The notes beneath the pieces are model-generated. The model worked only from the letters and a program-made list of their open reading frames with translations. It was not told where the DNA came from and did not search any database. A stretch of 64,000 nucleotides of DNA. It comes from Lacinutrix sp. Hel_I_90. Lineage in GTDB: Bacteria; Bacteroidota; Bacteroidia; Flavobacteriales; Flavobacteriaceae. A program made the position numbers and the translations under genes. The stretch spans positions 310,001 through 374,000 of the forward strand of contig NZ_JYNQ01000001.1 of assembly GCF_000934685.1 (NCBI RefSeq), in the 5' to 3' direction. The stretch's first letter is position 1. Every line of letters begins with the position of its first letter. Positions 1-64,000 of this stretch are shown piece after piece.

Positions 1-692
1 TATCCAATACAAATTTTATTTCAGATCAAAATACTAAAAACACAACAGATGACGCTTGGATAGCTATAGCAGAAGGTGTTTATACTATTGGGCATCAAAG
101 TAAAGACTTCTCTTTTGATAATGAATTAGGAGTACATCGCGTGTTTTTAGAACCTTTTGAAATTTCTAAAGATTTAGTTACTAACGGTGACTATATTAAG
201 TTTTTAGAATCAGGCGCTTACAGCGATCCAAAATACTGGTTAGACGACGGCTGGGCTTGGATTAATAGTAACGCTATATCAAAACCTTTATACTGGAAAA
301 AAATTGAGGGTAAATGGTTCCATTATACGGTTTCAGGACTTAAACCAATAGATAAAAAGGCCATATTAAGTCATGTTTCATTTTATGAAGCGCATGCATT
401 TGCGTTTTGGTCTGGACATAGATTGCCTACCGAATATGAATGGGAAATAGCATCCAAACAGTTTGTTTGGGGAACACGATGGGAGTGGACTAACTCTGCT
501 TACTTACCGTATCCAAAATTTAAAATTTCAAAAGGTGCTGTAGGCGAGTATAATGGTAAATTTATGGTCAATTTAATGGTCCTTCGAGGGGCCTCGACAG
601 CGACCGCACCAAATCATAGTCGTAATACGTACAGAAACTTTTTTAGTCCAGAAATGCAATGGCAACTCTCTGGAATTCGCTTAGTAAAATAG
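1..692 (+). CDS. egtB: EgtB-like sulfoxide synthase, 3' part (5'-truncated)
   Basis: The frame is open from the window edge (first full codon at base 3) to the TAG at 690-692, giving 229 visible residues; the N-terminal DinB-like part lies outside. The visible part is an FGE-sulfatase-type domain. It has FDNELGVHRVFLEPFEI, then LVTNGDY, RLPTEYEWE, WEWTNSAYLPYP and the closing block YRNFF followed by SGIRLVK, all typical of EgtB. EgtB is a non-haem iron enzyme that joins a thiol donor to trimethylhistidine in ergothioneine synthesis. The next gene encodes the histidine methyltransferase, which supports the call. Do not take the GTG at 141 as the start, because homology continues upstream of it. 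OvoA (ovothiol) is a related alternative, but it normally carries its own methyltransferase domain. Confidence 0.85.
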   Translation, partial: SNTNFISDQNTKNTTDDAWIAIAEGVYTIGHQSKDFSFDNELGVHRVFLEPFEISKDLVTNGDYIKFLESGAYSDPKYWLDDGWAWINSNAISKPLYWKKIEGKWFHYTVSGLKPIDKKAILSHVSFYEAHAFAFWSGHRLPTEYEWEIASKQFVWGTRWEWTNSAYLPYPKFKISKGAVGEYNGKFMVNLMVLRGASTATAPNHSRNTYRNFFSPEMQWQLSGIRLVK

Positions 693-703
693 ATTTAAAA
701 AAA

Positions 704-1657
704 ATGAACAATACCTTTATGAAAGATGTGGATAACGGGCTCAGTGCTAATCCGAAAATCTTATCTTCAAAATATTTTTATGATGCCATCGGAGATGCTT
801 TGTTTATAAAAATAATGCAGATGCCAGAATATTACTTAACCAATTCTGAATTTGAAATTTTAAGTCAACAAACAGAAACTATTGTAAATAATTTGGGTCT
901 GACTAAAAACAAGCCATTCGATTTAGTGGAGTTAGGCGCAGGAGATGGTAAGAAAACCAAAGAGTTATTGCGCTATCTAATAAAACATGACTATAATTTT
1001 AATTATGTTCCTATAGATATTTCAAGTAATGTTTTAAATCTTTTAGAGAACAGCTTAAGAGCAGAATTTAAAACCTTGAATATCGCTAAAAAACAAGGGG
1101 ACTATTTCGAAGTTTTAAAAGAAATTAAAGCCAATAAGAAACCTAAAGTTGTGTTGTTTTTAGGGTCTAATATGGGTAACATGGAAGATGAAAAAGCACA
1201 GGTATTTATAGAAACATTAAGCGACGCATTAGAGATAAACGATAAATTGTTAGTGGGATTAGATTTAATAAAGTCTGAAGCTATTGTTTTGCCTGCGTAT
1301 AATGATCAGGCAGGTATAACTAAAGCGTTTAATCTTAATTTATTATCACGTATTAATAAAGAATTATTAGCAGATTTTAATATAGAAACCTTCGATCATA
1401 GAGCAATTTATTCAGAACAGACAGGTATTGCCAGAAGTTATATTGTTAGCAAAGTAGAACAGACGGTAAGCATTGCACGTTTAAACAAAACATTTAATTT
1501 TAAAAAAGAGGAAGCTATAAATGTTGAAATTTCTCGTAAATACAATGATGCTATTGTCGATAAATTGATTGTAAATTCAGGTTTTAAAAGGCTTAAAAAG
1601 CTTACGGATTCAAAACAGTTCTTCGCAAACTATATTTTTAATAAATCAGCTTCATGA
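704..1657 (+). CDS. egtD: L-histidine N(alpha)-methyltransferase
   Basis: This is a 317-residue SAM-dependent methyltransferase of the EgtD family, which trimethylates histidine to hercynine, the substrate of EgtB. Family signatures are the N-terminal KYFYDAIGDALFIKI and MPEYYLTNSEFEIL, the SAM-binding DLVELGAGDGKKT, and VVLFLGSNMGNM. An ATG at 659 would overlap egtB by 34 bases and add 15 residues with no family resemblance. The ATG at 704, 11 bases after the egtB stop, is preferred; 719 is also possible. The gene lies in an operon with egtB upstream and overlaps the racemase gene downstream by 4 bases (ATGA), so translation is probably coupled. Confidence 0.85.
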   Translation: MNNTFMKDVDNGLSANPKILSSKYFYDAIGDALFIKIMQMPEYYLTNSEFEILSQQTETIVNNLGLTKNKPFDLVELGAGDGKKTKELLRYLIKHDYNFNYVPIDISSNVLNLLENSLRAEFKTLNIAKKQGDYFEVLKEIKANKKPKVVLFLGSNMGNMEDEKAQVFIETLSDALEINDKLLVGLDLIKSEAIVLPAYNDQAGITKAFNLNLLSRINKELLADFNIETFDHRAIYSEQTGIARSYIVSKVEQTVSIARLNKTFNFKKEEAINVEISRKYNDAIVDKLIVNSGFKRLKKLTDSKQFFANYIFNKSAS

Positions 1658-2325
1658 CTCGTAAAACGACTGTAGGTCTTTTAGGTTTAGGGAGTAGAAG
1701 CACAGTATTCTATTTAGAAAAACTGAATGCTTTGTATCAGGAGTTGAATAAAGGGTACAGTACTTTTCCCTGCCTTGTATTAAATATAGATTTTAATAGC
1801 ATTAATCCCTATTTACCTGATAAAACTTCAGACTTGCTTCATAATTTAAAACCAGTCATTAAAGACTTGGAAAGCTTAGCTATAGACCATTTAGTAGTTC
1901 CAAACCTAACGCTCCATGAAACATTAGAACATATAACAATGCCTACTAGAATTATTCATCCAGTAACGCTGTGTATTGAAAGACTACACTTTTACAAAAA
2001 GAATAAAGTAACACTTATTGGTTCTCAGTATACAATGAATGCCAATTATCTATTCAAAGCATTCGAGAAAGAACAGATCACAGTCGAAAGACCAACGCTT
2101 AAAGATCAAAACGTAATTGATGCTTTGAGAAAAAAGGTTTATAATAGCCAAGAAACCGAGGGAGATCTGCTTGGTTTTAGACGTTTATTAGAGACTTATA
2201 AAGCGAATTCTACGGTAATAATTTGTTGTACTGAATTATCTGTCATCAATTCAGAACCCAATAATGCGCAAAGTATTGATATGGCATTATTGCAAATAGA
2301 GCAAGCGATTAGTCTAAAAACTTAG
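1654..2325 (+). CDS. Aspartate/glutamate racemase family protein, one catalytic Cys missing
   Basis: This 223-residue protein has the Asp/Glu racemase fold: N-terminal TVGLLGLGSRSTVFY (versus the usual GGMG) and a C-terminal CCTEL block with Cys192. These enzymes normally use two cysteines, one in a PCNTAH-type motif and one in a CTEL motif. Here the first motif reads PNLTLH at residues 83-88, so Asn stands where the first Cys is expected. That suggests a one-sided racemase, an isomerase-like activity or a non-catalytic homologue. Its start overlaps egtD by 4 bases, so it is co-expressed with the ergothioneine genes. The 3' end overlaps the convergent DCC gene by 17 bases. The family call is firm; the activity is unknown. 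Confidence 0.75.
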   Translation: MTRKTTVGLLGLGSRSTVFYLEKLNALYQELNKGYSTFPCLVLNIDFNSINPYLPDKTSDLLHNLKPVIKDLESLAIDHLVVPNLTLHETLEHITMPTRIIHPVTLCIERLHFYKKNKVTLIGSQYTMNANYLFKAFEKEQITVERPTLKDQNVIDALRKKVYNSQETEGDLLGFRRLLETYKANSTVIICCTELSVINSEPNNAQSIDMALLQIEQAISLKT

Positions 2326-2731
2326 CTTTTAATTCTGGAGTAGGAATCCAGCAAGATTCTTGTTTACCATACCATTTGTAACGATTTTTAGCGACGTAAT
2401 CGTACACCCAATTTCTTATAAATGTGGGAACCATAAAAAATACAGCCATTAGATTTCTTGGAAAACCAAGTGCTTTGGCAATATGAAGTGCTGCTGAAGA
2501 TTTTACTTTTATGCCATTTTCTTCAGAATAAAGCAGTATAGAATCTGTTTTTGAAGGATCTATATTAAAATGCGAGATGATTTTTTGTCCAATCTCACTT
2601 TGCAGTGCCGTAAATAGGAATTGATGCTTTGTATCATGTTTAATGACGTATTGTACAGAAGCGTTACATAGGTTGCAAACCCCATCGAATAGGATTAGTT
2701 TTTTATGTTTTGGAAGTTCTTTTATCACCAT
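2309..2731 (-). CDS. DCC family thiol-disulfide oxidoreductase-like protein (DUF393)
   Basis: This 140-residue protein carries the diagnostic N-terminal LILFDGVCNLCN motif, with Cys19 and Cys22 forming a CxxC pair after the conserved Asp. DCC/YuxK proteins have a thioredoxin-like fold and are thought to exchange thiols and disulfides, but their substrates are unknown. The C-terminal half has the family's RNWVYDYVAKNRYKWYG pattern. It is convergent with, and overlaps, the racemase gene. Confidence 0.85.
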   Translation of the reverse strand: MVIKELPKHKKLILFDGVCNLCNASVQYVIKHDTKHQFLFTALQSEIGQKIISHFNIDPSKTDSILLYSEENGIKVKSSAALHIAKALGFPRNLMAVFFMVPTFIRNWVYDYVAKNRYKWYGKQESCWIPTPELKAKFLD

Positions 2732-2812
2732 ACACTACAAAAATACGATTTTACTTTTTATAAATTTTAGAAGCAGCTGTTCGCGTAAAGACTGAATACT
2801 GTGCCTTAACAC

Positions 2813-4978
2813 TTACTTCAACGGGTCAACCAACTCCAATAAATCCACATTTACATTTGTGGTAAAAATACCATAATTCACAATGGCTTTGCCTTTTTCT
2901 AGCGTATCAATACTTCCAATGGCCTTGCCGTCATGCATTCTCACACGATCACCAATTTTTAATACTGGTTTTGGTTTTTCTACAGGAATAGCTTTTAGTT
3001 TAGCTTCTTTTTTCTTTTTACGAATAACTTCTACCTTTTTTTCAGCTTCTTGTTTTACTTGTTTCTCTTTCGTTTTTTCAACTTTCGCTTGTTTTGCTGA
3101 TACTTTTTTACGTTTAGAATTTTCTATTTGTACTAAACGGAATAGCTCTGCCATTAGTTCACCCTTTTTCTTATCGTTAAAGAACTTTTCTGAAATGTCA
3201 TTAACTTTCTGTCCGAGATAAATTAAACGCTGATTACTATCGTATAATTCCTGATAGCTTTCTAGTTTCTTTTGAATCTTCCCGTTGATTTCTTCAAGCT
3301 TATCAGCTTCAGATTGTTTTTTCTTTTCGTTTATTTTAAGTGATTCCCCTGTTTTTTCCAACTTTGCACGCTCTTTTTGAAGCTTAGCAATGGTGGCATC
3401 AAAGCGTATTTTAGAGCGTTCAATTTTCTTTTTAGCACGATTGATTAAACTATAGGGAATGCCATTTTTTTGAGCCACTTCAAAGGTGAAACTACTACCA
3501 GCCTGACCTAATGCCAGTTTGTACATGGGTTCTAACGTACGTTCATCGAACATCATGTTAGCATTAATCATGTCGTCCTTTTCGTTAGCTAACATTTTTA
3601 AGTTCGCATAATGTGTGGTAATAATACCAAAAGCATCCCGCGCATAAAACTCTTCTAAAAAGGTTTCGGCTAAAGCACCACCTAATTCAGGGTCAGATCC
3701 TGTACCAAATTCATCAATTAAAAAGAGAGTGTTTTTATTGCACTTCTTTAAAAAGTAATTCATTTGTTTTAGTCGGTAACTATAAGTACTTAAATGGTTT
3801 TCTATGGATTGGTTATCGCCAATATCGGTAAGGATTCTATCAAAAACACTCACGATGCTGCGTTCGTGAACAGGAATTAGCATCCCACTTTGCAACATTA
3901 ACTGTAGTAAACCTACCGTTTTTAGGGTAATCGATTTTCCACCCGCATTTGGTCCAGAAATCACGATAATTCGGCTAGTCTTATTGAGCTCGATGGTTTG
4001 CGGAAAGGTTTTTTCTTTATTCTTAAGATTGGTTAGGTATAGTAGTGGGTGATACGCATCTCGCAAAAACAAATGTTTTTCATCGCTAATTTCTGGTAAA
4101 ATAGCGTTCATTGATTTGGCATATTTTGCTTTTGCAGCAATCACATCTATTTCAGTTAAAAATTCCTGATAGTTTGCGATTAGTGGTAAGAACTCACGTA
4201 AAAAGTTAGTGACTTCTTTTAAGATACGAACGACCTCTTCGCCCTCTTCGTAATGTAAATTATTAAGTTCTCGAGAGTGCTGTAACGTGGTTTCTGGTTC
4301 AATATAAACAATACTTCCAGTCTTGCTTCCGCCCATTATGGCACCTTTAACCTTACGTCTGTACATGGCTTTTACTGCCAAAACGCGTTTATTTTCTACC
4401 ACAGACTCCCGGATATCATCTAAATATTCTAAGTTGTGGTATTGGTTTAAAGCCGAGGTGAAACTGGAATTTATTTTACCTTTAAGTTTATTTATTTGTT
4501 GCCTAATGTCATAGAGTAGCGTAGAAGCATTGTCTTTTACATCGCCAAAACGGTCGACGACACTGTCAATCTTCTCGATGATTGCTGTTGTGACCTCTAT
4601 GCGTTGTGCATACTGTTTTAAGTTGGGATAATAGTCTTCAAACTTATTTAGAGCTTTAACAATCTCATTAGCCGTTAGTGAAATAGAAACAATCTTTTTT
4701 AAACTGTGTGTTTCTAAATAGGTGTTTTCTATGCGTAGTAATTGTAATTCCTTGGTAATCGCCTCAAAGCCATGATTTGGTAAACGGTTGTCGTTATAAA
4801 AAGACGACACGTATTCGTTGGTTAACTGTAAGGCATTAAGTAAGGTCTCTTTGTCTTGGAACGGAGCAATGTCTTGTGCTTTAAGATGACCTAAATGTGT
4901 TACACAATACTCACTAACCTGTTCTAAAACAGTGGCGAATTCTAAATCTTGTAATGTTTTTTTGTGGATGTTAATCAT
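2813..4978 (-). CDS. mutS2: MutS2-type ATPase, lacking a C-terminal Smr domain
   Basis: This 721-residue protein is a MutS-family ATPase. After the core and clamp regions it has Walker A (ISGPNAGGKSITLKT) and Walker B (TLFLIDEFGTGSDPE), followed by a composition-biased Lys/Glu-rich coiled coil around residues 520-660. The last 45 residues resemble a KOW/SH3-like barrel (IGDRVRMHDGKAIGSI). Classical MutS2 of about 780 residues ends in an Smr nuclease domain, which is absent here, as I recall for many Bacteroidota homologues. MutS2 acts on branched DNA and, in Firmicutes, on collided ribosomes. A perfect 7 bp stem hairpin lies just before the start codon. Confidence 0.9.
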   Translation of the reverse strand: MINIHKKTLQDLEFATVLEQVSEYCVTHLGHLKAQDIAPFQDKETLLNALQLTNEYVSSFYNDNRLPNHGFEAITKELQLLRIENTYLETHSLKKIVSISLTANEIVKALNKFEDYYPNLKQYAQRIEVTTAIIEKIDSVVDRFGDVKDNASTLLYDIRQQINKLKGKINSSFTSALNQYHNLEYLDDIRESVVENKRVLAVKAMYRRKVKGAIMGGSKTGSIVYIEPETTLQHSRELNNLHYEEGEEVVRILKEVTNFLREFLPLIANYQEFLTEIDVIAAKAKYAKSMNAILPEISDEKHLFLRDAYHPLLYLTNLKNKEKTFPQTIELNKTSRIIVISGPNAGGKSITLKTVGLLQLMLQSGMLIPVHERSIVSVFDRILTDIGDNQSIENHLSTYSYRLKQMNYFLKKCNKNTLFLIDEFGTGSDPELGGALAETFLEEFYARDAFGIITTHYANLKMLANEKDDMINANMMFDERTLEPMYKLALGQAGSSFTFEVAQKNGIPYSLINRAKKKIERSKIRFDATIAKLQKERAKLEKTGESLKINEKKKQSEADKLEEINGKIQKKLESYQELYDSNQRLIYLGQKVNDISEKFFNDKKKGELMAELFRLVQIENSKRKKVSAKQAKVEKTKEKQVKQEAEKKVEVIRKKKKEAKLKAIPVEKPKPVLKIGDRVRMHDGKAIGSIDTLEKGKAIVNYGIFTTNVNVDLLELVDPLK

Positions 4979-4983
4979 AGCAT

Positions 4984-5001
4984 TTCCCGTGAAAACGGGA
5001 A
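4984..5001. repeat. Perfect palindrome before the mutS2 start
   Basis: TTCCCGT-GAAA-ACGGGAA forms a 7 bp stem with a 4-base loop, ending 5 bases before the mutS2 ATG in the direction of that gene. In that direction it reads TTCCC...GGGAA followed by ATGCTATG. This resembles the other GATTCC...GGAATGA elements in the window that sit directly upstream of start codons. Confidence 0.7.
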
Positions 5002-5115
5002 CCTTATAAATTTGTTCTTTTTCTTAGCAGAACAAAGTTAAGGAAAAGGTTTGTAAATTGAATTTTTGAGAAGTGATCTTAGTAGTATTTAGTACTAAAA
5101 GAAGGGGATTTTATT

Positions 5116-5235
5116 TTATGCTACTTTTAAACCGTTCGGTTTAAGGGGAAGCTTACAATCAATTTTTTTATGTTTTAATTCAGATTTGCAACCAAAAATG
5201 AAAAGGCATAATAAGAGTAGGCTTGTTTTATTCAT
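5116..5235 (-). CDS. Putative 39-residue lipoprotein (or remnant of one)
   Basis: This ORF lies inside the 406-base stretch between mutS2 and the flavodoxin-like gene. It begins MNKTSLLLLCLFIFGCKS, a compact lipoprotein signal peptide with an IFGC lipobox, continues with a Lys-rich tail containing one more Cys, and stops at TAA. It could be a genuine very small lipoprotein or the 5' remnant of a longer gene. The remainder of the 4979-5384 stretch shows only the mutS2 palindrome and a small TTTAGTACTAAA palindrome at 5087-5098. Confidence 0.4.
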   Translation of the reverse strand: MNKTSLLLLCLFIFGCKSELKHKKIDCKLPLKPNGLKVA

Positions 5236-5384
5236 GGTTCTATATCAATAGTCAAGTCAGTTTCCGTTTTTCTAATTTTTAGAATTCATGGGTACTTCTA
5301 CTCTGAAATAAAAGTTATCAAAGGGTGAAAAAAAGCGAAATCCACTACGTTTCTCATTTTTTTTATAGTAATCATTATAAACCC

Positions 5385-6119
5385 TTAACGAAACTCAGGG
5401 TTTTCAAACTCCCAACGGTCACCATCATTCCATTTACTTCGAGAATTGCCATAAGCAGGGTAGCCCCCTTGGTTTTTAAGCATAGCCGCAAGATGGAGTA
5501 GGTTATAGGTCATAAATGTAGTATTTCTGTTTGTGAAATTAGACTCAAAACCAACGGGTGGATTAATTTTTTTATCTTTCCATTCGGTGTCGCCATAACT
5601 TGGTCCGGGACCTACTTCACCTATCCAACCGCAGTCGGCTTGTGGTGGAATAGAGTAGCCCACATGTTGTAAAGCATATAAAATACCCATCGCACAATGC
5701 TTTACACCATCTTCATTACCAGTAATGACGCAGCCTCCTACTTTGCCGTAGAATATATATTGGCCTTTGTCGTTGGTTTTTCCACTCATCGCATAAAGGC
5801 GTTCAATGAGTTTTTGTGTTTCAGACGATTTCTCTCCCAACCAAATTGGGGTGCCAACAATTAAAATATCGGCAGAAATTATTTTTTTGAAGAGTTCAGG
5901 CCATTCATCTGTTTTCCAGCCGTAATTGGTCATGTCTGGATAAACACCACTGGCAACATTGTGATCAATTAACCTAATATTTTCGATGGCTACCTGTTCA
6001 TTTTTCATAATCTGCCTAGAAATATCCATAAGTTTCGAGGTATGACTAGTAGCTGGTGATTTTTTTAAGGTGCAGTTTACATAAACTGCTTTTAGATGGC
6101 TAAAGTCTGGTTTTTTCAT
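5385..6119 (-). CDS. Flavodoxin-fold NAD(P)H-dependent oxidoreductase
   Basis: This 244-residue protein belongs to the FMN reductase/flavodoxin-like family. It has an N-terminal beta strand with a phosphate-loop-like CTLKKSPATSHTSKL segment, the ADILIVGTPIWLGEKSS segment that contacts the flavin, and GGCVITGNEDGVKHC, typical of the NADPH-dependent FMN reductase group. The extra C-terminal part, rich in Asn, Gly and Trp, is usual for the larger members. It is probably cytosolic; the substrate cannot be predicted. It is transcribed alone on the minus strand. Confidence 0.75.
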   Translation of the reverse strand: MKKPDFSHLKAVYVNCTLKKSPATSHTSKLMDISRQIMKNEQVAIENIRLIDHNVASGVYPDMTNYGWKTDEWPELFKKIISADILIVGTPIWLGEKSSETQKLIERLYAMSGKTNDKGQYIFYGKVGGCVITGNEDGVKHCAMGILYALQHVGYSIPPQADCGWIGEVGPGPSYGDTEWKDKKINPPVGFESNFTNRNTTFMTYNLLHLAAMLKNQGGYPAYGNSRSKWNDGDRWEFENPEFR

Positions 6120-6341
6120 TGGTACTATGGTATTAATTAATAGACTATTAATCAGCGCTAAGCTAAGTTACACATTTTTAGTGTGCTCTAAAGCATTGAA
6201 GTATTGGTTTTTATTGCTCCATTATTAAAAAAAGGGTTTAAAAATATGTTGGTGTTAACAAAGATGATTATTAAAAACTTAGAGAAGTTAGGTTTTAATT
6301 GAATCAGCATGAAGTGAAAGTTACCAAAGGTTATAAATGAT

Positions 6342-6371
6342 AAAAGCACAAACAAAAAGGTTTGTGCTTTT
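6342..6371 (-). terminator. Rho-independent terminator after the TonB receptor
   Basis: AAAAGCACAAAC, a 6-base spacer and GTTTGTGCTTTT form a perfect 12 bp stem, with the T-rich end in the minus direction. It lies 84 bases past the receptor stop at 6455. The rest of the 6120-6454 gap is AT-rich, with no gene that I can support. Confidence 0.75.
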
Positions 6372-6454
6372 CTTAATACTTTTAATAATGGTTTATGTAA
6401 TCTCTAATATAAAGTTTTAGCTCACAGACTCAAACTGTTATTAAATAAAATAAT

Positions 6455-8683
6455 TTATATTTTATAGATAAAACCTAGACTAATATTACGTCCTATATTA
6501 GCAATGCCATCGGCTTTTAAACGTGATAAATGATGCACATAGCTCTTATTCGTTATATTATTTGCAGAAAGCGTAAAAGAAAGTATGTTATCAAATAGTT
6601 TAAAATCACCACCAAAACCAGCACTTAATAAGGCATAACCATCGGTTAGTGTTTCAAAGACACTCACGTTGGTTTGCTTAAAAGTGTTTCGTAATTTAAC
6701 AAAGGTATAGCCATTGTTAATCCAAGCTTTTTCAAATTCTATTCTAATGGTATTGGTTATACTGTTTGCTGGAATTAAAGGTAAAAAAGCACCGTTATTT
6801 TGTTTTCCAGTTACGGTTTCAAAACTGGCTTCAAAATGCAACCAGTCTAAAGGGTGCGGATGGATATGTAAGCCAACTTCACCACCATATAAATTAGCAT
6901 TCTGTTGCAAATAATCATAAACAGGTGCAGCGTCTATCACATCGCCAGTAGGTGAGAGGTAAATATAATTGGAAATGCTGTTGTAAAAGCCATTAACGAA
7001 AAGTTCTACATGCTCATTTTTAAACTCTAAAGACAGATCGGTTTGAAAGTTTTGTTCGTTTTCTAAATTGTTATTACCTATTTCAAAACGGTTAGTCCCT
7101 TCATGTGTTCCAAAACTGGTAAGCTCGGCTAAGTTTGGTGCGCGATAGCCAGAGGCTAAATTCAGTCTGGCTATGATGTTTGGTGTGATCGCTGTCTTTG
7201 CTCCCAAAGCCCCATTAAAACTGCTAAAATCACGATTTACACCCTCTAAAACTCTAATAGCTCTAGTATCAAACCTGGCACCTAATTGCACATCGACTTT
7301 ATTAAAATGTATGTGTGCGGTCGCTAAAACACCAATATCATTAGTCGTTGCATCTGGAATCAACGTTTCTTCACCGTAATTGGTATTGACTTGATGCATG
7401 CCCTGCAATCCAACAATCGTTTCAAATTTACCTAAGGTTGGTAGATTATATTTTACATCATAACTCGCCGTTTTTAGCTTCATTTGCAATGCAGCTTCGC
7501 CTATTTCTTCTTCTTCTTCTTCATGCATTTCTGCTGTTTCTTCTTCCTCTTCCTCATGATCGTGATGTTCTTCAAATTCCTTTCGATCATTATAAGTAAA
7601 TCCTAGATTAACATCAAAACTAGAATTATTGAGAAATACTTTAGACTTCAAACTAAAGATATGATTGGTTAAATCTTGATAAGGTAATAAAGGGGTTCGG
7701 GCTGTCGATTGCTCGCCAATAGCTTCAGGAATACCTAATTTTGAACGGTTAACATTATAGCGGAAATCTGTCTTAAATCCAACAGTTTGATATCCAATAC
7801 CTGCCTTAAAATCTTGCTCTCTAAAACGCGTATTAGTCACCTGGTAATTTTCAGTATCATAATCTGAATGTTCTGAAAGACCCGCTCTAAAAAGGAATTT
7901 TACTTTTTCTGCGGAAGCTTTAAAAGCTGCCGATGAATTATAGCCTTGGGTATTACTGAAATAATTCCCACCAATTTCACCTTCACTAGTGTTTTTTAAA
8001 GCATATTTCTCAGGATTAAAATACAACACACCACCCAGAGCATCACTACCATAGAGTAGAGAAGCGGGGCCTTTTATAACTTCTACACTTTCAATACCAG
8101 CGCTATTAATTCCTAAGCCATGTTCGTCTCCAAATTGTTGATTTTCTAATCGAATGCCTTGGGTGTAAACCAAAACGCGATTGGCCGAAAGTCCGCGAAT
8201 AACAGGTTTCCCTATGCTTACACCAGTTGAGACGCTCTCTACGCCTGCAATAGTGGTTAAACCATCAGATAAGGTTACTGCACCTTGTCTTTGCAATTCT
8301 GAAAGGGCTTCTCGTTCAACCTTCATTACATTTTCAGATTGTAATTTATGAAATGGAGTAGAAATAATAAGCTCTTCCATTTCTATAGCAGAAGGATTTA
8401 GTGGGATGGCTAAGGTTTCGGTTGTTGGGATTGTAATTTTTTTTGAAACCGTCTCAAAGCCAATGATAGAAATGATTAATGTTTGAGTGCCTTGAGGTAT
8501 TTCGGTTAAAGAAAAAGTACCGTTTTCGTCAGTTACTGTGCCTTTGTCTAATTGCGGAATGTAAACGGAAACAAATTCTAAAGCCTCGTTCGTTTCATTG
8601 TTTGTAATAAGGCCATTTATGGTATTTTGTGCCAAAGCACTTGATAGTACTGTACACAGTACTATCGTGAATAGATATTTCAT
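6455..8683 (-). CDS. TonB-dependent receptor with His/Glu-rich loop, probable metal uptake
   Basis: This 742-residue outer-membrane receptor has a signal peptide (residues 1-18) and a CarboxypepD_reg-like domain (about 20-105, INGLITNNETNEALEFVSV). The plug follows (about 115-225, with KPVIRGLSANRVLVYTQGI and IKGPASLLYGSDALGGV), then a beta barrel ending in aromatic-rich strands. An insertion at about residues 370-397 is packed with His and Glu (EEHHDHEEEEEE and more), which would make a metal-binding extracellular loop as in ZnuD-type zinc receptors. The small His-rich protein encoded just upstream supports a role with a divalent metal. The specific metal is inferred, not shown. Confidence 0.85.
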   Translation of the reverse strand: MKYLFTIVLCTVLSSALAQNTINGLITNNETNEALEFVSVYIPQLDKGTVTDENGTFSLTEIPQGTQTLIISIIGFETVSKKITIPTTETLAIPLNPSAIEMEELIISTPFHKLQSENVMKVEREALSELQRQGAVTLSDGLTTIAGVESVSTGVSIGKPVIRGLSANRVLVYTQGIRLENQQFGDEHGLGINSAGIESVEVIKGPASLLYGSDALGGVLYFNPEKYALKNTSEGEIGGNYFSNTQGYNSSAAFKASAEKVKFLFRAGLSEHSDYDTENYQVTNTRFREQDFKAGIGYQTVGFKTDFRYNVNRSKLGIPEAIGEQSTARTPLLPYQDLTNHIFSLKSKVFLNNSSFDVNLGFTYNDRKEFEEHHDHEEEEEETAEMHEEEEEEIGEAALQMKLKTASYDVKYNLPTLGKFETIVGLQGMHQVNTNYGEETLIPDATTNDIGVLATAHIHFNKVDVQLGARFDTRAIRVLEGVNRDFSSFNGALGAKTAITPNIIARLNLASGYRAPNLAELTSFGTHEGTNRFEIGNNNLENEQNFQTDLSLEFKNEHVELFVNGFYNSISNYIYLSPTGDVIDAAPVYDYLQQNANLYGGEVGLHIHPHPLDWLHFEASFETVTGKQNNGAFLPLIPANSITNTIRIEFEKAWINNGYTFVKLRNTFKQTNVSVFETLTDGYALLSAGFGGDFKLFDNILSFTLSANNITNKSYVHHLSRLKADGIANIGRNISLGFIYKI

Positions 8684-8747
8684 TTAAATAAAGTTTAGTT
8701 TAATAAAATTGAAATGCTGCCATTTCAACAAAGAAAAAAATAAAGTA

Positions 8748-9080
8748 TTAAACTAATTGTGGCGGACCACGAAGTGAAAACGGAAGTTTTTGAAAGGCGC
8801 TAACAAATTCGTATTGAGAGCTTAATATGTTGTGATTATCTTCTGTAAAACCAAATGCGATTTCTTTAAAAGTAACAGTATAAACCGTATTTAAATTGAA
8901 TTTATAAAATTCGCATTCTAAATCGATATTATGAAAATGGGTATCCTGTGGATTGTCACAAACCTCATGTTTGTGATTCTCAAAAATATGATTAAACTTA
9001 ACAGCAGCAGGCAACATCACGGCTAAAACGAGTATTATAGCGAGTGATTTAATGATGATATGTTGCTTTATATGTTGCAT
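8748..9080 (-). CDS. Small secreted His/Cys-rich protein, probable partner of the metal receptor
   Basis: This 110-residue protein has an N-terminal hydrophobic segment (about residues 10-30) followed by FNHIFENHKHEVCDN and THFHNIDLECEFYKF. That puts six His and two Cys within about 30 residues and suggests a metal-binding periplasmic or membrane-anchored protein. Its start codon directly abuts the stop of the upstream gene, and the TonB receptor follows 64 bases later in the same direction. I infer a metal chaperone or sensor for the receptor. No enzyme motif is visible. Confidence 0.7.
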   Translation of the reverse strand: MQHIKQHIIIKSLAIILVLAVMLPAAVKFNHIFENHKHEVCDNPQDTHFHNIDLECEFYKFNLNTVYTVTFKEIAFGFTEDNHNILSSQYEFVSAFQKLPFSLRGPPQLV

Positions 9081-9575
9081 TTAATCTACAAAACGCCCTA
9101 ATCCAAAACGGCGTATCATTTTCTTTTCGAACTCCCAGAAAAATTTACCTTGGCCTAAAATATAACCAAAGCATACCAACAGGATTTGGTAGAAAATGAG
9201 TCCAATAATAATATATAATATCCAATAAACATATATATTTAAGTTTTCTTTAGTAATTCCTAGGAGTTTAATTACAGGCCTACCAACAAAAAGAGAGGAA
9301 GATCCTGTAATCGCAAAAACAATAAAAATGCGAATCATTTCCCAACGGTATTTAACCACCCATTTTTGTTCTAATTTTTTAAAAATAAGTAGGCAAAGTC
9401 TTAATAAAAAAAAGGTTATGAGAAACGCAAAAGCAATTTTAAAACCAATATGGTATTCTTCACGAAATAAACCAGTGATTTTGTAAGCGGAGTAAAAAAG
9501 GCCTAAAAGCCCTAAAACAGGAAAGAGTAGCTGCCAATTTTTCTGAATTTCCCAACGCTGTTTAAATTGCTCCAT
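9081..9575 (-). CDS. Small membrane protein of unknown function
   Basis: This 164-residue protein has about four hydrophobic segments (near residues 15-35, 43-65, 82-105 and 113-140). Two similar stretches, RWEIQKNWQL and YRWEMIRIFIVFAITGSSS, suggest an internal repeat. The FIVFAITGSSSLFVGRP segment matches a conserved flavobacterial family that I recall as DUF6787, which I cannot verify here. The coding region joins the next gene without a gap, so the two are co-translated. Confidence 0.7.
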   Translation of the reverse strand: MEQFKQRWEIQKNWQLLFPVLGLLGLFYSAYKITGLFREEYHIGFKIAFAFLITFFLLRLCLLIFKKLEQKWVVKYRWEMIRIFIVFAITGSSSLFVGRPVIKLLGITKENLNIYVYWILYIIIGLIFYQILLVCFGYILGQGKFFWEFEKKMIRRFGLGRFVD

Positions 9576-9603
9576 AGTAAAATTTTATGGGTGCAAATAT
9601 AAA

Positions 9604-10044
9604 TTAATTTTGAGGAACTCTGCCACCTAAAAGATTTTGATTATAGGTGTTTTGAAAGTAAATAAAATAATTATAGAGCTTATAATTTACATCGTAGCCA
9701 TAATCGACGCCTTGCCTATAGTTTATTTGAAGTTCATATAAATTGTCGTTAAAACGTCCTGGTTGTAATACTCTGGAATTCCATTCTTGCACATAACGAA
9801 TATTCTTAGTTTCTAAATAGTTTTGTGTGTAAAAACCTTCTGGCTTTGCAATAGTTATTAACCACGTGTTAAAACCAGGCTCTATAATGATGATGTCGTA
9901 TTCTAATTGATCACTCGAAATTTTCAAGGTATCACCAACTTGCGCTTCAGGCTTTTCAACTGTATTTGTATCTGTCGTTTCTTTTGATGAGTGACATCCA
10001 AAAGCAATAGTCAATATTGATACTACTAATATTAAATTTTTCAT
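9604..10044 (-). CDS. Predicted lipoprotein of unknown function
   Basis: This 146-residue protein has a lipoprotein signal peptide (MKNLILVVSILTIAFGC), a Thr/Glu-rich linker, then a small domain rich in Tyr and Asn (YELQINYRQGVDYGYDVNYK). It resembles a flavobacterial family that I recall as DUF6146, with no known role. It heads a run of minus-strand genes leading to the TonB receptor. No catalytic motif is visible. Confidence 0.7.
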   Translation of the reverse strand: MKNLILVVSILTIAFGCHSSKETTDTNTVEKPEAQVGDTLKISSDQLEYDIIIIEPGFNTWLITIAKPEGFYTQNYLETKNIRYVQEWNSRVLQPGRFNDNLYELQINYRQGVDYGYDVNYKLYNYFIYFQNTYNQNLLGGRVPQN

Positions 10045-10156
10045 AGTTTAATTTTGAATAAAGATACAAATAAAGGTGGATCAATAAAAGCGAGAAGAGC
10101 CAAACAAGTGTTTGGCTATTGATAATACTATGTTTATTTTAGCGTGAGTCAAATTA

Positions 10157-10795
10157 TTATTTTCCTCCAAAAAGACCACCTAGTAGCCCCCCAAGGCCAC
10201 CTTTTTTCTTAGAGCTACCTAATACCATACCGGCGACATCATCTACAATGCTCCCGTCACCATCTGCGTCAAGAATGGATTCTAAAAAACTTTGTTCTTT
10301 TTGATTTGAGGAACCACTTAATAAACCACCTAATAAGCCGCCAATATCATTAGAAGAATTTACATTTTCCTGTTTAGCTTGTTTCCCCAGAATGCCCATC
10401 AAAATTGGTGCTGCAACTTTTAAAATGTTTGCTACTGTGCTTGCGTCTAATCCAGATTTTTGACCTATTACCCTTTCAACACCTACCTTTTTCGAGCCTA
10501 AAACATGATCTAAAATTTTAGCGCCATCTTGCTTCACTTCATCATCAACACCTCCGCCAAATAGACTGCCAAGGTGGTCTAAAATGCTACCATCATGTTT
10601 GCCTTGAATTGCACTCATTAAGCCTTCGGCACCTTCAGGTGTGGCTGCATTACGTTTCATTGCAGCCATTAATACAGGTAAAGCCATCGTTAAAACACTA
10701 CTTGTTTCTTTTGTGTCATTTCCTGTTGATCTTGCAACGCCACTAACGATAGTTTTTCCTAACTCACTATCTAATACATCTAAAATTCCTGCCAT
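10157..10795 (-). CDS. DUF937 domain-containing protein
   Basis: This protein has 212 residues counted from MAGILDVLDSELGKTIV, which is the family's usual start; an in-frame upstream start at 10852 would add an unrelated hydrophobic stretch lying in the serA terminator. DUF937 proteins carry repeated helical segments (VLTMALPVLMAAMKRN and ILKVAAPILMGILGKQ here), a DADGDGSIVDD calcium-loop-like motif and a glycine-rich GGLLGGLFGGK tail. Function is unknown; family members resemble YidB. It lies just downstream of serA. Confidence 0.85.
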   Translation of the reverse strand: MAGILDVLDSELGKTIVSGVARSTGNDTKETSSVLTMALPVLMAAMKRNAATPEGAEGLMSAIQGKHDGSILDHLGSLFGGGVDDEVKQDGAKILDHVLGSKKVGVERVIGQKSGLDASTVANILKVAAPILMGILGKQAKQENVNSSNDIGGLLGGLLSGSSNQKEQSFLESILDADGDGSIVDDVAGMVLGSSKKKGGLGGLLGGLFGGK

Positions 10796-10841
10796 TATGT
10801 TCTTGTTTAAGTTAAAATTTGATGGAAAAAAGATACATAAA

Positions 10842-10871
10842 AAAAGCCGCAACGTTATAGTTTGCGGCTTT
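10842..10871 (-). terminator. Rho-independent terminator after serA
   Basis: AAAGCCGCAA, an 8-base loop and TTTGCGGCTT form a strong stem with A/T runs on both sides, 48 bases beyond the serA stop. It separates serA from the DUF937 gene, whose true start lies past it. Confidence 0.7.
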
Positions 10872-10918
10872 AATTATATTAAAAACTAATTGTTTTATGG
10901 ATAAAACGTTTTATTTAG

Positions 10919-11869
10919 TTAAAGTAGTATGTCTTTAATTTGTGTTGCTAATTCGGTACCTATTCTATCTTGTGCTTCATTAGTTGCAGCTCCAATATGT
11001 GGTGTTAATGAAATTCTTCCATTCATTAATAACTGTACAGCGGGAGTGGGTTCATTTTGAAAGGTATCTAAACCTGCAAAGGCTAATTTACCGCTTTCTA
11101 ACGCATTAACTAATTCCACTTCATTAACGACTCCACCACGGGCAGCGTTTATGATCACAGAACCCTTTTTCATTAAATCAAATTCTGCTTTACCAATAAC
11201 ATAGTCTTTTTGAGCTGGTACGTGAAGTGTTACAAAATCAGATTCTTTTAAAACGGTTTCCATAGGTTGCGTTTTAATATTGAAGCTTACCGCTTGGCCG
11301 TCAAAAAAATCAACAGTTACTTCGGCACCATCAATAAACATATCAGCTGCTATTACTTTCATTCCAACACCTAATCCAATTTTAGCAACTTCCTGTCCAA
11401 TACGACCAAAGCCTATAATACCTAGTGTTTTACCTCTTAGTTCAACACCTTTAGCGTAGTTTTTCTTTAACTTATTAAATTGAGAATCTCCATCTAAGGG
11501 CATGTTTCTATTAGAATCGTGTAAGAAACGGACGCCGCCATAAAGGTGAGCGAACACTAGTTCTGCAACAGATTGTGAAGAAGCAGCAGGTGTATTGATG
11601 ACCTTTAAACCTTTATCGCGAGCGTACTCAACATCAATATTATCCATACCAACGCCACCACGACCTATAATCTTTAAACTAGGACAGGCATCGATTAACG
11701 GTTTGCGAACGGTTGTTGCACTTCTTACTAGAAGGACAGTCACCTCATTCTCATTGATAAAATTAATTAATTGCTCTTGTGCTACTGTTGTAGTAATCAC
11801 TTCAAATCCTGCGGCTTCTAAAGCGTTAATTCCGCTTTGAGAAACACCATCGTTTGCTAATACTTTCAT
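10919..11869 (-). CDS. serA: D-3-phosphoglycerate dehydrogenase (short form)
   Basis: This 316-residue D-isomer-specific 2-hydroxyacid dehydrogenase catalyses the first step of serine synthesis, 3-phosphoglycerate to 3-phosphohydroxypyruvate. It has the NAD-binding GKTLGIIGFGRIGQEVA, the substrate-side GRGGVGMDNID and NAARGGVVNE, and the catalytic His in SLTPHIGAAT. There is no C-terminal ACT domain, so feedback control by serine through ACT is not expected. serC lies just upstream in the same direction, giving a two-gene serine pathway. A palindromic element precedes the start. Confidence 0.9.
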   Translation of the reverse strand: MKVLANDGVSQSGINALEAAGFEVITTTVAQEQLINFINENEVTVLLVRSATTVRKPLIDACPSLKIIGRGGVGMDNIDVEYARDKGLKVINTPAASSQSVAELVFAHLYGGVRFLHDSNRNMPLDGDSQFNKLKKNYAKGVELRGKTLGIIGFGRIGQEVAKIGLGVGMKVIAADMFIDGAEVTVDFFDGQAVSFNIKTQPMETVLKESDFVTLHVPAQKDYVIGKAEFDLMKKGSVIINAARGGVVNEVELVNALESGKLAFAGLDTFQNEPTPAVQLLMNGRISLTPHIGAATNEAQDRIGTELATQIKDILL

Positions 11870-11889
11870 TGCAATACTTTATTTTTAAT

Positions 11890-11927
11890 TCCTACATTTT
11901 CGATAATTATCGAGGGAGAAGGAGTCT
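11890..11927 (-). repeat. Palindromic element upstream of serA
   Basis: The perfect palindrome TCGATAATTATCGA (11900-11913) sits inside a longer pattern. Read towards serA it runs CTCCTTCTCCC ... TGTAGGAAT, followed by an A-rich run to the ATG. This ending resembles the GGAATGA-A-rich-ATG arrangement at ychF, parC and hisH, so it is a probable, more diverged, member of that family. Confidence 0.5.
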
Positions 11928-11991
11928 ATTACTATTTTATTTATGTTAAGTTCTAGTCGCACTAATACCGGCGACGGCAACTTGAATATTT

Positions 11992-13053
11992 TTATGCTTT
12001 AGCTTCCAATTCACTCATAACCTCCACTAAAGCCTTAACGCTATCAATCGATAATGCATTGTACATTGATGCTCTGTAGCCTCCAACACTTCTATGTCCA
12101 TTAATGCCGTTAATTCCTGCCTCTTTAACCATTGTTTCAAATGTTTCTTTTAAGTTTTCACTTTCCAGAGTAAACGTAGCATTCATATTCGAACGGTCTT
12201 CTTTTGCTGTAAACCCTTTAAATAGTGGGTTTAAGTCAATTTCCGAATACATAATACGCGCTTTCATTTCATTCACTTCTTCAATGGCTTTAATACCTCC
12301 AAGGTTTTTTAACCATTCCAGCGTTAACATCGAAGTATAAACGGCGAAAACAGGTGGCGTATTGAACATACTGTTTTTAGAAATATGTACTTTATAATCC
12401 ATCATTGATGGAATTTTACGCGATACTTTTCCTAGAACCTCTTCTTTCACTACAACTAAAGTCGTACCTGCTGGTCCCATATTTTTTTGAGCCCCTGCAT
12501 AAATTAAATCAAACTGGGAAAAATCAAGTGTACGAGAGAAAATATCACTGCTCATATCGCATACCAAAGGAATGTCTACTTTTGGAAAGCTTTTCATTTG
12601 GGTTCCAAAAATGGTATTATTTGAAGTGACATGCAAATAATCATAATCTGAAGGCACATCGTAGCCTTTTGGAATGTAGTTATAATTAGACGCCTTAGAA
12701 GAAGCGACCTCATAGACATCATCATAAATTTGGGCTTCTTTCATCGCTTTATCTGCCCAGGTTCCTGTATTTAAATAACCGGCTCTTTTTTCTAATAGAT
12801 TAAGTGCCACCATTAAAAACTGCGTGCTCGCGCCACCTTGTAAAAACAACGCTTTATAACCTTTGCCTTCTAAGCCTAGAAGTTCTAATGCTAGCGCTCT
12901 GGCTTTTTCCATCACATCAACGAAAGCTTTACTTCTATGCGAAATTTCTATCAAGGATAATCCGTTATCAAAATCTAATAAAGCTTCTGAGGCTTTTAAA
13001 ATTACTTCTTTTGGCAACACGCAAGGACCTGCGCTAAAGTTATGTCTCATCAT
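11992..13053 (-). CDS. serC: Phosphoserine aminotransferase
   Basis: This 353-residue class V PLP enzyme starts RHNFSAGPCVLP, the SerC signature. It has the cofactor Lys in LIYAGAQKNMGPAGTT and the closing GINGHRSVGGYRASMYNA. It transaminates 3-phosphohydroxypyruvate to phosphoserine, using the product of SerA encoded downstream. Two adjacent ATGs (13053 and 13050) are possible starts. The gene order acyl-CoA reductase, serC, serA is, as I recall, conserved in flavobacteria. Confidence 0.93.
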   Translation of the reverse strand: MMRHNFSAGPCVLPKEVILKASEALLDFDNGLSLIEISHRSKAFVDVMEKARALALELLGLEGKGYKALFLQGGASTQFLMVALNLLEKRAGYLNTGTWADKAMKEAQIYDDVYEVASSKASNYNYIPKGYDVPSDYDYLHVTSNNTIFGTQMKSFPKVDIPLVCDMSSDIFSRTLDFSQFDLIYAGAQKNMGPAGTTLVVVKEEVLGKVSRKIPSMMDYKVHISKNSMFNTPPVFAVYTSMLTLEWLKNLGGIKAIEEVNEMKARIMYSEIDLNPLFKGFTAKEDRSNMNATFTLESENLKETFETMVKEAGINGINGHRSVGGYRASMYNALSIDSVKALVEVMSELEAKA

Positions 13054-13133
13054 AATTAAATAGTGTTGTTTTTAGCGTTACAAAGGTGCTAAATAATCTA
13101 TGATTTTTTGTTATTAAAATGATAAATTATCCG

Positions 13134-14192
13134 CTATAATTTTAACAAAAACGCAATGGTATCCACTTCATCTGCATAATCCCAAAGCGCTGGTTTTTGT
13201 GTGTTTCCAAATGTGATCTCTTGGGAAGAGAAGCCTTCAGCAACAATACATTGGACATTATCTGCGTGGTTTTTTAGTTTTTCCTGAAGCGCTACTTTAG
13301 TATCATAATATTCATAAAACACAGTAGCAATAGGAGATGCGAAACTCTCATCTTCCTTAATCATGAGAAATCCGTTTTCCAACATCTCAAATTCACTCAT
13401 TAAATAAACGGCTTTGTTATAATCGTAATTATTAGCATATTTAGATTCGTTAATGATGGGATGCCACTTGTACATGGCTTCAAAAAAAGCATCGAAAGCA
13501 TAGCCTCTTGGAAGAAACAATTTGGACACATTTCGGCAACCTAATCCATAGTATCTAAAGATATCATCAGAGAGGTTTTCCAGTTCTTCTTTGGTTTCCT
13601 TGCCATTTAAAACAGCAACAGAGTTTCTGTTTTTTCTTATAATTGAAGGTTTGCCTTTGAAATAGTATTCAAAATAGCGTGCTGTATTATTGCTTCCTGT
13701 AGCGATTACCGCATCAAAATCACTGAGTTTTTCTTCTGTAAATTGTATTTTTCCTTTAAATTCAGGCGCAATGTATTCTAAATACTTGGCTAAAAAAGGA
13801 AGTAAATTTTTGTCATTTGAAGATTGCTTAACCACAACGCTATGTCCCGAAATTAATACCGCTAAGAAGTCATGAAAGCCAACTAAGGGGATGTTTCCTG
13901 CCATGATAATCGCAACATTTTGCGGATGGACATTAGTAAAATCATATTTTGACGTCCATTGGCTCAATTGACTGTCAGTAAGTTCATTCGCCCATCCGTT
14001 TAAAGCAAAAACGATATTCTTTTTCGTAAACCAGCCATTATGTTCTTGTGCTAATTTAATCTGGTGTTTAAAGCCTTCAAAGAACAAATCGTTATGTAAA
14101 ACAGTTTCATTTTTTTGAAAATCTTCACTAGTGAATTGCTTTATAAAAGCACCTAATTTTGAGAAAGCGTTAATTCTTTGTTGTAATTCCAT
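13134..14192 (-). CDS. Acyl-CoA reductase (LuxC-like)
   Basis: This 352-residue aldehyde-dehydrogenase-fold protein is of the LuxC/acyl-CoA reductase family. It has VAIIMAGNIPLVGFHDFL, a nucleotide-binding VIATGSNNTARYF, and the presumed catalytic Cys in YYGLGCRNVSKLFLP. The family makes fatty aldehydes from acyl-CoA using NADPH. No luxAB-type genes are nearby, so bioluminescence is unlikely and the aldehyde's use is unknown. It is divergent from the ferredoxin gene. Confidence 0.85.
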   Translation of the reverse strand: MELQQRINAFSKLGAFIKQFTSEDFQKNETVLHNDLFFEGFKHQIKLAQEHNGWFTKKNIVFALNGWANELTDSQLSQWTSKYDFTNVHPQNVAIIMAGNIPLVGFHDFLAVLISGHSVVVKQSSNDKNLLPFLAKYLEYIAPEFKGKIQFTEEKLSDFDAVIATGSNNTARYFEYYFKGKPSIIRKNRNSVAVLNGKETKEELENLSDDIFRYYGLGCRNVSKLFLPRGYAFDAFFEAMYKWHPIINESKYANNYDYNKAVYLMSEFEMLENGFLMIKEDESFASPIATVFYEYYDTKVALQEKLKNHADNVQCIVAEGFSSQEITFGNTQKPALWDYADEVDTIAFLLKL

Positions 14193-14198
14193 CAGCTA

Positions 14199-14230
14199 TT
14201 TGCGTAAGACTTGTTTTGTCATTATTTTTG
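14199..14230 (+). promoter_or_regulatory. Bacteroidota-type promoter for the ferredoxin gene
   Basis: A TTTG at 14199-14202 and TATTTTTG at 14223-14230 are separated by 20 bases, matching the Bacteroidota primary sigma factor consensus (-33 TTTG, -7 TAnnTTTG). The predicted transcript start falls about 20-25 bases before the ferredoxin ATG at 14260. Confidence 0.55.
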
Positions 14231-14259
14231 CAATGCAAATTTAGATAAAAATAAGCTAT

Positions 14260-14613
14260 ATGGCGATTATTATAACAGACGAATGTATAAACTGTGGTGC
14301 TTGTGAGCCAGAATGCCCAAATACTGCTATTTATGAAGGTGCTGACGACTGGAGATATAAAGACGGAACAAGCTTAGAAGGTAGTGTTGTTTTACCTAAT
14401 GGTAAAGCTGTGGATGCCGAGGAAGCTCAGGAACCAATAAGTGATGAAATATATTATATCGTCCCAGACAAATGTACTGAGTGTAAAGGATTTCATGATG
14501 AACCACAATGTGCTGCAGTTTGTCCTGTAGATTGTTGTGTCCCAGATGACGATCATGTAGAGACTGAAGCAGTCTTATTAGGAAAGCAAAAATTCATGCA
14601 TCCTGAAGATTAA
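14260..14613 (+). CDS. 4Fe-4S dicluster ferredoxin
   Basis: This 117-residue protein has one classical cluster motif ([12 protein letters not shown]) and a second, longer one ([22 protein letters not shown]), typical of bacterial 2[4Fe-4S] ferredoxins with an insertion in the second motif. A segment of about 40 residues between them, with [18 protein letters not shown], is characteristic of the Bacteroidota form. It is a small cytosolic electron carrier, strongly acidic. It stands alone on the plus strand with its own promoter and terminator. Confidence 0.93.
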
Positions 14614-14636
14614 TTTATACGGTATTATCAATTAAT

Positions 14637-14668
14637 AAAAAAATCCTACACAACGTTAGGATTTTTTT
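14637..14668. terminator. Bidirectional terminator between ferredoxin and methyltransferase genes
   Basis: AAAAAAATCCTA, a short loop and TAGGATTTTTTT form an A/T-flanked hairpin usable in both directions. It overlaps the stop codon of the convergent methyltransferase gene at 14646. Confidence 0.7.
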
Positions 14669-15410
14669 GTGCCATTTTTCTGGCGACCATAACGTACGTA
14701 TCAAACATATACGACGGTTTGTCTATACATTCAATGAGTTCAAAATCATTTAGATATAAAAATAATTCCCATTCGTTTTTAGTGAAAGCACGTACTTCAG
14801 AATCATCTTGTGTAATTAGTTTCTTACTGTCCTCAGTTACTTCATAATACTTTGCATTCCAATTAAACATGATATTATTTGAGGTCGTCGGTGTTAAAAA
14901 GCTTTCTCTATAGTATGTTTTTTGTTTGTAAGTAGCAGCATGTTCCATGTTAACACCCCCTTTAATAGACTTAATAAACCGATTCGCATCAATGAAATCG
15001 AAACACAGAATCCCTTGATTTTCTAAATTGTTATAAATAGCATGTAACGCGTTATGAACATTTTTATTTGAAAGTAAGTAGCTTGAAGTTCTACCAGTAA
15101 TAATAATACTTTGCGTGGTTTGATTTAATTTGAAATCACGCATGTCACCTTGTATAAAATGCTTTTTAGAAAGCTTTTGGCTTGCGAGGGCCACCATATC
15201 TGCACTATAATCTAAACCGTGGTAGTCAAAACCATTTGCTACAAAATATTTTGCGAGGTTGCCCGTACCTGAACCCATTTCTAAAACCTGATTTTTTTTA
15301 TACTTATTTAATAGCGTACTATAAAACAGGTATTCTTCCTCATAGTTTATGAAGGTTTGATACATGGCATCATAGAGGTGTTCCAATCCGTTTGTGTAGA
15401 GACTTTGCAT
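14646..15410 (-). CDS. Class I SAM-dependent methyltransferase
   Basis: This 254-residue protein has the Rossmann SAM motif VLEMGSGTGNLAKYF, then DYHGLDYSADMVALA and FIQGDMRDF, which correspond to the usual acidic loop and post-I motifs. The C-terminal half resembles small-molecule methyltransferases such as those of glycine/sarcosine or quinone type, but the substrate cannot be read from the sequence. It is a single gene convergent with the ferredoxin gene and followed by the shared terminator. Confidence 0.8.
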   Translation of the reverse strand: MQSLYTNGLEHLYDAMYQTFINYEEEYLFYSTLLNKYKKNQVLEMGSGTGNLAKYFVANGFDYHGLDYSADMVALASQKLSKKHFIQGDMRDFKLNQTTQSIIITGRTSSYLLSNKNVHNALHAIYNNLENQGILCFDFIDANRFIKSIKGGVNMEHAATYKQKTYYRESFLTPTTSNNIMFNWNAKYYEVTEDSKKLITQDDSEVRAFTKNEWELFLYLNDFELIECIDKPSYMFDTYVMVARKMAQKNPNVV

Positions 15411-15425
15411 GTTTTAAAGATAAAA

Positions 15426-15455
15426 AAAATGCTACTCAAATTGGAGTAGCATTTT
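15426..15455 (-). terminator. Rho-independent terminator of the sigma/FecR/receptor operon
   Basis: AAAATGCTACTC, a 6-base loop and GAGTAGCATTTT form a perfect 12 bp stem 25 bases after the receptor stop. It marks the end of the operon that begins with the sigma factor gene at 20313. Confidence 0.8.
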
Positions 15456-15479
15456 AAATAATCACAATAAATTAGTGAT

Positions 15480-18400
15480 TTAGAATTTATAGTTTAACGA
15501 TAAATTAAACATCGTTCCTAATTGACTAAAGTGGTACCCATCGTAAGTCATTTGAGAATAACGTTGGTTAAAGGTAATAAGGTTAGACTGGTTTTTAGTT
15601 TGCGCTGGATCGGCTAAAATGGCTTCTCCTGCTGCATTCTCTGCTTTAAACTCCCATTCTGGTAAAACGTTTAGTAAATTATTGACGTTTAATGCGATGG
15701 TTAGTTTTTCGGTAGCATTATAGTTAATACCTAAATCTGTAACAATCTTAGGAATAAATTCCGTTCTTAAATCGTTACTCATACCTTGTTGTTTAAAGGT
15801 TGTTTTTCCAAAGTACGTGTTGTTTAAAGAGAACCCAAATTTATTAATATCATAATTAGCTCCTAAGATCCATTTTGTTACTGGTCTTGAAGTAAAGAAT
15901 AAGGCTTCCTGTGTGTCGTTAACTACAGATTGGCCAGAATTGGCTACTAAAGGAATGTCTTTCACAGCGCCATCTCTCTCATTTTGAATGGTGTAGTTTC
16001 CAGATAAATTAAGATCTAATTGACCACTACCTAATCCAATGTTTCTTTTTGATAAAACAACATCAATACCAGAAGTTCTGGTGTCTATGGCATTAGAGAA
16101 AAAACTAATGTCACTTAAGTTGTTTTCGTCTAAAAGGATATCTAATGGGTTTGTTGGATCTCCACTAGGTCCAATTTCTGCCCCTAAAACAATACGATCT
16201 TTAACTGCTATGTTATAATAATCTAGAGTAAAACTTAGGTTGTTATCAAATTTACCGCCTACACCAACGGTAAAGTTGTTTGAGGTTTCTGCATCCAATT
16301 CTGGAATTCCTAGTAATTTTGCCTGAGTAGAAACATTGTTTATTAAGCCACCAACTTGTATGCCAGAACCAGCAATAAAGCTATACTGCGCTTTTTGTGT
16401 GTAAATTTGATGTAATGTAGGTGCTCTAAAGCCCGATGATACAGAAGCTCTTGCTGTTAATTGTTCATTTATTTTTAAACGAGAACTTAATTTATAAACA
16501 AAGGTATTCCCAAAATCTGAATAGTTTTCCGTTCTAATGGTTCCACTCACTAAGAAGGCGTCACTCACATCAAAATCTAAAGAGAAGTAACCCCCAAAGT
16601 TATAGCGGTTAAATTTACCGGAATTTTGAGGAGCATTACCAGCAAAAGAATCGGCGCCACCACCATCATAAGAGGCTAAGCCACCTTCAATTACTTCAAA
16701 GACCTCATTTCGAAACTCGGCACCAAAACCAATACTTACTTTATCAGATAGTAATCTTGAGATATCGATATTTCCCACATTATGAGTAAATCGTGTTCCG
16801 CCAGGATCAAATGATTGCGGACTGTTTTCTCTATATAAAGGCGAAAAACTTATTTCACCATCATCAATAACATGATCCCCATCAGTATCAGTCCAGACAG
16901 GATCAGAGGCAACATCATTTGGATTATGAGACTGATTCACCTTATACGTTTGTGTGTTGCCACCAGTAGTATAACTTAAATCGACATTCCAGTCATTTAT
17001 TTTTGTTTTAATACCAACGGTACCATTATAATCATTTAATAAGCCTTCAAACGTTGGTACGTAACCGTCATAGCCACCAGCCGTATTTGGATTTTCCCCT
17101 GGAAAGAAGTCTGCTAAGTAAGGCATATCATCAACTGTTCTCCAATACGGTGTTCTATAATTAGCAAAACTGTTTACTTTTTTATAGACATAAGCCGTAT
17201 TAAAATACAGCTCGGTATTCTCGCTTAAATCAAAGCCACCGTTAATTAAGAATTTAGAGGCAGCCGTTTCAGGAGAGCCATTTATGTTTCCTGCATCTGG
17301 ACGACGTCCTAAAAATTCATTAACAAATGCAATATCAGCAGGAGTTCCTCCTGTAAAATCTGCAACTTCACCAGAAGCATCAACAGTTCCAGGTCTGTTA
17401 GCCAAATTTACTTTAGATAAATCTATAGTATAATTTATAAAACCTTTACCGTCTCCAATTTCAGAACCATTATTTACAGCTATTCCTACCATTTCACCAT
17501 CGCCTTCAGAAGTAATTCCCGATCTTAATGTCGCAGAACCTAAGTTAACATCGTCTTTTAAAATAATATTCATTACACCGGCAATCGCATCCGATCCGTA
17601 TTGAGCAGAAGCACCATCACGAAGTATTTCTACACGCTCTATAGCATCTGTAGGAATGGCTGAGATATCTGCACCCGTTTCACCTCGTCCTGGAGACGTT
17701 TGTGTATATAATAAGGCACTTAAATTTTTACGCTTACCGTTAATAAGGATTAAGGTTCTAGAAGGTCCCATATTTCTAATTTCATAAGGGTCTAAAAGGG
17801 ATGTTGCATCATTAACAGGTGTTTGTACCGTATTAAATGATGGAATTCTATATTGTAATGCTTTATCAAAAGAGGCTTGTCCCGTAGATATTAAATCGTT
17901 AGAAGAGACAACGTCTACTGGCAGTGGCGTATCGACACTACTTCTTGGTGCGGTACGAGATCCTACCAAGATAATTTCTTCTAAGGCTTCACCGTCAGAT
18001 AAGGTGACATTAATGATCGACTGGCCATTAACGGCGACTTCTTTTTTAGAATAGCCTATCGAGCTAAAAACTAGTGTACTAGAGCTATTTACTGTTAACG
18101 AATAGTTACCATCAAAATCTGAAGCGGTTCCATTATTGGTTCCTTTTTCTACGATATTAACTCCTGCAAGACCGTAACCGTCTGCATCTGTAACTTTACC
18201 AGAGACTGTTTCTTGAAGGTTATCAAGAATATTGTCGACTGTAATATTAGAGGTGTTAAGATTAGCGATAAGCCCTTTTACTTCTAGTGTATCACTTTTC
18301 TTATTATAGATTACATAATACTTGTTTCCTAAATATTCGAAACCTAATCTGGTTTTGTTTTCCAGTTTTCGAATGATTCTTTCCAATTTGTTGTAATCAT

Positions 18401-18614
18401 ATTTTTCTGGATCAAGAATAGTTCCAGAGACTAACTCTGGGTTATAAGTAAAAAATACATTGTACTCTTCACTTAGTTTGTCTAAAAATTCTGCTAGAGG
18501 AATAGACTTGTCCTCTCTAGTGGTTTCTGTGTTTTTTGTATTTGCATACGTATTTGTTATTCCTAAGAATAGGAATAACAATAAAAACAGTCGAGGGGTT
18601 TGTTTAAATGTCAT
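15480..18614 (-). CDS. TonB-dependent receptor with N-terminal signalling (STN) domain
   Basis: This 1044-residue outer-membrane receptor has a signal peptide (residues 1-24), then an STN-like domain (about 37-105, IPLAEFLDKLSEEYNVFFTY) that contacts FecR in the periplasm. A CarboxypepD_reg domain (about 137-215, VSGKVTDADGYGLAGVNIV), a plug (about 225-350, EIRNMGPSRTLILINGKRK and ILRDGASAQYGSDAIAGVM) and a barrel follow. An extracellular loop carries an EF-hand-like DTDGDHVIDDGE. Genes for FecR and an ECF sigma factor lie directly upstream, so ligand binding probably controls this operon. No SusD partner follows, so a SusCD glycan pair is not supported; the ligand is unknown. Confidence 0.9.
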   Translation of the reverse strand: MTFKQTPRLFLLLFLFLGITNTYANTKNTETTREDKSIPLAEFLDKLSEEYNVFFTYNPELVSGTILDPEKYDYNKLERIIRKLENKTRLGFEYLGNKYYVIYNKKSDTLEVKGLIANLNTSNITVDNILDNLQETVSGKVTDADGYGLAGVNIVEKGTNNGTASDFDGNYSLTVNSSSTLVFSSIGYSKKEVAVNGQSIINVTLSDGEALEEIILVGSRTAPRSSVDTPLPVDVVSSNDLISTGQASFDKALQYRIPSFNTVQTPVNDATSLLDPYEIRNMGPSRTLILINGKRKNLSALLYTQTSPGRGETGADISAIPTDAIERVEILRDGASAQYGSDAIAGVMNIILKDDVNLGSATLRSGITSEGDGEMVGIAVNNGSEIGDGKGFINYTIDLSKVNLANRPGTVDASGEVADFTGGTPADIAFVNEFLGRRPDAGNINGSPETAASKFLINGGFDLSENTELYFNTAYVYKKVNSFANYRTPYWRTVDDMPYLADFFPGENPNTAGGYDGYVPTFEGLLNDYNGTVGIKTKINDWNVDLSYTTGGNTQTYKVNQSHNPNDVASDPVWTDTDGDHVIDDGEISFSPLYRENSPQSFDPGGTRFTHNVGNIDISRLLSDKVSIGFGAEFRNEVFEVIEGGLASYDGGGADSFAGNAPQNSGKFNRYNFGGYFSLDFDVSDAFLVSGTIRTENYSDFGNTFVYKLSSRLKINEQLTARASVSSGFRAPTLHQIYTQKAQYSFIAGSGIQVGGLINNVSTQAKLLGIPELDAETSNNFTVGVGGKFDNNLSFTLDYYNIAVKDRIVLGAEIGPSGDPTNPLDILLDENNLSDISFFSNAIDTRTSGIDVVLSKRNIGLGSGQLDLNLSGNYTIQNERDGAVKDIPLVANSGQSVVNDTQEALFFTSRPVTKWILGANYDINKFGFSLNNTYFGKTTFKQQGMSNDLRTEFIPKIVTDLGINYNATEKLTIALNVNNLLNVLPEWEFKAENAAGEAILADPAQTKNQSNLITFNQRYSQMTYDGYHFSQLGTMFNLSLNYKF

Positions 18615-18639
18615 AATGGATTAATTTTTGATTTTCTTG

Positions 18640-19656
18640 TTAGTTGTCTTCTGAATTATATATATAGAGTTTATCTTCCTTGGTTATAATTTTAACCTCA
18701 GTCGATTTTTGAATAGCCAATAAGCAGATGTCCAGATTTTCATTTGGAATACCTCCTGACACTAATTTTGTTTTTAAGGACGGGTCTACAAATTCATATG
18801 AAGTGCCATAGGTGTTTTCTATATGCAGCATGACCTCATTTAAAGTAATATTATTGAATATATAGGTGCCTTCTTTCCATGACGCATAGGAGGTTTTTTT
18901 TGTTATTTTTTTATGTGATCCTTTTTTGTTTTCTTTGGAATAGGAAGCAATTTCACCAGGATTCATGATTTTAGATTCACCATTTTTAAGCAATAAATGA
19001 ATGGAGCCTTCATCTAAGAGGACACTGGTTTTTTCTTGTCGTGTGTTTACGTTAAATTGTGTGCCATAGACTTCAACGGTTAAGTCCTGTGTGTTAACCC
19101 AAAACTTGGCTTTTGTGGCGGGAATAGATTTTACTTTAAAATAAGCTTCACCTTTTAAATAAACCGTTCTTGGTTCGTCTTTATTGTATTTAATTGTCGA
19201 GTTACCATTTAAGACTACAGTAGTACCATCAGGAAGTTTAAGGTCAATAATTTCTCCAAAAGACGTTTGGTGTGTAACTGTTTTAGAGCTGTAGATAGTC
19301 GTTATACCAAAAATGGAAACAAATAAGGCAATAGCTACCACAGCGGCGTATCTACTAAATCGCCTTAATTTAAAATACCTTTGCGCATTATTATTATTTG
19401 TTTTTTGTGGCTTATCAATTCGATTTAAGACCGTTACTAATTCTGAATTAATTTTATTTTTGTCTAGTGGTTTTATATTAAAAACAACCCCTAGTAACAT
19501 GGCTTTTGCTGTAAAGATGTCATCTATATGCTCCGGGTTTTTGGCTATCCAGGCATTCCAAAAAGAAATGTCATTAGTATTGGTTTCTTTAGCCCAATTA
19601 ATAAATGAATCATCATTTAAAAGTTTTTCTATAAAAGGCTTGTTCGTTTTTCTCAT
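18640..19656 (-). CDS. FecR-family anti-sigma factor
   Basis: This 338-residue protein has a cytoplasmic N-terminal part (about 1-100), one membrane segment (about 103-121, YAAVVAIALFVSIFGITTI), and a periplasmic FecR domain with IIDLKLPDGTTVVLNGNSTI and YFKVKS. A C-terminal DUF4974-like domain (LNEVMLHIENTYGTSYEFVD) should meet the receptor's STN domain. It is expected to hold the neighbouring ECF sigma factor inactive until the receptor signals. It lies 25 bases upstream of the receptor gene and 78 bases after the sigma gene. Confidence 0.92.
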   Translation of the reverse strand: MRKTNKPFIEKLLNDDSFINWAKETNTNDISFWNAWIAKNPEHIDDIFTAKAMLLGVVFNIKPLDKNKINSELVTVLNRIDKPQKTNNNNAQRYFKLRRFSRYAAVVAIALFVSIFGITTIYSSKTVTHQTSFGEIIDLKLPDGTTVVLNGNSTIKYNKDEPRTVYLKGEAYFKVKSIPATKAKFWVNTQDLTVEVYGTQFNVNTRQEKTSVLLDEGSIHLLLKNGESKIMNPGEIASYSKENKKGSHKKITKKTSYASWKEGTYIFNNITLNEVMLHIENTYGTSYEFVDPSLKTKLVSGGIPNENLDICLLAIQKSTEVKIITKEDKLYIYNSEDN

Positions 19657-19734
19657 TAAAATGGTATTAGTCCTTAAGATACCCGTTATTAATAAAGAGA
19701 CAGTAAGCGAGATTTTATACCCTACTTTTTTTAA

Positions 19735-20313
19735 TTAATTTTTCAAAACGTCTTCAAGTGCCTTTGTTTCTATGTTATTACGAAGTTTAATGAAGGCTTT
19801 TTGAATGGTGTTTAAAACACTTTGATAAGAAATATTCATTATCAAAGCAATTTCAGAGAGTTTTAAGTTGCCATAGTATTTTAAATAAATAGCTTCCCGC
19901 TCTCTAACACTTAACGCATTTAGTAGGGTCGTTAACACGCTAGATTTTATAATGGTAAATTCTTGTTTAATGGCAACTTCTTCAGATGAAAACTCAAAAT
20001 TTAATAATAGTTCTAAAGGGGTATTAGAAGCTACATAGGTTCTTTCTTTCTTTAACGTTTTTAAAAGGGCGCGTCTAAAAGATATAAATAAATAGGACTT
20101 GATGGAATTAACAGTACCAATGTGGGTTCTGTTTTCAAACAAATAAACAAAAAAATCTTGAAGACAATCTTCAGTAAGATAGGCATTTCCCGAAATTTTT
20201 AAACCATAGTTATGAAGCCCGGCATAATGCAATTTAAAAAGTGTAGAAAAAGCACTCTTGTCACCTTCTAAAAAAGAATCCCAAATAGATTTTTCAAATT
20301 GATTGTCTGTCAT
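19735..20313 (-). CDS. RNA polymerase ECF sigma-70 factor (FecI-like)
   Basis: This 192-residue ECF sigma factor has region 2 (FSTLFKLHYAGLHNYGLKI and EDCLQDFFVYLFENR) and region 4 (ALSVREREAIYLKYYGNLKL, then MNISYQSVLNTIQKAFIKL) with its helix-turn-helix. It is the first gene of the sigma/FecR/receptor operon and is the transcription arm of surface signalling. A TATATTTG box lies only 4 bases before the start codon (20318-20325, minus strand), suggesting a very short or absent leader if it is used. Confidence 0.92.
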   Translation of the reverse strand: MTDNQFEKSIWDSFLEGDKSAFSTLFKLHYAGLHNYGLKISGNAYLTEDCLQDFFVYLFENRTHIGTVNSIKSYLFISFRRALLKTLKKERTYVASNTPLELLLNFEFSSEEVAIKQEFTIIKSSVLTTLLNALSVREREAIYLKYYGNLKLSEIALIMNISYQSVLNTIQKAFIKLRNNIETKALEDVLKN

Positions 20314-20448
20314 TTACCAAATATAATTATTAATCAAGCACATTTTTAAATAATTTTTATATTTAATTAACTATTACAAGGAATAATATGTTAATAACTG
20401 TTAAAAATATGGTAATCTTATAAATGCTGATTTTGTTTAATATAGTAG

Positions 20449-20456
20449 TATATTTG
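20449..20456 (+). promoter_or_regulatory. Probable -7 promoter box for ychF
   Basis: TATATTTG matches the Bacteroidota TAnnTTTG box, with a weak TTTTG upstream at 20431-20435. If used, the transcript leader is about 125 bases and contains both palindromic elements at 20516-20579. Confidence 0.4.
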
Positions 20457-20515
20457 CAGACGAAAAAAACAGCGTTTCGTTCCAAATATTTTGTAGCGAA
20501 AAAAATATACTAAAC

Positions 20516-20579
20516 GAGATTCCTGCTTCTGTGGGAATGAAAAATAAATAGGTCCCCGCCTTTTGCGAGGATGACAAAA
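20516..20579 (+). repeat. Pair of short palindromic elements in the ychF leader
   Basis: The first unit reads GATTCCTGCTTCTGTGGGAA then TGA (20518-20540), and the second GTCCCCGCCTTTTGCGAGGA then TGACA (20552-20575). Both end in a GGA(A)TGA-type motif followed by an A-rich run, and the ychF ATG follows at 20590. Similar pairs precede parC, hisH and the gene at 37559. Chance translation of the other strand gives a spurious ORF at 20418-20633. Confidence 0.7.
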
Positions 20580-20589
20580 AAAGTAATCA

Positions 20590-21684
20590 ATGAAAGCAGG
20601 AATTGTAGGCTTACCTAATGTAGGGAAATCCACGTTATTTAATTGTTTGTCTAATGCAAAAGCACAAAGCGCAAACTTTCCATTTTGTACAATAGAGCCT
20701 AATATTGGCGTAGTAAATGTTCCCGATGCCAGGCTTAAGAAGTTAGAAGAGTTAGTAAACCCTGAGCGTGTTTTACCAGCAACTGTAGAGATTGTTGATA
20801 TTGCTGGTTTAGTAAAAGGAGCCAGTAAAGGGGAAGGTTTAGGAAATCAATTCTTAGCGAATATTCGTGAAACCGATGCGATTTTACACGTACTACGTTG
20901 TTTTGATAATGATAACATTGTGCATGTTGATGGTAATGTTAATCCCATAAGAGATAAAGAGACTATAGATATTGAATTGCAGTTAAAAGATTTAGATACT
21001 GTAGAGAAAAAGTTAGATAAGGTTAAGCGTGCTGCAAAAACTGGAAATAAAGAGGCACAGAAAGAGGAAGCTGTGCTCTTGAAAATTAAGAATGGTTTAG
21101 AGGCAGGAATATCTGTTCGCGCATTAGAATTTTCCGACGATGAGTATGCTGATTTTGTTAAACCTGCACAATTAATCACAGAAAAACCAGTAATGTACGT
21201 TTGTAATGTAGATGAAGGTTCAGCAGTCTCAGGGAATGCTTATGTAGATAAAGTAAGAGAAGCTGTCAAAGATGAAAATGCTGAAGTATTAGTATTAGCT
21301 GTTGGTACAGAAGCTGATATTACAGAGTTAGACGATTATGAAGAACGTCAAATGTTCTTAGCAGATATTGGATTAGATGAGCCAGGGTCGGCTAAATTAA
21401 TACGTTCAGCTTATAAGTTATTAAACCAACAAACGTATTTTACCGCAGGTGTAAAAGAAGTACGTGCCTGGACCGTTAATGTAGGGGCTACAGCACCGCA
21501 AGCAGCCGGCGTTATTCATACCGATTTTGAAAAAGGATTCATTCGTGCAGAGGTTATTGCTTATGATGATTATGTTCAGTTTGGTAGCGAAGCTAAAGTT
21601 AAAGAAGCAGGTAAAATGAGAGTAGAAGGTAAGACGTATGTTGTTAAAGATGGTGATGTGATGCATTTCTTATTTAATGTGTAA
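20590..21684 (+). CDS. ychF: Redox-regulated ATPase YchF (OLA1/Obg family)
   Basis: This 364-residue protein starts [20 protein letters not shown] with the P-loop, then has [20 protein letters not shown] (G3) and a NVDE motif in place of the GTPase NKxD, the hallmark of ATP-preferring YchF. A TGS-like C-terminal domain contains [14 protein letters not shown] and [15 protein letters not shown]. YchF binds ribosomes and is linked to stress and redox responses. The start is clear from family alignment. The leader carries two palindromic elements, and a terminator follows. Confidence 0.95.
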
Positions 21685-21730
21685 ACAGAACCAAGATTCT
21701 TACTCTTAAAGCTAAAACAATGAAGATTTA

Positions 21731-21757
21731 AACGAGATGCGATGTCATCTCGTTTTT
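21731..21757 (+). terminator. Rho-independent terminator after ychF
   Basis: AACGAGATG, loop CGATGT and CATCTCGTT followed by TTT form a 9 bp stem 47 bases past the ychF stop. Confidence 0.75.
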
Positions 21758-21775
21758 ATTTAAGTATAGTTAAAT

Positions 21776-22228
21776 ATGCCACTAATAGAGATTAAAACCA
21801 TACTAAACGCAGACATTCAAACCTGTTTTGATTTATCTCGCGATATTGATTTTCATAAAGCGTCATTAGTACATTCTAAAGAAAAGGCAGTTGCAGGTAA
21901 AACCTCTGGTTTAATTGGTTTAAATGAATGGGTCACCTGGGAAGCGTTTCATTTTGGTATCAAACAACAGCTGACCTCAAAAATCATAGCATTTGATGCG
22001 CCAAAGTATTTTGTAGATGAAATGGTTTCTGGCGCGTTTAAGAGTTTTAAACATGAACATATTTTCAAACAGGAAAACAACCAAACAATCATGACTGATC
22101 GGTTTCAATTTGAATCGCCTTTTGGAATCTTTGGGAAACTCGCAAACAGACTGTTCTTAAAACAGTATATGATAAATCTATTGAAAACCAGAAATCAGTT
22201 TTTAAAAGAGCAGATAGAAAGCCGCTAA
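21776..22228 (+). CDS. SRPBCC (START/Bet v1-like) family protein
   Basis: This 150-residue protein has the SRPBCC pattern. The N-terminal IEIKTILNADIQTCFDLSRD strand-helix is followed by VTWEAFHFGIKQQLTSKI, YFVDEMVSGAFKSFKHEH and a long C-terminal helix. The fold forms a hydrophobic ligand pocket. Homologues are sometimes annotated as cell-division inhibitor-like, with no experimental basis that I can cite. It overlaps the convergent PAP2 gene by 4 bases. Confidence 0.75.
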   Translation: MPLIEIKTILNADIQTCFDLSRDIDFHKASLVHSKEKAVAGKTSGLIGLNEWVTWEAFHFGIKQQLTSKIIAFDAPKYFVDEMVSGAFKSFKHEHIFKQENNQTIMTDRFQFESPFGIFGKLANRLFLKQYMINLLKTRNQFLKEQIESR

Positions 22229-23052
22229 AACGTATAACTTAGGCAAAAGCCTTGGTAGTTATCTCCAAATCGCGTTTGCCCCATAATAGGAGTGAAGCCA
22301 ATAGCTGTTTCGTCTTTTCTTTTATGTAGTTCAGGAATATAATAGCCCGCAAGAGCACCTAAACTATACCCTAATACGACGTCTGACAAAAAATGTTGTC
22401 CAGCTTGCATTCTAAAATACCCTACTAAAGCAGGCAAAGTTGCTGCTCCAGCCCACACATAAGGTATTGCTGGAGAATCTGGATTGAAATCCTGATATAC
22501 TTTAGCGGCAAAAAAGGTCGCTGTTGTAGTAGCTGCCACATGTCCAGAATAGAACGATCGGGTAGCAGAGGTGCTTTCAACTTTATCTAGCGGCGCATCA
22601 CTACCATATACATATGGTCTAGCTCTCTTAGTCAAACCAGCGGTTATTGAGAATAGGGCAGAGGTTGTAGCCAAACTTTCAATATAAATACCAAATAACT
22701 GTCCCGAATGATTGTTGGCTTCATCATCTAAAAGCAACACAAAGGGAGCTGCAAAAGATAATGCAAAAGGGATATCACTAAACTTACTGGCTTCTTCAGA
22801 GTAATTCCCAGCAGCCCAGCGATCTACAAAATTAATGTTATCGACTTTGGTTTGAAAGGCTGCTAATTCGTTAACGGTAAAAGGGTCTTTATCTGCAATA
22901 ATTAATAAACCACCAACACTTCCTGCTAAAGCAGTACCTGTCCATATACCATCCCTCGTCCAATCCCACTCATAGGGAGAGGTGTTTTTTTGAGCGTATG
23001 TCTTTATAACAAGTAAAGGTAAAAGAAGTAGAATGAATAAAGTCTTTTTCAT
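22225..23052 (-). CDS. PAP2-family phosphatase, exported
   Basis: This 275-residue protein has a signal peptide (MKKTLFILLLLPLLVIKTYA) and the three PAP2 motifs: KRARPYVYG, SFYSGHVA with the first catalytic His, and FRMQAGQHFLSDVVLG with the second His. PAP2 proteins remove phosphate from lipid or undecaprenyl phosphates or other substrates at the membrane or in the periplasm. Several hydrophobic segments suggest membrane association. Its 3' end overlaps the SRPBCC gene. Confidence 0.88.
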   Translation of the reverse strand: MKKTLFILLLLPLLVIKTYAQKNTSPYEWDWTRDGIWTGTALAGSVGGLLIIADKDPFTVNELAAFQTKVDNINFVDRWAAGNYSEEASKFSDIPFALSFAAPFVLLLDDEANNHSGQLFGIYIESLATTSALFSITAGLTKRARPYVYGSDAPLDKVESTSATRSFYSGHVAATTTATFFAAKVYQDFNPDSPAIPYVWAGAATLPALVGYFRMQAGQHFLSDVVLGYSLGALAGYYIPELHKRKDETAIGFTPIMGQTRFGDNYQGFCLSYTF

Positions 23053-23282
23053 AAGTTTAAGGAATTTATCAAAAATAATCGAGATTAATTAATAGTAAAC
23101 ATTTTATTGTATTTTTAGTAATAGTTTAACTTATAAAGCTCAAATGTAGACAGATTAATACCTGACAAAACGATTAACGATACTTATCAAAAAACATTGT
23201 TAATTACTTTATCAATGCAGTGTTTCATTTTTTATAGCGTTATATTATATTAGCACACTATCACGAAATCTTACTCAAATCT

Positions 23283-25166
23283 ATGTCTGAAGAAACCAAA
23301 TATACCGAAGATAATATACGCTCGCTTGACTGGAAAGAGCATATTCGCATGCGTCCGGGAATGTATATTGGAAAATTGGGAGATGGTTCTTCTCCAGACG
23401 ATGGTATCTATATTCTGCTAAAAGAAGTCCTAGACAACTCTATTGATGAGTATGTTATGGGCGCAGGTAAAACCATTGAGATTTCTATTCAAGGTAGCAA
23501 GGTTATTGTTCGTGATTATGGTCGTGGAATTCCTTTAGGAAAAGTAGTAGATGTGGTTTCTAAGATGAATACGGGAGGAAAATATGACTCAAAGGCCTTT
23601 AAAAAATCAGTAGGATTAAATGGTGTTGGTACCAAAGCAGTGAATGCATTATCGTCTTTTTTTAGAGTAGAATCTACCCGTGATAATAAAAGCGCTTCAG
23701 CAGAATTTGAACAAGGTAATCTTACCAATCAAGATTTACTAGACGATACCTCAAGACGTAAAGGAACCAAAGTATCTTTCATTCCTGACGAGGTGATTTT
23801 TAAAAACTATAAATACAGAAATGAATATATAGTTAAGATGATTAAAAACTATGTGTACCTAAATCCAGGTTTAACGATAGTTTTTAATGGTGAAAAATTC
23901 TACAGTGAGAATGGTTTAAAAGATCTTTTAGCTGAAAAGATAGCAGAAAGCGACTTACTGTACCCAATCATTCACCTTCGTGGGAATGATATTGAAGTAG
24001 CGCTCACTCATAGTAAAACCCAGTATAGCGAAGAGTATAATAGTTTTGTTAATGGCCAAAACACAACGCAAGGAGGGACGCACTTAAATGCGTTTAGAGA
24101 AGGTTTAGTAAAAACCATTCGGGAGTTTTTTGGTAAACAATATGATGCCTCAGATATTAGGAAATCTGTGGTTTCTGCAGTGGCCATCAAAGTTATGGAG
24201 CCCGTTTTTGAGAGTCAGACCAAAACGAAGTTAGGCTCTACAGATATGGGTGGCGATTTACCAACGGTGAGAACCTACATTTCAGACTTCTTAAAAACGC
24301 AGTTAGATAATTATTTACATAAAAATCCAGAAACAGCCGATAAAATTCAGCGCAAGATCATGCAAGCAGAGCGCGAACGTAAAGAGCTTTCAGGGATTCG
24401 AAAATTAGCTAAAGACAGAGCTAAAAAAGCCAGTCTTCACAATAAGAAATTGCGGGATTGTCGTGTGCATTTTGGCGACATTAAAAATGAACGTAACTTA
24501 GAATCTACCTTATTTATTACCGAGGGAGATTCGGCTTCTGGAAGTATTACGAAATCACGTGATGTTAATACGCAAGCTGTTTTTAGTTTGAAAGGAAAGC
24601 CTTTAAATTGCTACGGACTCACAAAGAAAATCGTGTATGAAAACGAGGAGTTTAACTTATTACAGGCTGCTTTAAATATTGAAGAATCACTTGAAGATCT
24701 GCGCTATAATAACGTGGTTATTGCAACAGATGCCGATGTTGATGGTATGCACATTCGTTTATTGTTAATAACGTTTTTTCTTCAGTTTTTTCCAGAAGTG
24801 ATAAAAGAAGGCCATTTATACATCTTGCAAACGCCATTATTTAGAGTTAGAAATAAAAAGGAAACCATTTATTGTTATTCAGAGGAAGAGCGTCGTGATG
24901 CCTTAGAAAAACTAAAACCAAAACCAGAAATTACCCGATTTAAAGGATTAGGTGAAATATCACCAGATGAGTTTGTACATTTTATAGGTGATGATATTCG
25001 CTTAGACCCAGTAATGTTAGACGATAATATGTCTATTGAAGATTTATTGTCTTTTTATATGGGTAAAAATACACCAACACGACAAGAGTTTATTATTGAT
25101 AATTTGAAAGTGGAGCTGGATTTGATAGAGGCTGATGTTCCATTGAAGGCAGAAACTGCTAAGTAA
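23283..25166 (+). CDS. parE: DNA topoisomerase IV subunit B
   Basis: This 627-residue type IIA topoisomerase ATPase subunit has the GHKL motifs [22 protein letters not shown] and [14 protein letters not shown]. The TOPRIM motifs are [11 protein letters not shown] and [12 protein letters not shown]. At about 630 residues, with no insert in the TOPRIM region, and paired with a ParC gene, it is topoisomerase IV rather than gyrase B. It decatenates chromosomes after replication. The start [17 protein letters not shown] fits the family. The 230 bases before it hold no gene. Confidence 0.92.
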
Positions 25167-25370
25167 ATAGAAAAGAATTAGTGTATTCGAACTGAAATTA
25201 TTTAAAATAGTATGTTTTATTTTACTTTTTGGTTAGTAGTTTTATAAAATCTATACGGGCGATTTAGGAGTTTGAGGGAATGTAAGTAGAGTAGTCTTAG
25301 CGAGCTGAACAACAAGTAAATAAACGTGTAAAAAACGGATTAAAAAATAAAAGAGATATTATGAAATGTT

Positions 25371-25432
25371 TGTCATTCCGCATTTGATGCGGAATCCACA
25401 AAAAAATAAGCCCCCTATTTCTAGGAATGACA
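25371..25432 (+). repeat. Inverted pair of palindromic elements (REPIN-like) before parC
   Basis: This 62-base element is bounded by perfect 9-base inverted ends, TGTCATTCC (25371-25379) and GGAATGACA (25424-25432). Its first half contains its own hairpin, CCGCATTTGATGCGG. The parC start codon follows 7 bases after the right end. The arrangement is like a REPIN, meaning two REP-like palindromes in inverted orientation. Confidence 0.75.
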
Positions 25433-25439
25433 GAAAAAT

Positions 25440-28100
25440 ATGATAGAAGAAAACGACGACCTAACTAACGAAAATTTAGACAACCAAGAACCACAAGAAA
25501 CAATAACCAGAATTACTGGTATGTATAAGGAGTGGTTTTTAGATTATGCTTCCTATGTCATTTTAGAACGTGCAGTACCAGCAATAGAAGATGGTTTTAA
25601 GCCTGTACAACGCCGTATCATGCACTCTATGAAAGACTTGGATGATGGTCGCTATAATAAAGTAGCAAACATTGTTGGGCATACCATGCAATACCATCCA
25701 CATGGGGATGCTAGTATTGCAGATGCCATGGTGCAGATAGGGCAAAAAGACCTGTTAATAGATACTCAGGGAAACTGGGGGAATATTTTAACAGGAGATA
25801 GAGCAGCAGCTGCACGTTATATCGAAGCACGTATTTCTAAGTTTGGTTTAGATGTGGTGTTTAATCCGAAAATTACCGAGTGGCAACAGAGTTATGATGG
25901 GCGTCGTAAAGAGCCTGTTAATCTTCCGGTAATGTTTCCATTACTGCTGGCACAAGGCGGAGAAGGAATTGCAGTGGGACTATCTACTAAAATACTATCC
26001 CATAATTTTATAGAACTTATTGATGCCTCTATTAAGCATCTTCAAGGAAAACGGTTTACCATTTTACCCGATTTTGCAACTGGTGGGATTGCAGATTGTT
26101 CTGGGTATAATGATGGTTTACGGGGTGGTAAAGTACGTGTTCGTGCTAAAATTTCTCAGCTCGATAAAAACACCTTAGTCATTACCGAAATTCCTTTTGG
26201 TACAACGACAACAACGCTTATAGATTCTATTCTTAAAGCGAATGAGAAAGGAAAAATTAAAATCAAAAAAATAGACGATAATACGGCTGCTAACGTAGAG
26301 ATTCTTATTCATTTACCTTCGGGGTTGTCGCCAGACAAAACCATTGATGCACTCTATGCATTTACCGCTTGTGAGAATTCGATTTCGCCTTTAGGCTGTG
26401 TGATTGAAGACAATAAACCTTTGTTTGTTGGCGTGACCGAAATGTTACGTCGCAGTACAGACAATACGGTAGATTTATTACGCCAGGAACTCGAAATTAG
26501 GCTCGGTGAGCATGAAGAACAGTGGCATTTTGCAAGTTTAGAGCGTATTTTCATCGAGAATAGAGTCTATCGCGATATTGAAGAAGAAGAAACTTGGGAA
26601 GGAGTTATTGCCGCTATCGACAAAGGGTTGCAACCACATATCAAGCACTTGAAACGGGCCATTACCGAAGAAGATATTACCCGCTTAACCGAAATTCGAA
26701 TCAAGCGTATTTCTAAATTTGATATCGATAAAGCACAACAAAAAATAGACGCTTTAGAAGAACAAATTGCTGAAGTAAAACACCATTTAGCAAACCTTAT
26801 AGCTTACGCAGTCACTTATTTTACCAGACTTAAAAAAGAATATAGTGAAGGTAAAGAACGTAAAACTGAGTTAAGGGCTTTTGATGATGTTGATGCGACT
26901 AAAGTGGTAATACGTAACACCAAACTCTACGTAAACAAAGAAGAAGGTTTTATTGGAACCTCTTTAAAACGTGATGAATACGTGTGTGATTGTAGTGATA
27001 TTGATGATATTATTACCTTTACGGCAGAGGGTAAAATGATGGTCACTAAAGTAGATTCTAAAACCTTTATAGGGAAAGATATTATTCATGTAGCGGTCTT
27101 TAAAAAGAAAGACAAACGGACTATTTATAATCTAATCTATCGTGATGGTGCGAAAGGGGCATCGTATATAAAACGTTTTGCAGTCACTTCAATTACAAGA
27201 GATAAAGAATACGATTTAACCAATGGTAATAAAGGATCAAAACTTTGGTATTTCTCGGCAAATCCAAACGGTGAAGCAGAAGTGATTACCATTTACTTAC
27301 GTCAGGTTGGTAGTATTAAAAAACTAAAATGGGATGTTGATTTTGCGGAGATTTTAATTAAAGGTCGCGCTTCTAAAGGAAATGTTGTCACTAAATATGC
27401 CATTAAATCAATTGAATTAAAAGAAAAAGGGATTTCAACTTTAAAGCCCCGTAAAATATGGTTTGATGATACTGTACGACGATTAAATGTTGACGGTCGT
27501 GGTGAGTTAGTTGGTGAATTTAGAGGAGAAGATCGCATTTTAGTGATTAATCAAAAAGGAATTGCAAAAACTATTATTCCCGAAGTGACAACGCATTTTG
27601 ATGATGATATGATTGTAATGGAAAAATGGATTCCGAAAAAACCTATCTCTGCGATTTATTTTGATGGTGAAAAAGAGAAATATTTTGTTAAGCGTTTTTT
27701 AATTGAAAACGAAAACAAGGAAGAATTATTCATCACAGAGCATCCAAAATCACAATTGGAGATTGTTTCTACCGATTGGAAACCAATGGCACAGGTTGTT
27801 TTTGCGAAGGAAAGAGGTAAAGACCGTAAAGATGATTTAGAAGTAAATCTTGAGGAATTCATTACGGTTAAAGGAATTTCAGCTTTAGGAAATCAGTTAA
27901 CCAAAGAGAAAATTAAGACTATCGATTTGCTTGATCCTTTGCCGTACGAAGCGCCCGAAGAAGTACATGCAGAAGATTTGGAAGTGGTAGATGAAGTTGA
28001 TGTTTCTGAAAACAGCAATACAAAAACTAATAGCGCTAAAACAAATGATAAAGCTGAAGATTTAGATACCGACGAAAAAGGACAGGCTAGTATGTTTTAG
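25440..28100 (+). CDS. parC: DNA topoisomerase IV subunit A
   Basis: This 886-residue type IIA breakage-reunion subunit has YASYVILERAVPAIEDGFKP near the start, HPHGDASIADAMV, and the catalytic Tyr127 in RAAAARYIEAR. The C-terminal half contains beta-propeller-like repeats and ends in an acidic Asp/Glu/Asn tail. It works with ParE, encoded 273 bases upstream. It is longer than E. coli ParC (about 750) because of the C-terminal region, as is usual in flavobacteria. The start ATG lies 7 bases after a palindromic element. Confidence 0.92.
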   Translation: MIEENDDLTNENLDNQEPQETITRITGMYKEWFLDYASYVILERAVPAIEDGFKPVQRRIMHSMKDLDDGRYNKVANIVGHTMQYHPHGDASIADAMVQIGQKDLLIDTQGNWGNILTGDRAAAARYIEARISKFGLDVVFNPKITEWQQSYDGRRKEPVNLPVMFPLLLAQGGEGIAVGLSTKILSHNFIELIDASIKHLQGKRFTILPDFATGGIADCSGYNDGLRGGKVRVRAKISQLDKNTLVITEIPFGTTTTTLIDSILKANEKGKIKIKKIDDNTAANVEILIHLPSGLSPDKTIDALYAFTACENSISPLGCVIEDNKPLFVGVTEMLRRSTDNTVDLLRQELEIRLGEHEEQWHFASLERIFIENRVYRDIEEEETWEGVIAAIDKGLQPHIKHLKRAITEEDITRLTEIRIKRISKFDIDKAQQKIDALEEQIAEVKHHLANLIAYAVTYFTRLKKEYSEGKERKTELRAFDDVDATKVVIRNTKLYVNKEEGFIGTSLKRDEYVCDCSDIDDIITFTAEGKMMVTKVDSKTFIGKDIIHVAVFKKKDKRTIYNLIYRDGAKGASYIKRFAVTSITRDKEYDLTNGNKGSKLWYFSANPNGEAEVITIYLRQVGSIKKLKWDVDFAEILIKGRASKGNVVTKYAIKSIELKEKGISTLKPRKIWFDDTVRRLNVDGRGELVGEFRGEDRILVINQKGIAKTIIPEVTTHFDDDMIVMEKWIPKKPISAIYFDGEKEKYFVKRFLIENENKEELFITEHPKSQLEIVSTDWKPMAQVVFAKERGKDRKDDLEVNLEEFITVKGISALGNQLTKEKIKTIDLLDPLPYEAPEEVHAEDLEVVDEVDVSENSNTKTNSAKTNDKAEDLDTDEKGQASMF

Positions 28101-28150
28101 AGTAATATTATTGTAAGTGATTGAAAAAAGACTAGCTGTAAGTTACGCAT

Positions 28151-29278
28151 TTATTCTATTGTAGAATTAGTGACCACAATATTGGTGTCACTATGCATAG
28201 AAATACTTGGGTATACAGGATACCAAGACCCTCCGTGATTATTTCTAATTACAGAATGATCTATATTAATAGTACCAGAGTGGTCATTACTAACAAAGAA
28301 AATAGATGAACCATAAGCATTTACTTCGTTTTCTTCTAAAAGAGAACCAAGTAGAGTTAGCGTCATGGTATTCCCATCATTATAAATGGCACCACCACTA
28401 CCGCCACCTGGAGTTCCTGATTCTGCCGGGTTCCCCCCATTTCCTATAGCATTGTTATGAGAAAAAAGACTGTTTATAATTGTCCAAGAGACCCCAATAC
28501 TACTAATGCCTCCACCATTTGAACCCCTATTTCCATAGCCTTCACCACCCCCAAAGGTCGTGTTAACTACATAAACGGGTTGATTGTTGTATTGACTAAA
28601 AACTCTTATGGCTCCACCTCCTACATCAGGACCAGTACTTTCACAAACATTATTAAAAAAGCGAGAATTCACTACTTTAAAACGACCTCCACGAACCCAA
28701 ATTGCTCCTCCACCAGTATACTGAGTTTCTGAAGTTGAGTTACCATTTATAAATGTTATGTTTTGAACAGTGAGCTTTGGATGGTCTTGATTCTGACATT
28801 GATTGGTTGTCCATACTTGATCTGGGTCACAGGTGTTCATATATAAAATACGAGTTGTATCACCACCACTCAAAGTAATCAATCCACCACCATCAATAAC
28901 TATATTGGGATTAGCATTGTTAAATACTTTAGCAGGTTGATTCATAATAATGGTGTGAGGGTCAGAACCACAGTTAAAAATTATCTTTCCTCCTTGGGAT
29001 ACTGCATCAACAACAGCTTCACAAGTACAACTTTCAGGAGTGCCATTTCCAATTATAACGTCAGGTTCCGATACATCTTCTAAACCAGCGACAATAGGAA
29101 TAGCTGCATTCCCATTGGGGTTGCCGGCAGCTGGTCCATTTTGAGGATTCTCCAAGGGGTTCTCCAGTTCTGTAGCGGGGGATGTTACATCAACGTCATT
29201 ACTTTGAGTACAACTAAATGCTATACAGGATAAAACTAAAAAAAAATAAATTTTTAGGCGGATGGCTAAGTTTTTCAT
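28151..29278 (-). CDS. Right-handed beta-helix lipoprotein with Pmp-like repeats
   Basis: This protein has 375 residues counted from MKNLAIRLKIYFF, which gives a lipoprotein signal with the lipobox AFSC; the first in-frame GTG at 29314 is less likely. A Pro/Asn/Gly-rich linker follows, then repeats such as GGGAIWV with FFNN, GGGAIRV, and GGAIYND with LLEENEV. This GGAI plus FxxN pattern is that of Chlamydia polymorphic outer-membrane proteins and other parallel beta-helices. It is probably surface-exposed; adhesion or polysaccharide binding is possible but not shown. There is no T9SS C-terminal domain. Confidence 0.75.
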   Translation of the reverse strand: MKNLAIRLKIYFFLVLSCIAFSCTQSNDVDVTSPATELENPLENPQNGPAAGNPNGNAAIPIVAGLEDVSEPDVIIGNGTPESCTCEAVVDAVSQGGKIIFNCGSDPHTIIMNQPAKVFNNANPNIVIDGGGLITLSGGDTTRILYMNTCDPDQVWTTNQCQNQDHPKLTVQNITFINGNSTSETQYTGGGAIWVRGGRFKVVNSRFFNNVCESTGPDVGGGAIRVFSQYNNQPVYVVNTTFGGGEGYGNRGSNGGGISSIGVSWTIINSLFSHNNAIGNGGNPAESGTPGGGSGGAIYNDGNTMTLTLLGSLLEENEVNAYGSSIFFVSNDHSGTINIDHSVIRNNHGGSWYPVYPSISMHSDTNIVVTNSTIE

Positions 29279-29328
29279 CAGTAATTGTTCTAACTTCATA
29301 TACGGAGCAGACACAGTTTAAGATTTTC

Positions 29329-30138
29329 TTATAAAGTGTTTTTCTTCTCGTCTGTTTTTGTTTTCCCAATTTTCTGATTTAAAAATTCCACAAACAAAGA
29401 AAACGCAATAGCAAAATATAAATATCCTTTTGGTATAGCACCAACTGTATTTCCAAAGACAGACGTGTGCGATAAATGGCCAGCTTCGGTAATTAGCATA
29501 AAACCAATGAGGATTAAAAACGACAAACCTAAAATTTGAACACTAGGATTTTCGTCTATAAAACGTCTAATTTTATTTGCAAAAGCAATCATGACGACTA
29601 TAGAAATTACAACAGCAATAATCATTAATACTAAATTGTGATTTTGATTATTAGATAATCCATTAGTCATCCCAACGGCTGTTAATATGGAATCGATAGA
29701 AAATATAAAATCAATAATTAGAATCTGAACAATCGCTTGTTGAAGAGACTTTATCACTTTACCTTTTATTTCATCTTCATCATGACTAGGCGCTTCAACC
29801 TTCTCTCTAATTTCTGAAGTCGATTTATAAATTAAAAATAATCCACCTACAAATAAAATGATGGCTTGCCAACTAATCTCGAGGTGCAACCAATCTTTTT
29901 CTACAATAAAAAATGGTTTCGATAAACCGACTAAAAACGATACAAAAAACAACAAAATAATGCGTTGTACCATGGCTAATAATAAACCAATATTTGTCAC
30001 TTTACCACGTTGTTCTTTAGGTAGTTTATTAGCCGCAATAGAAATAAAAACAATATTATCTATTCCTAATATTATCTCCAAAAAAGTTAAAGTTAGTAAT
30101 GCGAAAATAGCATCTGAGGTTAGTAGAAAGTCAAGCAT
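29329..30138 (-). CDS. TerC family integral membrane protein
   Basis: This 269-residue protein has about seven hydrophobic segments and the TerC hallmarks: FLEIILGIDNIVFISI near the N-terminus and IIDFIFSIDSILTAVGMT in the middle, both with membrane-embedded acidic residues. TerC proteins are linked to tellurite resistance and, more generally, to metal (Mn) export. A Lys-rich tail closes the protein. The upstream lipoprotein gene ends 6 bases before its start, so the two are likely co-transcribed. Confidence 0.88.
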   Translation of the reverse strand: MLDFLLTSDAIFALLTLTFLEIILGIDNIVFISIAANKLPKEQRGKVTNIGLLLAMVQRIILLFFVSFLVGLSKPFFIVEKDWLHLEISWQAIILFVGGLFLIYKSTSEIREKVEAPSHDEDEIKGKVIKSLQQAIVQILIIDFIFSIDSILTAVGMTNGLSNNQNHNLVLMIIAVVISIVVMIAFANKIRRFIDENPSVQILGLSFLILIGFMLITEAGHLSHTSVFGNTVGAIPKGYLYFAIAFSLFVEFLNQKIGKTKTDEKKNTL

Positions 30139-30144
30139 AAGTAA

Positions 30145-30846
30145 TTATTTTGTAGATGTAAAGTGATACATTTTGCCAGTAGGCAAATACATAAGTGATA
30201 AGGATGTTTTAGAATTTAGTAAAATCTCATATTTGAGTGTGTCTTTAATATTGGTGAGTTCTAAAAATTGATTCGTTTTATGTGTTATTGTGTTTTTTTG
30301 AGAAATTATTTTGTAATCATAACCCTCTTCTGTAGTGTTATTTTCTCCTTTATAATACAGAGTAATTTTTCCGTCTTCGGTTTTTAGACTTGTAAGCGTA
30401 TCGTTATCACGAATTAAAGTGTTGTCTGTAATTCTGTAAAAATTGGAGTGGTCTTCAATAGTAATTTGTGGTGCCGGCTTGCTAACGAAAGCAGTTCCTT
30501 TTTGTTTTATATTTTTTCCAACATAATTGTATTCAAAAGTATAACTTGAATCAGTAGTTGCTATAATTTTTAAATGAATGTCATTTTTATCAATCATACG
30601 TTTAGGATTAATGGTTTTAAAAATAACTTCACAATCATTAATCCATCGCACCTCTGAGGAATCTATTGTATTGTCATATCTTTCTATCTGAAGATTTTCA
30701 GTTCTCTCAATATAACCAATTTTAGTTTTACCATTTTGTGAATACTCAAACTGAAAGCTTCCAGTCTTGTAGTCTTTACATTGACGTTCGGGTTGATTAC
30801 AATTATAAAAGCTTGTGACTAATAATAAAAAGAGTAATACTCTCAT
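30145..30846 (-). CDS. Predicted lipoprotein of unknown function
   Basis: This 233-residue protein has a short lipoprotein signal (MRVLLFLLLVTSFYNCN). The first half contains QCKDYKTGSFQFEY and SEVRWINDCEVIFKTINP, a pattern found in small flavobacterial exported proteins. The second half looks like beta-rich repeats (YYKGENNTTEEGYDYK). No catalytic motif is visible. It is tightly linked to the TerC gene downstream. Function unknown. Confidence 0.6.
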   Translation of the reverse strand: MRVLLFLLLVTSFYNCNQPERQCKDYKTGSFQFEYSQNGKTKIGYIERTENLQIERYDNTIDSSEVRWINDCEVIFKTINPKRMIDKNDIHLKIIATTDSSYTFEYNYVGKNIKQKGTAFVSKPAPQITIEDHSNFYRITDNTLIRDNDTLTSLKTEDGKITLYYKGENNTTEEGYDYKIISQKNTITHKTNQFLELTNIKDTLKYEILLNSKTSLSLMYLPTGKMYHFTSTK

Positions 30847-30921
30847 AAATTTGAATTTACAGCAAAATTACAAAATGAAAGAATTGAGTACGTGGTTTAT
30901 CGCAAAAAGTATTCAATTATT

Positions 30922-31120
30922 TTCATTTATATCACGTGCTTATAAATCGCGTATTTGAAAATTTTATGGACTGACTTACGAATTCTCAAAATATGAGAAG
31001 TACTAGCTTTATAAAAAAAGACGGTACAATCAATTTCTTTTTTGGAAGCAGCTATTGGTTTTTGAAATAGTGGTGTTTCTTAATATAGCTTTTTAGAAAA
31101 CGGTTCAGATTTTTTTTGAA
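30922..31120 (-). pseudogene. Decayed copy 1 of the XRE gene 3' end
   Basis: This stretch repeats, with mismatches, the last 130 or so bases of the XRE gene plus about 50 bases beyond its stop. The counterpart of the stop codon falls at 30976-30978. A one-base loss in the segment matching FYKDGS, and stop codons further in, destroy the reading frame. It is nearly identical to copy 2, 204 bases away. Bases 30847-30921 hold nothing that I recognise. Confidence 0.7.
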
Positions 31121-31125
31121 TTTTG

Positions 31126-31320
31126 TTCATATATACGACTTGCTTATAAATCGCGTATTTGAAAATTTTATGGACTGACTTACGAATTCTCAAAATTTGA
31201 GAAGTACTAGCTTTATAAAAAAAGACGGTACAATTAATTTCTTTTTTGGAAGCAGCTATTGGTTTTTGAAATGATGGTGTTTCTTAATATAGCTTTTTAG
31301 ATATCGATTTAATTTTTTTA
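31126..31320 (-). pseudogene. Decayed copy 2 of the XRE gene 3' end
   Basis: This is the second tandem copy, 203 bases from the intact 3' end of the XRE gene, with the counterpart of its stop at 31180-31182. It shares almost all substitutions with copy 1, including the same frame-breaking base loss. The two copies therefore descend from one decayed duplicate, or have been homogenised. Confidence 0.7.
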
Positions 31321-31382
31321 AAATTATGTTCATTTAAACCACTTGCTTATACATCGCGTATTTGAAAATGTCATGGACTGAC

Positions 31383-31802
31383 TTACGAATTCTCAAAATT
31401 TGAAAAACTACCATCTTTATAAAAAATGACGATACGATCAATTTCTTTTTTGGAAGCATCTATTGGTTTTTGCAATTCAGGTGTTTCTGAATTTGAATTT
31501 TGAGAAATTGGTTCAGAAAATAAATCTTGGTTTTTAGATTCAACTTTTTCTTCAAGATTAACTGAAGTGTTTTTTTCTGAAGGAAATGTTCCTTTCCCGT
31601 TCATCAACCAATACAATTCAACCTCAGGAAAAGAAGAGAGTACTTTAAGTACAAATTCTAAACTGGGTTTATTTCTACCAGAGAGTATATGAGAAATACT
31701 TGAGCGCTGTACACCAATTTCTTCGGCAAAGGAAGAGGCACTTTCGCTATAGTAATCAATGACTTTTTTGAGTCTATTCGTAAAATCTTCGTTGTTTATC
31801 AT
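31383..31802 (-). CDS. XRE family helix-turn-helix regulator
   Basis: This 139-residue protein has an N-terminal Cro/CI-type HTH (about residues 8-65: SASSFAEEIGVQRSSISHIL then SGRNKPSLEFVLKVL). The C-terminal half is a low-complexity Ser/Glu/Asn linker, and it ends with a conserved-looking IDRIVIFYKDGSF tail. It is divergent from the M14 peptidase gene across a region of repeated operator-like sites, so it probably represses itself and possibly the peptidase. Its 3' end is tandemly duplicated in decayed form downstream. Confidence 0.85.
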   Translation of the reverse strand: MINNEDFTNRLKKVIDYYSESASSFAEEIGVQRSSISHILSGRNKPSLEFVLKVLSSFPEVELYWLMNGKGTFPSEKNTSVNLEEKVESKNQDLFSEPISQNSNSETPELQKPIDASKKEIDRIVIFYKDGSFSNFENS

Positions 31803-31807
31803 TGCTA

Positions 31808-31854
31808 TACAAATGTAAACAAATAGATTGAAATACAGTGTTTACAATTGTAAA
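31808..31854 (-). promoter_or_regulatory. Operator-like sites at the XRE gene promoter
   Basis: There are two copies of the motif TGTTTACAWTTGTA: on the minus strand at 31808-31821 and on the plus strand at 31839-31852, the latter within the palindrome TTTACAATTGTAAA. The first includes TACATTTG, a match to the -7 box, a few bases before the XRE start codon. Regulator binding here would cover the promoter. The middle of the 31803-32113 gap shows no other feature. Confidence 0.55.
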
Positions 31855-32035
31855 TTTTATGCGTAAAAGTATAAAATAAGTCCCTAAAACATCTTGTTTT
31901 TATTAATTAAACACTTTAAGTGGTGTGATATAACTTACTGAAATACAATAATATAAGCATATTTAGGTAAGCTCATGTTTATTAGCTATTTAAGGTGCTT
32001 TGTTTAGTACTTAAAAGCTTATTATTGGTTACATC

Positions 32036-32099
32036 TGTAAATTACAATTGTAAATTTAATTGTTTACATTTGTGAATAAGATAATGTTTACATTTGTAA
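32036..32099 (+). promoter_or_regulatory. Operator-like sites at the M14 peptidase promoter
   Basis: There are three more copies of the same motif. TTACAATTGTAA is at 32042-32053, TGTTTACATTTGTG at 32061-32074 and TGTTTACATTTGTA at 32085-32098. The last contains TACATTTG, a -7 box placed about 18 bases before the ATG at 32114. The mirrored layout relative to 31808-31854 suggests joint control of both divergent genes. Confidence 0.55.
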
Positions 32100-32113
32100 C
32101 ACAATAATGCCTA

Positions 32114-33259
32114 ATGGACACAAACACACTTAAAACACTTTTTGAAACACATAAAGAAGAAACGCTCTCTGGGCGTTATATTCATGCTGAACATATTAAA
32201 CCACTTCTTATAAAACATAAAAATAATTTTACGATTGAACCTATTGGTCATTCGGTTCTAGGTGAAGCTATTCATTCCATTAGCATTGGTAATGGTCCAA
32301 AAAGAATACTTATGTGGTCTCAAATGCACGGCAATGAATCAACTACGACAAAAGCAATCTTCGATTTATTAAACCTTTTTAATGAGTCAAACGCGCTTAC
32401 TCTGGCTATTTTGAAAGCGTGTACTATTGCTATTATTCCGCTATTAAATCCAGATGGCGCAAAGGCCTATACAAGATTAAATGCTAATGCTATAGACCTA
32501 AATCGTGATGCTAAAGACTTATCTCAACCAGAAAGTAGAGTCTTACGGGATTTCTTTAATGCGTTTAAACCACATTTTTGTTTCAATTTACACGGCCAGC
32601 GTACTATTTTTGGTGCAGGTAAAACAAATAATAGTGCTACAATCTCTTTCTTATCACCAACACAAGACCAGGCGCGTAATGTAACAGATAACAGGCAGGT
32701 TGCTATGTCTTTAATTAACGATATGAATAGTATGCTTCAACTTGAAATTCCAAATCAGGTGGGTATTTACGATGATGCTTACAACATTAATTGTGTAGGT
32801 GACACGTTTCAAACATTAAATGTGCCAACGATTTTATTTGAAGCTGGACACTATAAAAACGACTACAATAGAGAAGAGGTAAGGCGTTTTATGTTTCAGT
32901 CGTTACTACGCGCTATTCAATTGGTAGCATCTAATGAAATTAATACCAATAGCTATTCGGAGTATTCGAAAATCCCTCAAAATGAAAAGTGTTTTTACGA
33001 CATTATCATTAAGGATGCAAAATATAATAATGAAATAGTTGATATTGCTATTCAGTACCAAGAACGTTTAGTTGATAATATTGTGCATTTTATTCCACAA
33101 ATTGAAAAAATAGAAAAATTAAAGGGTTTTTACGCACATAAAACCTTGAAAGCCAATTATAATGAAGTGTTAACATTAAATGGGCAGCAGCTTGTTCTGG
33201 GAAACGAAATCGATTTCGTAAACATTTCTAATGTAAAGTTTTCATTAAATATTGAATAA
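32114..33259 (+). CDS. M14-family zinc carboxypeptidase-like protein
   Basis: This 381-residue protein has the M14 zinc site: MWSQMHGNEST (His and Glu ligands, near residue 72), NLHGQRT (third ligand His, near 158), and the catalytic Glu region TILFEAGHY. The DPGxN-like INPDG appears as LLNPDGAKAYTRLNANAIDLNRD, with the Arg and Asn that bind the substrate carboxylate. There is no signal peptide, so it is probably cytosolic, acting on peptides or amino-acid conjugates. It is divergent from the XRE gene and followed by an Lrp-type regulator gene. Confidence 0.85.
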   Translation: MDTNTLKTLFETHKEETLSGRYIHAEHIKPLLIKHKNNFTIEPIGHSVLGEAIHSISIGNGPKRILMWSQMHGNESTTTKAIFDLLNLFNESNALTLAILKACTIAIIPLLNPDGAKAYTRLNANAIDLNRDAKDLSQPESRVLRDFFNAFKPHFCFNLHGQRTIFGAGKTNNSATISFLSPTQDQARNVTDNRQVAMSLINDMNSMLQLEIPNQVGIYDDAYNINCVGDTFQTLNVPTILFEAGHYKNDYNREEVRRFMFQSLLRAIQLVASNEINTNSYSEYSKIPQNEKCFYDIIIKDAKYNNEIVDIAIQYQERLVDNIVHFIPQIEKIEKLKGFYAHKTLKANYNEVLTLNGQQLVLGNEIDFVNISNVKFSLNIE

Positions 33260-33297
33260 ACTCAATTATAAATATGGATAATTCAGCGAAATTGTAT

Positions 33298-33305
33298 TAT
33301 TTTTG
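33298..33305 (+). promoter_or_regulatory. Probable -7 promoter box for the Lrp-type gene
   Basis: TATTTTTG matches TAnnTTTG, 25 bases before the start codon at 33331. No clear -33 TTTG is visible. Confidence 0.35.
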
Positions 33306-33330
33306 ATTTATATTTAATTAATTAGTGTAA

Positions 33331-33810
33331 ATGGCAAAATTTAAATTAGACGAAATTGATCATCAAATCCTTGATATGTTGATTGATAATACGAGGGTAC
33401 CTTTCACAGATATTGCAAAAAAATTATTGATTTCTGCGGGTACAGTGCATGTAAGAGTAAAAAAAATGGAAGATGCGGGTATAATTAAAGGCTCTTCTTT
33501 AACTCTAGATTACAAAAAATTAGGATATTCTTTTATCGCTTATGTTGGAGTTTTTCTTCAGAATACTTCGCAAACTAAGTTTGTGTTAGAGCGCATAAAT
33601 GAAATCCCTTATGTAACGGTAGCTCATGTTACCACAGGAAAATTTAATGTTTTCTGTAAAATTAGAGCAAAGAATACCGAACATGCAAAGGAAATTATTT
33701 TTAGATTAGATGATATTGAAGGTGTGTACAGGACAGAAACGATGATTTCTTTAGAAGAGAGCATCAATGATAAAAGACGACTGATGCACGATATTTTCAA
33801 TTCTTTATAA
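33331..33810 (+). CDS. Lrp/AsnC family transcriptional regulator
   Basis: This 159-residue protein has an N-terminal HTH (DEIDHQILDMLIDNTRVPFT then IAKKLLISAGTVHVRVKKME) and a C-terminal RAM/ACT-like ligand domain (VLERINEIPYVTVAHVTTGK and FNVFCKIRAKN). These regulators respond to amino acids. The neighbouring peptidase and the amino-acid enzymes nearby (proline and alanine dehydrogenases) are plausible targets, but this is inference. A terminator follows. Confidence 0.92.
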   Translation: MAKFKLDEIDHQILDMLIDNTRVPFTDIAKKLLISAGTVHVRVKKMEDAGIIKGSSLTLDYKKLGYSFIAYVGVFLQNTSQTKFVLERINEIPYVTVAHVTTGKFNVFCKIRAKNTEHAKEIIFRLDDIEGVYRTETMISLEESINDKRRLMHDIFNSL

Positions 33811-33829
33811 GAAAACTAATAACACACAC

Positions 33830-33863
33830 AAAGTCCTTTGGTGCAAACTAAAGGACTTTTTTT
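33830..33863 (+). terminator. Rho-independent terminator after the Lrp-type gene
   Basis: AAAGTCCTTT, an 8-10 base loop and AAAGGACTTT followed by a T run form a strong hairpin 20 bases past the stop. Confidence 0.8.
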
Positions 33864-33886
33864 ATGATCTCAAAAAAGCGCCTTTT

Positions 33887-34402
33887 ATGAATGCAAAACA
33901 ACTGGACCAAAGCGAATACATACCTTATTTTAAAAATTACATCGATCAAGCAGGAAGCATTGAACTTATGGAAGGATTGGAAAAAGGATTGGCACAAATG
34001 AGCGATTTTTTTCAATCCATTCCAGAAAGTAAATTAGACTATCGCTATGCAGAAAGTAAATGGACTATAAAGGAAATAATAAGTCATTTATTAGACACTG
34101 AACGCATATTTTGTTATCGTGCCTTACGTTTTGCAAGAGAAGATAAAACGCCTGTTTTGGGTTTTGACGAAAATAAATATGTACCGTCAAGCTTGGCAAA
34201 TAATAGAACCGTAAGAGATTTAGTTGAAGAGTTTTCTGCGCAAAGGCAATCTACAATTAGCCTGTTTAAAAGTTTTAACGATAACATGCTTAAGTCTAAG
34301 GGAGTCGCAGGTGGAGGAGCGGTTTCAGTTAGAGCGCTAGGTTTTCTTATTATAGGTCACGAAAAGCATCATGAAAATATTATCAAACAGCGCTATCTGT
34401 AA
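33887..34402 (+). CDS. DinB family protein
   Basis: This 171-residue four-helix protein of the DinB/YfiT type has YRYAESKWTIKEIISHLLDT with the first metal His, a middle FCYRALRFAREDKTPVLGFD, and the closing LGFLIIGHEKHHENIIKQRY with the His pair. Three His residues in this spacing form the family's metal site. It may be a thiol-dependent S-transferase-like enzyme; the substrate is unknown. The 3' end overlaps the convergent small gene by 20 bases. Confidence 0.85.
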   Translation: MNAKQLDQSEYIPYFKNYIDQAGSIELMEGLEKGLAQMSDFFQSIPESKLDYRYAESKWTIKEIISHLLDTERIFCYRALRFAREDKTPVLGFDENKYVPSSLANNRTVRDLVEEFSAQRQSTISLFKSFNDNMLKSKGVAGGGAVSVRALGFLIIGHEKHHENIIKQRYL

Positions 34403-34685
34403 TTTCTTCCTCACCAAAGTCAAAGTCTACAATAATATGACCTAAATCATTAAGTTCGAGTTCTTCATCCTCATCAAAGTTAGTCATGGTGTAATGTAGT
34501 TTACTGCTCACTTTAACTAAATAAATAGTGTCTTCAGTTTTAACTTCAACCGCTTCTATGGTCTCATTTTTATGGTTGTCAAAAATGATAATATCCTTAT
34601 CACTATATCCATCAGGATATTTTTGTGTTAACAGACTTAGTACTTCTGGTGTAAGTTTTTTATAATCAACAATAACTCTTCGCAT
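34383..34685 (-). CDS. Conserved-looking small acidic protein of unknown function
   Basis: This 100-residue protein starts MRRVIVDYKKLTPEVLSLL, followed by KYPDGYSDKDIIIFDNHKNE, and is strongly acidic at the C-terminus (NFDEDEELELNDLG and DFDFGEEEITD). There is no signal peptide or membrane segment. It overlaps the DinB gene tail-to-tail. I do not recognise a named family, though the composition and placement suggest a real flavobacterial gene. Confidence 0.6.
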   Translation of the reverse strand: MRRVIVDYKKLTPEVLSLLTQKYPDGYSDKDIIIFDNHKNETIEAVEVKTEDTIYLVKVSSKLHYTMTNFDEDEELELNDLGHIIVDFDFGEEEITDSAV

Positions 34686-34852
34686 AACTAAAAAAAATTA
34701 AAATGTTAGTAATTAGCTTAGGTACAAGGTGTTAATAGTTAGTATTATAAAATTACAATTTTTTTTTAATTCAAAATGGATTATAACTGTTGAATTTCTA
34801 TTTCATATGTGTTAATTTTGAAAAGGGCAAGTGGGCTATTCCTTTTTGAGTC

Positions 34853-35917
34853 TTAATTATAAAATGCAAAAGCCTCTAAAATACTATCATTTTCAACAAT
34901 ACAATTTACTTTTGGTTGGCCAATAGCTTCTAATAAGACAAAATTTATATTGCCATGCTCATTTTTCTTGTCATACTTAAGGAGTTCTATAATAGGAGCG
35001 TAGTCACTGCCTAAAATGTTTACATGACCATAAATAGATTTAAAAACAGATTTGATTTTTTCGCCTTCTTTTTCTGAAAAGTCCAAGTATTTCATTGACA
35101 AATAGGTTTCCATTATCATGCCTATCGCAATGGCTTCTCCGTGTAAAAGACGTTTGTATTCTGAATGTTCAAGAAAATAAGATTCGATAGCATGGCCTAT
35201 AGTATGGCCGTAATTTAAAGTTTTTCTTATCCCTTGTTCTGTTGGATCCTGAGCAACAATGTCTTTTTTAATTATGATAGATTCGTATATTAATCCATCT
35301 AAATCCGCTATAGTTGAAGCGCTTAAATTTTGAAGTCTATGCCAATAGTCTTCATCAAATATTAATCCATGTTTAAGCATTTCAGCAAGTCCGGAACGCA
35401 TTTCTAATTGTGGTAATGTAGCTAAAAATGAAGTGTCTACTACAATAAGTTCAGGCGTGTTGATAACGCCAATTTGATTTTTTAAATGCCCTAGGTCGAC
35501 ACCTGTTTTTCCACCAATGGAAGCATCAACCATTGCTAGTAAAGAGGTCGGGATGTTTATAAAAGGAATGCCACGTTTATAGGTAGAAGCAACAAAACCC
35601 CCTAAGTCTGTAATAACGCCTCCTCCTATATTAATAATGACACTTTTTCTATCTGCACCATATTCAGACAAAGCCTCCCAAAGACCTAAACAAATATCAA
35701 GATTTTTCTGCTCTTCACCGGGCTCAATTTCTAAAATATCATATTCAATATCAGTATCAATATTTGCTAAAACAAAGGGTACACAATCAGTATTTGTGTT
35801 TTCATCGGCCAAAATAAAGACTTTAGAATAATTAGTAGCTTTAAGATGTTCATTTAGTGCTTTGTAGCCAGTTTTATTAAAATGAATGGTGTAGTCTTGT
35901 GTAGAAATTGATGTCAT
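34853..35917 (-). CDS. aroB: 3-dehydroquinate synthase
   Basis: This 354-residue protein carries AroB signatures: the NAD-binding IINIGGGVITDLGGFVASTY, KRGIPFINIPTSLLAMVDAS, GGKTGVDLGHLKN and the metal-binding LNYGHTIGHAIE and HGEAIAIGM. It makes 3-dehydroquinate from DAHP, the second step of the shikimate pathway to aromatic amino acids. It is a single gene divergent from the proline dehydrogenase gene. Confidence 0.95.
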   Translation of the reverse strand: MTSISTQDYTIHFNKTGYKALNEHLKATNYSKVFILADENTNTDCVPFVLANIDTDIEYDILEIEPGEEQKNLDICLGLWEALSEYGADRKSVIINIGGGVITDLGGFVASTYKRGIPFINIPTSLLAMVDASIGGKTGVDLGHLKNQIGVINTPELIVVDTSFLATLPQLEMRSGLAEMLKHGLIFDEDYWHRLQNLSASTIADLDGLIYESIIIKKDIVAQDPTEQGIRKTLNYGHTIGHAIESYFLEHSEYKRLLHGEAIAIGMIMETYLSMKYLDFSEKEGEKIKSVFKSIYGHVNILGSDYAPIIELLKYDKKNEHGNINFVLLEAIGQPKVNCIVENDSILEAFAFYN

Positions 35918-35982
35918 TAAAACAGTGTATTTTAGATGTAAAAATAGAAAGACTTTTCAAAAAAAATATGATATACTTAGAT

Positions 35983-35990
35983 TATATTTG
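35983..35990 (+). promoter_or_regulatory. Probable -7 promoter box for proline dehydrogenase
   Basis: TATATTTG matches TAnnTTTG, 22 bases before the ATG at 36013. The -33 element is not clear. Confidence 0.4.
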
Positions 35991-36012
35991 CGTAAATTTT
36001 TTTTCATACTGA

Positions 36013-37188
36013 ATGAGTCAACAAAACATATTTGATAATACAGAGATTGCATTCGCTTTAAAAAGTGATTCTGAACTCGGACGCGCCTATTTTTTATTCA
36101 AAATGATCTCAAAACCAACTTTGGTTCGTATTGGTTCGTCTTTAACAAGTTTTGCGTTAAACGCACGATTACCTGTTGAAGGTTTAATTAAGGTTACGGT
36201 TTTTAATCATTTTTGTGGAGGAGTTAATGAGGCCGATTGTGAATCGGTTATTGATAAAATGTATTCTAAAGGCGTGAGTTCTGTTTTGGATTTTTCAGTA
36301 GAAGGAAAAGAGACAGAGGCTTATTTTGATGCTGCAAAAGATAAAATTATTGAAATTATTCATTTTACAGACGAAAAAGAGGCTATTCCGATCGTCGTCT
36401 TTAAACCAACAGGTTTTGGACGTTTTGCGCTCTATCAAAAAAAAGGAGAAGGGCGTTTATTTACAGAGAAAGAGCAGGAGGAATGGAATAGAATTGTTGC
36501 TCGTTTTGATGTGGTATGTAAATTAGCTAAAGAAAAAGGAGTAGAAGTACTTATTGATGCAGAGGAAAGCTGGATGCAAGATGCAGCAGATGAGTTGGTT
36601 GAAGATATGATGCGGAAATATAACACCGATACGGTTGTGGTGTATAATACCTTACAGACGTACAGATGGGACAGATTAGATTTCTTAAAGGCCTCCCACA
36701 AACGTGCCAAAGCAGAAGGTTTTAATTTAGGTATGAAAATTGTTCGTGGTGCGTATATGGAAAAAGAGCGTGATCGTGCAGAAGAAAAAGATTATAAATC
36801 TCCAATTTGCGAATCCAAAGTTATTACTGATGAGAATTTTAATGCCTGTTTAAAATACATATTATCTAATCTGGATGATATTTCTATTTTTATTGGTACT
36901 CATAATGAAGACAGTACCTATATCGCTTTGAAAATGATGAAAGACTTAAACATTGCGATTAATGATACTAGAGTTTGGTTCGGACAACTTTTTGGTATGA
37001 GTGACCATATTAGCTTTAACTTATCTGAACTAGGGTATAATGTTGCTAAATACTTGCCTTTTGGGCCCGTTAAAGACGTGATGCCTTATTTGATTCGTAG
37101 AGCTGAAGAAAACACAAGTGTCGCTGGACAAACAGGACGAGAATTGGCGCTCATTAAAAAAGAGCTAGAGAGACGTAAATTGGATTAA
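36013..37188 (+). CDS. Proline dehydrogenase
   Basis: This 391-residue stand-alone PRODH is an FAD enzyme of the TIM-barrel PutA type. It has VLIDAEESWMQDAADELVED, the MKIVRGAYMEKERDRA flavin/substrate block, IFIGTHNEDS, FGQLFGMSDHISFNL and the closing YLIRRAEENTSVAGQTGRE with the two substrate-binding Arg residues. It oxidises proline to pyrroline-5-carboxylate, passing electrons to the quinone pool. The C-terminus overlaps the convergent small gene by 4 bases. Confidence 0.93.
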   Translation: MSQQNIFDNTEIAFALKSDSELGRAYFLFKMISKPTLVRIGSSLTSFALNARLPVEGLIKVTVFNHFCGGVNEADCESVIDKMYSKGVSSVLDFSVEGKETEAYFDAAKDKIIEIIHFTDEKEAIPIVVFKPTGFGRFALYQKKGEGRLFTEKEQEEWNRIVARFDVVCKLAKEKGVEVLIDAEESWMQDAADELVEDMMRKYNTDTVVVYNTLQTYRWDRLDFLKASHKRAKAEGFNLGMKIVRGAYMEKERDRAEEKDYKSPICESKVITDENFNACLKYILSNLDDISIFIGTHNEDSTYIALKMMKDLNIAINDTRVWFGQLFGMSDHISFNLSELGYNVAKYLPFGPVKDVMPYLIRRAEENTSVAGQTGRELALIKKELERRKLD

Positions 37189-37559
37189 TCTAAAAATTTA
37201 ATACTTTTTAAAAGGGCTTTCTTTTCACAGTTTTCTATTATTAAAGCAGCAGCTTTGTCATGGAGTTTACCTTCAATATAGTACTCTTTGCAAGGGGTCT
37301 TGTTTGTATTACTCATTGAGAAATTAACGTCACCTCTATATAGAATATAATTAACCTGAGTAGTGTCAATTTGTTTGGCAGACATAAAAGTAATGACGTC
37401 TTGAGAAAACACCATTGGTTTTGTGTTTATGTTTTTTAGTACACGTGCATCTGGTCCATAATCACAAGAGACTCTTTTTCCATTTAAAAAGAATGCTAAA
37501 ATCACTAAACCAATAGCGAATCCGCCAAAATAATACCCAAATCTTTTTAGTAAACTCAT
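37185..37559 (-). CDS. Small membrane-anchored protein of unknown function
   Basis: This 124-residue protein has an N-terminal membrane anchor (residues 6-25, RFGYYFGGFAIGLVILAFFL) followed by NGKRVSCDYGPDARVLKN and a soluble domain containing two further Cys (TPCKEYYIEG and IIENCEKKALL). It seems to be a conserved flavobacterial type, but I do not recognise a named family. The leader before its start holds a pair of palindromic elements of the kind seen at parC and hisH. Confidence 0.65.
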   Translation of the reverse strand: MSLLKRFGYYFGGFAIGLVILAFFLNGKRVSCDYGPDARVLKNINTKPMVFSQDVITFMSAKQIDTTQVNYILYRGDVNFSMSNTNKTPCKEYYIEGKLHDKAAALIIENCEKKALLKSIKFLD

Positions 37560-37575
37560 TGAAAAATTTTATTAT

Positions 37576-37648
37576 TCATTCCCATGAAAATGAGACTCTA
37601 ATTCAAAAAGCAAAACTCGTCATTTATTATGACTTTGCGAGGACATTT
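37576..37648 (-). repeat. Inverted pair of palindromic elements before the 37559 gene
   Basis: Read towards the minus-strand gene, the distal unit is TGTCCTCGCAAAGTCAT (37632-37648), adjoined by a GTCATTATTATGAC-like palindrome. The proximal unit is TCATTTTCATGGGAATGA (37576-37593), followed by an A-rich run and the ATG at 37559. The proximal tail closely matches that of hisH, and the distal unit matches the second ychF unit in reverse. Confidence 0.6.
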
Positions 37649-37687
37649 AAATACAAATTGGAGTAAATTTTTTCTGTGTAAAGAAAA

Positions 37688-38887
37688 TTAAAAAATTAAA
37701 AGATTGGGATCGCTATATTTTAAATCAAACCATTCTCCAACGGCACGATTTGTTAAAATGCCATGATAGAAGTAAAGACCGCTTTTTAGTCCGCGATCCA
37801 TTCTTAAAGAGTTTTCAAGTCCGCCATCTTCAGCAATTTTCAATAAATAGGGGGTGAAGATGTTGCTTAATGAAGCCGAAGCGGTGCGTGAATAGCGTGC
37901 AGGAATATTGGGTACACAATAATGAATGACACCATGTTTTTTAAAGGTTGGTTTTTTATGAGTCGTTACTTCGCTGGTTTCAAAACAGCCCCCCATGTCA
38001 ATACTAACATCGATTACCACAGCTCCTTTTTTCATTTGCTCAACCATAACTTCAGTGACAAGAATAGGTGAGCGTTCTTTACCGCGAACAGCACCAATAA
38101 CAACATCACAGCGTTTGAGTGCTTTGTTTAAATATTTAGGCTGAATAGTAGAGGTGTATAATGTTCTCCCTAGGTTTGTTTGTACGCAACGTAGCTTAGT
38201 AATAGAATTATCAAATATTTTAACATTTGCGCCTAATCCAATAGCGCTTCTGGCAGCAAATTCTCCAACAGTGCCTGCGCCTAAAATAACCACTTCAACA
38301 GGGGGTACCCCACTAATGTTTCCAAACATTAATCCATTACCTTCACTTGAGTGACTTAATAGTTCTGCGGCAATTAAAACAGAAGCTGTACCAGCAATTT
38401 CACTTAATGCGCGCACCGCAGGATAAGCGCCATCATCGTCACGAATAAATTCAAAGGCTAAAGCAGTAATGCGTTTAGAGGCTAAGGTTTCAAAATATTT
38501 TTTGCTTTGCGTTTTAATCTGTAATGCAGAAATGAGTATGGTTTGCGGATTGATTAATTTTAATTCTTCAATAGTAGGGGGTTCTACTTTTAAAATCATT
38601 GGGCAAGCATATACTTTTGCTGGGTCATTTGTGATTTCTGCCCCATTCTCACTATACTCTCTGTCACTAAATTTGGAATCTTCTCCTGCACCAGATTCTA
38701 TAAGCACCCGATGTCCATTGTTTACAATAGCTGAAACAGCATCTGGTGTGAGGCAGACTCTTTTTTCTTGAAAGGCCGTTTCTTTAGGAATACCTATAAA
38801 TAATGAGCTTCTGTGCTTTAAAATTTCAAGGGTCTCTTCTTGCGGGAGTAATTGCGCTTTAGAAAAAGGTGTAATGGATTTAGACAT
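37688..38887 (-). CDS. ald: Alanine dehydrogenase
   Basis: This 399-residue protein of the alanine dehydrogenase / N-terminal transhydrogenase family has IGIPKETAFQEKRVCLTPDA (substrate Arg/Lys), the NAD-binding VVILGAGTVGEFAARSAIGL, and VVIDVSIDMGGCFETSEVTT with YCVPNIPARYSRTAS. It interconverts alanine and pyruvate plus ammonia with NAD. An N-terminal extension of about 30 residues and a C-terminal tail of about 40 are typical of the Bacteroidota type. It is a single gene downstream of tsaE and porX in the same orientation. Confidence 0.88.
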   Translation of the reverse strand: MSKSITPFSKAQLLPQEETLEILKHRSSLFIGIPKETAFQEKRVCLTPDAVSAIVNNGHRVLIESGAGEDSKFSDREYSENGAEITNDPAKVYACPMILKVEPPTIEELKLINPQTILISALQIKTQSKKYFETLASKRITALAFEFIRDDDGAYPAVRALSEIAGTASVLIAAELLSHSSEGNGLMFGNISGVPPVEVVILGAGTVGEFAARSAIGLGANVKIFDNSITKLRCVQTNLGRTLYTSTIQPKYLNKALKRCDVVIGAVRGKERSPILVTEVMVEQMKKGAVVIDVSIDMGGCFETSEVTTHKKPTFKKHGVIHYCVPNIPARYSRTASASLSNIFTPYLLKIAEDGGLENSLRMDRGLKSGLYFYHGILTNRAVGEWFDLKYSDPNLLIF

Positions 38888-38951
38888 TGTTGGTTATTCG
38901 ATTTTATAGGTAATTAAATTACGAATTAAATATTTAAATGTGAGATTGATA

Positions 38952-39506
38952 TTAAAAATACTGCTTAATTTTTTCCCAGATATCTTTTGGCTTGTAAGCT
39001 AATTCATCTTCTAATTGCTGCGTGGTTTTGTTAATAGTATTAATACTGTTAAAAATCTTAGCTCTTATAAGGTAAATTGAAGGTATTACTATTGCCATAA
39101 TAGGTAGTAAATGAATGAGTTGGAATTCATCGACATAATCTATTTCTTGATTTATAGCACCAAATATTTGATAGGTATACATAGCAATTGGTACTAAAAT
39201 GGAGTGATACCACCAATGACGACAAGTAAAAAACCATATAATTAGTAAAGCCAAGGGGATTACTTTCATCATTAAGGTCCAGGCCGCGACTTGAGCACTA
39301 CCGTAAAAACCACCTTTAAATGTGAACAACCATGTTTCCCATATATCAGACTGAGGAACTAATTCATAGAGGTAAAAAATAAAGGGAGTCATGCTAATAA
39401 ATGTGGCAAGAAGACTCCCTATAATAATATTTCTGGTAAAGATTTTTTTATCCGTTAGTTGGAATTTTAATACTTTTCCTATCGACTCCGGTTTCTGTTT
39501 GGTCAT
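38952..39506 (-). CDS. Four-helix membrane protein of unknown function
   Basis: This 184-residue protein has four hydrophobic segments: IIIGSLLATFISMTPFIFYL, WTLMMKVIPLALLIIWFF, SILVPIAMYTYQIFGAI and LLPIMAIVIPSIYLIRA. A C-terminal cytoplasmic tail ends in KPKDIWEKIKQYF. The start shown overlaps the 3' end of a small secreted-protein ORF by 59 bases in another frame. It belongs to no family that I can name. Confidence 0.6.
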   Translation of the reverse strand: MTKQKPESIGKVLKFQLTDKKIFTRNIIIGSLLATFISMTPFIFYLYELVPQSDIWETWLFTFKGGFYGSAQVAAWTLMMKVIPLALLIIWFFTCRHWWYHSILVPIAMYTYQIFGAINQEIDYVDEFQLIHLLPIMAIVIPSIYLIRAKIFNSINTINKTTQQLEDELAYKPKDIWEKIKQYF

Positions 39507-39591
39507 TTAAATCAATAATGTTGGTTGCATTTGCAGTAAATATTAGTCCACCGAAAATGGCTAATGCGATTACATACTTTTTTGTCTTCAT
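39448..39591 (-). CDS. Putative 47-residue secreted peptide
   Basis: This small ORF begins MKTKKYVIALAIFGGLIFTA then NA, a good signal peptide with a likely cleavage after Ala-Asn-Ala. The short polar mature part contains NIIDLNDQTETGVDRKSIKI. It overlaps the start of the four-helix membrane protein gene by 59 bases in a different frame. The signal peptide argues that it is real. Small secreted proteins starting MKTKK are common in flavobacteria. Confidence 0.55.
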   Translation of the reverse strand: MKTKKYVIALAIFGGLIFTANATNIIDLNDQTETGVDRKSIKIPTNG

Positions 39592-39777
39592 AATAATAGG
39601 GATTTTAAATAATTAGTTATTTAATTAAATATATTTAAATCCTTAAAACGTATTATGACTTAACGTTAAAAAAAAGTTAAAAACGTCTTTTTTTTAAGTT
39701 CTCATTACGGACAAAACCGTATTCGCGTTAAAAATACACTTTTTTACCTTAAAAAAAGAGCAGGTACAAAAACATAT

Positions 39778-40185
39778 TTAACCTGTAAGTGTAAGATTTC
39801 TTTCTTCTGTTTTTTCTGAAGTGATTTTTATAATATGATAATCTTCTAATAAAAGAGGGGTAATGATTTCTGGCCATTCAATTAGTAGCCAGGCATCTCT
39901 ATTTAGGTAGTCTTCAATACCAAAATCATATAATTCTTCTTCTGTTTCTACTCTGTATAAATCAAAATGATAAATAATAGTTTCATCTACCCGATATTCA
40001 TTTACCAATGAAAATGTTGGACTACTTACAGTATCATTACTTCCTAAAGTCTTGACAATAGCTTTTATAAGCGTGGTTTTTCCCATACCCATTTCTGCAT
40101 CGAATAATAAAACTTTAGAAGTTGATTTTTCAATAATTTTCTTAGCTACTTGATTTAATTCGTCTAGTGTATAAGTAATTTGCAC
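39778..40185 (-). CDS. tsaE: tRNA threonylcarbamoyladenosine biosynthesis ATPase TsaE
   Basis: The protein has 135 residues counted from a GTG start at 40185, which gives VQITYTLDELNQVAKKI, the family's usual beginning; a TTG at 40242 would add an unrelated segment of 19 residues. It has Walker A (DAEMGMGKTTLIKAI), SSPTFSLVNEY and IYHFDLYRV, with the Asp/Trp block LLIEWPEI. TsaE drives the TsaBD complex that makes t6A37 in tRNAs. It lies just downstream of porX in the same direction. Confidence 0.9.
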   Translation of the reverse strand: MQITYTLDELNQVAKKIIEKSTSKVLLFDAEMGMGKTTLIKAIVKTLGSNDTVSSPTFSLVNEYRVDETIIYHFDLYRVETEEELYDFGIEDYLNRDAWLLIEWPEIITPLLLEDYHIIKITSEKTEERNLTLTG

Positions 40186-40282
40186 GGTTTTTATTTTGTT
40201 ACGAAAATAAGAAAATTGCTTTAATATAAATCTTAATATCAAGCCCTAAATTTATAGCTAAAAGGGTATTGTTCTAGTATTT

Positions 40283-41836
40283 TTATTTGGGATTTAAAAC
40301 CACAAAGGGAATAATCATTTCTTCTAATGAGACGCCACCATGCTGATAGGTATTTCTAAAATAACTGACATAATGGTTATAATTGTTAGGGTAAGCAAAA
40401 AACAAATCACTTTTCGCAAAAATAAAAGAACTATTCATAGATATCGCAGGCAAATGAATTGTTTTAGGATCCTTTGCGGCCAATACATCTTTGTCTTCAT
40501 AACTTAAACTGCGACCCGTTTTATACCGCAAGTTTAAACTTGTATCACGATCTCCAATAACTTTTGACGGATTCTTAACATTAATGGTTCCATGATCTGT
40601 AGTGATAATTAATTTGAAATCCATTTGCTGTGCTTGCTGAATCATTTCAAATAAAGGCGAATTTTTAAACCAGCTTTGTGTGAGTGATCGGTAGGCTTTA
40701 TCGTTAGATGCTAATTCTTTTACCACATCCATTTCGGTTTTAGAATGCGAAAGCATATCTACAAAGTTGTAAACTACAACGGTTAAGTCATTGTCCTTAA
40801 GACCCTTGAAATTATCGGCTAACTTCTTTCCATCTTTTAAATTGGTGATCTTGTAATACTCATGTTTTAAGTGTGTTAAGCCTAAACGTTTCATTTGAGC
40901 ATTTAAAAAATCATGCTCATGCATGTTTTTTCCACCCTCATCAGTATCGTTTTTCCAATATTCAGGATGGAGTTTTTCCATATCACTAGGCATTAGCCCA
41001 GAAAAAATGGCATTTCTTGCATATTGTGTTGCTGTTGGTAAAATACTATAGAAAGCTTCTTCACTTACTTTTTTATAGTGGTTTGCCACAGTAGGCTCAA
41101 AGGCTTTCCATTGGTCATAGCGTAAATTATCTATTACGACCAATAGTGTTGGTTGTTCTTTACTTAATTCTGGAACAATTTTATCTTTAAATAAAACGTG
41201 CGATAAGGTAGGGGCGTCAGTGTGTGCGTCAAACCAAGTAGGATAGTTTTTATCTATAAATTTTCCAAATTGAATATTTGCTTCGTTTTTTTGCGATTCT
41301 AAAATCTCAAACATTCCAGAATCTTCAATGTCTTCTAAGCGCATTTCCCAATAAACCAGTTTTTGATAGAGAGAAACCCATTCTTCATAAGAGTTTACCA
41401 TTGCCATATCCATAGCAATTTTTCTGAATTCCTGCTGGTAGTTTGAAGTTGTTTTTTCTGAAACCAAACGAGAATGATCTAAATTCTTTTTTAAGCTTAA
41501 TAAAATTTGATGCGGGTTTACTGGTTTTATGAGATAATCGGCAATCTTATTTCCAATCGCTTCCTCCATAATATACTCTTCTTCACTTTTAGTAATCATG
41601 ACTACAGGTAGCTCATTTTGTTTCTCTTTAATTTCATTAAGGGTCTCTAAGCCTGTTAAACCAGGCATGTTCTCATCTAAAAAAACAATATCGAATTTCT
41701 GATCCTCAAGTATTTCTAATGCTTCAGTGCCGCTATTACAAGTGGTAACCGTATAGTTTTTTTGTTCTAAAAACAGGATGTGTGGTTTTAATAAATCAAT
41801 TTCATCGTCAACCCAAAGTACTTTTATTTTATCCAT
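40283..41836 (-). CDS. porX: PorX-type response regulator with alkaline-phosphatase-like (PglZ) domain
   Basis: The protein has 517 residues counted from MDKIKVLWVDDEIDLL at 41836; an upstream TTG would add a meaningless segment. The receiver domain (about 1-120) has the phosphoacceptor Asp in DIVFLDENMPGLTG and the Lys in YLIKPVNPHQ. The PglZ/alkaline-phosphatase-fold domain (about 200-517) has the metal/nucleophile region LVVIDNLRYDQW, NFVDMLSHSK and IITTDHGTINVKNP. PorX with PorY controls type IX secretion, and its effector domain hydrolyses (oligo)nucleotides. No porY is in the window. It is divergent from the HD hydrolase gene. Confidence 0.92.
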   Translation of the reverse strand: MDKIKVLWVDDEIDLLKPHILFLEQKNYTVTTCNSGTEALEILEDQKFDIVFLDENMPGLTGLETLNEIKEKQNELPVVMITKSEEEYIMEEAIGNKIADYLIKPVNPHQILLSLKKNLDHSRLVSEKTTSNYQQEFRKIAMDMAMVNSYEEWVSLYQKLVYWEMRLEDIEDSGMFEILESQKNEANIQFGKFIDKNYPTWFDAHTDAPTLSHVLFKDKIVPELSKEQPTLLVVIDNLRYDQWKAFEPTVANHYKKVSEEAFYSILPTATQYARNAIFSGLMPSDMEKLHPEYWKNDTDEGGKNMHEHDFLNAQMKRLGLTHLKHEYYKITNLKDGKKLADNFKGLKDNDLTVVVYNFVDMLSHSKTEMDVVKELASNDKAYRSLTQSWFKNSPLFEMIQQAQQMDFKLIITTDHGTINVKNPSKVIGDRDTSLNLRYKTGRSLSYEDKDVLAAKDPKTIHLPAISMNSSFIFAKSDLFFAYPNNYNHYVSYFRNTYQHGGVSLEEMIIPFVVLNPK

Positions 41837-41837
41837 G

Positions 41838-41845
41838 TATATTTG
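41838..41845 (+). promoter_or_regulatory. Probable -7 promoter box for the HD hydrolase gene
   Basis: TATATTTG matches TAnnTTTG. It places the transcript start near 41852, downstream of the ATG at 41835, and so favours the TTG at 41874 as the HD protein start. Confidence 0.4.
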
Positions 41846-41873
41846 TTTATCTAAATCATTAAAAAAAATCGCC

Positions 41874-43103
41874 TTGCAACTAAGTAACAAGCTCAAAATA
41901 TTAAACGACCCAATTTACGGATTTATTACTATCCCTAATTCTTTAATTTTCGATTTGATCGAGCATAAATATTTTCAACGTTTACGCCGAATCACCCAAA
42001 TGGGGATGAGTTATTTAGTATATCCAGGAGCCCACCATACCCGTTTTCATCATGCGATAGGTTGCATGCATCTAATGCAAAAAGCAATACAAGTACTTCG
42101 TTTTAAAGGTGTTGAAATTAATTATGATGAACAGAACGCTTTATTAATTGCCATTCTTTTACATGATATAGGTCACGGGCCATTCTCACATGCCATGGAA
42201 CATAGTATTGTAAATGGGGTCTCTCATGAGCATATTTCGATGCTCTTTATGGAAGAATTAAATACCGAATTTAACAACGATTTAACGTTAGCTATTAAGA
42301 TTTTTAAGGGCGACTATCCGCGTAAGTTTATGTGTCAGTTAATATCCAGCCAGATAGATATGGACAGAGCAGATTATCTAAAACGGGACAGTTTTTATAC
42401 TGGTGTTGCTGAGGGTAATATTAATAGCGAGCGTCTTATCACGATGCTTAATGTCAGAAATGACGAATTAGTTGTTGAGAATAAAGGCATTTATTCTGTT
42501 GAAAAGTTTCTAGTAGCGAGACGATTAATGTACTGGCAAGTCTATTTACATAAAACAAGTTTATCTGCAGAGCAATTATTGATTCGTGTTTTAAAGCGCG
42601 CTAAAGAATTAACTAAAAAAGGAGTAGTATTATCGGCTAGTAAGCCTTTGTTGTATTTTCTTCAGAACGAAATTGAGTTAAAGGATTTTACTTTAGAAAG
42701 TCTTGAAACTTTTTCAAAGCTAGATGATTACGATATTATCTCGGCAATGAAAGACTGGCAATATCATGACGATTTTGTATTGAAAAACCTTTGCAGTATG
42801 ATTATTAATAGAGATTTGTTGAAAGTAAAAATTAAGAAGAAAGCGATCAAACCTTCTTTATTACTTCAACATAAAAAAGACTTAATTAAAAAATTTAATA
42901 TTTCTGAAGCTGAGGCTGATTACTTCGTGTTTACTGGCGAAATTTCAAATCAGGCGTATACACTGAAAAAACAAGGAATAAGCATTTTACATAAAAACGG
43001 AAAGATTGAAGATATCGTTAAAGCTTCAGACCAATTAAATTTAAAAGCGCTTTCAAAAACTGTAACCAAATATTATATCTGTTATCCAAAGGAAAAATTG
43101 TGA
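41874..43103 (+). CDS. HD domain-containing phosphohydrolase
   Basis: This protein has 409 residues counted from a TTG start giving QLSNKLKILNDPIYGFITIP, the conserved beginning of this family; upstream in-frame starts at 41835 or 41778 fall in or before the promoter box. The HD motif is HHTRFHHAIGCMHLM with LLHDIGHGPFSHAMEH and SSQIDMDRADYL, as in SAMHD1-like/dGTPase-related proteins. The C-terminal half has EAEADYFVFTGE. The substrate is unknown; nucleotide hydrolysis is likely. It is followed by lpxD and divergent from porX. Confidence 0.85.
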   Translation: MQLSNKLKILNDPIYGFITIPNSLIFDLIEHKYFQRLRRITQMGMSYLVYPGAHHTRFHHAIGCMHLMQKAIQVLRFKGVEINYDEQNALLIAILLHDIGHGPFSHAMEHSIVNGVSHEHISMLFMEELNTEFNNDLTLAIKIFKGDYPRKFMCQLISSQIDMDRADYLKRDSFYTGVAEGNINSERLITMLNVRNDELVVENKGIYSVEKFLVARRLMYWQVYLHKTSLSAEQLLIRVLKRAKELTKKGVVLSASKPLLYFLQNEIELKDFTLESLETFSKLDDYDIISAMKDWQYHDDFVLKNLCSMIINRDLLKVKIKKKAIKPSLLLQHKKDLIKKFNISEAEADYFVFTGEISNQAYTLKKQGISILHKNGKIEDIVKASDQLNLKALSKTVTKYYICYPKEKL

Positions 43104-43127
43104 TTATTTTTTCTATTTTTGCGTGAG

Positions 43128-44156
43128 ATGAAGTTTACAGCAGAACAAATAGCAGGTATTTTAGAAGGGGAGGTTGTGGGTGACCCATTAGCCGAAGTTT
43201 CTAAACTATCAAAAATAGAAGAAGGTATTGAAGGAGCCTTAACCTTTTTGGCAAATCCTAAGTACACACCTTATATTTATACGACTAAAGCTACGATTGC
43301 TATTGTTGGTAAAGATTTTAAACCAGAACAGGCAATTTCAGTAACTTTGATAAAGGTTGACGATGCTTATAAATCGTTTTCTAAGTTATTGGAATATTAT
43401 AACCAGGTTAAGTTAAATAAATTTGGGATAGAACAACCTGTATCTATTTCAACATCAGCAACACTGGGGAAAGATGTTTATGTAGGTGCTTTTACCTATA
43501 TTGGAGAGAATGTGAAAATTGGGGATAATGTTAAAATTTTCCCAAGTAGTTATATAGGTGATAATGTAACTATTGATAATGATACTGTTGTTTTTGCGGG
43601 AGCTAAGATTTATTCAGAATCTATAATTGGTAAAAATTGCGTCATCAATTCAGGAGCTATTATAGGAGCAGATGGATTTGGTTTTGCGCCTAATGCAGCT
43701 GGAGAATATAGTAAAATACCACAAATTGGTAATGTTATTTTAGAGGACTTTGTAGATATAGGGGCTGCGACGACTATAGACAGGGCTACTTTAGGGTCGA
43801 CAATAATACGTCGTGGCGCTAAATTAGATAATCAAATTCAAATTGCTCATAACGTTGAAATAGGAAAGAACACAGTAATTGCAGCGCAAACGGGTGTTGC
43901 TGGCTCTACCAAAATAGGAGATAACTGCCAGATAGGTGGGCAAGTTGGTTTTGCTGGACATATTACCATTGGTAATAATGTAAAAATACAAGCGCAATCT
44001 GGAGTTGGTAGAAACATAAAGGATAATGAAATTTTGCAAGGCTCACCTGCATTTAGTTATGGTGATTGGAATAAGTCTTATGTATATTTTAAAAACTTGC
44101 CTAAAATGGCAAAAACCATAAACGATTTAGAAAAAAAAGGAAATGGCAATAGTTAA
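43128..44156 (+). CDS. lpxD: UDP-3-O-acylglucosamine N-acyltransferase LpxD
   Basis: This 342-residue protein starts [20 protein letters not shown]; the upstream in-frame TTG at 43119 is discounted. An N-terminal uridine-binding domain (about 1-105) is followed by the left-handed beta-helix hexapeptide region (about 105-320), with the catalytic His in [17 protein letters not shown], and a short C-terminal helix. It adds the second hydroxyacyl chain in lipid A synthesis. It overlaps lpxC-fabZ by 14 bases, so the genes are co-translated. Confidence 0.93.
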
Positions 44157-45555
44157 TTCAGACATAAAACAAAAAACCATAGACAAAGAAGTCTCTTTAA
44201 AGGGGGTTGGTTTACACACTGGAAATGATGTAACACTAACATTTAAGCCAGCACCTGTTAATACAGGTTTTGCTTTTAAACGTATAGATTTAGAAGGTAG
44301 TCCAGTAATTGAAGCAGATGCTAATTATGTAACAAATACACTGCGTGGTACTTGTTTAGAAAAAAACGGAGTCATTATTCAAACTTGTGAACATGTGCTT
44401 GCGGCGTTTATAGGTATGGATATTGATAACGCAATAATCGAACTAGATAATGCAGAACCACCAATAATGGATGGCTCTTCAAAGTTTTTTGTAGAGGCTA
44501 TTGAAAAAGCAGGAGTAGTGGAGCAGGAGAATTATCGTGAAGAGTATGTTGTAAAAGATGTTATTTCTTACACAGATGATGAAAGTGGAAGCGAAATCTT
44601 GGTAATGCCATCAAAAGAGTATCAAGTGACTACTATGGTAGACTTTGGTACTAAAGTTTTAGGCACTCAAAATGCGACACTAAATCATTTATCAGAATTT
44701 AAAGAACATATTTCAGATTCCAGAACATTTAGTTTTTTACATGAATTAGAGTCGCTTTTAGAGCATGGTTTGATTAAAGGGGGAGATTTAAATAATGCTA
44801 TTGTTTATGTAGATAAGGAATTGTCTCCTGAAACAATGGAGAAACTAAAAATCGCCTTTGGCAAAGACAGTATTTCGGTAAAACCTAATGGGATTCTAGA
44901 TAATTTAACGTTGCACTACCCTAATGAAGCAGCAAGACATAAGTTATTAGATGTTATTGGTGATTTAGCACTTATTGGGACGCGTATTCGTGGAAAAGTG
45001 ATTGCAAATAAACCCGGACATTATATAAATACACAGTTTGCGAAAAAACTTTCAAAGATCATAAAAAACGAAAGAAGAAATAATGTTCCTGAAGTTGATT
45101 TAAATCAAACACCTGTCATGGATGTGAATCAAATTATGGATATGTTGCCTCATAGGCAACCCTTTCTATTAATAGATAAGATTTTTGAGCTATCGGAGAA
45201 TAAGGTTGTTGGGATGAAAAACGTGACTATGAATGAGCCGTTTTTCGCAGGACACTTTCCAGGAGCTCCAGTTATGCCAGGGGTATTAATAGTTGAAGCT
45301 ATGGCACAAACAGGAGGAATATTGGTGTTAAGCACTGTTCCTGATCCTGAGAATTATTTAACTTTTTTCATGAAAATAGACAAAGTAAAGTTCAAACAAA
45401 AAGTAGTGCCTGGCGATACTTTGATTTTTAACTGTTCTTTAATCACGCCGATAAGACGTGGTATTTGCCACATGCAGGGCTATGCTTACGCTAACGGCAA
45501 ACTTTGTGCAGAAGCGGAGTTAATGGCGAAAATCACTAAAGTAAAAGAGTCTTAA
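44143..45555 (+). CDS. lpxC-fabZ: Bifunctional LpxC deacetylase / FabZ dehydratase
   Basis: This 470-residue fusion is typical of Bacteroidota. LpxC (about 1-310) has [18 protein letters not shown], the zinc-binding [17 protein letters not shown] and DGSSKFF, and [14 protein letters not shown]. FabZ (about 320-470) has [14 protein letters not shown] with its catalytic His region, and [18 protein letters not shown] with the catalytic Glu. LpxC performs the committed lipid A step, and FabZ dehydrates 3-hydroxyacyl-ACP, competing for the same acyl pool. An array of about 90 bp repeats follows before lpxA. Confidence 0.95.
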
Positions 45556-45591
45556 AAAAAGCAAAGTCATCAAATTGTATTCTTTAAGAGT

Positions 45592-45922
45592 AAAACACTA
45601 AATTGCGAACACATTTTTACCATTTAATAAAAATAGTATTACAAAAATGAACCGAGCATAACACTAGTTTTTCATTTTATCGAAAACACTAAATTGCGAA
45701 CACATTTTTACCATTTAATAAAATAGTATTACAAAAATGAACCGAGCATAACAAAGTTTTTCATTTTATCGAAAACACTAAATTGCGAACACATTTTTAC
45801 CATTTAATAAAATAGTATTATAAAAATGAACCGAGCATAACACTAGTTTTTCATTTTATCGAAAACACTAAATTGCGAACACATTTTTACCATTTAATAA
45901 AATAGTATTACAAAAATGAACC
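45592..45922 (+). repeat. Tandem array of ~90 bp units copied from the lpxA leader and start codon
   Basis: Three full units (45592-45682, 45683-45771, 45772-45861) and a fourth partial one (from 45862) fill the 360-base gap between fabZ and lpxA. Each contains AATTGCGAACACATTTTTAC, then a TAATAAAATAGTATTAC segment, an A run, and a start-codon-like ATGAACCGAGCATAA. The fourth merges with the real lpxA start (ATGAACC). Each of the first three therefore carries a mini-ORF, Met-Asn-Arg-Ala-stop. Units differ at only a few positions, so the array is recent or maintained. Confidence 0.9.
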
Positions 45923-46701
45923 AACCCCTAGCATACATACACCCAGGAGCTAAAATTGCTAAAAATGTAGTGATTGAGCCCTTTACAACAATTTCTAATA
46001 ATGTAACCATTGGCGAAGGCTCATGGATTGGAAGTAATGTTACAATTATGGAAGGTGCTCGCATTGGCAAGAATTGTAATATTTTTCCAGGAGCAGTTAT
46101 TTCTGCTGTACCTCAGGATTTAAAATATAATGATGAAGACACAACAACCGAGATTGGAGACAACGTTACTATTCGGGAGTGTGTAACAATTAACCGCGGC
46201 ACGACAGACCGAATGAAAACGGTTATTGGTAATAATTGTTTGATTATGGCCTATAGCCATATTGCACACGATTGTATTGTTGGTAATAATTGTATTTTTT
46301 CAAATAACAGTACATTAGCTGGGCATATTAATGTTGGAGATTATGTTGTATTAGCTGGAATGACAGCTGTACATCAATTTTGCTCTATAGGTAGTCACGC
46401 CTTTGTTACTGGTGGTTCTTTGGTGCGAAAAGATGTGCCGCCATTTGTAAAAGCTGGTCGTGAGCCATTGTCTTATGTAGGAATCAATTCTGTTGGTTTA
46501 AGACGAAGAGGATACACTACAGAAAAGATAACAGAGATTCAGGAAATTTTTAGAATATTATACCAAAAAAACTATAACACTACTCAAGCTTCAAATATTA
46601 TTGAAGCGGAAATGGAAGCAACTACAGAGCGAGATGAAATTCTACAGTTCATAAAGAACTCGCATCGCGGCATTATGAAGGGTTACTTCAAATCAAATTA
46701 A
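45916..46701 (+). CDS. lpxA: UDP-N-acetylglucosamine O-acyltransferase LpxA
   Basis: This 261-residue left-handed beta-helix acyltransferase starts MNQPLAYIHPGAKIAKNVVI and runs through hexapeptide repeats. The catalytic His is in LIMAYSHIAHDCIVGNN, followed by LAGHINVGDYVVLAGMTAVH and the C-terminal LRRRGYTTEKITEIQE helices. It performs the first lipid A step, adding 3-hydroxyacyl from ACP. Its leader sequence and first codons are the template of the upstream tandem array. efp starts 14 bases after its stop. Confidence 0.95.
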   Translation: MNQPLAYIHPGAKIAKNVVIEPFTTISNNVTIGEGSWIGSNVTIMEGARIGKNCNIFPGAVISAVPQDLKYNDEDTTTEIGDNVTIRECVTINRGTTDRMKTVIGNNCLIMAYSHIAHDCIVGNNCIFSNNSTLAGHINVGDYVVLAGMTAVHQFCSIGSHAFVTGGSLVRKDVPPFVKAGREPLSYVGINSVGLRRRGYTTEKITEIQEIFRILYQKNYNTTQASNIIEAEMEATTERDEILQFIKNSHRGIMKGYFKSN

Positions 46702-46715
46702 ATAAAATAAAAATT

Positions 46716-47282
46716 ATGGCTAGTACTTCAGATATTAGAAACGGATTATGTATCAAATATAATAATGATATTTATAAAATAATTGAGTTTTTACATGTTA
46801 AGCCTGGAAAAGGTCCAGCGTTTGTAAGAACAAAAATGAAAAGTGTTACCAACGGAAAAGTTTTAGATAACACCTTTTCTGCAGGACACAAAATTGAAGA
46901 TGTTCGCGTAGAAACACATAAATTTCAGTTTTTATATCATGACGGAGAATTCTATCATTTTATGAATCAGGAAGATTTTACACAAATTAGTTTATTAGAA
47001 GCTGCGCTAGACAAGCCAGAACTAATGAAAGAAGGAGAGGTTGTTACGGTATTAATTAATACCGAAGATAACATGCCGCTTTCTGTTGACTTGCCGGCAA
47101 ATGTCGTTTTAGAAGTCACTGCTACAGAGCCAGGTGTTAAAGGTAACACGGCAACTAACGCAACTAAACCAGCAACAGTAGAAACAGGAGCAGAGGTTAA
47201 TGTCCCTTTATTTATTAATGAAGGAGACAAAATTAAAATCGAAACCGATAAAGGAACCTATAAAGAACGTGTTAAAGAATAG
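46716..47282 (+). CDS. efp: Elongation factor P
   Basis: This 188-residue protein consists of three OB/KOW-like domains. The N-terminal loop reads FLHVKPGKGPAFVRTKMKSV, with the tip Lys in the PGKG loop, and the C-terminus is VPLFINEGDKIKIETDKGTY. EF-P rescues ribosomes stalled at polyproline stretches. Placement between lpxA and the second lpxD is, as I recall, usual in flavobacteria. No modification gene (epmA or earP) is in the window, so its modification state is unknown. Confidence 0.95.
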   Translation: MASTSDIRNGLCIKYNNDIYKIIEFLHVKPGKGPAFVRTKMKSVTNGKVLDNTFSAGHKIEDVRVETHKFQFLYHDGEFYHFMNQEDFTQISLLEAALDKPELMKEGEVVTVLINTEDNMPLSVDLPANVVLEVTATEPGVKGNTATNATKPATVETGAEVNVPLFINEGDKIKIETDKGTYKERVKE

Positions 47283-47288
47283 TTTTAA

Positions 47289-48224
47289 TTGAAATTCTCT
47301 AAATCATATAATCTCAAAGAGATAGCTCAAATTATTAATTGTAATTATGTTGGAGCAGACGATTTTCAGGTTTTTGGAATGAACGAAATTCATGTCGTCG
47401 AAACCGGAGATATTGTTTTTGTTGATCACCCTAAATATTACGATAAAGCATTGCAATCTGCAGCAACTGTTATTTTAATTAATAAAGAAGTAACCTGTCC
47501 TGAAGGCAAGGCATTATTAATTAGTGATGATCCATTTAGGGATTTCAACACATTAACACGTCATTTTAAACCGTTTCAAACTGTAAATGTGAGTATTTCA
47601 CCTTCGGCAAAAATTGGAAAAAACACAATAATACAGCCTAACTGTTTTATTGGAAATAATGTGACTATTGGTGATGATTGTGTAATACATGCCAATGTTA
47701 CTATTTATGATGATGCTGTTATTGGAAACCATGTAACAATCCATTCAGGCACTATTCTAGGAGCTAGTGCTTTTTATTATAAAAACAGACCTACTGGTTT
47801 CGATCAATTATTTTCTGGTGGTCGCGTAGTGATTGAAGACCATGTTGATATTGGGGCCTTATGTACTATTGATAAAGGGGTTACTGGAGATACAACTATT
47901 GGTGCTGGTTCTAAACTAGACAATCAAATTCAAGTTGGGCACGATACAGTTATTGGTAAAAAATGTTTGATAGCCTCGCAAGTTGGGATTGCAGGGTGCT
48001 GTATCATTGAAGACGAAGTTACTATTTGGGGACAGGTGGGAACAAATAGCGGTATCACGATTGGAAAAAAAGCTGTTATTCTTGGTCAAACAGGAGTAAC
48101 TAAATCTGTAGCAGGAGGTAAAAGTTATTTTGGGACTCCAATAGAAGAATCAAGAGTTAAATTAAAGGAATTGGCTTACGTTAAACAGATTCCGAATATT
48201 ATTGATCAGTTAAAAAACAAATAA
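47289..48224 (+). CDS. Second LpxD-like N-acyltransferase
   Basis: This 311-residue hexapeptide acyltransferase is related to LpxD but shorter. Its N-terminal domain is [20 protein letters not shown] with VEKGDI-like [20 protein letters not shown], followed by a beta-helix with the equivalent His in [17 protein letters not shown]. It starts at TTG, 6 bases after the efp stop. A second copy beside efp is common in Bacteroidota and its acyl acceptor is not established. The NTF2-like gene begins at the base after its stop. Confidence 0.85.
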
Positions 48225-48629
48225 ATGTCTGCAAAAGAAATAGTTAAAGCCTTTTACGATTTAGATTTAGCTAAAGAAAGTAATGCGATAAAAATGGTGC
48301 ATAAAGACTGTGTGTTACATTGGAACAGTAGTAAGGGCTTTACTGAAATGAATTATAATGAGATTAGTGCTATGCTGCTAAACATTCGTGAATCATTTTT
48401 GTCATTTAAGTACAAATTAAGTCATTTGTTGGAAGATGGGAATACTGTAACTGCCAGATATACAGTATATACTACAAATATTGAGACACCGTTTAAAGAA
48501 GATGCTTTAGCACATTTTATTTCTATTTGGGAAGTTAAAAATAATAAATTATATAAGGGTTGGGAAGTAAGTCAGTTGGTAGACGACAATCCTAAAAACA
48601 TATCTTCATATTCAGAAATAAAAATTTAA
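48225..48629 (+). CDS. NTF2-like (SnoaL-type) small protein
   Basis: This 134-residue protein has the cone-shaped NTF2 fold pattern: AKEIVKAFYDLDLAKESNAI, then MVHKDCVLHWNSSKGFTEMN, a helix ISAMLLNIRESFLSF and beta strands ending in HFISIWEVKNNKLYKGWEV. Its start codon follows the stop of the lpxD-like gene with no gap, so the two are coupled. The active role (enzyme or ligand binder) cannot be stated. Confidence 0.7.
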   Translation: MSAKEIVKAFYDLDLAKESNAIKMVHKDCVLHWNSSKGFTEMNYNEISAMLLNIRESFLSFKYKLSHLLEDGNTVTARYTVYTTNIETPFKEDALAHFISIWEVKNNKLYKGWEVSQLVDDNPKNISSYSEIKI

Positions 48630-48746
48630 ATAGATTAAAAAAATAGCCATCAAAAACTTACTTTTGTGGCGAATTAAATAAAAACAACTCCATTATAATT
48701 TCCTTTTAGGAAAGGTCTGAAAGACAATGGAACAAAAATTAAACAA

Positions 48747-49619
48747 ATGAGCGTTTTAGTAAACAAAGATTCAAAAATAATAGTTCAAGGTTTTACAGGT
48801 AGTGAAGGGACTTTTCACGCTGAACAAATGATTGAGTATGGAACAAATGTTGTAGGTGGTGTTACTCCGGGAAAAGGAGGGCAATCACATTTAAATAGAC
48901 CAGTTTTCAACACTGTTGAAGAGGCTGTACAGAAAGAGGGCGCAGACACAAGCATTATTTTTGTACCACCTGCTTTTGCTGCAGATGCTATTATGGAAGC
49001 TGCAGATGCTGGGATAAAAGTAATCATTTGTATTACAGAAGGGATTCCTGTTTCAGATATGATTAAAGCTGCAGATTATATAAAAGGAAAAGATTGCCGC
49101 TTGGTAGGACCTAATTGTCCGGGTGTTATTACTCCTGGTGAAGCAAAAGTAGGTATTATGCCAGGTTTTGTTTTCAAAAAAGGAAAAGTAGGTATCGTTT
49201 CGAAATCAGGAACGTTAACTTATGAAGCTGCAGATCAAGTAGTAAAGCAAGGCTTAGGAATTACTACAGCTATAGGTATTGGAGGAGATCCAATTATCGG
49301 AACAACGACTAAAGAAGCTGTTGAGTTACTAATTAATGATCCTGAAACCGAGTGTGTAGTCATGATTGGTGAAATTGGAGGTCAATTAGAAGCCGATGCG
49401 GCCAATTGGTACAAAGCAAGTGGAAGCAAAAAACCAATTATTGGTTTCATTGCTGGAGAAACAGCACCGGCAGGACGTACAATGGGACATGCTGGAGCTA
49501 TAGTTGGCGGAAGCGATGATACAGCACAAGCTAAAAAAGAAATTATGAGAGCTTGTGGTATTCACGTAGTAGACTCACCTGCTGAAATTGGTAAAAAAGT
49601 AGCAGAAGTTCTAGGATAG
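48747..49619 (+). CDS. sucD: Succinate-CoA ligase alpha subunit
   Basis: This 290-residue protein starts [20 protein letters not shown], with the CoA-binding [37 protein letters not shown], and the phospho-His in [13 protein letters not shown]. With the beta subunit SucC, encoded elsewhere as is usual in Bacteroidota, it makes ATP or GTP from succinyl-CoA in the TCA cycle. A strong terminator follows. Confidence 0.95.
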
Positions 49620-49675
49620 AATGTAAAGAACAGCAGTTGTTACTGTTAAAATATTTATAATTAAGAAACGTTATT

Positions 49676-49713
49676 AGTTCGTTGGCTGTAATTTAGTCAA
49701 CGAACTTTTTTTT
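49676..49713 (+). terminator. Rho-independent terminator after sucD
   Basis: AGTTCGTTGGCT, a 7-base loop and AGTCAACGAACT followed by a T run form a stem with one mismatch, 56 bases past the stop. Confidence 0.8.
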
Positions 49714-49732
49714 AATCAAAAAACAACCAAAA

Positions 49733-52702
49733 ATGAAACATTTAAAATTTGTTGTACTCTTCCTATTTGTTACCGCTATGTACAGTTGCAAAGAGGAGAG
49801 CGGCAAAACAATGGCTTATAAAACCGAACAGCAAGTCGATGCTAACGGCTTTAATTATGAAACAGTAGCTAATGATCCTACAGGATTGCGTTTGTATACT
49901 TTAGATAACGGCCTTAAAGTTTACTTAAGTAAAAACACAGATGAACCTAAAATACAAACTTATATTGCTGTAAGAGCGGGTTCTAACTATGACCCTCAAG
50001 AATCTACAGGTCTTGCACACTATTTAGAGCATATGGTTTTTAAAGGAACCGATGAAATTGGTACTGTTGATTGGGAAAAAGAAAAAGTCTATTTAGACCA
50101 AATTTCAGAATTATACGAACAACATAGAGCTGAAACTAATCCTGATATAAAATTGGCACTGTATAAGAAAATTGATAGCATCTCTTTGGAAGCTTCAAAT
50201 TATTCTGTAGCCAATGAATATGATAAAATGACGAGTTCACTTGGTGCCACAGGTACTAATGCGCACACTTGGTTTGAAGAAACCGTTTATAAAAATAAAA
50301 TTCCGGCGAATGAATTAGAGAAATGGTTAGAATTGGAAGAAGAGCGTTTTGGTCAATTGGTATTGCGTTTATTTCATACCGAACTAGAAGCCGTTTTTGA
50401 AGAATTTAATCGCGGACAGGATAGTGATGGAAGAAAAAGGTACTCAGCCATGTTAGAAGGCTTATTTCCAAATCACCCGTATGGCCAACAGAAAACTATA
50501 GGCACAGCCGAGCATTTAAAAAACCCATCATTAGTAGATATCAATAATTATTTCAATAAATATTATGTGCCAAACAATATGGCTATGGTATTAGTTGGTG
50601 ACTTAGAGTTTGATGAAACGATTAAAATGGTAAATAAAACCTTTGGAAACCTGAAACGAAAAGAAGTAACACATCCAACATTACCCAAAGAACAACCCAT
50701 TACAAGCGTAGTTACAAACGAAGTCTTTGGTCCAACAGCAGAGAGTGTTTCCATTGCTTATAGGGCTGGAGGCGTTAATACTAATGATGAAATAATGGTA
50801 ACCCTCTGTGATATGATTTTGGCAAACGGTAACGCAGGGTTAATAGATTTAAATTTAAATCAAGAGCAACTCGTGCAAAATGCAAGCTGTTCAACTACTT
50901 TTTTAAATGATTATGGTTATCATAGTTTTAATGGCGCTCCAAAAGAAGGACAATCCCTAGACGAGGTAAAAACCTTGATTTTAGAGCAAGTAGAAAAACT
51001 AAAAAAAGGAGCGTTTGAAGATTGGATGATTGAAGCAGTCGTTAATGATTTAAAAAAAACACAATTGAAGCGGTATGAAAACAGTACAGCTTTGGCTTCA
51101 GCCTACTTCAACGCCTTTATTCATCATGAAGACTGGGTAAATAAAGTAAAGTTTTTAGAGGACTTAAAAGCGGTTTCAAAGCAAGAGGTAGTCGATTTTG
51201 CAAATGCGTTTTATAACGACAATTATGTGGTAACCTATAAACGAAAAGGTGTTGATAATAGCATCGTAAAAGTGTCTAATCCAGGGATAACACCAGTAAA
51301 TTTAAATAGAGACAATGCATCAGAATACATCAAAAATTTTAATGCTAAGGAATCTAAGCCTTTAGAGCCGGTCTATGTGGATTATGCTTCCGAAATTAAA
51401 AAAACAGAGACTGATAGCGGTTTAGAAGTCTCGTATATTGAAAATGAAACGAATGATTTATTCAATTTGAATATTATTTTCGATATGGGTAGCGATAACG
51501 ATAAAAAATTAGGTTTTGCAGTCGATTATTTAACGTATTTAGGAACCGATAAATATTCAGCTGAAGCATTAAAAAAAGAATTCTACAAATTAGGGATTGA
51601 CTATTCTGTTAACGCCGGTGGCGAACAAACATTTGTAGGTTTAAGCGGATTAAAAGAAAACCTTCCTAAAGGCTTAGAGTTGTTAGAGCATTTATGGAAA
51701 AACGCAATTCCAGATCAAAAGGCCTATAATAAGTATGTAGAGTCAATTGCTAAAGACAGACAAAACAATAAAACTAACAAAGGCAGTATTTTGCGTTCTG
51801 GTTTGTTGAATTATGCAAAGTATGGCGAAAACTCAAAATTGCGTAATATTCTTTCTGTTATTGAAATGCAAGATATTAATCCACAGGAATTGGTAGACAT
51901 TATAAAAGGCTTAAAAGATTATAAACAACGTGTATTCTATTATGGAAAAAATGTAGGTGCCGCTGTTGAAGCTTTAAATGATTATCATGAAATTACTGAC
52001 GACCTTAAGACGTATCCAGAAGCTGTTACTTATGTTGAAAAAGAAACAGGAGGTAATGTGTATTTTGTAGACTATGATATGGTGCAAAGTGAGATGATGT
52101 TTTTAGCAAAAGGGGAGCCTTTTAAGCCGGAAAACATGGCGGCATCTACTTTATTTAACACCTATTTTGGTGGTGGTTTATCATCAATCGTTTTTCAGGA
52201 AATTCGCGAGTCTAAATCCTTAGCGTATTCTGCTTGGTCAAATTACGCAACAGCACGCAAACAAGAAGATGCGAATTATGTCATGGCATATATTGGGACG
52301 CAGGCAAATAAGATGCCTGAAGCTGTTGATGCAATGATGGCTTTAATGAGTAACATGCCAAAAGCAGAGGAGCAATTTAATGCAGCAAAAGAAGCGACAT
52401 TAAAGAAAATAGCGGCAGAACGTATTACGAAAGCTGATGTTTTTTGGTCTTACGAAAGACTTCAGAAATTAGGAATCAATGAAGATCATCGTGAGAAAAT
52501 GTACAATACAATTAAAAGTATGACTCTGAATGATTTACTAGCGTTTTTCAATAAAAATATTAAAGGTGAAAACTATAACGTAATGGTTGTTGGTAACAAA
52601 AAAGATATTGACTTTAAGGCACTGAAAAAACTAGGAGAGGTTCAAGAAATGGACGTCGATTATTTATTTAATTATGAAAAGCCCGAAGCAGTGAAACTAT
52701 AA
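49733..52702 (+). CDS. M16-family zinc peptidase (insulinase-like), lipoprotein
   Basis: This 989-residue protein has a lipoprotein signal (FVVLFLFVTAMYSC) and two M16 halves. The N-terminal half has the inverted zinc motif LAHYLEHMVFKGTDE (near residue 96) with the third ligand in ELEAVFEEFNRG. The C-terminal half lacks it, as expected, but has the substrate-binding EIRESKSLAYSAW. It probably degrades peptides in the cell envelope. A strong terminator follows, and it is transcribed alone between sucD and fabG. Confidence 0.9.
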   Translation: MKHLKFVVLFLFVTAMYSCKEESGKTMAYKTEQQVDANGFNYETVANDPTGLRLYTLDNGLKVYLSKNTDEPKIQTYIAVRAGSNYDPQESTGLAHYLEHMVFKGTDEIGTVDWEKEKVYLDQISELYEQHRAETNPDIKLALYKKIDSISLEASNYSVANEYDKMTSSLGATGTNAHTWFEETVYKNKIPANELEKWLELEEERFGQLVLRLFHTELEAVFEEFNRGQDSDGRKRYSAMLEGLFPNHPYGQQKTIGTAEHLKNPSLVDINNYFNKYYVPNNMAMVLVGDLEFDETIKMVNKTFGNLKRKEVTHPTLPKEQPITSVVTNEVFGPTAESVSIAYRAGGVNTNDEIMVTLCDMILANGNAGLIDLNLNQEQLVQNASCSTTFLNDYGYHSFNGAPKEGQSLDEVKTLILEQVEKLKKGAFEDWMIEAVVNDLKKTQLKRYENSTALASAYFNAFIHHEDWVNKVKFLEDLKAVSKQEVVDFANAFYNDNYVVTYKRKGVDNSIVKVSNPGITPVNLNRDNASEYIKNFNAKESKPLEPVYVDYASEIKKTETDSGLEVSYIENETNDLFNLNIIFDMGSDNDKKLGFAVDYLTYLGTDKYSAEALKKEFYKLGIDYSVNAGGEQTFVGLSGLKENLPKGLELLEHLWKNAIPDQKAYNKYVESIAKDRQNNKTNKGSILRSGLLNYAKYGENSKLRNILSVIEMQDINPQELVDIIKGLKDYKQRVFYYGKNVGAAVEALNDYHEITDDLKTYPEAVTYVEKETGGNVYFVDYDMVQSEMMFLAKGEPFKPENMAASTLFNTYFGGGLSSIVFQEIRESKSLAYSAWSNYATARKQEDANYVMAYIGTQANKMPEAVDAMMALMSNMPKAEEQFNAAKEATLKKIAAERITKADVFWSYERLQKLGINEDHREKMYNTIKSMTLNDLLAFFNKNIKGENYNVMVVGNKKDIDFKALKKLGEVQEMDVDYLFNYEKPEAVKL

Positions 52703-52741
52703 CTATTGTAACGCTATTTACAAGGCGGGAATTTGTAATAG

Positions 52742-52776
52742 AACCTCATAATTGAAAACAAATTATGAGGTTTTTT
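52742..52776 (+). terminator. Rho-independent terminator after the M16 peptidase gene
   Basis: AACCTCATAATT, loop GAAAACA and AATTATGAGGTT followed by TTTT form a perfect 12 bp stem, 40 bases past the stop. Confidence 0.85.
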
Positions 52777-52798
52777 ATTTAATACTCATTGTAATTAC

Positions 52799-52806
52799 TA
52801 TATTTG
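52799..52806 (+). promoter_or_regulatory. Probable -7 promoter box for fabG
   Basis: TATATTTG matches TAnnTTTG. It lies just after the peptidase terminator and 26 bases before the fabG ATG. No clear -33 element is visible. Confidence 0.4.
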
Positions 52807-52832
52807 AATGACTAATAAATTAAAAAAAATTA

Positions 52833-53579
52833 ATGAAACTTTTAGACGGTAAAACAGCAATAATCACAGGCGCAAGCCGTGGCATTGGTAAAGGTATAGC
52901 GGAAGTTTTTGCACAACAAGGTGCAAATGTAGCCTTTACATATAGTTCTTCGGTTGAAGCAGCTAATGAATTAGAAAAAGAATTAAACGCTTTAGGTGTA
53001 AAAGCTAAAGGATATAAGAGTAACGCTGCAAGTTTTGATGAAGCTCAGGAATTAGCAGAAGTAGTGCTAAAAGAGTTTGGAAGTATCGATGTGTTAGTAA
53101 ATAATGCAGGGATTACAAAAGACAACCTTTTAATGAGAATGGGTGAGGAAGACTTTGATAAAGTAATTGAAGTGAACTTAAAATCTGTTTTCAATATGAC
53201 GAAGGCGGTACAACGTACGATGTTAAAGCAACGTAAAGGCTCAATTATTAATATGAGTTCGGTTGTAGGGGTTAAAGGAAATGCAGGGCAAACCAATTAT
53301 GCGGCGTCTAAAGCTGGAATTATAGGGTTTTCAAAATCTGTTGCTTTAGAATTGGGGTCAAGAAATATTAGAAGTAATGTGATTGCTCCTGGGTTTATTG
53401 AGACAGAAATGACTGCGAAATTAGATGAAGAAACAGTAAAAAACTGGAGAAATGCCATTCCTTTAAAACGTGGCGGGACGCCAGAAGATATTGCAAATGT
53501 TTGTGTGTTCTTAGCGAGCGACATGTCTGCTTATGTTACTGGGCAAACCATAAACGTAGACGGCGGAATGTTAACTTAA
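52833..53579 (+). CDS. fabG: 3-oxoacyl-ACP reductase
   Basis: This 248-residue short-chain dehydrogenase has the cofactor motif TGASRGIGKGIA, NNAGITKDNLLMRM, the catalytic Ser/Tyr/Lys in MSSVVGVKGNAGQTNYAASK, and VIAPGFIETEMT. It reduces 3-oxoacyl-ACP with NADPH in fatty-acid elongation. The NLLMRM segment is specific to FabG among SDRs. It starts a run of plus-strand genes (secreted protein, VWA-like protein, prohibitin). Confidence 0.93.
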   Translation: MKLLDGKTAIITGASRGIGKGIAEVFAQQGANVAFTYSSSVEAANELEKELNALGVKAKGYKSNAASFDEAQELAEVVLKEFGSIDVLVNNAGITKDNLLMRMGEEDFDKVIEVNLKSVFNMTKAVQRTMLKQRKGSIINMSSVVGVKGNAGQTNYAASKAGIIGFSKSVALELGSRNIRSNVIAPGFIETEMTAKLDEETVKNWRNAIPLKRGGTPEDIANVCVFLASDMSAYVTGQTINVDGGMLT

Positions 53580-53595
53580 ACTTTATAGAAAATAT

Positions 53596-54132
53596 ATGAA
53601 AAAGATATTAATAGTACTCAGCTTAATAGTAAGTTCTACAGTTTTAGCTCAAGACTGGACGACCTATGAGAATAAAGACTTCAATTTTAGTGTTGATTTA
53701 CCTGGTGAGCCAAAAATGGTGAATCAAGAGGTGCCAACAGAAGTTGGAGATTTAACGATGAATATGTTTATGGTTGATGCATCTACTGCAGAGGGGAGTA
53801 GTGAAAACTTAATATACATGGTAATTCATACTAAATACCCTATAAATCAGGATGAAGTTGATGACAGTAAGATTGAAACCATGTTAGATGGTTCTGTAGA
53901 TGGAGCGGTTGGCAATGTACAAGGAAAACTTGTTTATGCAAATAAAATTGAACTAAACGGTAGTCCTGGTAGAGCGGCTAAAATAGAAGTTCAAGGGGCT
54001 TTTATGTATATGAATATGTATTTAAAGGATAGTGCTTTATATGCTGTACAGACCATTTGTTTAGTTGAAAATGACGACAATGACGACATTAACAAGTTTT
54101 TTGATTCTTTTAAATTAAATAAAGTAGAATAA
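53596..54132 (+). CDS. Secreted protein of unknown function
   Basis: This 178-residue protein has a signal peptide (MKKILIVLSLIVSSTVLAQ), then TYENKDFNFSVDLPGEPKMV, a pattern found in small exported bacterial proteins with an SRPBCC-like or DUF1795-like beta sheet. The C-terminal DDNDDINKFFDSFKLNKVE closes it. It lies between fabG and a VWA-like membrane protein, with 16- and 3-base gaps, so the genes form an operon. Function unknown. Confidence 0.65.
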   Translation: MKKILIVLSLIVSSTVLAQDWTTYENKDFNFSVDLPGEPKMVNQEVPTEVGDLTMNMFMVDASTAEGSSENLIYMVIHTKYPINQDEVDDSKIETMLDGSVDGAVGNVQGKLVYANKIELNGSPGRAAKIEVQGAFMYMNMYLKDSALYAVQTICLVENDDNDDINKFFDSFKLNKVE

Positions 54133-54135
54133 TCA

Positions 54136-56169
54136 TTGTCTACACAAGTCATTCTATATATCATATTAGCTGGAATAATAGCGCTTTTATTAGCGCTATT
54201 CCAATATAAATACAAAGCAAAAGGAAATTCTAAAAAGAATGGGCTTTTTGCTTTGTTACGTTTTATAAGCGTTTTTGGGGTTTTATTACTACTTATTAAC
54301 CCCAAATTTGAACAAGTTACGGTTTATAATGAAAAACCAAATTTGGTTGTAGCAGTAGATAACTCTAAGTCTATTCCACATTTAAATCAGACAGAAAATG
54401 TGTCAGACATTGTTGCGGCTATTAAAAAAAACAAAATCTTAAATAAAGCCTTCAATATTGATGTGTTTTCCTTTGGAAGCACCCTGAATGCAACTGATTC
54501 CTTGAGTTTTACTGAAGAACAAACAAGCATAGATAAAGTCTTTAATGGGCTGAATCAGATTTATAAAAACACCATAGCGCCAACTCTTTTAATAACCGAT
54601 GGTAATCAAACCTATGGTAATGACTATGAGTATTCTGCAAAACAATACAAGCAGCCTGTTTACCCAATAGTTTTAGGCGATACCACTGCTTATACCGATT
54701 TAAAAATTAAGCAACTAAACGTTAATAAATACGCCTTTTTAAAAAACAGATTTCCCATTGAAACTATTGTAGTTTATAATGGGGAAGAAACAGTGAACAC
54801 GACATTTGTAGTCACTTCTGGGAACACAACAGTATTTTCAAAACCGGTAACATTAAGTAAAACAGATAATTCGCAGGTAATTAATTTTACTTTACCAGCA
54901 AATGCTGTTGGAGTAAAAACATATCGTGCAACTATTTTGCCAAGTACAAGTGAAAAAAACAAGAGTAATAATAGTCGAAATTTCGCAGTAGAAGTCATTG
55001 ATGAAAAAACAAATGTCGCGATTGTAAGTAGTATTTTACATCCAGATTTGGGGGCTTTAAAAAAGAGTATCGAAAGTAATGAACAGCGTAACGTATCATT
55101 ATTAAAGCCGCAAGAAGTAATAAATAAACTAAATGATTTTCAATTGGTTATATTGTATCAGCCAAACAATTCATTTAAGAATTTGTTTGAAGCCATGAAA
55201 CTTCAAAACAAGAATAAATTTATCATTGCTGGACCAAAAACGGATTGGCGTTTTCTAAATTCAGTAAATGCGCATTACAAACAAGATATCAACAATGAAA
55301 AAGAAGAGTATCAACCGGTTTTAAATACCAATTATAACACTTTTATTGTTGATGATTTAGACTTTGAATCCTTTCCGCCGCTAAAGGCCTCATTTGGAGA
55401 TCTTGAATTTTCTGTGCCAATAGAAACGATTCTTTATAAAAAGTTAGGGAGTTTAGATACTGAACAGCCACTACTAGCGACTTTTGAAACCAATGGCAGC
55501 CGTGAAGCTATTCTGTTGGGAGAAAATATTTGGAAATGGAGAGCACAGAGTTTTGTAAACGAAAAGAACTTTAATGCGTTTGATGATTTTTTAGGTAAAT
55601 TGATTCAGTATTTGGCTTCTAACAAACGAAAAAACAGATTGAACCTAGATTATGAATCGTTTTATCAAGGGAATAATAATGTGATACTTTCGGCACAGTT
55701 TTTCAATAAGAACTATGAATTTGATGCCAATGAAAACCTTACTATTACCTTAAGAGATAAGGAGTCAAAACAATCGCGAACCATCCCATTAATACTTAAA
55801 AATAATAATTATCAAGTAGATTTAAGTAGCTTACCTGCTTCAGATTATAGTTTTACTGTAAAGGCAACAAGCGAGAACATTTCAAAGTCTGGAAATTTTA
55901 AAATTTTAGAATATAATGTGGAGCAACAGTTTTTGAATGCTGATGTTGCAAAGTTAAAGCGGTTAGCATCTCAAAGTCAGGGACAAAGCTATTTTGTTAA
56001 CAATTACACGTCGCTTTTTGAAAATTTAGTAAACGATAATCGTTTCAAACCAATACAAAAAAGCAGTAAAAATATTGTACCTTTAATCGATTGGAAATAC
56101 TTGCTAGGTCTAATAGCCTTAGCCTTAGCTATCGAGTGGTTTCTGAGAAAATATAACGGATTAATATAA
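54136..56169 (+). CDS. Membrane protein with VWA-like domain
   Basis: This 677-residue protein starts at TTG. It has two N-terminal membrane segments (IILAGIIALLLALFQY and FALLRFISVFGVLLLLI). A VWA-like domain follows, with a MIDAS-type DNSKS near residue 75 (LVVAVDNSKSIPHL) and LLITDGNQTYG, then long beta-rich regions, and a C-terminal membrane segment (YLLGLIALALAIEWFL). This resembles the BatA/BatB and YfbK-like membrane families, but no exact match is claimed. It probably exposes its middle part to the periplasm and may bind a metal-dependent partner. Confidence 0.6.
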   Translation: MSTQVILYIILAGIIALLLALFQYKYKAKGNSKKNGLFALLRFISVFGVLLLLINPKFEQVTVYNEKPNLVVAVDNSKSIPHLNQTENVSDIVAAIKKNKILNKAFNIDVFSFGSTLNATDSLSFTEEQTSIDKVFNGLNQIYKNTIAPTLLITDGNQTYGNDYEYSAKQYKQPVYPIVLGDTTAYTDLKIKQLNVNKYAFLKNRFPIETIVVYNGEETVNTTFVVTSGNTTVFSKPVTLSKTDNSQVINFTLPANAVGVKTYRATILPSTSEKNKSNNSRNFAVEVIDEKTNVAIVSSILHPDLGALKKSIESNEQRNVSLLKPQEVINKLNDFQLVILYQPNNSFKNLFEAMKLQNKNKFIIAGPKTDWRFLNSVNAHYKQDINNEKEEYQPVLNTNYNTFIVDDLDFESFPPLKASFGDLEFSVPIETILYKKLGSLDTEQPLLATFETNGSREAILLGENIWKWRAQSFVNEKNFNAFDDFLGKLIQYLASNKRKNRLNLDYESFYQGNNNVILSAQFFNKNYEFDANENLTITLRDKESKQSRTIPLILKNNNYQVDLSSLPASDYSFTVKATSENISKSGNFKILEYNVEQQFLNADVAKLKRLASQSQGQSYFVNNYTSLFENLVNDNRFKPIQKSSKNIVPLIDWKYLLGLIALALAIEWFLRKYNGLI

Positions 56170-56187
56170 TTAAATAATTTAATAGAA

Positions 56188-57003
56188 ATGGAAAGATTAC
56201 CAAAAATAGGAATACCAATTATTATAGGAGTAATTATACTCATCATTATTTTAGCAAAATCAGCTGTAACTATAGACTCTGGTCAAGCAGGGGTGCTTTA
56301 TAAAACATTTGACAATGGTGTTGTAACAGATAAACCGCCTTTAGGTGAAGGATTTCATATTGTAGCACCTTGGAACGAAGTAATTATTTACGAAGTGCGT
56401 CAGCAAGAACTTTTTGAGAAAATGAAAGTATTGTCATCAAATGGTTTAGATATTATATTAGAAACCACTGCTTGGTACATGCCAAATCCAGTAGATTTAG
56501 GGAAATTACATCAAGAAAAAGGGGCAGATTATTTGGATAGAATTATTAAACCAGCATTGAGATCTGCAGCGAGAAGTGTGGTTGGTCGTTATACGCCAGA
56601 GCAACTGTATTCTAGTAAAAGAGATATTATTCAAAATGAAATTTTTGATGAAACAAAAAAAATTCTGGATGATCAATACATTATATTGAATGATGTCTTA
56701 GTTAGAGATGTTACCTTACCTCCAACAATTAAAGATGCTATTGAGCGTAAATTAAAGCAAGAACAAGAATCTTTAGAATACGAATTCAGATTGGTAACCG
56801 CAGCTAAAGAGGCTGAAAAAGTAATTATTGAAGCTGAAGGAAAAGCAGAATCAAATAGAATTTTAAGTGCTTCTTTAACAGATAAAATTTTACAGGATAA
56901 AGGTATTGATGCCACTATGAAATTAGCAGAATCACCAAACAGTAAAGTTATTGTTATTGGTTCTGGAGACTCTGGATTACCTATTATATTAGGGAACCAA
57001 TAA
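56188..57003 (+). CDS. Prohibitin/SPFH-domain membrane protein
   Basis: This 271-residue protein has one N-terminal membrane segment (about 8-28, IGIPIIIGVIILIIILAKS) and the SPFH/Band 7 domain: IDSGQAGVLYKTFDNGVVTD, the KPPLGEGFHIVAPW block, and a C-terminal coiled coil LKQEQESLEYEFRLVTAAKE followed by EKVIIEAEGKAESNRIL. Bacterial prohibitin-like proteins form membrane-associated scaffolds around proteases such as FtsH. It starts 18 bases after the VWA-like gene and is followed by the his leader. Confidence 0.9.
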   Translation: MERLPKIGIPIIIGVIILIIILAKSAVTIDSGQAGVLYKTFDNGVVTDKPPLGEGFHIVAPWNEVIIYEVRQQELFEKMKVLSSNGLDIILETTAWYMPNPVDLGKLHQEKGADYLDRIIKPALRSAARSVVGRYTPEQLYSSKRDIIQNEIFDETKKILDDQYIILNDVLVRDVTLPPTIKDAIERKLKQEQESLEYEFRLVTAAKEAEKVIIEAEGKAESNRILSASLTDKILQDKGIDATMKLAESPNSKVIVIGSGDSGLPIILGNQ

Positions 57004-57069
57004 AATTTTTATAAAAGATTAGGATTTGTAATAATTATTTTACAATCTTTGCAAAGAACAAAAACAGAA

Positions 57070-57126
57070 ATGACCTTTATTCAATCTCATCATCATCATT
57101 TTCATACTTGCCATCAAGCGAGCTGA
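57070..57126 (+). CDS. His operon leader peptide
   Basis: An 18-residue ORF, MTFIQSHHHHFHTCHQAS, contains six His codons, four of them consecutive, all CAT. A terminator hairpin follows 30 bases after its stop and hisG comes next. This is the standard layout of a translated leader controlling amino-acid operons by attenuation. A weak -7-like AATCTTTG lies at 57044-57051. It was too short for the ORF list and was found by eye. Confidence 0.85.
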   Translation: MTFIQSHHHHFHTCHQAS

Positions 57127-57156
57127 AAGTGTATTGAATAAAATCAACATATTTTT

Positions 57157-57188
57157 AAACCCGTTTGAGCGAATCAAGCGGGTTTTTG
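57157..57188 (+). terminator. Attenuator hairpin of the his operon
   Basis: AAACCCGTTTGA, loop GCGAA and TCAAGCGGGTTT followed by TTT form a 12 bp stem with one mismatch, starting 30 bases past the leader stop. When His-tRNA is plentiful, the ribosome would release this stem and stop transcription. No clear competing antiterminator was identified, although a small CTTGCCATCAAG hairpin lies within the leader ORF. Confidence 0.8.
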
Positions 57189-57227
57189 TATTTCTAACCT
57201 TTTTGATTTTGCTCAAATTTAATAAAA

Positions 57228-57247
57228 GACCCCGCTTCCTCGGGAGG
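57228..57247 (+). repeat. Short palindromic element before hisG
   Basis: GACCCCGCTTCCTCGGGAGG, followed by TTATT and the hisG ATG at 57253, resembles the second ychF unit (GTCCCCGC...GCGAGGATGACA). It ends in GGGAGG, which could act as a ribosome-binding sequence. Confidence 0.55.
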
Positions 57248-57252
57248 TTATT

Positions 57253-58110
57253 ATGAGTAAACTAAAAATTGCAGTTCAAAAATCAGGGCGTTTAAACGAA
57301 GATTCCATGGCGCTTCTAAAAGACATTGGCATCTCAATAGACAATGGTAAAGATCAATTAAAAGCATCAGCAGCTAATTTCCCTCTAGAGGTTTTTTATC
57401 TTAGAAATGGCGATATTCCCCAGTATCTAAGAGATGGCGTTGTTGATATCGCTATTATTGGTGAAAATGTTTTAATTGAAAAAGGACAAGAGTTAGTTAT
57501 TGCAGAGCGACTAGGATTTTCAAAATGTCGTGTTTCTATTGCGGTCCCAAAAGCCTCTAAAGCAAAGTGCTTAAAAGATTTACAAGGACAGCGCATCGCG
57601 ACTTCCTATCCCAATACGGTGAATCAGTTTTTAGAGCAAAACGGCATAACTGCACAACTACACATTATCAACGGTTCTGTAGAAATAGCTCCAAACATTG
57701 GCTTAGCAGATGGTATCTGTGATATCGTTTCAAGTGGAAGCACCTTATTCAAAAATGGATTAAAAGAAGTAGAAGTGCTTTTAAAGTCAGAAGCTGTTTT
57801 AGCGGTTTCACCTAGTATTTCAAAAGACAACCAAAAGCTTTTAGAAAAATTGCAATTTAGAATTCAATCGGTTTTAAGAGGTCAAAATTCTAAATACGTA
57901 TTATTAAATGCGCCAAATGACAAACTTGAAGAGATTATAAGTGTCCTGCCAGGCATGAAAAGCCCAACAGTTTTACCCTTAGCAGAAAAGGGTTGGAGCT
58001 CGGTACACTCAGTAATTGATAAAAATGAATTCTGGGAGGTTATCGATGAGTTGAAAGAAAAAGGTGCACAAGGTATTTTAGTTTGTCCAATAGAAAAAAT
58101 GGTACTCTAA
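57253..58110 (+). CDS. hisG: ATP phosphoribosyltransferase (long form)
   Basis: This 285-residue protein performs the first step of histidine synthesis, joining ATP and PRPP. Domains I and II carry KLKIAVQKSGRLNEDSM, YLRNGDIPQYLRDGVVDIAI, the GENVLIEKGQELVI block and CDIVSSGSTLFKNGL. The C-terminal ACT-like regulatory domain (about 210-285, LLNAPNDKLEEIISVLPGMK) marks the long form, which is feedback-inhibited by histidine and needs no HisZ. It is the first structural gene of the operon, and its stop overlaps hisD by one base. Confidence 0.95.
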   Translation: MSKLKIAVQKSGRLNEDSMALLKDIGISIDNGKDQLKASAANFPLEVFYLRNGDIPQYLRDGVVDIAIIGENVLIEKGQELVIAERLGFSKCRVSIAVPKASKAKCLKDLQGQRIATSYPNTVNQFLEQNGITAQLHIINGSVEIAPNIGLADGICDIVSSGSTLFKNGLKEVEVLLKSEAVLAVSPSISKDNQKLLEKLQFRIQSVLRGQNSKYVLLNAPNDKLEEIISVLPGMKSPTVLPLAEKGWSSVHSVIDKNEFWEVIDELKEKGAQGILVCPIEKMVL

Positions 58111-59399
58111 TGAATATTATAAATAATCCTAAAAAGAAAGATTGGACAAACATTTTAAAGCGTCCAACACAATCAGTTGATGATATCGAAACAACGGTAA
58201 ATCAAATCTTTGATGATGTCAAAAGAAATGGAGATGTTGCCGTTTCAAAGTATACAGAATTATTTGATGGTGTAAATTTAAACGCCAACGTGGTTACAAC
58301 AGAAGAGATAGAAGACGCAGTAAAAAATGTTTCAGAAGCATTAAAACAAGCCATTCAGCAAGCTAAATCAAACATAGAAGCCTTCCATAAAGCGCAAATA
58401 ACAGATAAAGTTTTTGTAGAAACCATGCCAGGTATTCAATGTTGGCAGGAAAAAAGACCGATTGAAAAAGTAGGTTTGTATATTCCAGGGGGTACAGCGC
58501 CTCTATTCTCTACGGTTTTAATGTTGGCTATACCAGCAAATATTGCTGGGTGCAAAGAACTAGTATTATGTTCTCCACCAAATAAAGAAGGTAAAATCGC
58601 GAATGAAATTTTGTACACGGCTCAATTATGTGGTGTGACAAAAATCATAAAGGTTGGTGGTATTCAAGCGATTGCAGGAATGACTTTTGGTACTGAGAAT
58701 ATGCCTCAGGTTAATAAAATTTTCGGGCCAGGAAATCAGTTTGTTACTGTCGCAAAACAACTAGCAACCAAGTTTGGCGTGGCTATAGATATGCCGGCAG
58801 GTCCAAGTGAATTATTGGTGGTAGCAGATGACTCGGCAAATGCTGCTTATGTGGCTTCAGATTTACTAAGTCAGGCAGAACATGGTAGCGATAGTCAAGT
58901 GATTTTAGTCTCAACTTCCAGACAATTTATAGAAGATGTGTCCTCTGAAGTAGAAAAACAAATAGCGCTTTTGCCAAGAAAAGCAATTGCGGTAAAGGCG
59001 ATTGCCAATTCTAAACTTATTTATGTTGAAGATGATAATACCGCTTTAGAATTAATTAATGAATATGGCCCAGAGCATTTTATAATATGTTGTAAAAATG
59101 AAGACCTCTTCATCAATAACATTAGCAACGCAGGATCAGTGTTTATTGGTAATTACACGCCAGAAAGCGCAGGAGATTATGCTTCGGGAACCAATCATAC
59201 CTTACCAACTAATGGGTTTAGTAAAGCGTATTCAGGAGTGAACTTAGATAGTTTTACAAAGAGTATTACCTTTCAAAAAATCTCAAAAGAAGGCTTACTT
59301 AATATAGGAAATACCATCGAATTAATGGCTGAAGCCGAAGGCTTACAAGCTCACAAAAACGCAGTATCAATTCGTTTAAAAGATTTAAAAAATGATTAA
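58110..59399 (+). CDS. hisD: Histidinol dehydrogenase
   Basis: The protein has 429 residues counted from MNIINNPKKKDWTNILKRP, whose ATG overlaps the hisG stop by one base; an upstream start at 58083 lies inside hisG. The substrate and zinc region includes VGLYIPGGTAPLFSTVLML, FGPGNQFVTVAKQLA, AIDMPAGPSELLVVADDSAN and LSQAEHGSDSQVI with the catalytic His. It oxidises histidinol to histidine in two steps with NAD. Confidence 0.95.
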   Translation: MNIINNPKKKDWTNILKRPTQSVDDIETTVNQIFDDVKRNGDVAVSKYTELFDGVNLNANVVTTEEIEDAVKNVSEALKQAIQQAKSNIEAFHKAQITDKVFVETMPGIQCWQEKRPIEKVGLYIPGGTAPLFSTVLMLAIPANIAGCKELVLCSPPNKEGKIANEILYTAQLCGVTKIIKVGGIQAIAGMTFGTENMPQVNKIFGPGNQFVTVAKQLATKFGVAIDMPAGPSELLVVADDSANAAYVASDLLSQAEHGSDSQVILVSTSRQFIEDVSSEVEKQIALLPRKAIAVKAIANSKLIYVEDDNTALELINEYGPEHFIICCKNEDLFINNISNAGSVFIGNYTPESAGDYASGTNHTLPTNGFSKAYSGVNLDSFTKSITFQKISKEGLLNIGNTIELMAEAEGLQAHKNAVSIRLKDLKND

Positions 59400-60492
59400 T
59401 AAGACATCGAATAATGCCCTCGCTGCTGGAGAGATGTCCTCAGGCCAGAGCGGTGAATTTAATCTAAATAGCTTAATAAGAGATAATATTAAAGCACTAA
59501 AACCCTATTCTTCAGCACGTGATGAATACAATAGTGAAATCAAAGACATGGTATTTTTAGATGCTAATGAAAACCCGTTCAATAATGGCGTGAATCGGTA
59601 TCCAGATCCACAGCAATTAAAACTAAAAGAATTACTGTCAAAAATCAAAGGCGTTTCAGGAAAAAAGATGCTGCTTGGGAATGGGAGTGATGAAGTTTTA
59701 GACCTCGTTTTTAGAGCCTTTTGCGAACCTAAGGAGGACAATGTCATTACCTTGCCACCAACTTACGGGATGTATGAGGTCTTGGCGAATACCAACGCTA
59801 TTGAAGTTATAAAAGTTGAACTATCCAATACATTTCAGCCTAAAGTCGATGCTATTTTAGAGGCTTCAAATAAAAACTCTAAAATCTTGTTTTTATGTTC
59901 GCCAAACAACCCAACGGCCAATAGTTTTGAAGCTTCAACAATAGAAAAACTTTTAAAAGAATTTAACGGTGTTGTAGTCATTGATGAAGCATATATCGAT
60001 TTTTCAAATGAAGAAAGCTGGATAAGTAAATTAGGCGAGTTTCCAAATTTAATTGTGACTCAAACTCTTTCAAAAGCCTATGGTTTGGCAGGTATTAGAC
60101 TCGGTATTTGTTATGCTTCAGTTCAAATCATTGAGACTTTAAAAAAAATAAAGCCACCTTATAATGTTAATGAGTTGACCCAGCAAAAAGCAATGCAACG
60201 CTTAAGTAATCTTACTGAGGTAAAAAACGAAATTGAAATATTAAAAGAAGAGCGAGAAAAACTCATATTAGAACTTTCTGGCATTGACTTTATTGAAAAA
60301 ATATACCCTTCAGATGCTAATTTTTTATTGGTAAAAGTAGATGACGCTAATAAACGCTATGACGGATTAATAGCAAAAGGGATTGTAATTCGTAATAGAA
60401 CAAACCAGCCATTATGTGAAAATTGTTTGCGATTTACTGTAGGAACGAGTACTGAAAATAATAAATTGATTAAAACATTAAAAGAACTTTAA
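59392..60492 (+). CDS. hisC: Histidinol-phosphate aminotransferase
   Basis: This 366-residue class I PLP enzyme has YSSARDEYNSE, FLDANENPFNNGVNRYPDP, the PLP Lys in IVTQTLSKAYGLAGIRLG, and FLCSPNNPTANSF. The start at 59392 overlaps hisD by 8 bases; an alternative ATG at 59434 would skip the first 14 residues. The N-terminal stretch (NNALAAGEMSSGQSGEF) is unusual for HisC and is encoded by an unusually GC-rich segment that can form a hairpin. It makes histidinol phosphate from imidazole-acetol phosphate. Confidence 0.93.
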   Translation: MINKTSNNALAAGEMSSGQSGEFNLNSLIRDNIKALKPYSSARDEYNSEIKDMVFLDANENPFNNGVNRYPDPQQLKLKELLSKIKGVSGKKMLLGNGSDEVLDLVFRAFCEPKEDNVITLPPTYGMYEVLANTNAIEVIKVELSNTFQPKVDAILEASNKNSKILFLCSPNNPTANSFEASTIEKLLKEFNGVVVIDEAYIDFSNEESWISKLGEFPNLIVTQTLSKAYGLAGIRLGICYASVQIIETLKKIKPPYNVNELTQQKAMQRLSNLTEVKNEIEILKEEREKLILELSGIDFIEKIYPSDANFLLVKVDDANKRYDGLIAKGIVIRNRTNQPLCENCLRFTVGTSTENNKLIKTLKEL

Positions 60493-61626
60493 ATGAAACG
60501 CGTACTATTTATAGACAGAGACGGAACAATAATAAAAGAGCCAGCAGACGAACAAATTGACGCGTTTGAAAAACTAGAATTCTACCCAAAAGTATTTCAA
60601 TATTTAAGTAAAATTGCTAAAGATTTAAACTTTGAAATTGTAATGATTACCAATCAAGATGGTTTAGGGACTGCCGTTTATCCTGAAAACACGTTTTGGC
60701 CAGTGCATAACTTTATTTTAAAAGCTTTTGAAGCTGAAGGTGTTGTTTTTAAAGAACAATTTATTGACAGAACCTTCGCAAAAGACAATGCACCAACGCG
60801 TAAACCCAACACGGGGTTGTTGACCAAGTACTTTTCAGAAGATTATGATTTGGCAAACTCTTTCGTAATTGGTGATCGTTTAACAGATATAGAACTGGCT
60901 AAAAATTTGGGTTCAAAAGGCATCTTTATAAACGATAACACCAATTTAGGTACAGATGAAATCACTGTAAAACATGAAGCCTTAAATGACTTTATCGCTT
61001 TGGAAAGTAACGATTGGGAAGCCATTTACACCTTTTTAAAAGCTGAAGAACGTACAGGAAATATTACCCGAAACACCAACGAAACCAAAATACAGATAGA
61101 TTTAAATCTAGACGGAACAGGGAAAAGTGAAATAGATACAGGTATTGCCTTTTTCGACCACATGTTAGACCAAATAGCACGTCACGGCCAATTAGATTTA
61201 AAGATAAAAGTAGCTGGTGATTTAGAAGTCGATGAGCATCATACTATTGAAGACACTGCTATTGCCTTAGGAGAAGTATTTGCTAGCACTTTAGGTAATA
61301 AATTGGGTATCGAACGTTATGGCTTTTGTTTACCTATGGACGACTGTTTATCTCAAGTAGCTATTGATTTTGGAGGTAGAAATTGGTTGGTTTGGGAAAC
61401 CGAATTTAATAGAGAAATGATAGGTAAAATGCCAACAGAAATGTTTTTTCATTTCTTTAAATCCTTTACTGACGGCGCAAAATGCAATCTGAATATAAAA
61501 GCAGAAGGGACTAATGAGCATCATAAAATTGAAGCTATTTTTAAAGCGTTTGCAAAAGCGATTAAAATGGCTGTAAAACGAGATGTTGAAAAAATGATCT
61601 TGCCAAGCACTAAAGGAATGTTATAA
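60493..61626 (+). CDS. hisB: Bifunctional histidinol-phosphatase / imidazoleglycerol-phosphate dehydratase
   Basis: This 377-residue fusion has an N-terminal HAD phosphatase (about 1-165) with [22 protein letters not shown] and [13 protein letters not shown], and a C-terminal IGP dehydratase (about 185-377). The dehydratase has the paired metal motifs [15 protein letters not shown] and [16 protein letters not shown], and [14 protein letters not shown]. It performs steps 6 and 8 of histidine synthesis. It begins at the base after hisC stops, so translation is coupled. Confidence 0.95.
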
Positions 61627-61636
61627 GTGATGTACT

Positions 61637-61713
61637 CATTCCGCTCTTGAAGAGGAGTCTAGGATTAATATAAAAGGTTTAAAGGTTCCGTTTGTACGGA
61701 AATGAAAATAAAA
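61637..61713 (+). repeat. Inverted pair of palindromic elements before hisH
   Basis: The distal unit CATTCCGCTCTTGAAGAGGA then GTC (61637-61659) faces away. The proximal unit GTTCCGTTTGTACGGAAATG (61685-61704) runs into an A-rich stretch and the hisH ATG at 61722. The proximal tail closely matches that of the gene at 37559. A TTG inside this element creates a false early start for hisH. Confidence 0.65.
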
Positions 61714-61721
61714 ATTTTCCA

Positions 61722-62303
61722 ATGAAATTAGTAATAATAGATTATGGTGCAGGCAATATTAAAAGCATACAATTTGCTTTTAAAAGGTTAGGGATTGATG
61801 CTGTTTTATCTAACAGTCCTGAAGAAATAATGGCAGCAGATAGAATCATTTTTCCAGGTGTTGGAGAAGCCAGTAACGCGATGCAGATGTTAAAAAACTC
61901 GGGATTAGATGCATTAATTCCTAATCTAAAACAGCCCGTTTTAGGTATTTGTTTGGGCATGCAACTCATGTGTAATCACTCTGAAGAAGGGAATACCAAG
62001 GGATTAGGTATTTTTGATGTCGATATAAAACGGTTTTCTAATGTTGTTAAAGTACCACAGATGGGCTGGAATACCATTTCAAATTTAAAATCAGAATTAT
62101 TTAGGGGCATAGAAGACGGGGCTTTTATGTATCTCGTGCATAGCTTTTACGCAGAACAATGTAAAGAGGAAATTGCCACAACACATTATGAATTTGATTA
62201 TGCATCTGCCTTACAAAAAGATAATTTTTACGGGGTACAATTTCACCCGGAAAAGAGTAGTATTGCAGGCGCGCAAATTTTGAAAAATTTTCTGATGCTG
62301 TAA
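61722..62303 (+). CDS. hisH: Imidazole glycerol phosphate synthase subunit HisH
   Basis: The protein has 193 residues counted from MKLVIIDYGAGNIKSIQFAF, the family start; an in-frame TTG at 61692 lies within a palindromic element and would add an unlikely N-terminus. This is a class I glutamine amidotransferase with the catalytic Cys in LGICLGMQLM and the His-Glu pair in GVQFHPEKSS. It supplies ammonia to HisF. Confidence 0.94.
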   Translation: MKLVIIDYGAGNIKSIQFAFKRLGIDAVLSNSPEEIMAADRIIFPGVGEASNAMQMLKNSGLDALIPNLKQPVLGICLGMQLMCNHSEEGNTKGLGIFDVDIKRFSNVVKVPQMGWNTISNLKSELFRGIEDGAFMYLVHSFYAEQCKEEIATTHYEFDYASALQKDNFYGVQFHPEKSSIAGAQILKNFLML

Positions 62304-62418
62304 CTTTTGCTTAGTCTTGCACGGTTTTGAAAACGGTGTAGGTTTAAAAATAAAACAGCAGTATCTGCAAGATTTTGTATATCTTGAAAATAGAGAAGTA
62401 ATATATTAATTATAAAAA

Positions 62419-62440
62419 GATTCCCGTAGATAAGGGAACG
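62419..62440 (+). repeat. Short palindromic element before hisA
   Basis: GATTCCCGTAGATAAGGGAA then CG has stem TTCCC/GGGAA and ends 6 bases before the hisA ATG at 62447. It has the same GATTCC...GGGAA frame as the first ychF unit. The rest of the 62304-62446 gap shows no gene. Confidence 0.6.
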
Positions 62441-62446
62441 TAGACA

Positions 62447-63178
62447 ATGAGAATAATACCAGCAATAGATATAATAGATGGTAAATGTGTAAGACTCACA
62501 AAAGGGGATTACGATACCAAAAAAGTATACAATGAGAATCCGCTAGAGGTTGCTAAAGAATTTGAAGCGGCAGGTGTCCAATATTTACATTTAGTAGATT
62601 TAGATGGTGCAAAAGCAAAACACATTGTTAATCATCGTGTTTTAGAACAAATTGCTAGTAAAACCGATCTTAAAATCGATTTTGGTGGCGGATTAAAAAC
62701 TAATGAAGATTTGCACATCGCATTTAATTCTGGCGCAAAACAAATTACAGGAGGGAGTATTGCCGTTAATGATAGAGAAACCTTTGAAGGATGGATTTCT
62801 AAATATGGTGCGCAAAAAATAATTTTGGGAGCCGACTGTAATAACGAAAAAATAGCCATTAGTGGCTGGCAGACGGAAAGTAATTTAGATGTGATTCCAT
62901 TCATAAAAAACTATCAAAAGAAAGCGATTAAATACGTCATCTGTACAGATATTGCTAAGGATGGTATGCTCGAAGGGCCTTCATTTGACTTGTATCAAAA
63001 GATTATTGCGGAGTGTAGTCATAGTGACGGTCAAACCATAAAGTTGGTCGCTTCAGGAGGGATTTCAAATATTGACGAGTTGCCAATATTAAAAGAAATG
63101 GGTTGTGAAGGAGTGATTATTGGTAAAGCTATTTACGAAAACAAAATCAGCTTACAACAATTACAACGCTATTTATAA
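62447..63178 (+). CDS. hisA: Phosphoribosylformimino-5-aminoimidazole carboxamide ribotide isomerase
   Basis: This 243-residue TIM barrel starts [20 protein letters not shown] with the catalytic Asp, has [13 protein letters not shown] and the second catalytic Asp in [20 protein letters not shown], and the phosphate site [11 protein letters not shown] with [10 protein letters not shown]. It isomerises ProFAR to PRFAR, the substrate of HisF encoded next, whose start lies 2 bases after its stop. Confidence 0.95.
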
Positions 63179-63179
63179 T

Positions 63180-63935
63180 ATGCTTACAAAACGAATCATC
63201 CCATGCCTGGATATTAAAAATGGCAGAACTGTTAAAGGTGTCAATTTCGTTAATTTAATTGATGCAGGAGATCCTGTGGCTTTAGCCAAACAATATGCTG
63301 AAAAAGGGGCAGATGAACTCGTTTTTCTTGACATTTCAGCAACATTAGAAGGGCGAAATACGACTTTAGAAATGGTGTTATCTGTGGCTGAGCAAGTGAA
63401 TATTCCATTTACGGTTGGTGGCGGTATTTCATCTATAGATGATGTAGACCGGTTACTAAAGGCAGGCGCAGACAAGGTGTCTATTAACTCTTCAGCAATT
63501 AAGAGACCGGAACTCATTAATGAATTGGCTAATAAGTTTGGTAACCAATGCATTACCGTTGCTATTGATGCCAAGCAGATTGAAGGAGAATGGATAGTAC
63601 ATTTAGCTGGAGGAAGCATTCCTACAACATTAAATTTATTCGATTGGGCAAAAGAAGTTGAGAGCAGAGGTGCTGGTGAGATTTTATTTACCTCTATGAA
63701 TAATGATGGTACAAAAGCTGGTTTTGCAAATGACGCTTTAGCGAAACTTTCAAAAGAATTAAACATTCCTATAATAGCTTCTGGTGGAGCAGGAACCATT
63801 CAGCATTTTATAGACACATTTGAAATAGGAAAAGCAGATGCAGCGTTGGCTGCCAGTGTGTTTCATTTTGGAGAAATACCTATTTCAGATTTAAAAGAAG
63901 CATTAAAGAATAATAATATAAACGTTAGATTGTAG
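63180..63935 (+). CDS. hisF: Imidazole glycerol phosphate synthase subunit HisF
   Basis: The protein has 251 residues counted from [20 protein letters not shown]; an apparent start at 63120 lies inside hisA. This is the cyclase TIM barrel, with catalytic Asp residues in IPCLDI and [10 protein letters not shown], and phosphate-binding [12 protein letters not shown] and [11 protein letters not shown]. With HisH it makes imidazole glycerol phosphate and AICAR. Confidence 0.96.
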
Positions 63936-63991
63936 TTTGACGCCACCGAGAACGAGGAAAAACAACGGAATCTTACTATAAGAAGAGTACC
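63936..63991 (+). repeat. Probable diverged palindromic element before the next his gene
   Basis: The gap contains CACCGAGAACGAGGAA and, after a short interruption, CGGAATCTTACTA. This resembles the common CATTCCGAG...GAGGAATCT-type dispersed repeat. It precedes an ATG at 63992, as the elements before hisH and hisA precede theirs. Confidence 0.4.
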
Positions 63992-64000
63992 ATGTCAAAC
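63992..64000 (+). CDS. Start of the next gene, probably hisI/hisIE (truncated by window edge)
   Basis: Only ATGTCAAAC (Met-Ser-Asn) is visible at the window edge. In the flavobacterial order, hisIE normally follows hisF, and hisI/hisE is the only gene of the pathway missing here. That is the sole reason for the suggestion. Confidence 0.3.

Follow-up and report, generated by a model that had tools for sequence, protein, structure and literature searches.

A predicted histidine attenuator ahead of the hisGDCBHAF operon of Lacinutrix sp. Hel_I_90 and a conserved element beyond its terminator

The leader region upstream of hisG

The window analysed here, a stretch of 64,000 nucleotides of the genome of Lacinutrix sp. 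Hel_I_90, carries a hisGDCBHAF operon whose first gene is preceded by a leader region with a short histidine-rich open reading frame, a terminator and several segments with competing pairing partners (Table 1). The gene that precedes the leader (56188-57003) is read in the same direction, ends 66 nt upstream of the leader and has no NCBIfam match at E up to 1e-10. The first-pass annotation had described the small ORF as one of 18 codons at 57070-57126 with six His codons, four of them consecutive, and this was confirmed by sequence and translation: in the encoded peptide MTFIQSHHHHFHTCHQAS the His residues stand at codons 7-10, 12 and 15. No other small ORF (up to 45 codons) on either strand of the 64-kb window has 4 or more His within 6 residues. 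When the 300 nt before hisG were shuffled 1000 times with dinucleotide composition kept, 1.5% of the shuffles yielded a small ORF with 3 or more His among 6 residues and none reached 4 His in 6 residues, against 5 in the real leader. The leader folds at -34.5 kcal/mol versus -18.3 +/- 3.0 kcal/mol for 200 shuffles (z -5.4). Neither the ORF nor the fold of the leader is explained by chance. A short translated ORF with several cognate codons is one criterion for an attenuator, and we infer from the conservation of the ORF that the leader is translated.

Table 1. Features of the leader region of hisG (positions in the window; P1 to P3 are helices of the protector hairpin)
Feature	Position	Strand	Remarks
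Probable promoter	57025..57051	+	TTTG 57025-57028 and ATCTTTG ending 57051; read from sequence
Leader peptide ORF MTFIQSHHHHFHTCHQAS	57070..57126	+	ATG...TGA, 18 codons, six His codons
Segment A, 5' strand of P1	57076..57085	+	codons 3-6; partner 57133-57142; covariation
5' strand of P2	57097..57104	+	codons 10-12; partner 57124-57131, including leader stop codon; covariation
Apical strand of P3	57107..57111	+	partner 57118-57122; covariation
Segment B, antiterminator strand	57114..57120	+	TCAAGCG, codons 15-17; copies terminator 3' arm
Segment C	57124..57137	+	pairs P1/P2 strands if untranslated, or 57144-57157 if ribosome stalled upstream
Segment C*	57144..57157	+	antiterminator partner of C
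Segment D, terminator 5' arm	57157..57168	+	57162-57168 pairs B; 57163-57168 and loop pair F
Segment E, terminator 3' arm	57174..57185	+	followed by T-run
Element F	57202..57219	+	complementary to terminator 5' arm and loop; beyond termination point
Small palindrome CCCGCTTCCTCGGG	57231..57244	+	repeat-like; between F and hisG
hisG	57253..58110	+	first gene of hisGDCBHAF; followed by hisD, hisC, hisB, hisH, hisA, hisF

The putative promoter was assigned by applying the promoter consensus of Bacteroidota to the TTTG and ATCTTTG motifs, and if it is used, transcription would probably start near 57055-57060. Most relatives carry TTTG about 20 nt ahead of the leader ATG, as judged by eye, and a sigma-70 scan gave matches that were not above chance level. 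The intrinsic terminator (57157-57185) consists of a 12-pair stem, a loop of 5 and a T-run. The hairpin had previously been placed at 57157-57188 with 12 bp; the stem stands, and the former end at 57188 takes in part of the T-run, the real end being 57185. Two terminator-like sites, the second on the minus strand, occur in a 501-base stretch, against 0.3 expected in shuffles.

The palindrome CCCGCTTCCTCGGG occurs five times in the genome, always on the forward strand and once with a mismatch, and palindromes resembling it were seen by eye directly ahead of hisG in a number of relatives; it is probably no component of the switch. A Shine-Dalgarno-like GGGAGG before hisG overlaps this repeat-like palindrome, which many relatives lack. 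Bacteroidota mostly initiate translation without Shine-Dalgarno pairing.

Conservation and competing structures of the leader

The DNA upstream of hisG was read in 91 related loci, a few of which represent one genome met twice (e.g. L009 and L084); the nearest relatives of this hisG come from Flavobacteriaceae such as Bizionia, Lacinutrix and Winogradskyella. An alignment of the leaders of other flavobacterial his operons, proposed earlier as a check, showed the His run and the hairpin to be conserved and covarying: a leader ORF with at least two His was present in 89 of the 91 loci, the two misses having only 51 and 180 nt upstream, and the terminator arm is identical in all 89 and in the window. 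The peptide usually has the form M..IQxHHH(H)FHxCxQA(S/R/N/K/I). A covariance model built from 52 rows, with a match defined as E up to 0.001, matched 213 of the 249 family genomes sampled; 14 of these matches are weak (1e-5 to 1e-3) and could be chance. Twenty-one genomes without a match were tested for hisG, namely 20 listed out of 36 in the family and one from a phylum-wide set; 20 of them lack hisG, and among the near-complete ones hisG was present in 0 of 15. G077 is the exception: it has hisG, its terminator shares the arm, and its leader, judged by eye, is poor and contains two His. For two genomes of the genus, hisG was matched in two pieces (L093/L095, G009; L092/L094, G004), and one of these split genes has internal stop codons, as sequencing errors or decaying genes would produce.

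The protector hairpin as a whole spans 57076-57142 and is able to hide segment B. Its helix 1 (13 pairs including three outer ones) has 90.7% of cells paired and 5 pairs with changes on both sides. In an 82-row alignment, protector and terminator together have 93.6% of cells paired and 13 pairs changed on both sides, and their double-change cells number 94, versus 21.2 +/- 3.7 in shuffled alignments and 45 in the best slid version; the terminator helix taken separately is 99.7% paired. Covariation in these sequences strongly supports both predicted hairpins. RNAalifold recovered only the terminator from the whole alignment, after which the named structures were counted one by one instead. That the terminator merely ends the gene at 56188-57003, and that the His-rich ORF is a chance or unrelated occurrence, would suit the direction of that gene and its end so close to the leader, but this explanation is almost certainly wrong, given the joint conservation and covariation of leader, protector and terminator, and given that 20 of the 21 tested genomes without the element are also without hisG.

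Judging from covariation, the leader stop codon belongs to the protector. Pair 57103:57125 is C-G in 59 and U-A in 13 of the 82 rows, and in L025, L033 and L067, for example, His12 is replaced by Tyr together with a change of the stop from TGA to TAA. Pair 57107:57122 is intact in 82/82 rows (C-G 43, U-A 18, U-G 11, A-U 10), and the inner P3 pair 57109:57120 is broken in 27/82. The covariation of residues 13 and 18 (T with S/R, I with N/K, N with I) reflects the pairing of their codons in P3 through 57107:57122. With the stop codon and the codons of residues 13 and 18 engaged in P2 and P3, much of the conserved peptide is therefore RNA structure. A role of the peptide itself, through nascent-peptide arrest or through binding of histidine or a metal by the His-rich peptide, would account for its good conservation, which includes the C-terminal QA(S/R/N/K/I); this reading is nevertheless very improbable, since B and P3 of the RNA occupy the stretch that encodes the conserved tail, residues 13 and 18 change jointly so as to preserve their pair, and the number of His is variable, with 3 in one relative (L021) and 6 in the window and in two others (L043 and L066).

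The first-pass annotation had reported no convincing alternative antiterminator fold, and this was refuted. In the predicted antiterminator, B (TCAAGCG) pairs with CGTTTGA of D, and pairing of C with C* closes the gap and brings B and D together; the fold of 57112-57176 consists of exactly B:D and C:C*, at -14.8 kcal/mol. The B-spacer-D pattern has a single occurrence in the whole genome, and the window, taken by itself, has a 7-bp B:D helix that is unremarkable (p 0.196). On the hisG tree, positions 57163-57168 of D have 0 changes and their partners in E have 30, versus 19 in D and 14 in E elsewhere, and changes per column number 1.7 in B and 13.7 in the columns immediately upstream of B. This constancy of D is a sign of double duty, but the pairing with F constrains D too, so it is not proof of B:D alone. 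B:D is nearly invariant inside the family and covaries little there; for the antitermination fold, the family alignment holds 11 double-change cells versus 7.7 in shuffles, 63 of 500 of which reach 11, and its covariation score is reached by 4/500. In other families, D reads CGTCTGA, with B as TCAGGCG (L174, L185) or as TAGACGG (L166, L167), and in some of these loci B and D change together. The gapless B:D helix has 7-10 bp in four of nine other-family loci, 6 bp in three and 5 bp in two, with p below 0.05 singly only in L166, L167 and L185.

Folding under a stalled ribosome, another check proposed earlier, was carried out with a partition function, the edge of the ribosome being set from an assumed footprint and the length of the RNA being stepped along the transcript. 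It yielded the antiterminator for stalls at codons 7-10 when the RNA ends before the 3' arm is complete: with RNA to 57176, about 6.9 B:D pairs form with the edge for these codons, 4.3 (a partial helix) for a stall at codon 12 and none when the ribosome has reached codon 15 or the stop. In the absence of a ribosome, B:D also appears at 57172-57176 (4.6-5.7 pairs), and protector and terminator dominate by 57180; the calculation therefore does not establish termination of the untranslated leader. For stalls at codons 7 and 8, over half of the antiterminator has gone when the RNA reaches 57180. At equilibrium, completion of E favours the terminator in every case, that of the stalled ribosome included, so kinetics must decide. 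In the same calculation the E. coli his leader prefers its terminator as well, a weak test in that this fold did not separate a stalled ribosome from a ribosome at the stop.

The ORF, the competing pairings and their conservation were observed directly, as was covariation for protector and terminator, and the element is very probably a histidine-specific, ribosome-mediated transcription attenuator. The computed structures comprise a terminator between the ORF and the first gene, an antiterminator competing for its arm and a protector able to hide B. Beyond them we infer that the ribosome stalls, that it is coupled to the polymerase, how the leader behaves when untranslated and how it responds to histidine, as follows: (i) when charged tRNA-His is scarce, a ribosome would wait on codons 7-10 and cover the 5' strands of the protector, B:D and C:C* would form, the terminator would come too late and RNA polymerase would continue into hisG; (ii) when histidine is plentiful, the ribosome would reach the stop codon and cover B and C, D:E would form and transcription would end near 57186-57190; (iii) in a leader without translation, B should be masked by P1-P3 and the terminator should form. 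The his attenuator of the first-pass annotation is thus strongly supported (89/91 leaders, shared terminator arm), its label of translational attenuation being wrong, as the anatomy is that of transcription attenuation by a stalled ribosome.

Two further leaders were noted in the same genome. Before pheA (L198:1278-1410) there is a Phe-rich leader, MKIANNTYYSWFYFFFNKENETLYM (...WFYFFF...), followed by a terminator, which from its sequence would be a phenylalanine attenuator of the same layout. Another locus (L199, reverse strand, from 1521 on) matches the Bacteroid-trp model with 60.7 bits (cut-off 49), with the leader MNTNLNHTWWWNSRKNNS (...TWWW...) and a terminator.

Spread in the phylum and relation to known attenuators

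In the phylum-wide set the covariance model matched 62 of 395 genomes, of which 40 belong to the family, 7 to the same order and 15 are more distant. In the same order there is, among the genomes listed, one more without a match besides the 7, and of the 15 class- or phylum-level matches only two (G403 and G503) are stronger than 1e-5. Weak second hits of model R1 within one genome (about 35-48 bits) were not counted as further attenuators, as they are often overlapped by a hit on the opposite strand, as ordinary bidirectional terminators would be.

Outside the family, 39 genomes were hand-picked, with and without model hits and not at random; 32 have hisG, and 30 loci were fetched. With ATG, GTG or TTG allowed as start, 30/30 loci have, within 300 nt upstream of hisG, a small ORF in which 6 residues include 3 or more His, versus 0/30 on the other strand and a shuffle expectation of 0.9. 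Many of these loci have a terminator after the leader; a simple terminator search was negative in 12 of the 29 that were scored, of which at least L182 and L174 show one by eye. In family f3 (the six loci L187-L192, whose DNA is Bacteroides-like in look), no terminator was recognised between leader and hisG. By eye, the His-rich leader of these loci has an apparently strong hairpin at its stop codon, and its read-out may be translational or Rho-dependent. Judging from these ORFs, the His leader is widespread in the phylum, and its read-out may be different in some lineages.

With E. coli hisL and the Rfam family His_leader (RF00514), the locus has in common a tandem-His leader peptide ahead of hisG as well as a terminator; E. 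coli hisL differs in having 7 consecutive His and a terminator sequence unrelated to that of the window. The E. coli hisL leader also forms a protector and an antiterminator. Against RF00514 the window scores 29.2 bits and so falls short of the 49-bit gathering score. In 20 loci (4 from the family of the window, its own included, and the rest from outside) every Rfam family stayed below its cut-off, Bacteroid-trp (RF01692) was unlisted at the his element even at E up to 5, and the T-box riboswitch model gave no match there. A study by Vitreschak and others (2004, FEMS Microbiology Letters) is said to name Bacteroidetes/Chlorobi in its abstract among the groups with candidate attenuators.

Attenuation of this type, which the earlier annotation called best described in Proteobacteria, is not restricted to them in print, where flavobacteria are covered too. 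The available text of a 2021 study on Flavobacterium psychrophilum (PMC9723704) reports strong indications of leader-peptide attenuation upstream of amino-acid operons, and it lists hisG and pheA among 5' elements without Rfam hits that are found in other Flavobacteriaceae. The structured 5' element of hisG in F. psychrophilum is very probably the same element as the one described here; as set out in that text, it comes without an antiterminator, a phylum-wide spread or element F. Bacteroid-trp is tabulated in PMC2864571 and likened to the E. coli trp leader in PMC6414381, according to the available parts of both; it is a predicted leader-peptide attenuator in the same phylum as the his element and serves the tryptophan operon. 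Firmicutes histidine attenuators, of a different phylum, are given for the B. cereus group, Eubacteriales and Erysipelotrichales in the accessible part of PMC9413887. Furthermore, a map of B. thetaiotaomicron mentions, in an excerpt, small ORFs reminiscent of leader peptides (PMC7366714), and a study of superphylum his genes refers to attenuation ahead of hisG where its introduction deals with regulation, the word "leader" being absent from the available text (PMC8305728). The core of the element is an ordinary, well-supported case of a known kind of switch that is partly in print, and the addition made here is element F.

Element F and the read-through transcript

The pairing of F was compared with 200 dinucleotide shuffles of the downstream stretch of each locus, and p was < 0.01 in 72 and below 0.05 in 81 of 90 loci (median z -5.1). 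The own pairing has a median of -15.0 kcal/mol versus -10.0 kcal/mol with the downstream DNA of other species, and it typically ranks eighth best of 90, because close relatives share both parts. In 52 aligned loci with short spacers, the 14 pairs of F have 82.5% of cells paired and 57 double-change cells, versus 24.3 in shuffles and 20 in the best slid version, and, counted by pairs, double changes are unremarkable (6 pairs affected versus 4.9). Nearly all of this covariation lies in five loop positions (84.6% of cells paired, 56 double changes/253), figures that come from the slide +3 row, which carries no shuffle control of its own; parsimony on the tree counts 20 double changes and 32 breaks for the five loop pairs. 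As far as these alignments tell, F covaries with the terminator loop and arm.

Among 40 further loci found with the model, F was detected at p up to 0.003 (mononucleotide shuffles) in 31 of the 36 parsed, L103, L146, L153 and L155 lying outside the parsed set. In a second family F is present in 7/7 loci, D being altered there and F altered with it; F was also found in L174 and not in L186. It is missing from L137, L152, L163, L164 and L165 though leader and terminator are kept, and no F was found in the E. coli his leader (p 0.20 and 0.39). No published element like F was recognised in literature searches that were not aimed at F and were mostly without subscription journals.

F ends 12-16 nt before the hisG ATG in 54 of 79 good-match loci and 33 nt before it in the window, with the palindrome between. 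It would act, if at all, on the read-through RNA, because it is not yet transcribed at the termination decision. In the predicted fold of this RNA the terminator hairpin stays formed, and F would therefore need kinetics or help to win. A lock of F on the hisG start was rejected as a general feature: the fold of the window itself pairs the two, but across 90 loci the own pairing scores -5.4 versus -4.8 with other starts, and it is lost in many loci where the hisG start differs.

The conservation of F, its position so near the hisG ATG, its rivalry for arm D and the His leaders without a recognisable terminator in f3 could also fit a leader that acts mainly on translation, in which position gates hisG initiation, F is the output and the hairpin is a leaky minor terminator. 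This is quite improbable in view of the nearly complete pairing of the terminator helix over 82 rows, with its T-run, of the five loci that keep leader and terminator without F, and of the failure of the pairing between F and the hisG start to be maintained when the start changes. Within the preferred reading, a transcription attenuator, F could provide a second gate by competing with B and E for D and reading the terminator loop; it might set the translation or lifetime of the read-through his mRNA, or the terminated leader might pair with full-length his mRNA in trans. Such a three-partner, two-level attenuator of Flavobacteriales and some kin is a tentative proposal, possible and on balance rather doubtful.

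In the annotation of these genomes, a search via Rfam would miss the element, because neither here nor in 20 related loci did any family attain its cut-off. The His-dense ORFs in 30/30 outside-family hisG upstreams speak against the view, put forward from Rfam in the available text of PMC3766115, that amino-acid attenuators are maybe of gamma-proteobacterial origin with very few transfers. A well-mapped switch in Bacteroidota would be a direct test of transcription-translation coupling, because leader-peptide attenuation needs a ribosome close behind the polymerase, and F, if functional, would add a layer of regulation that the E. coli his leader does not show.
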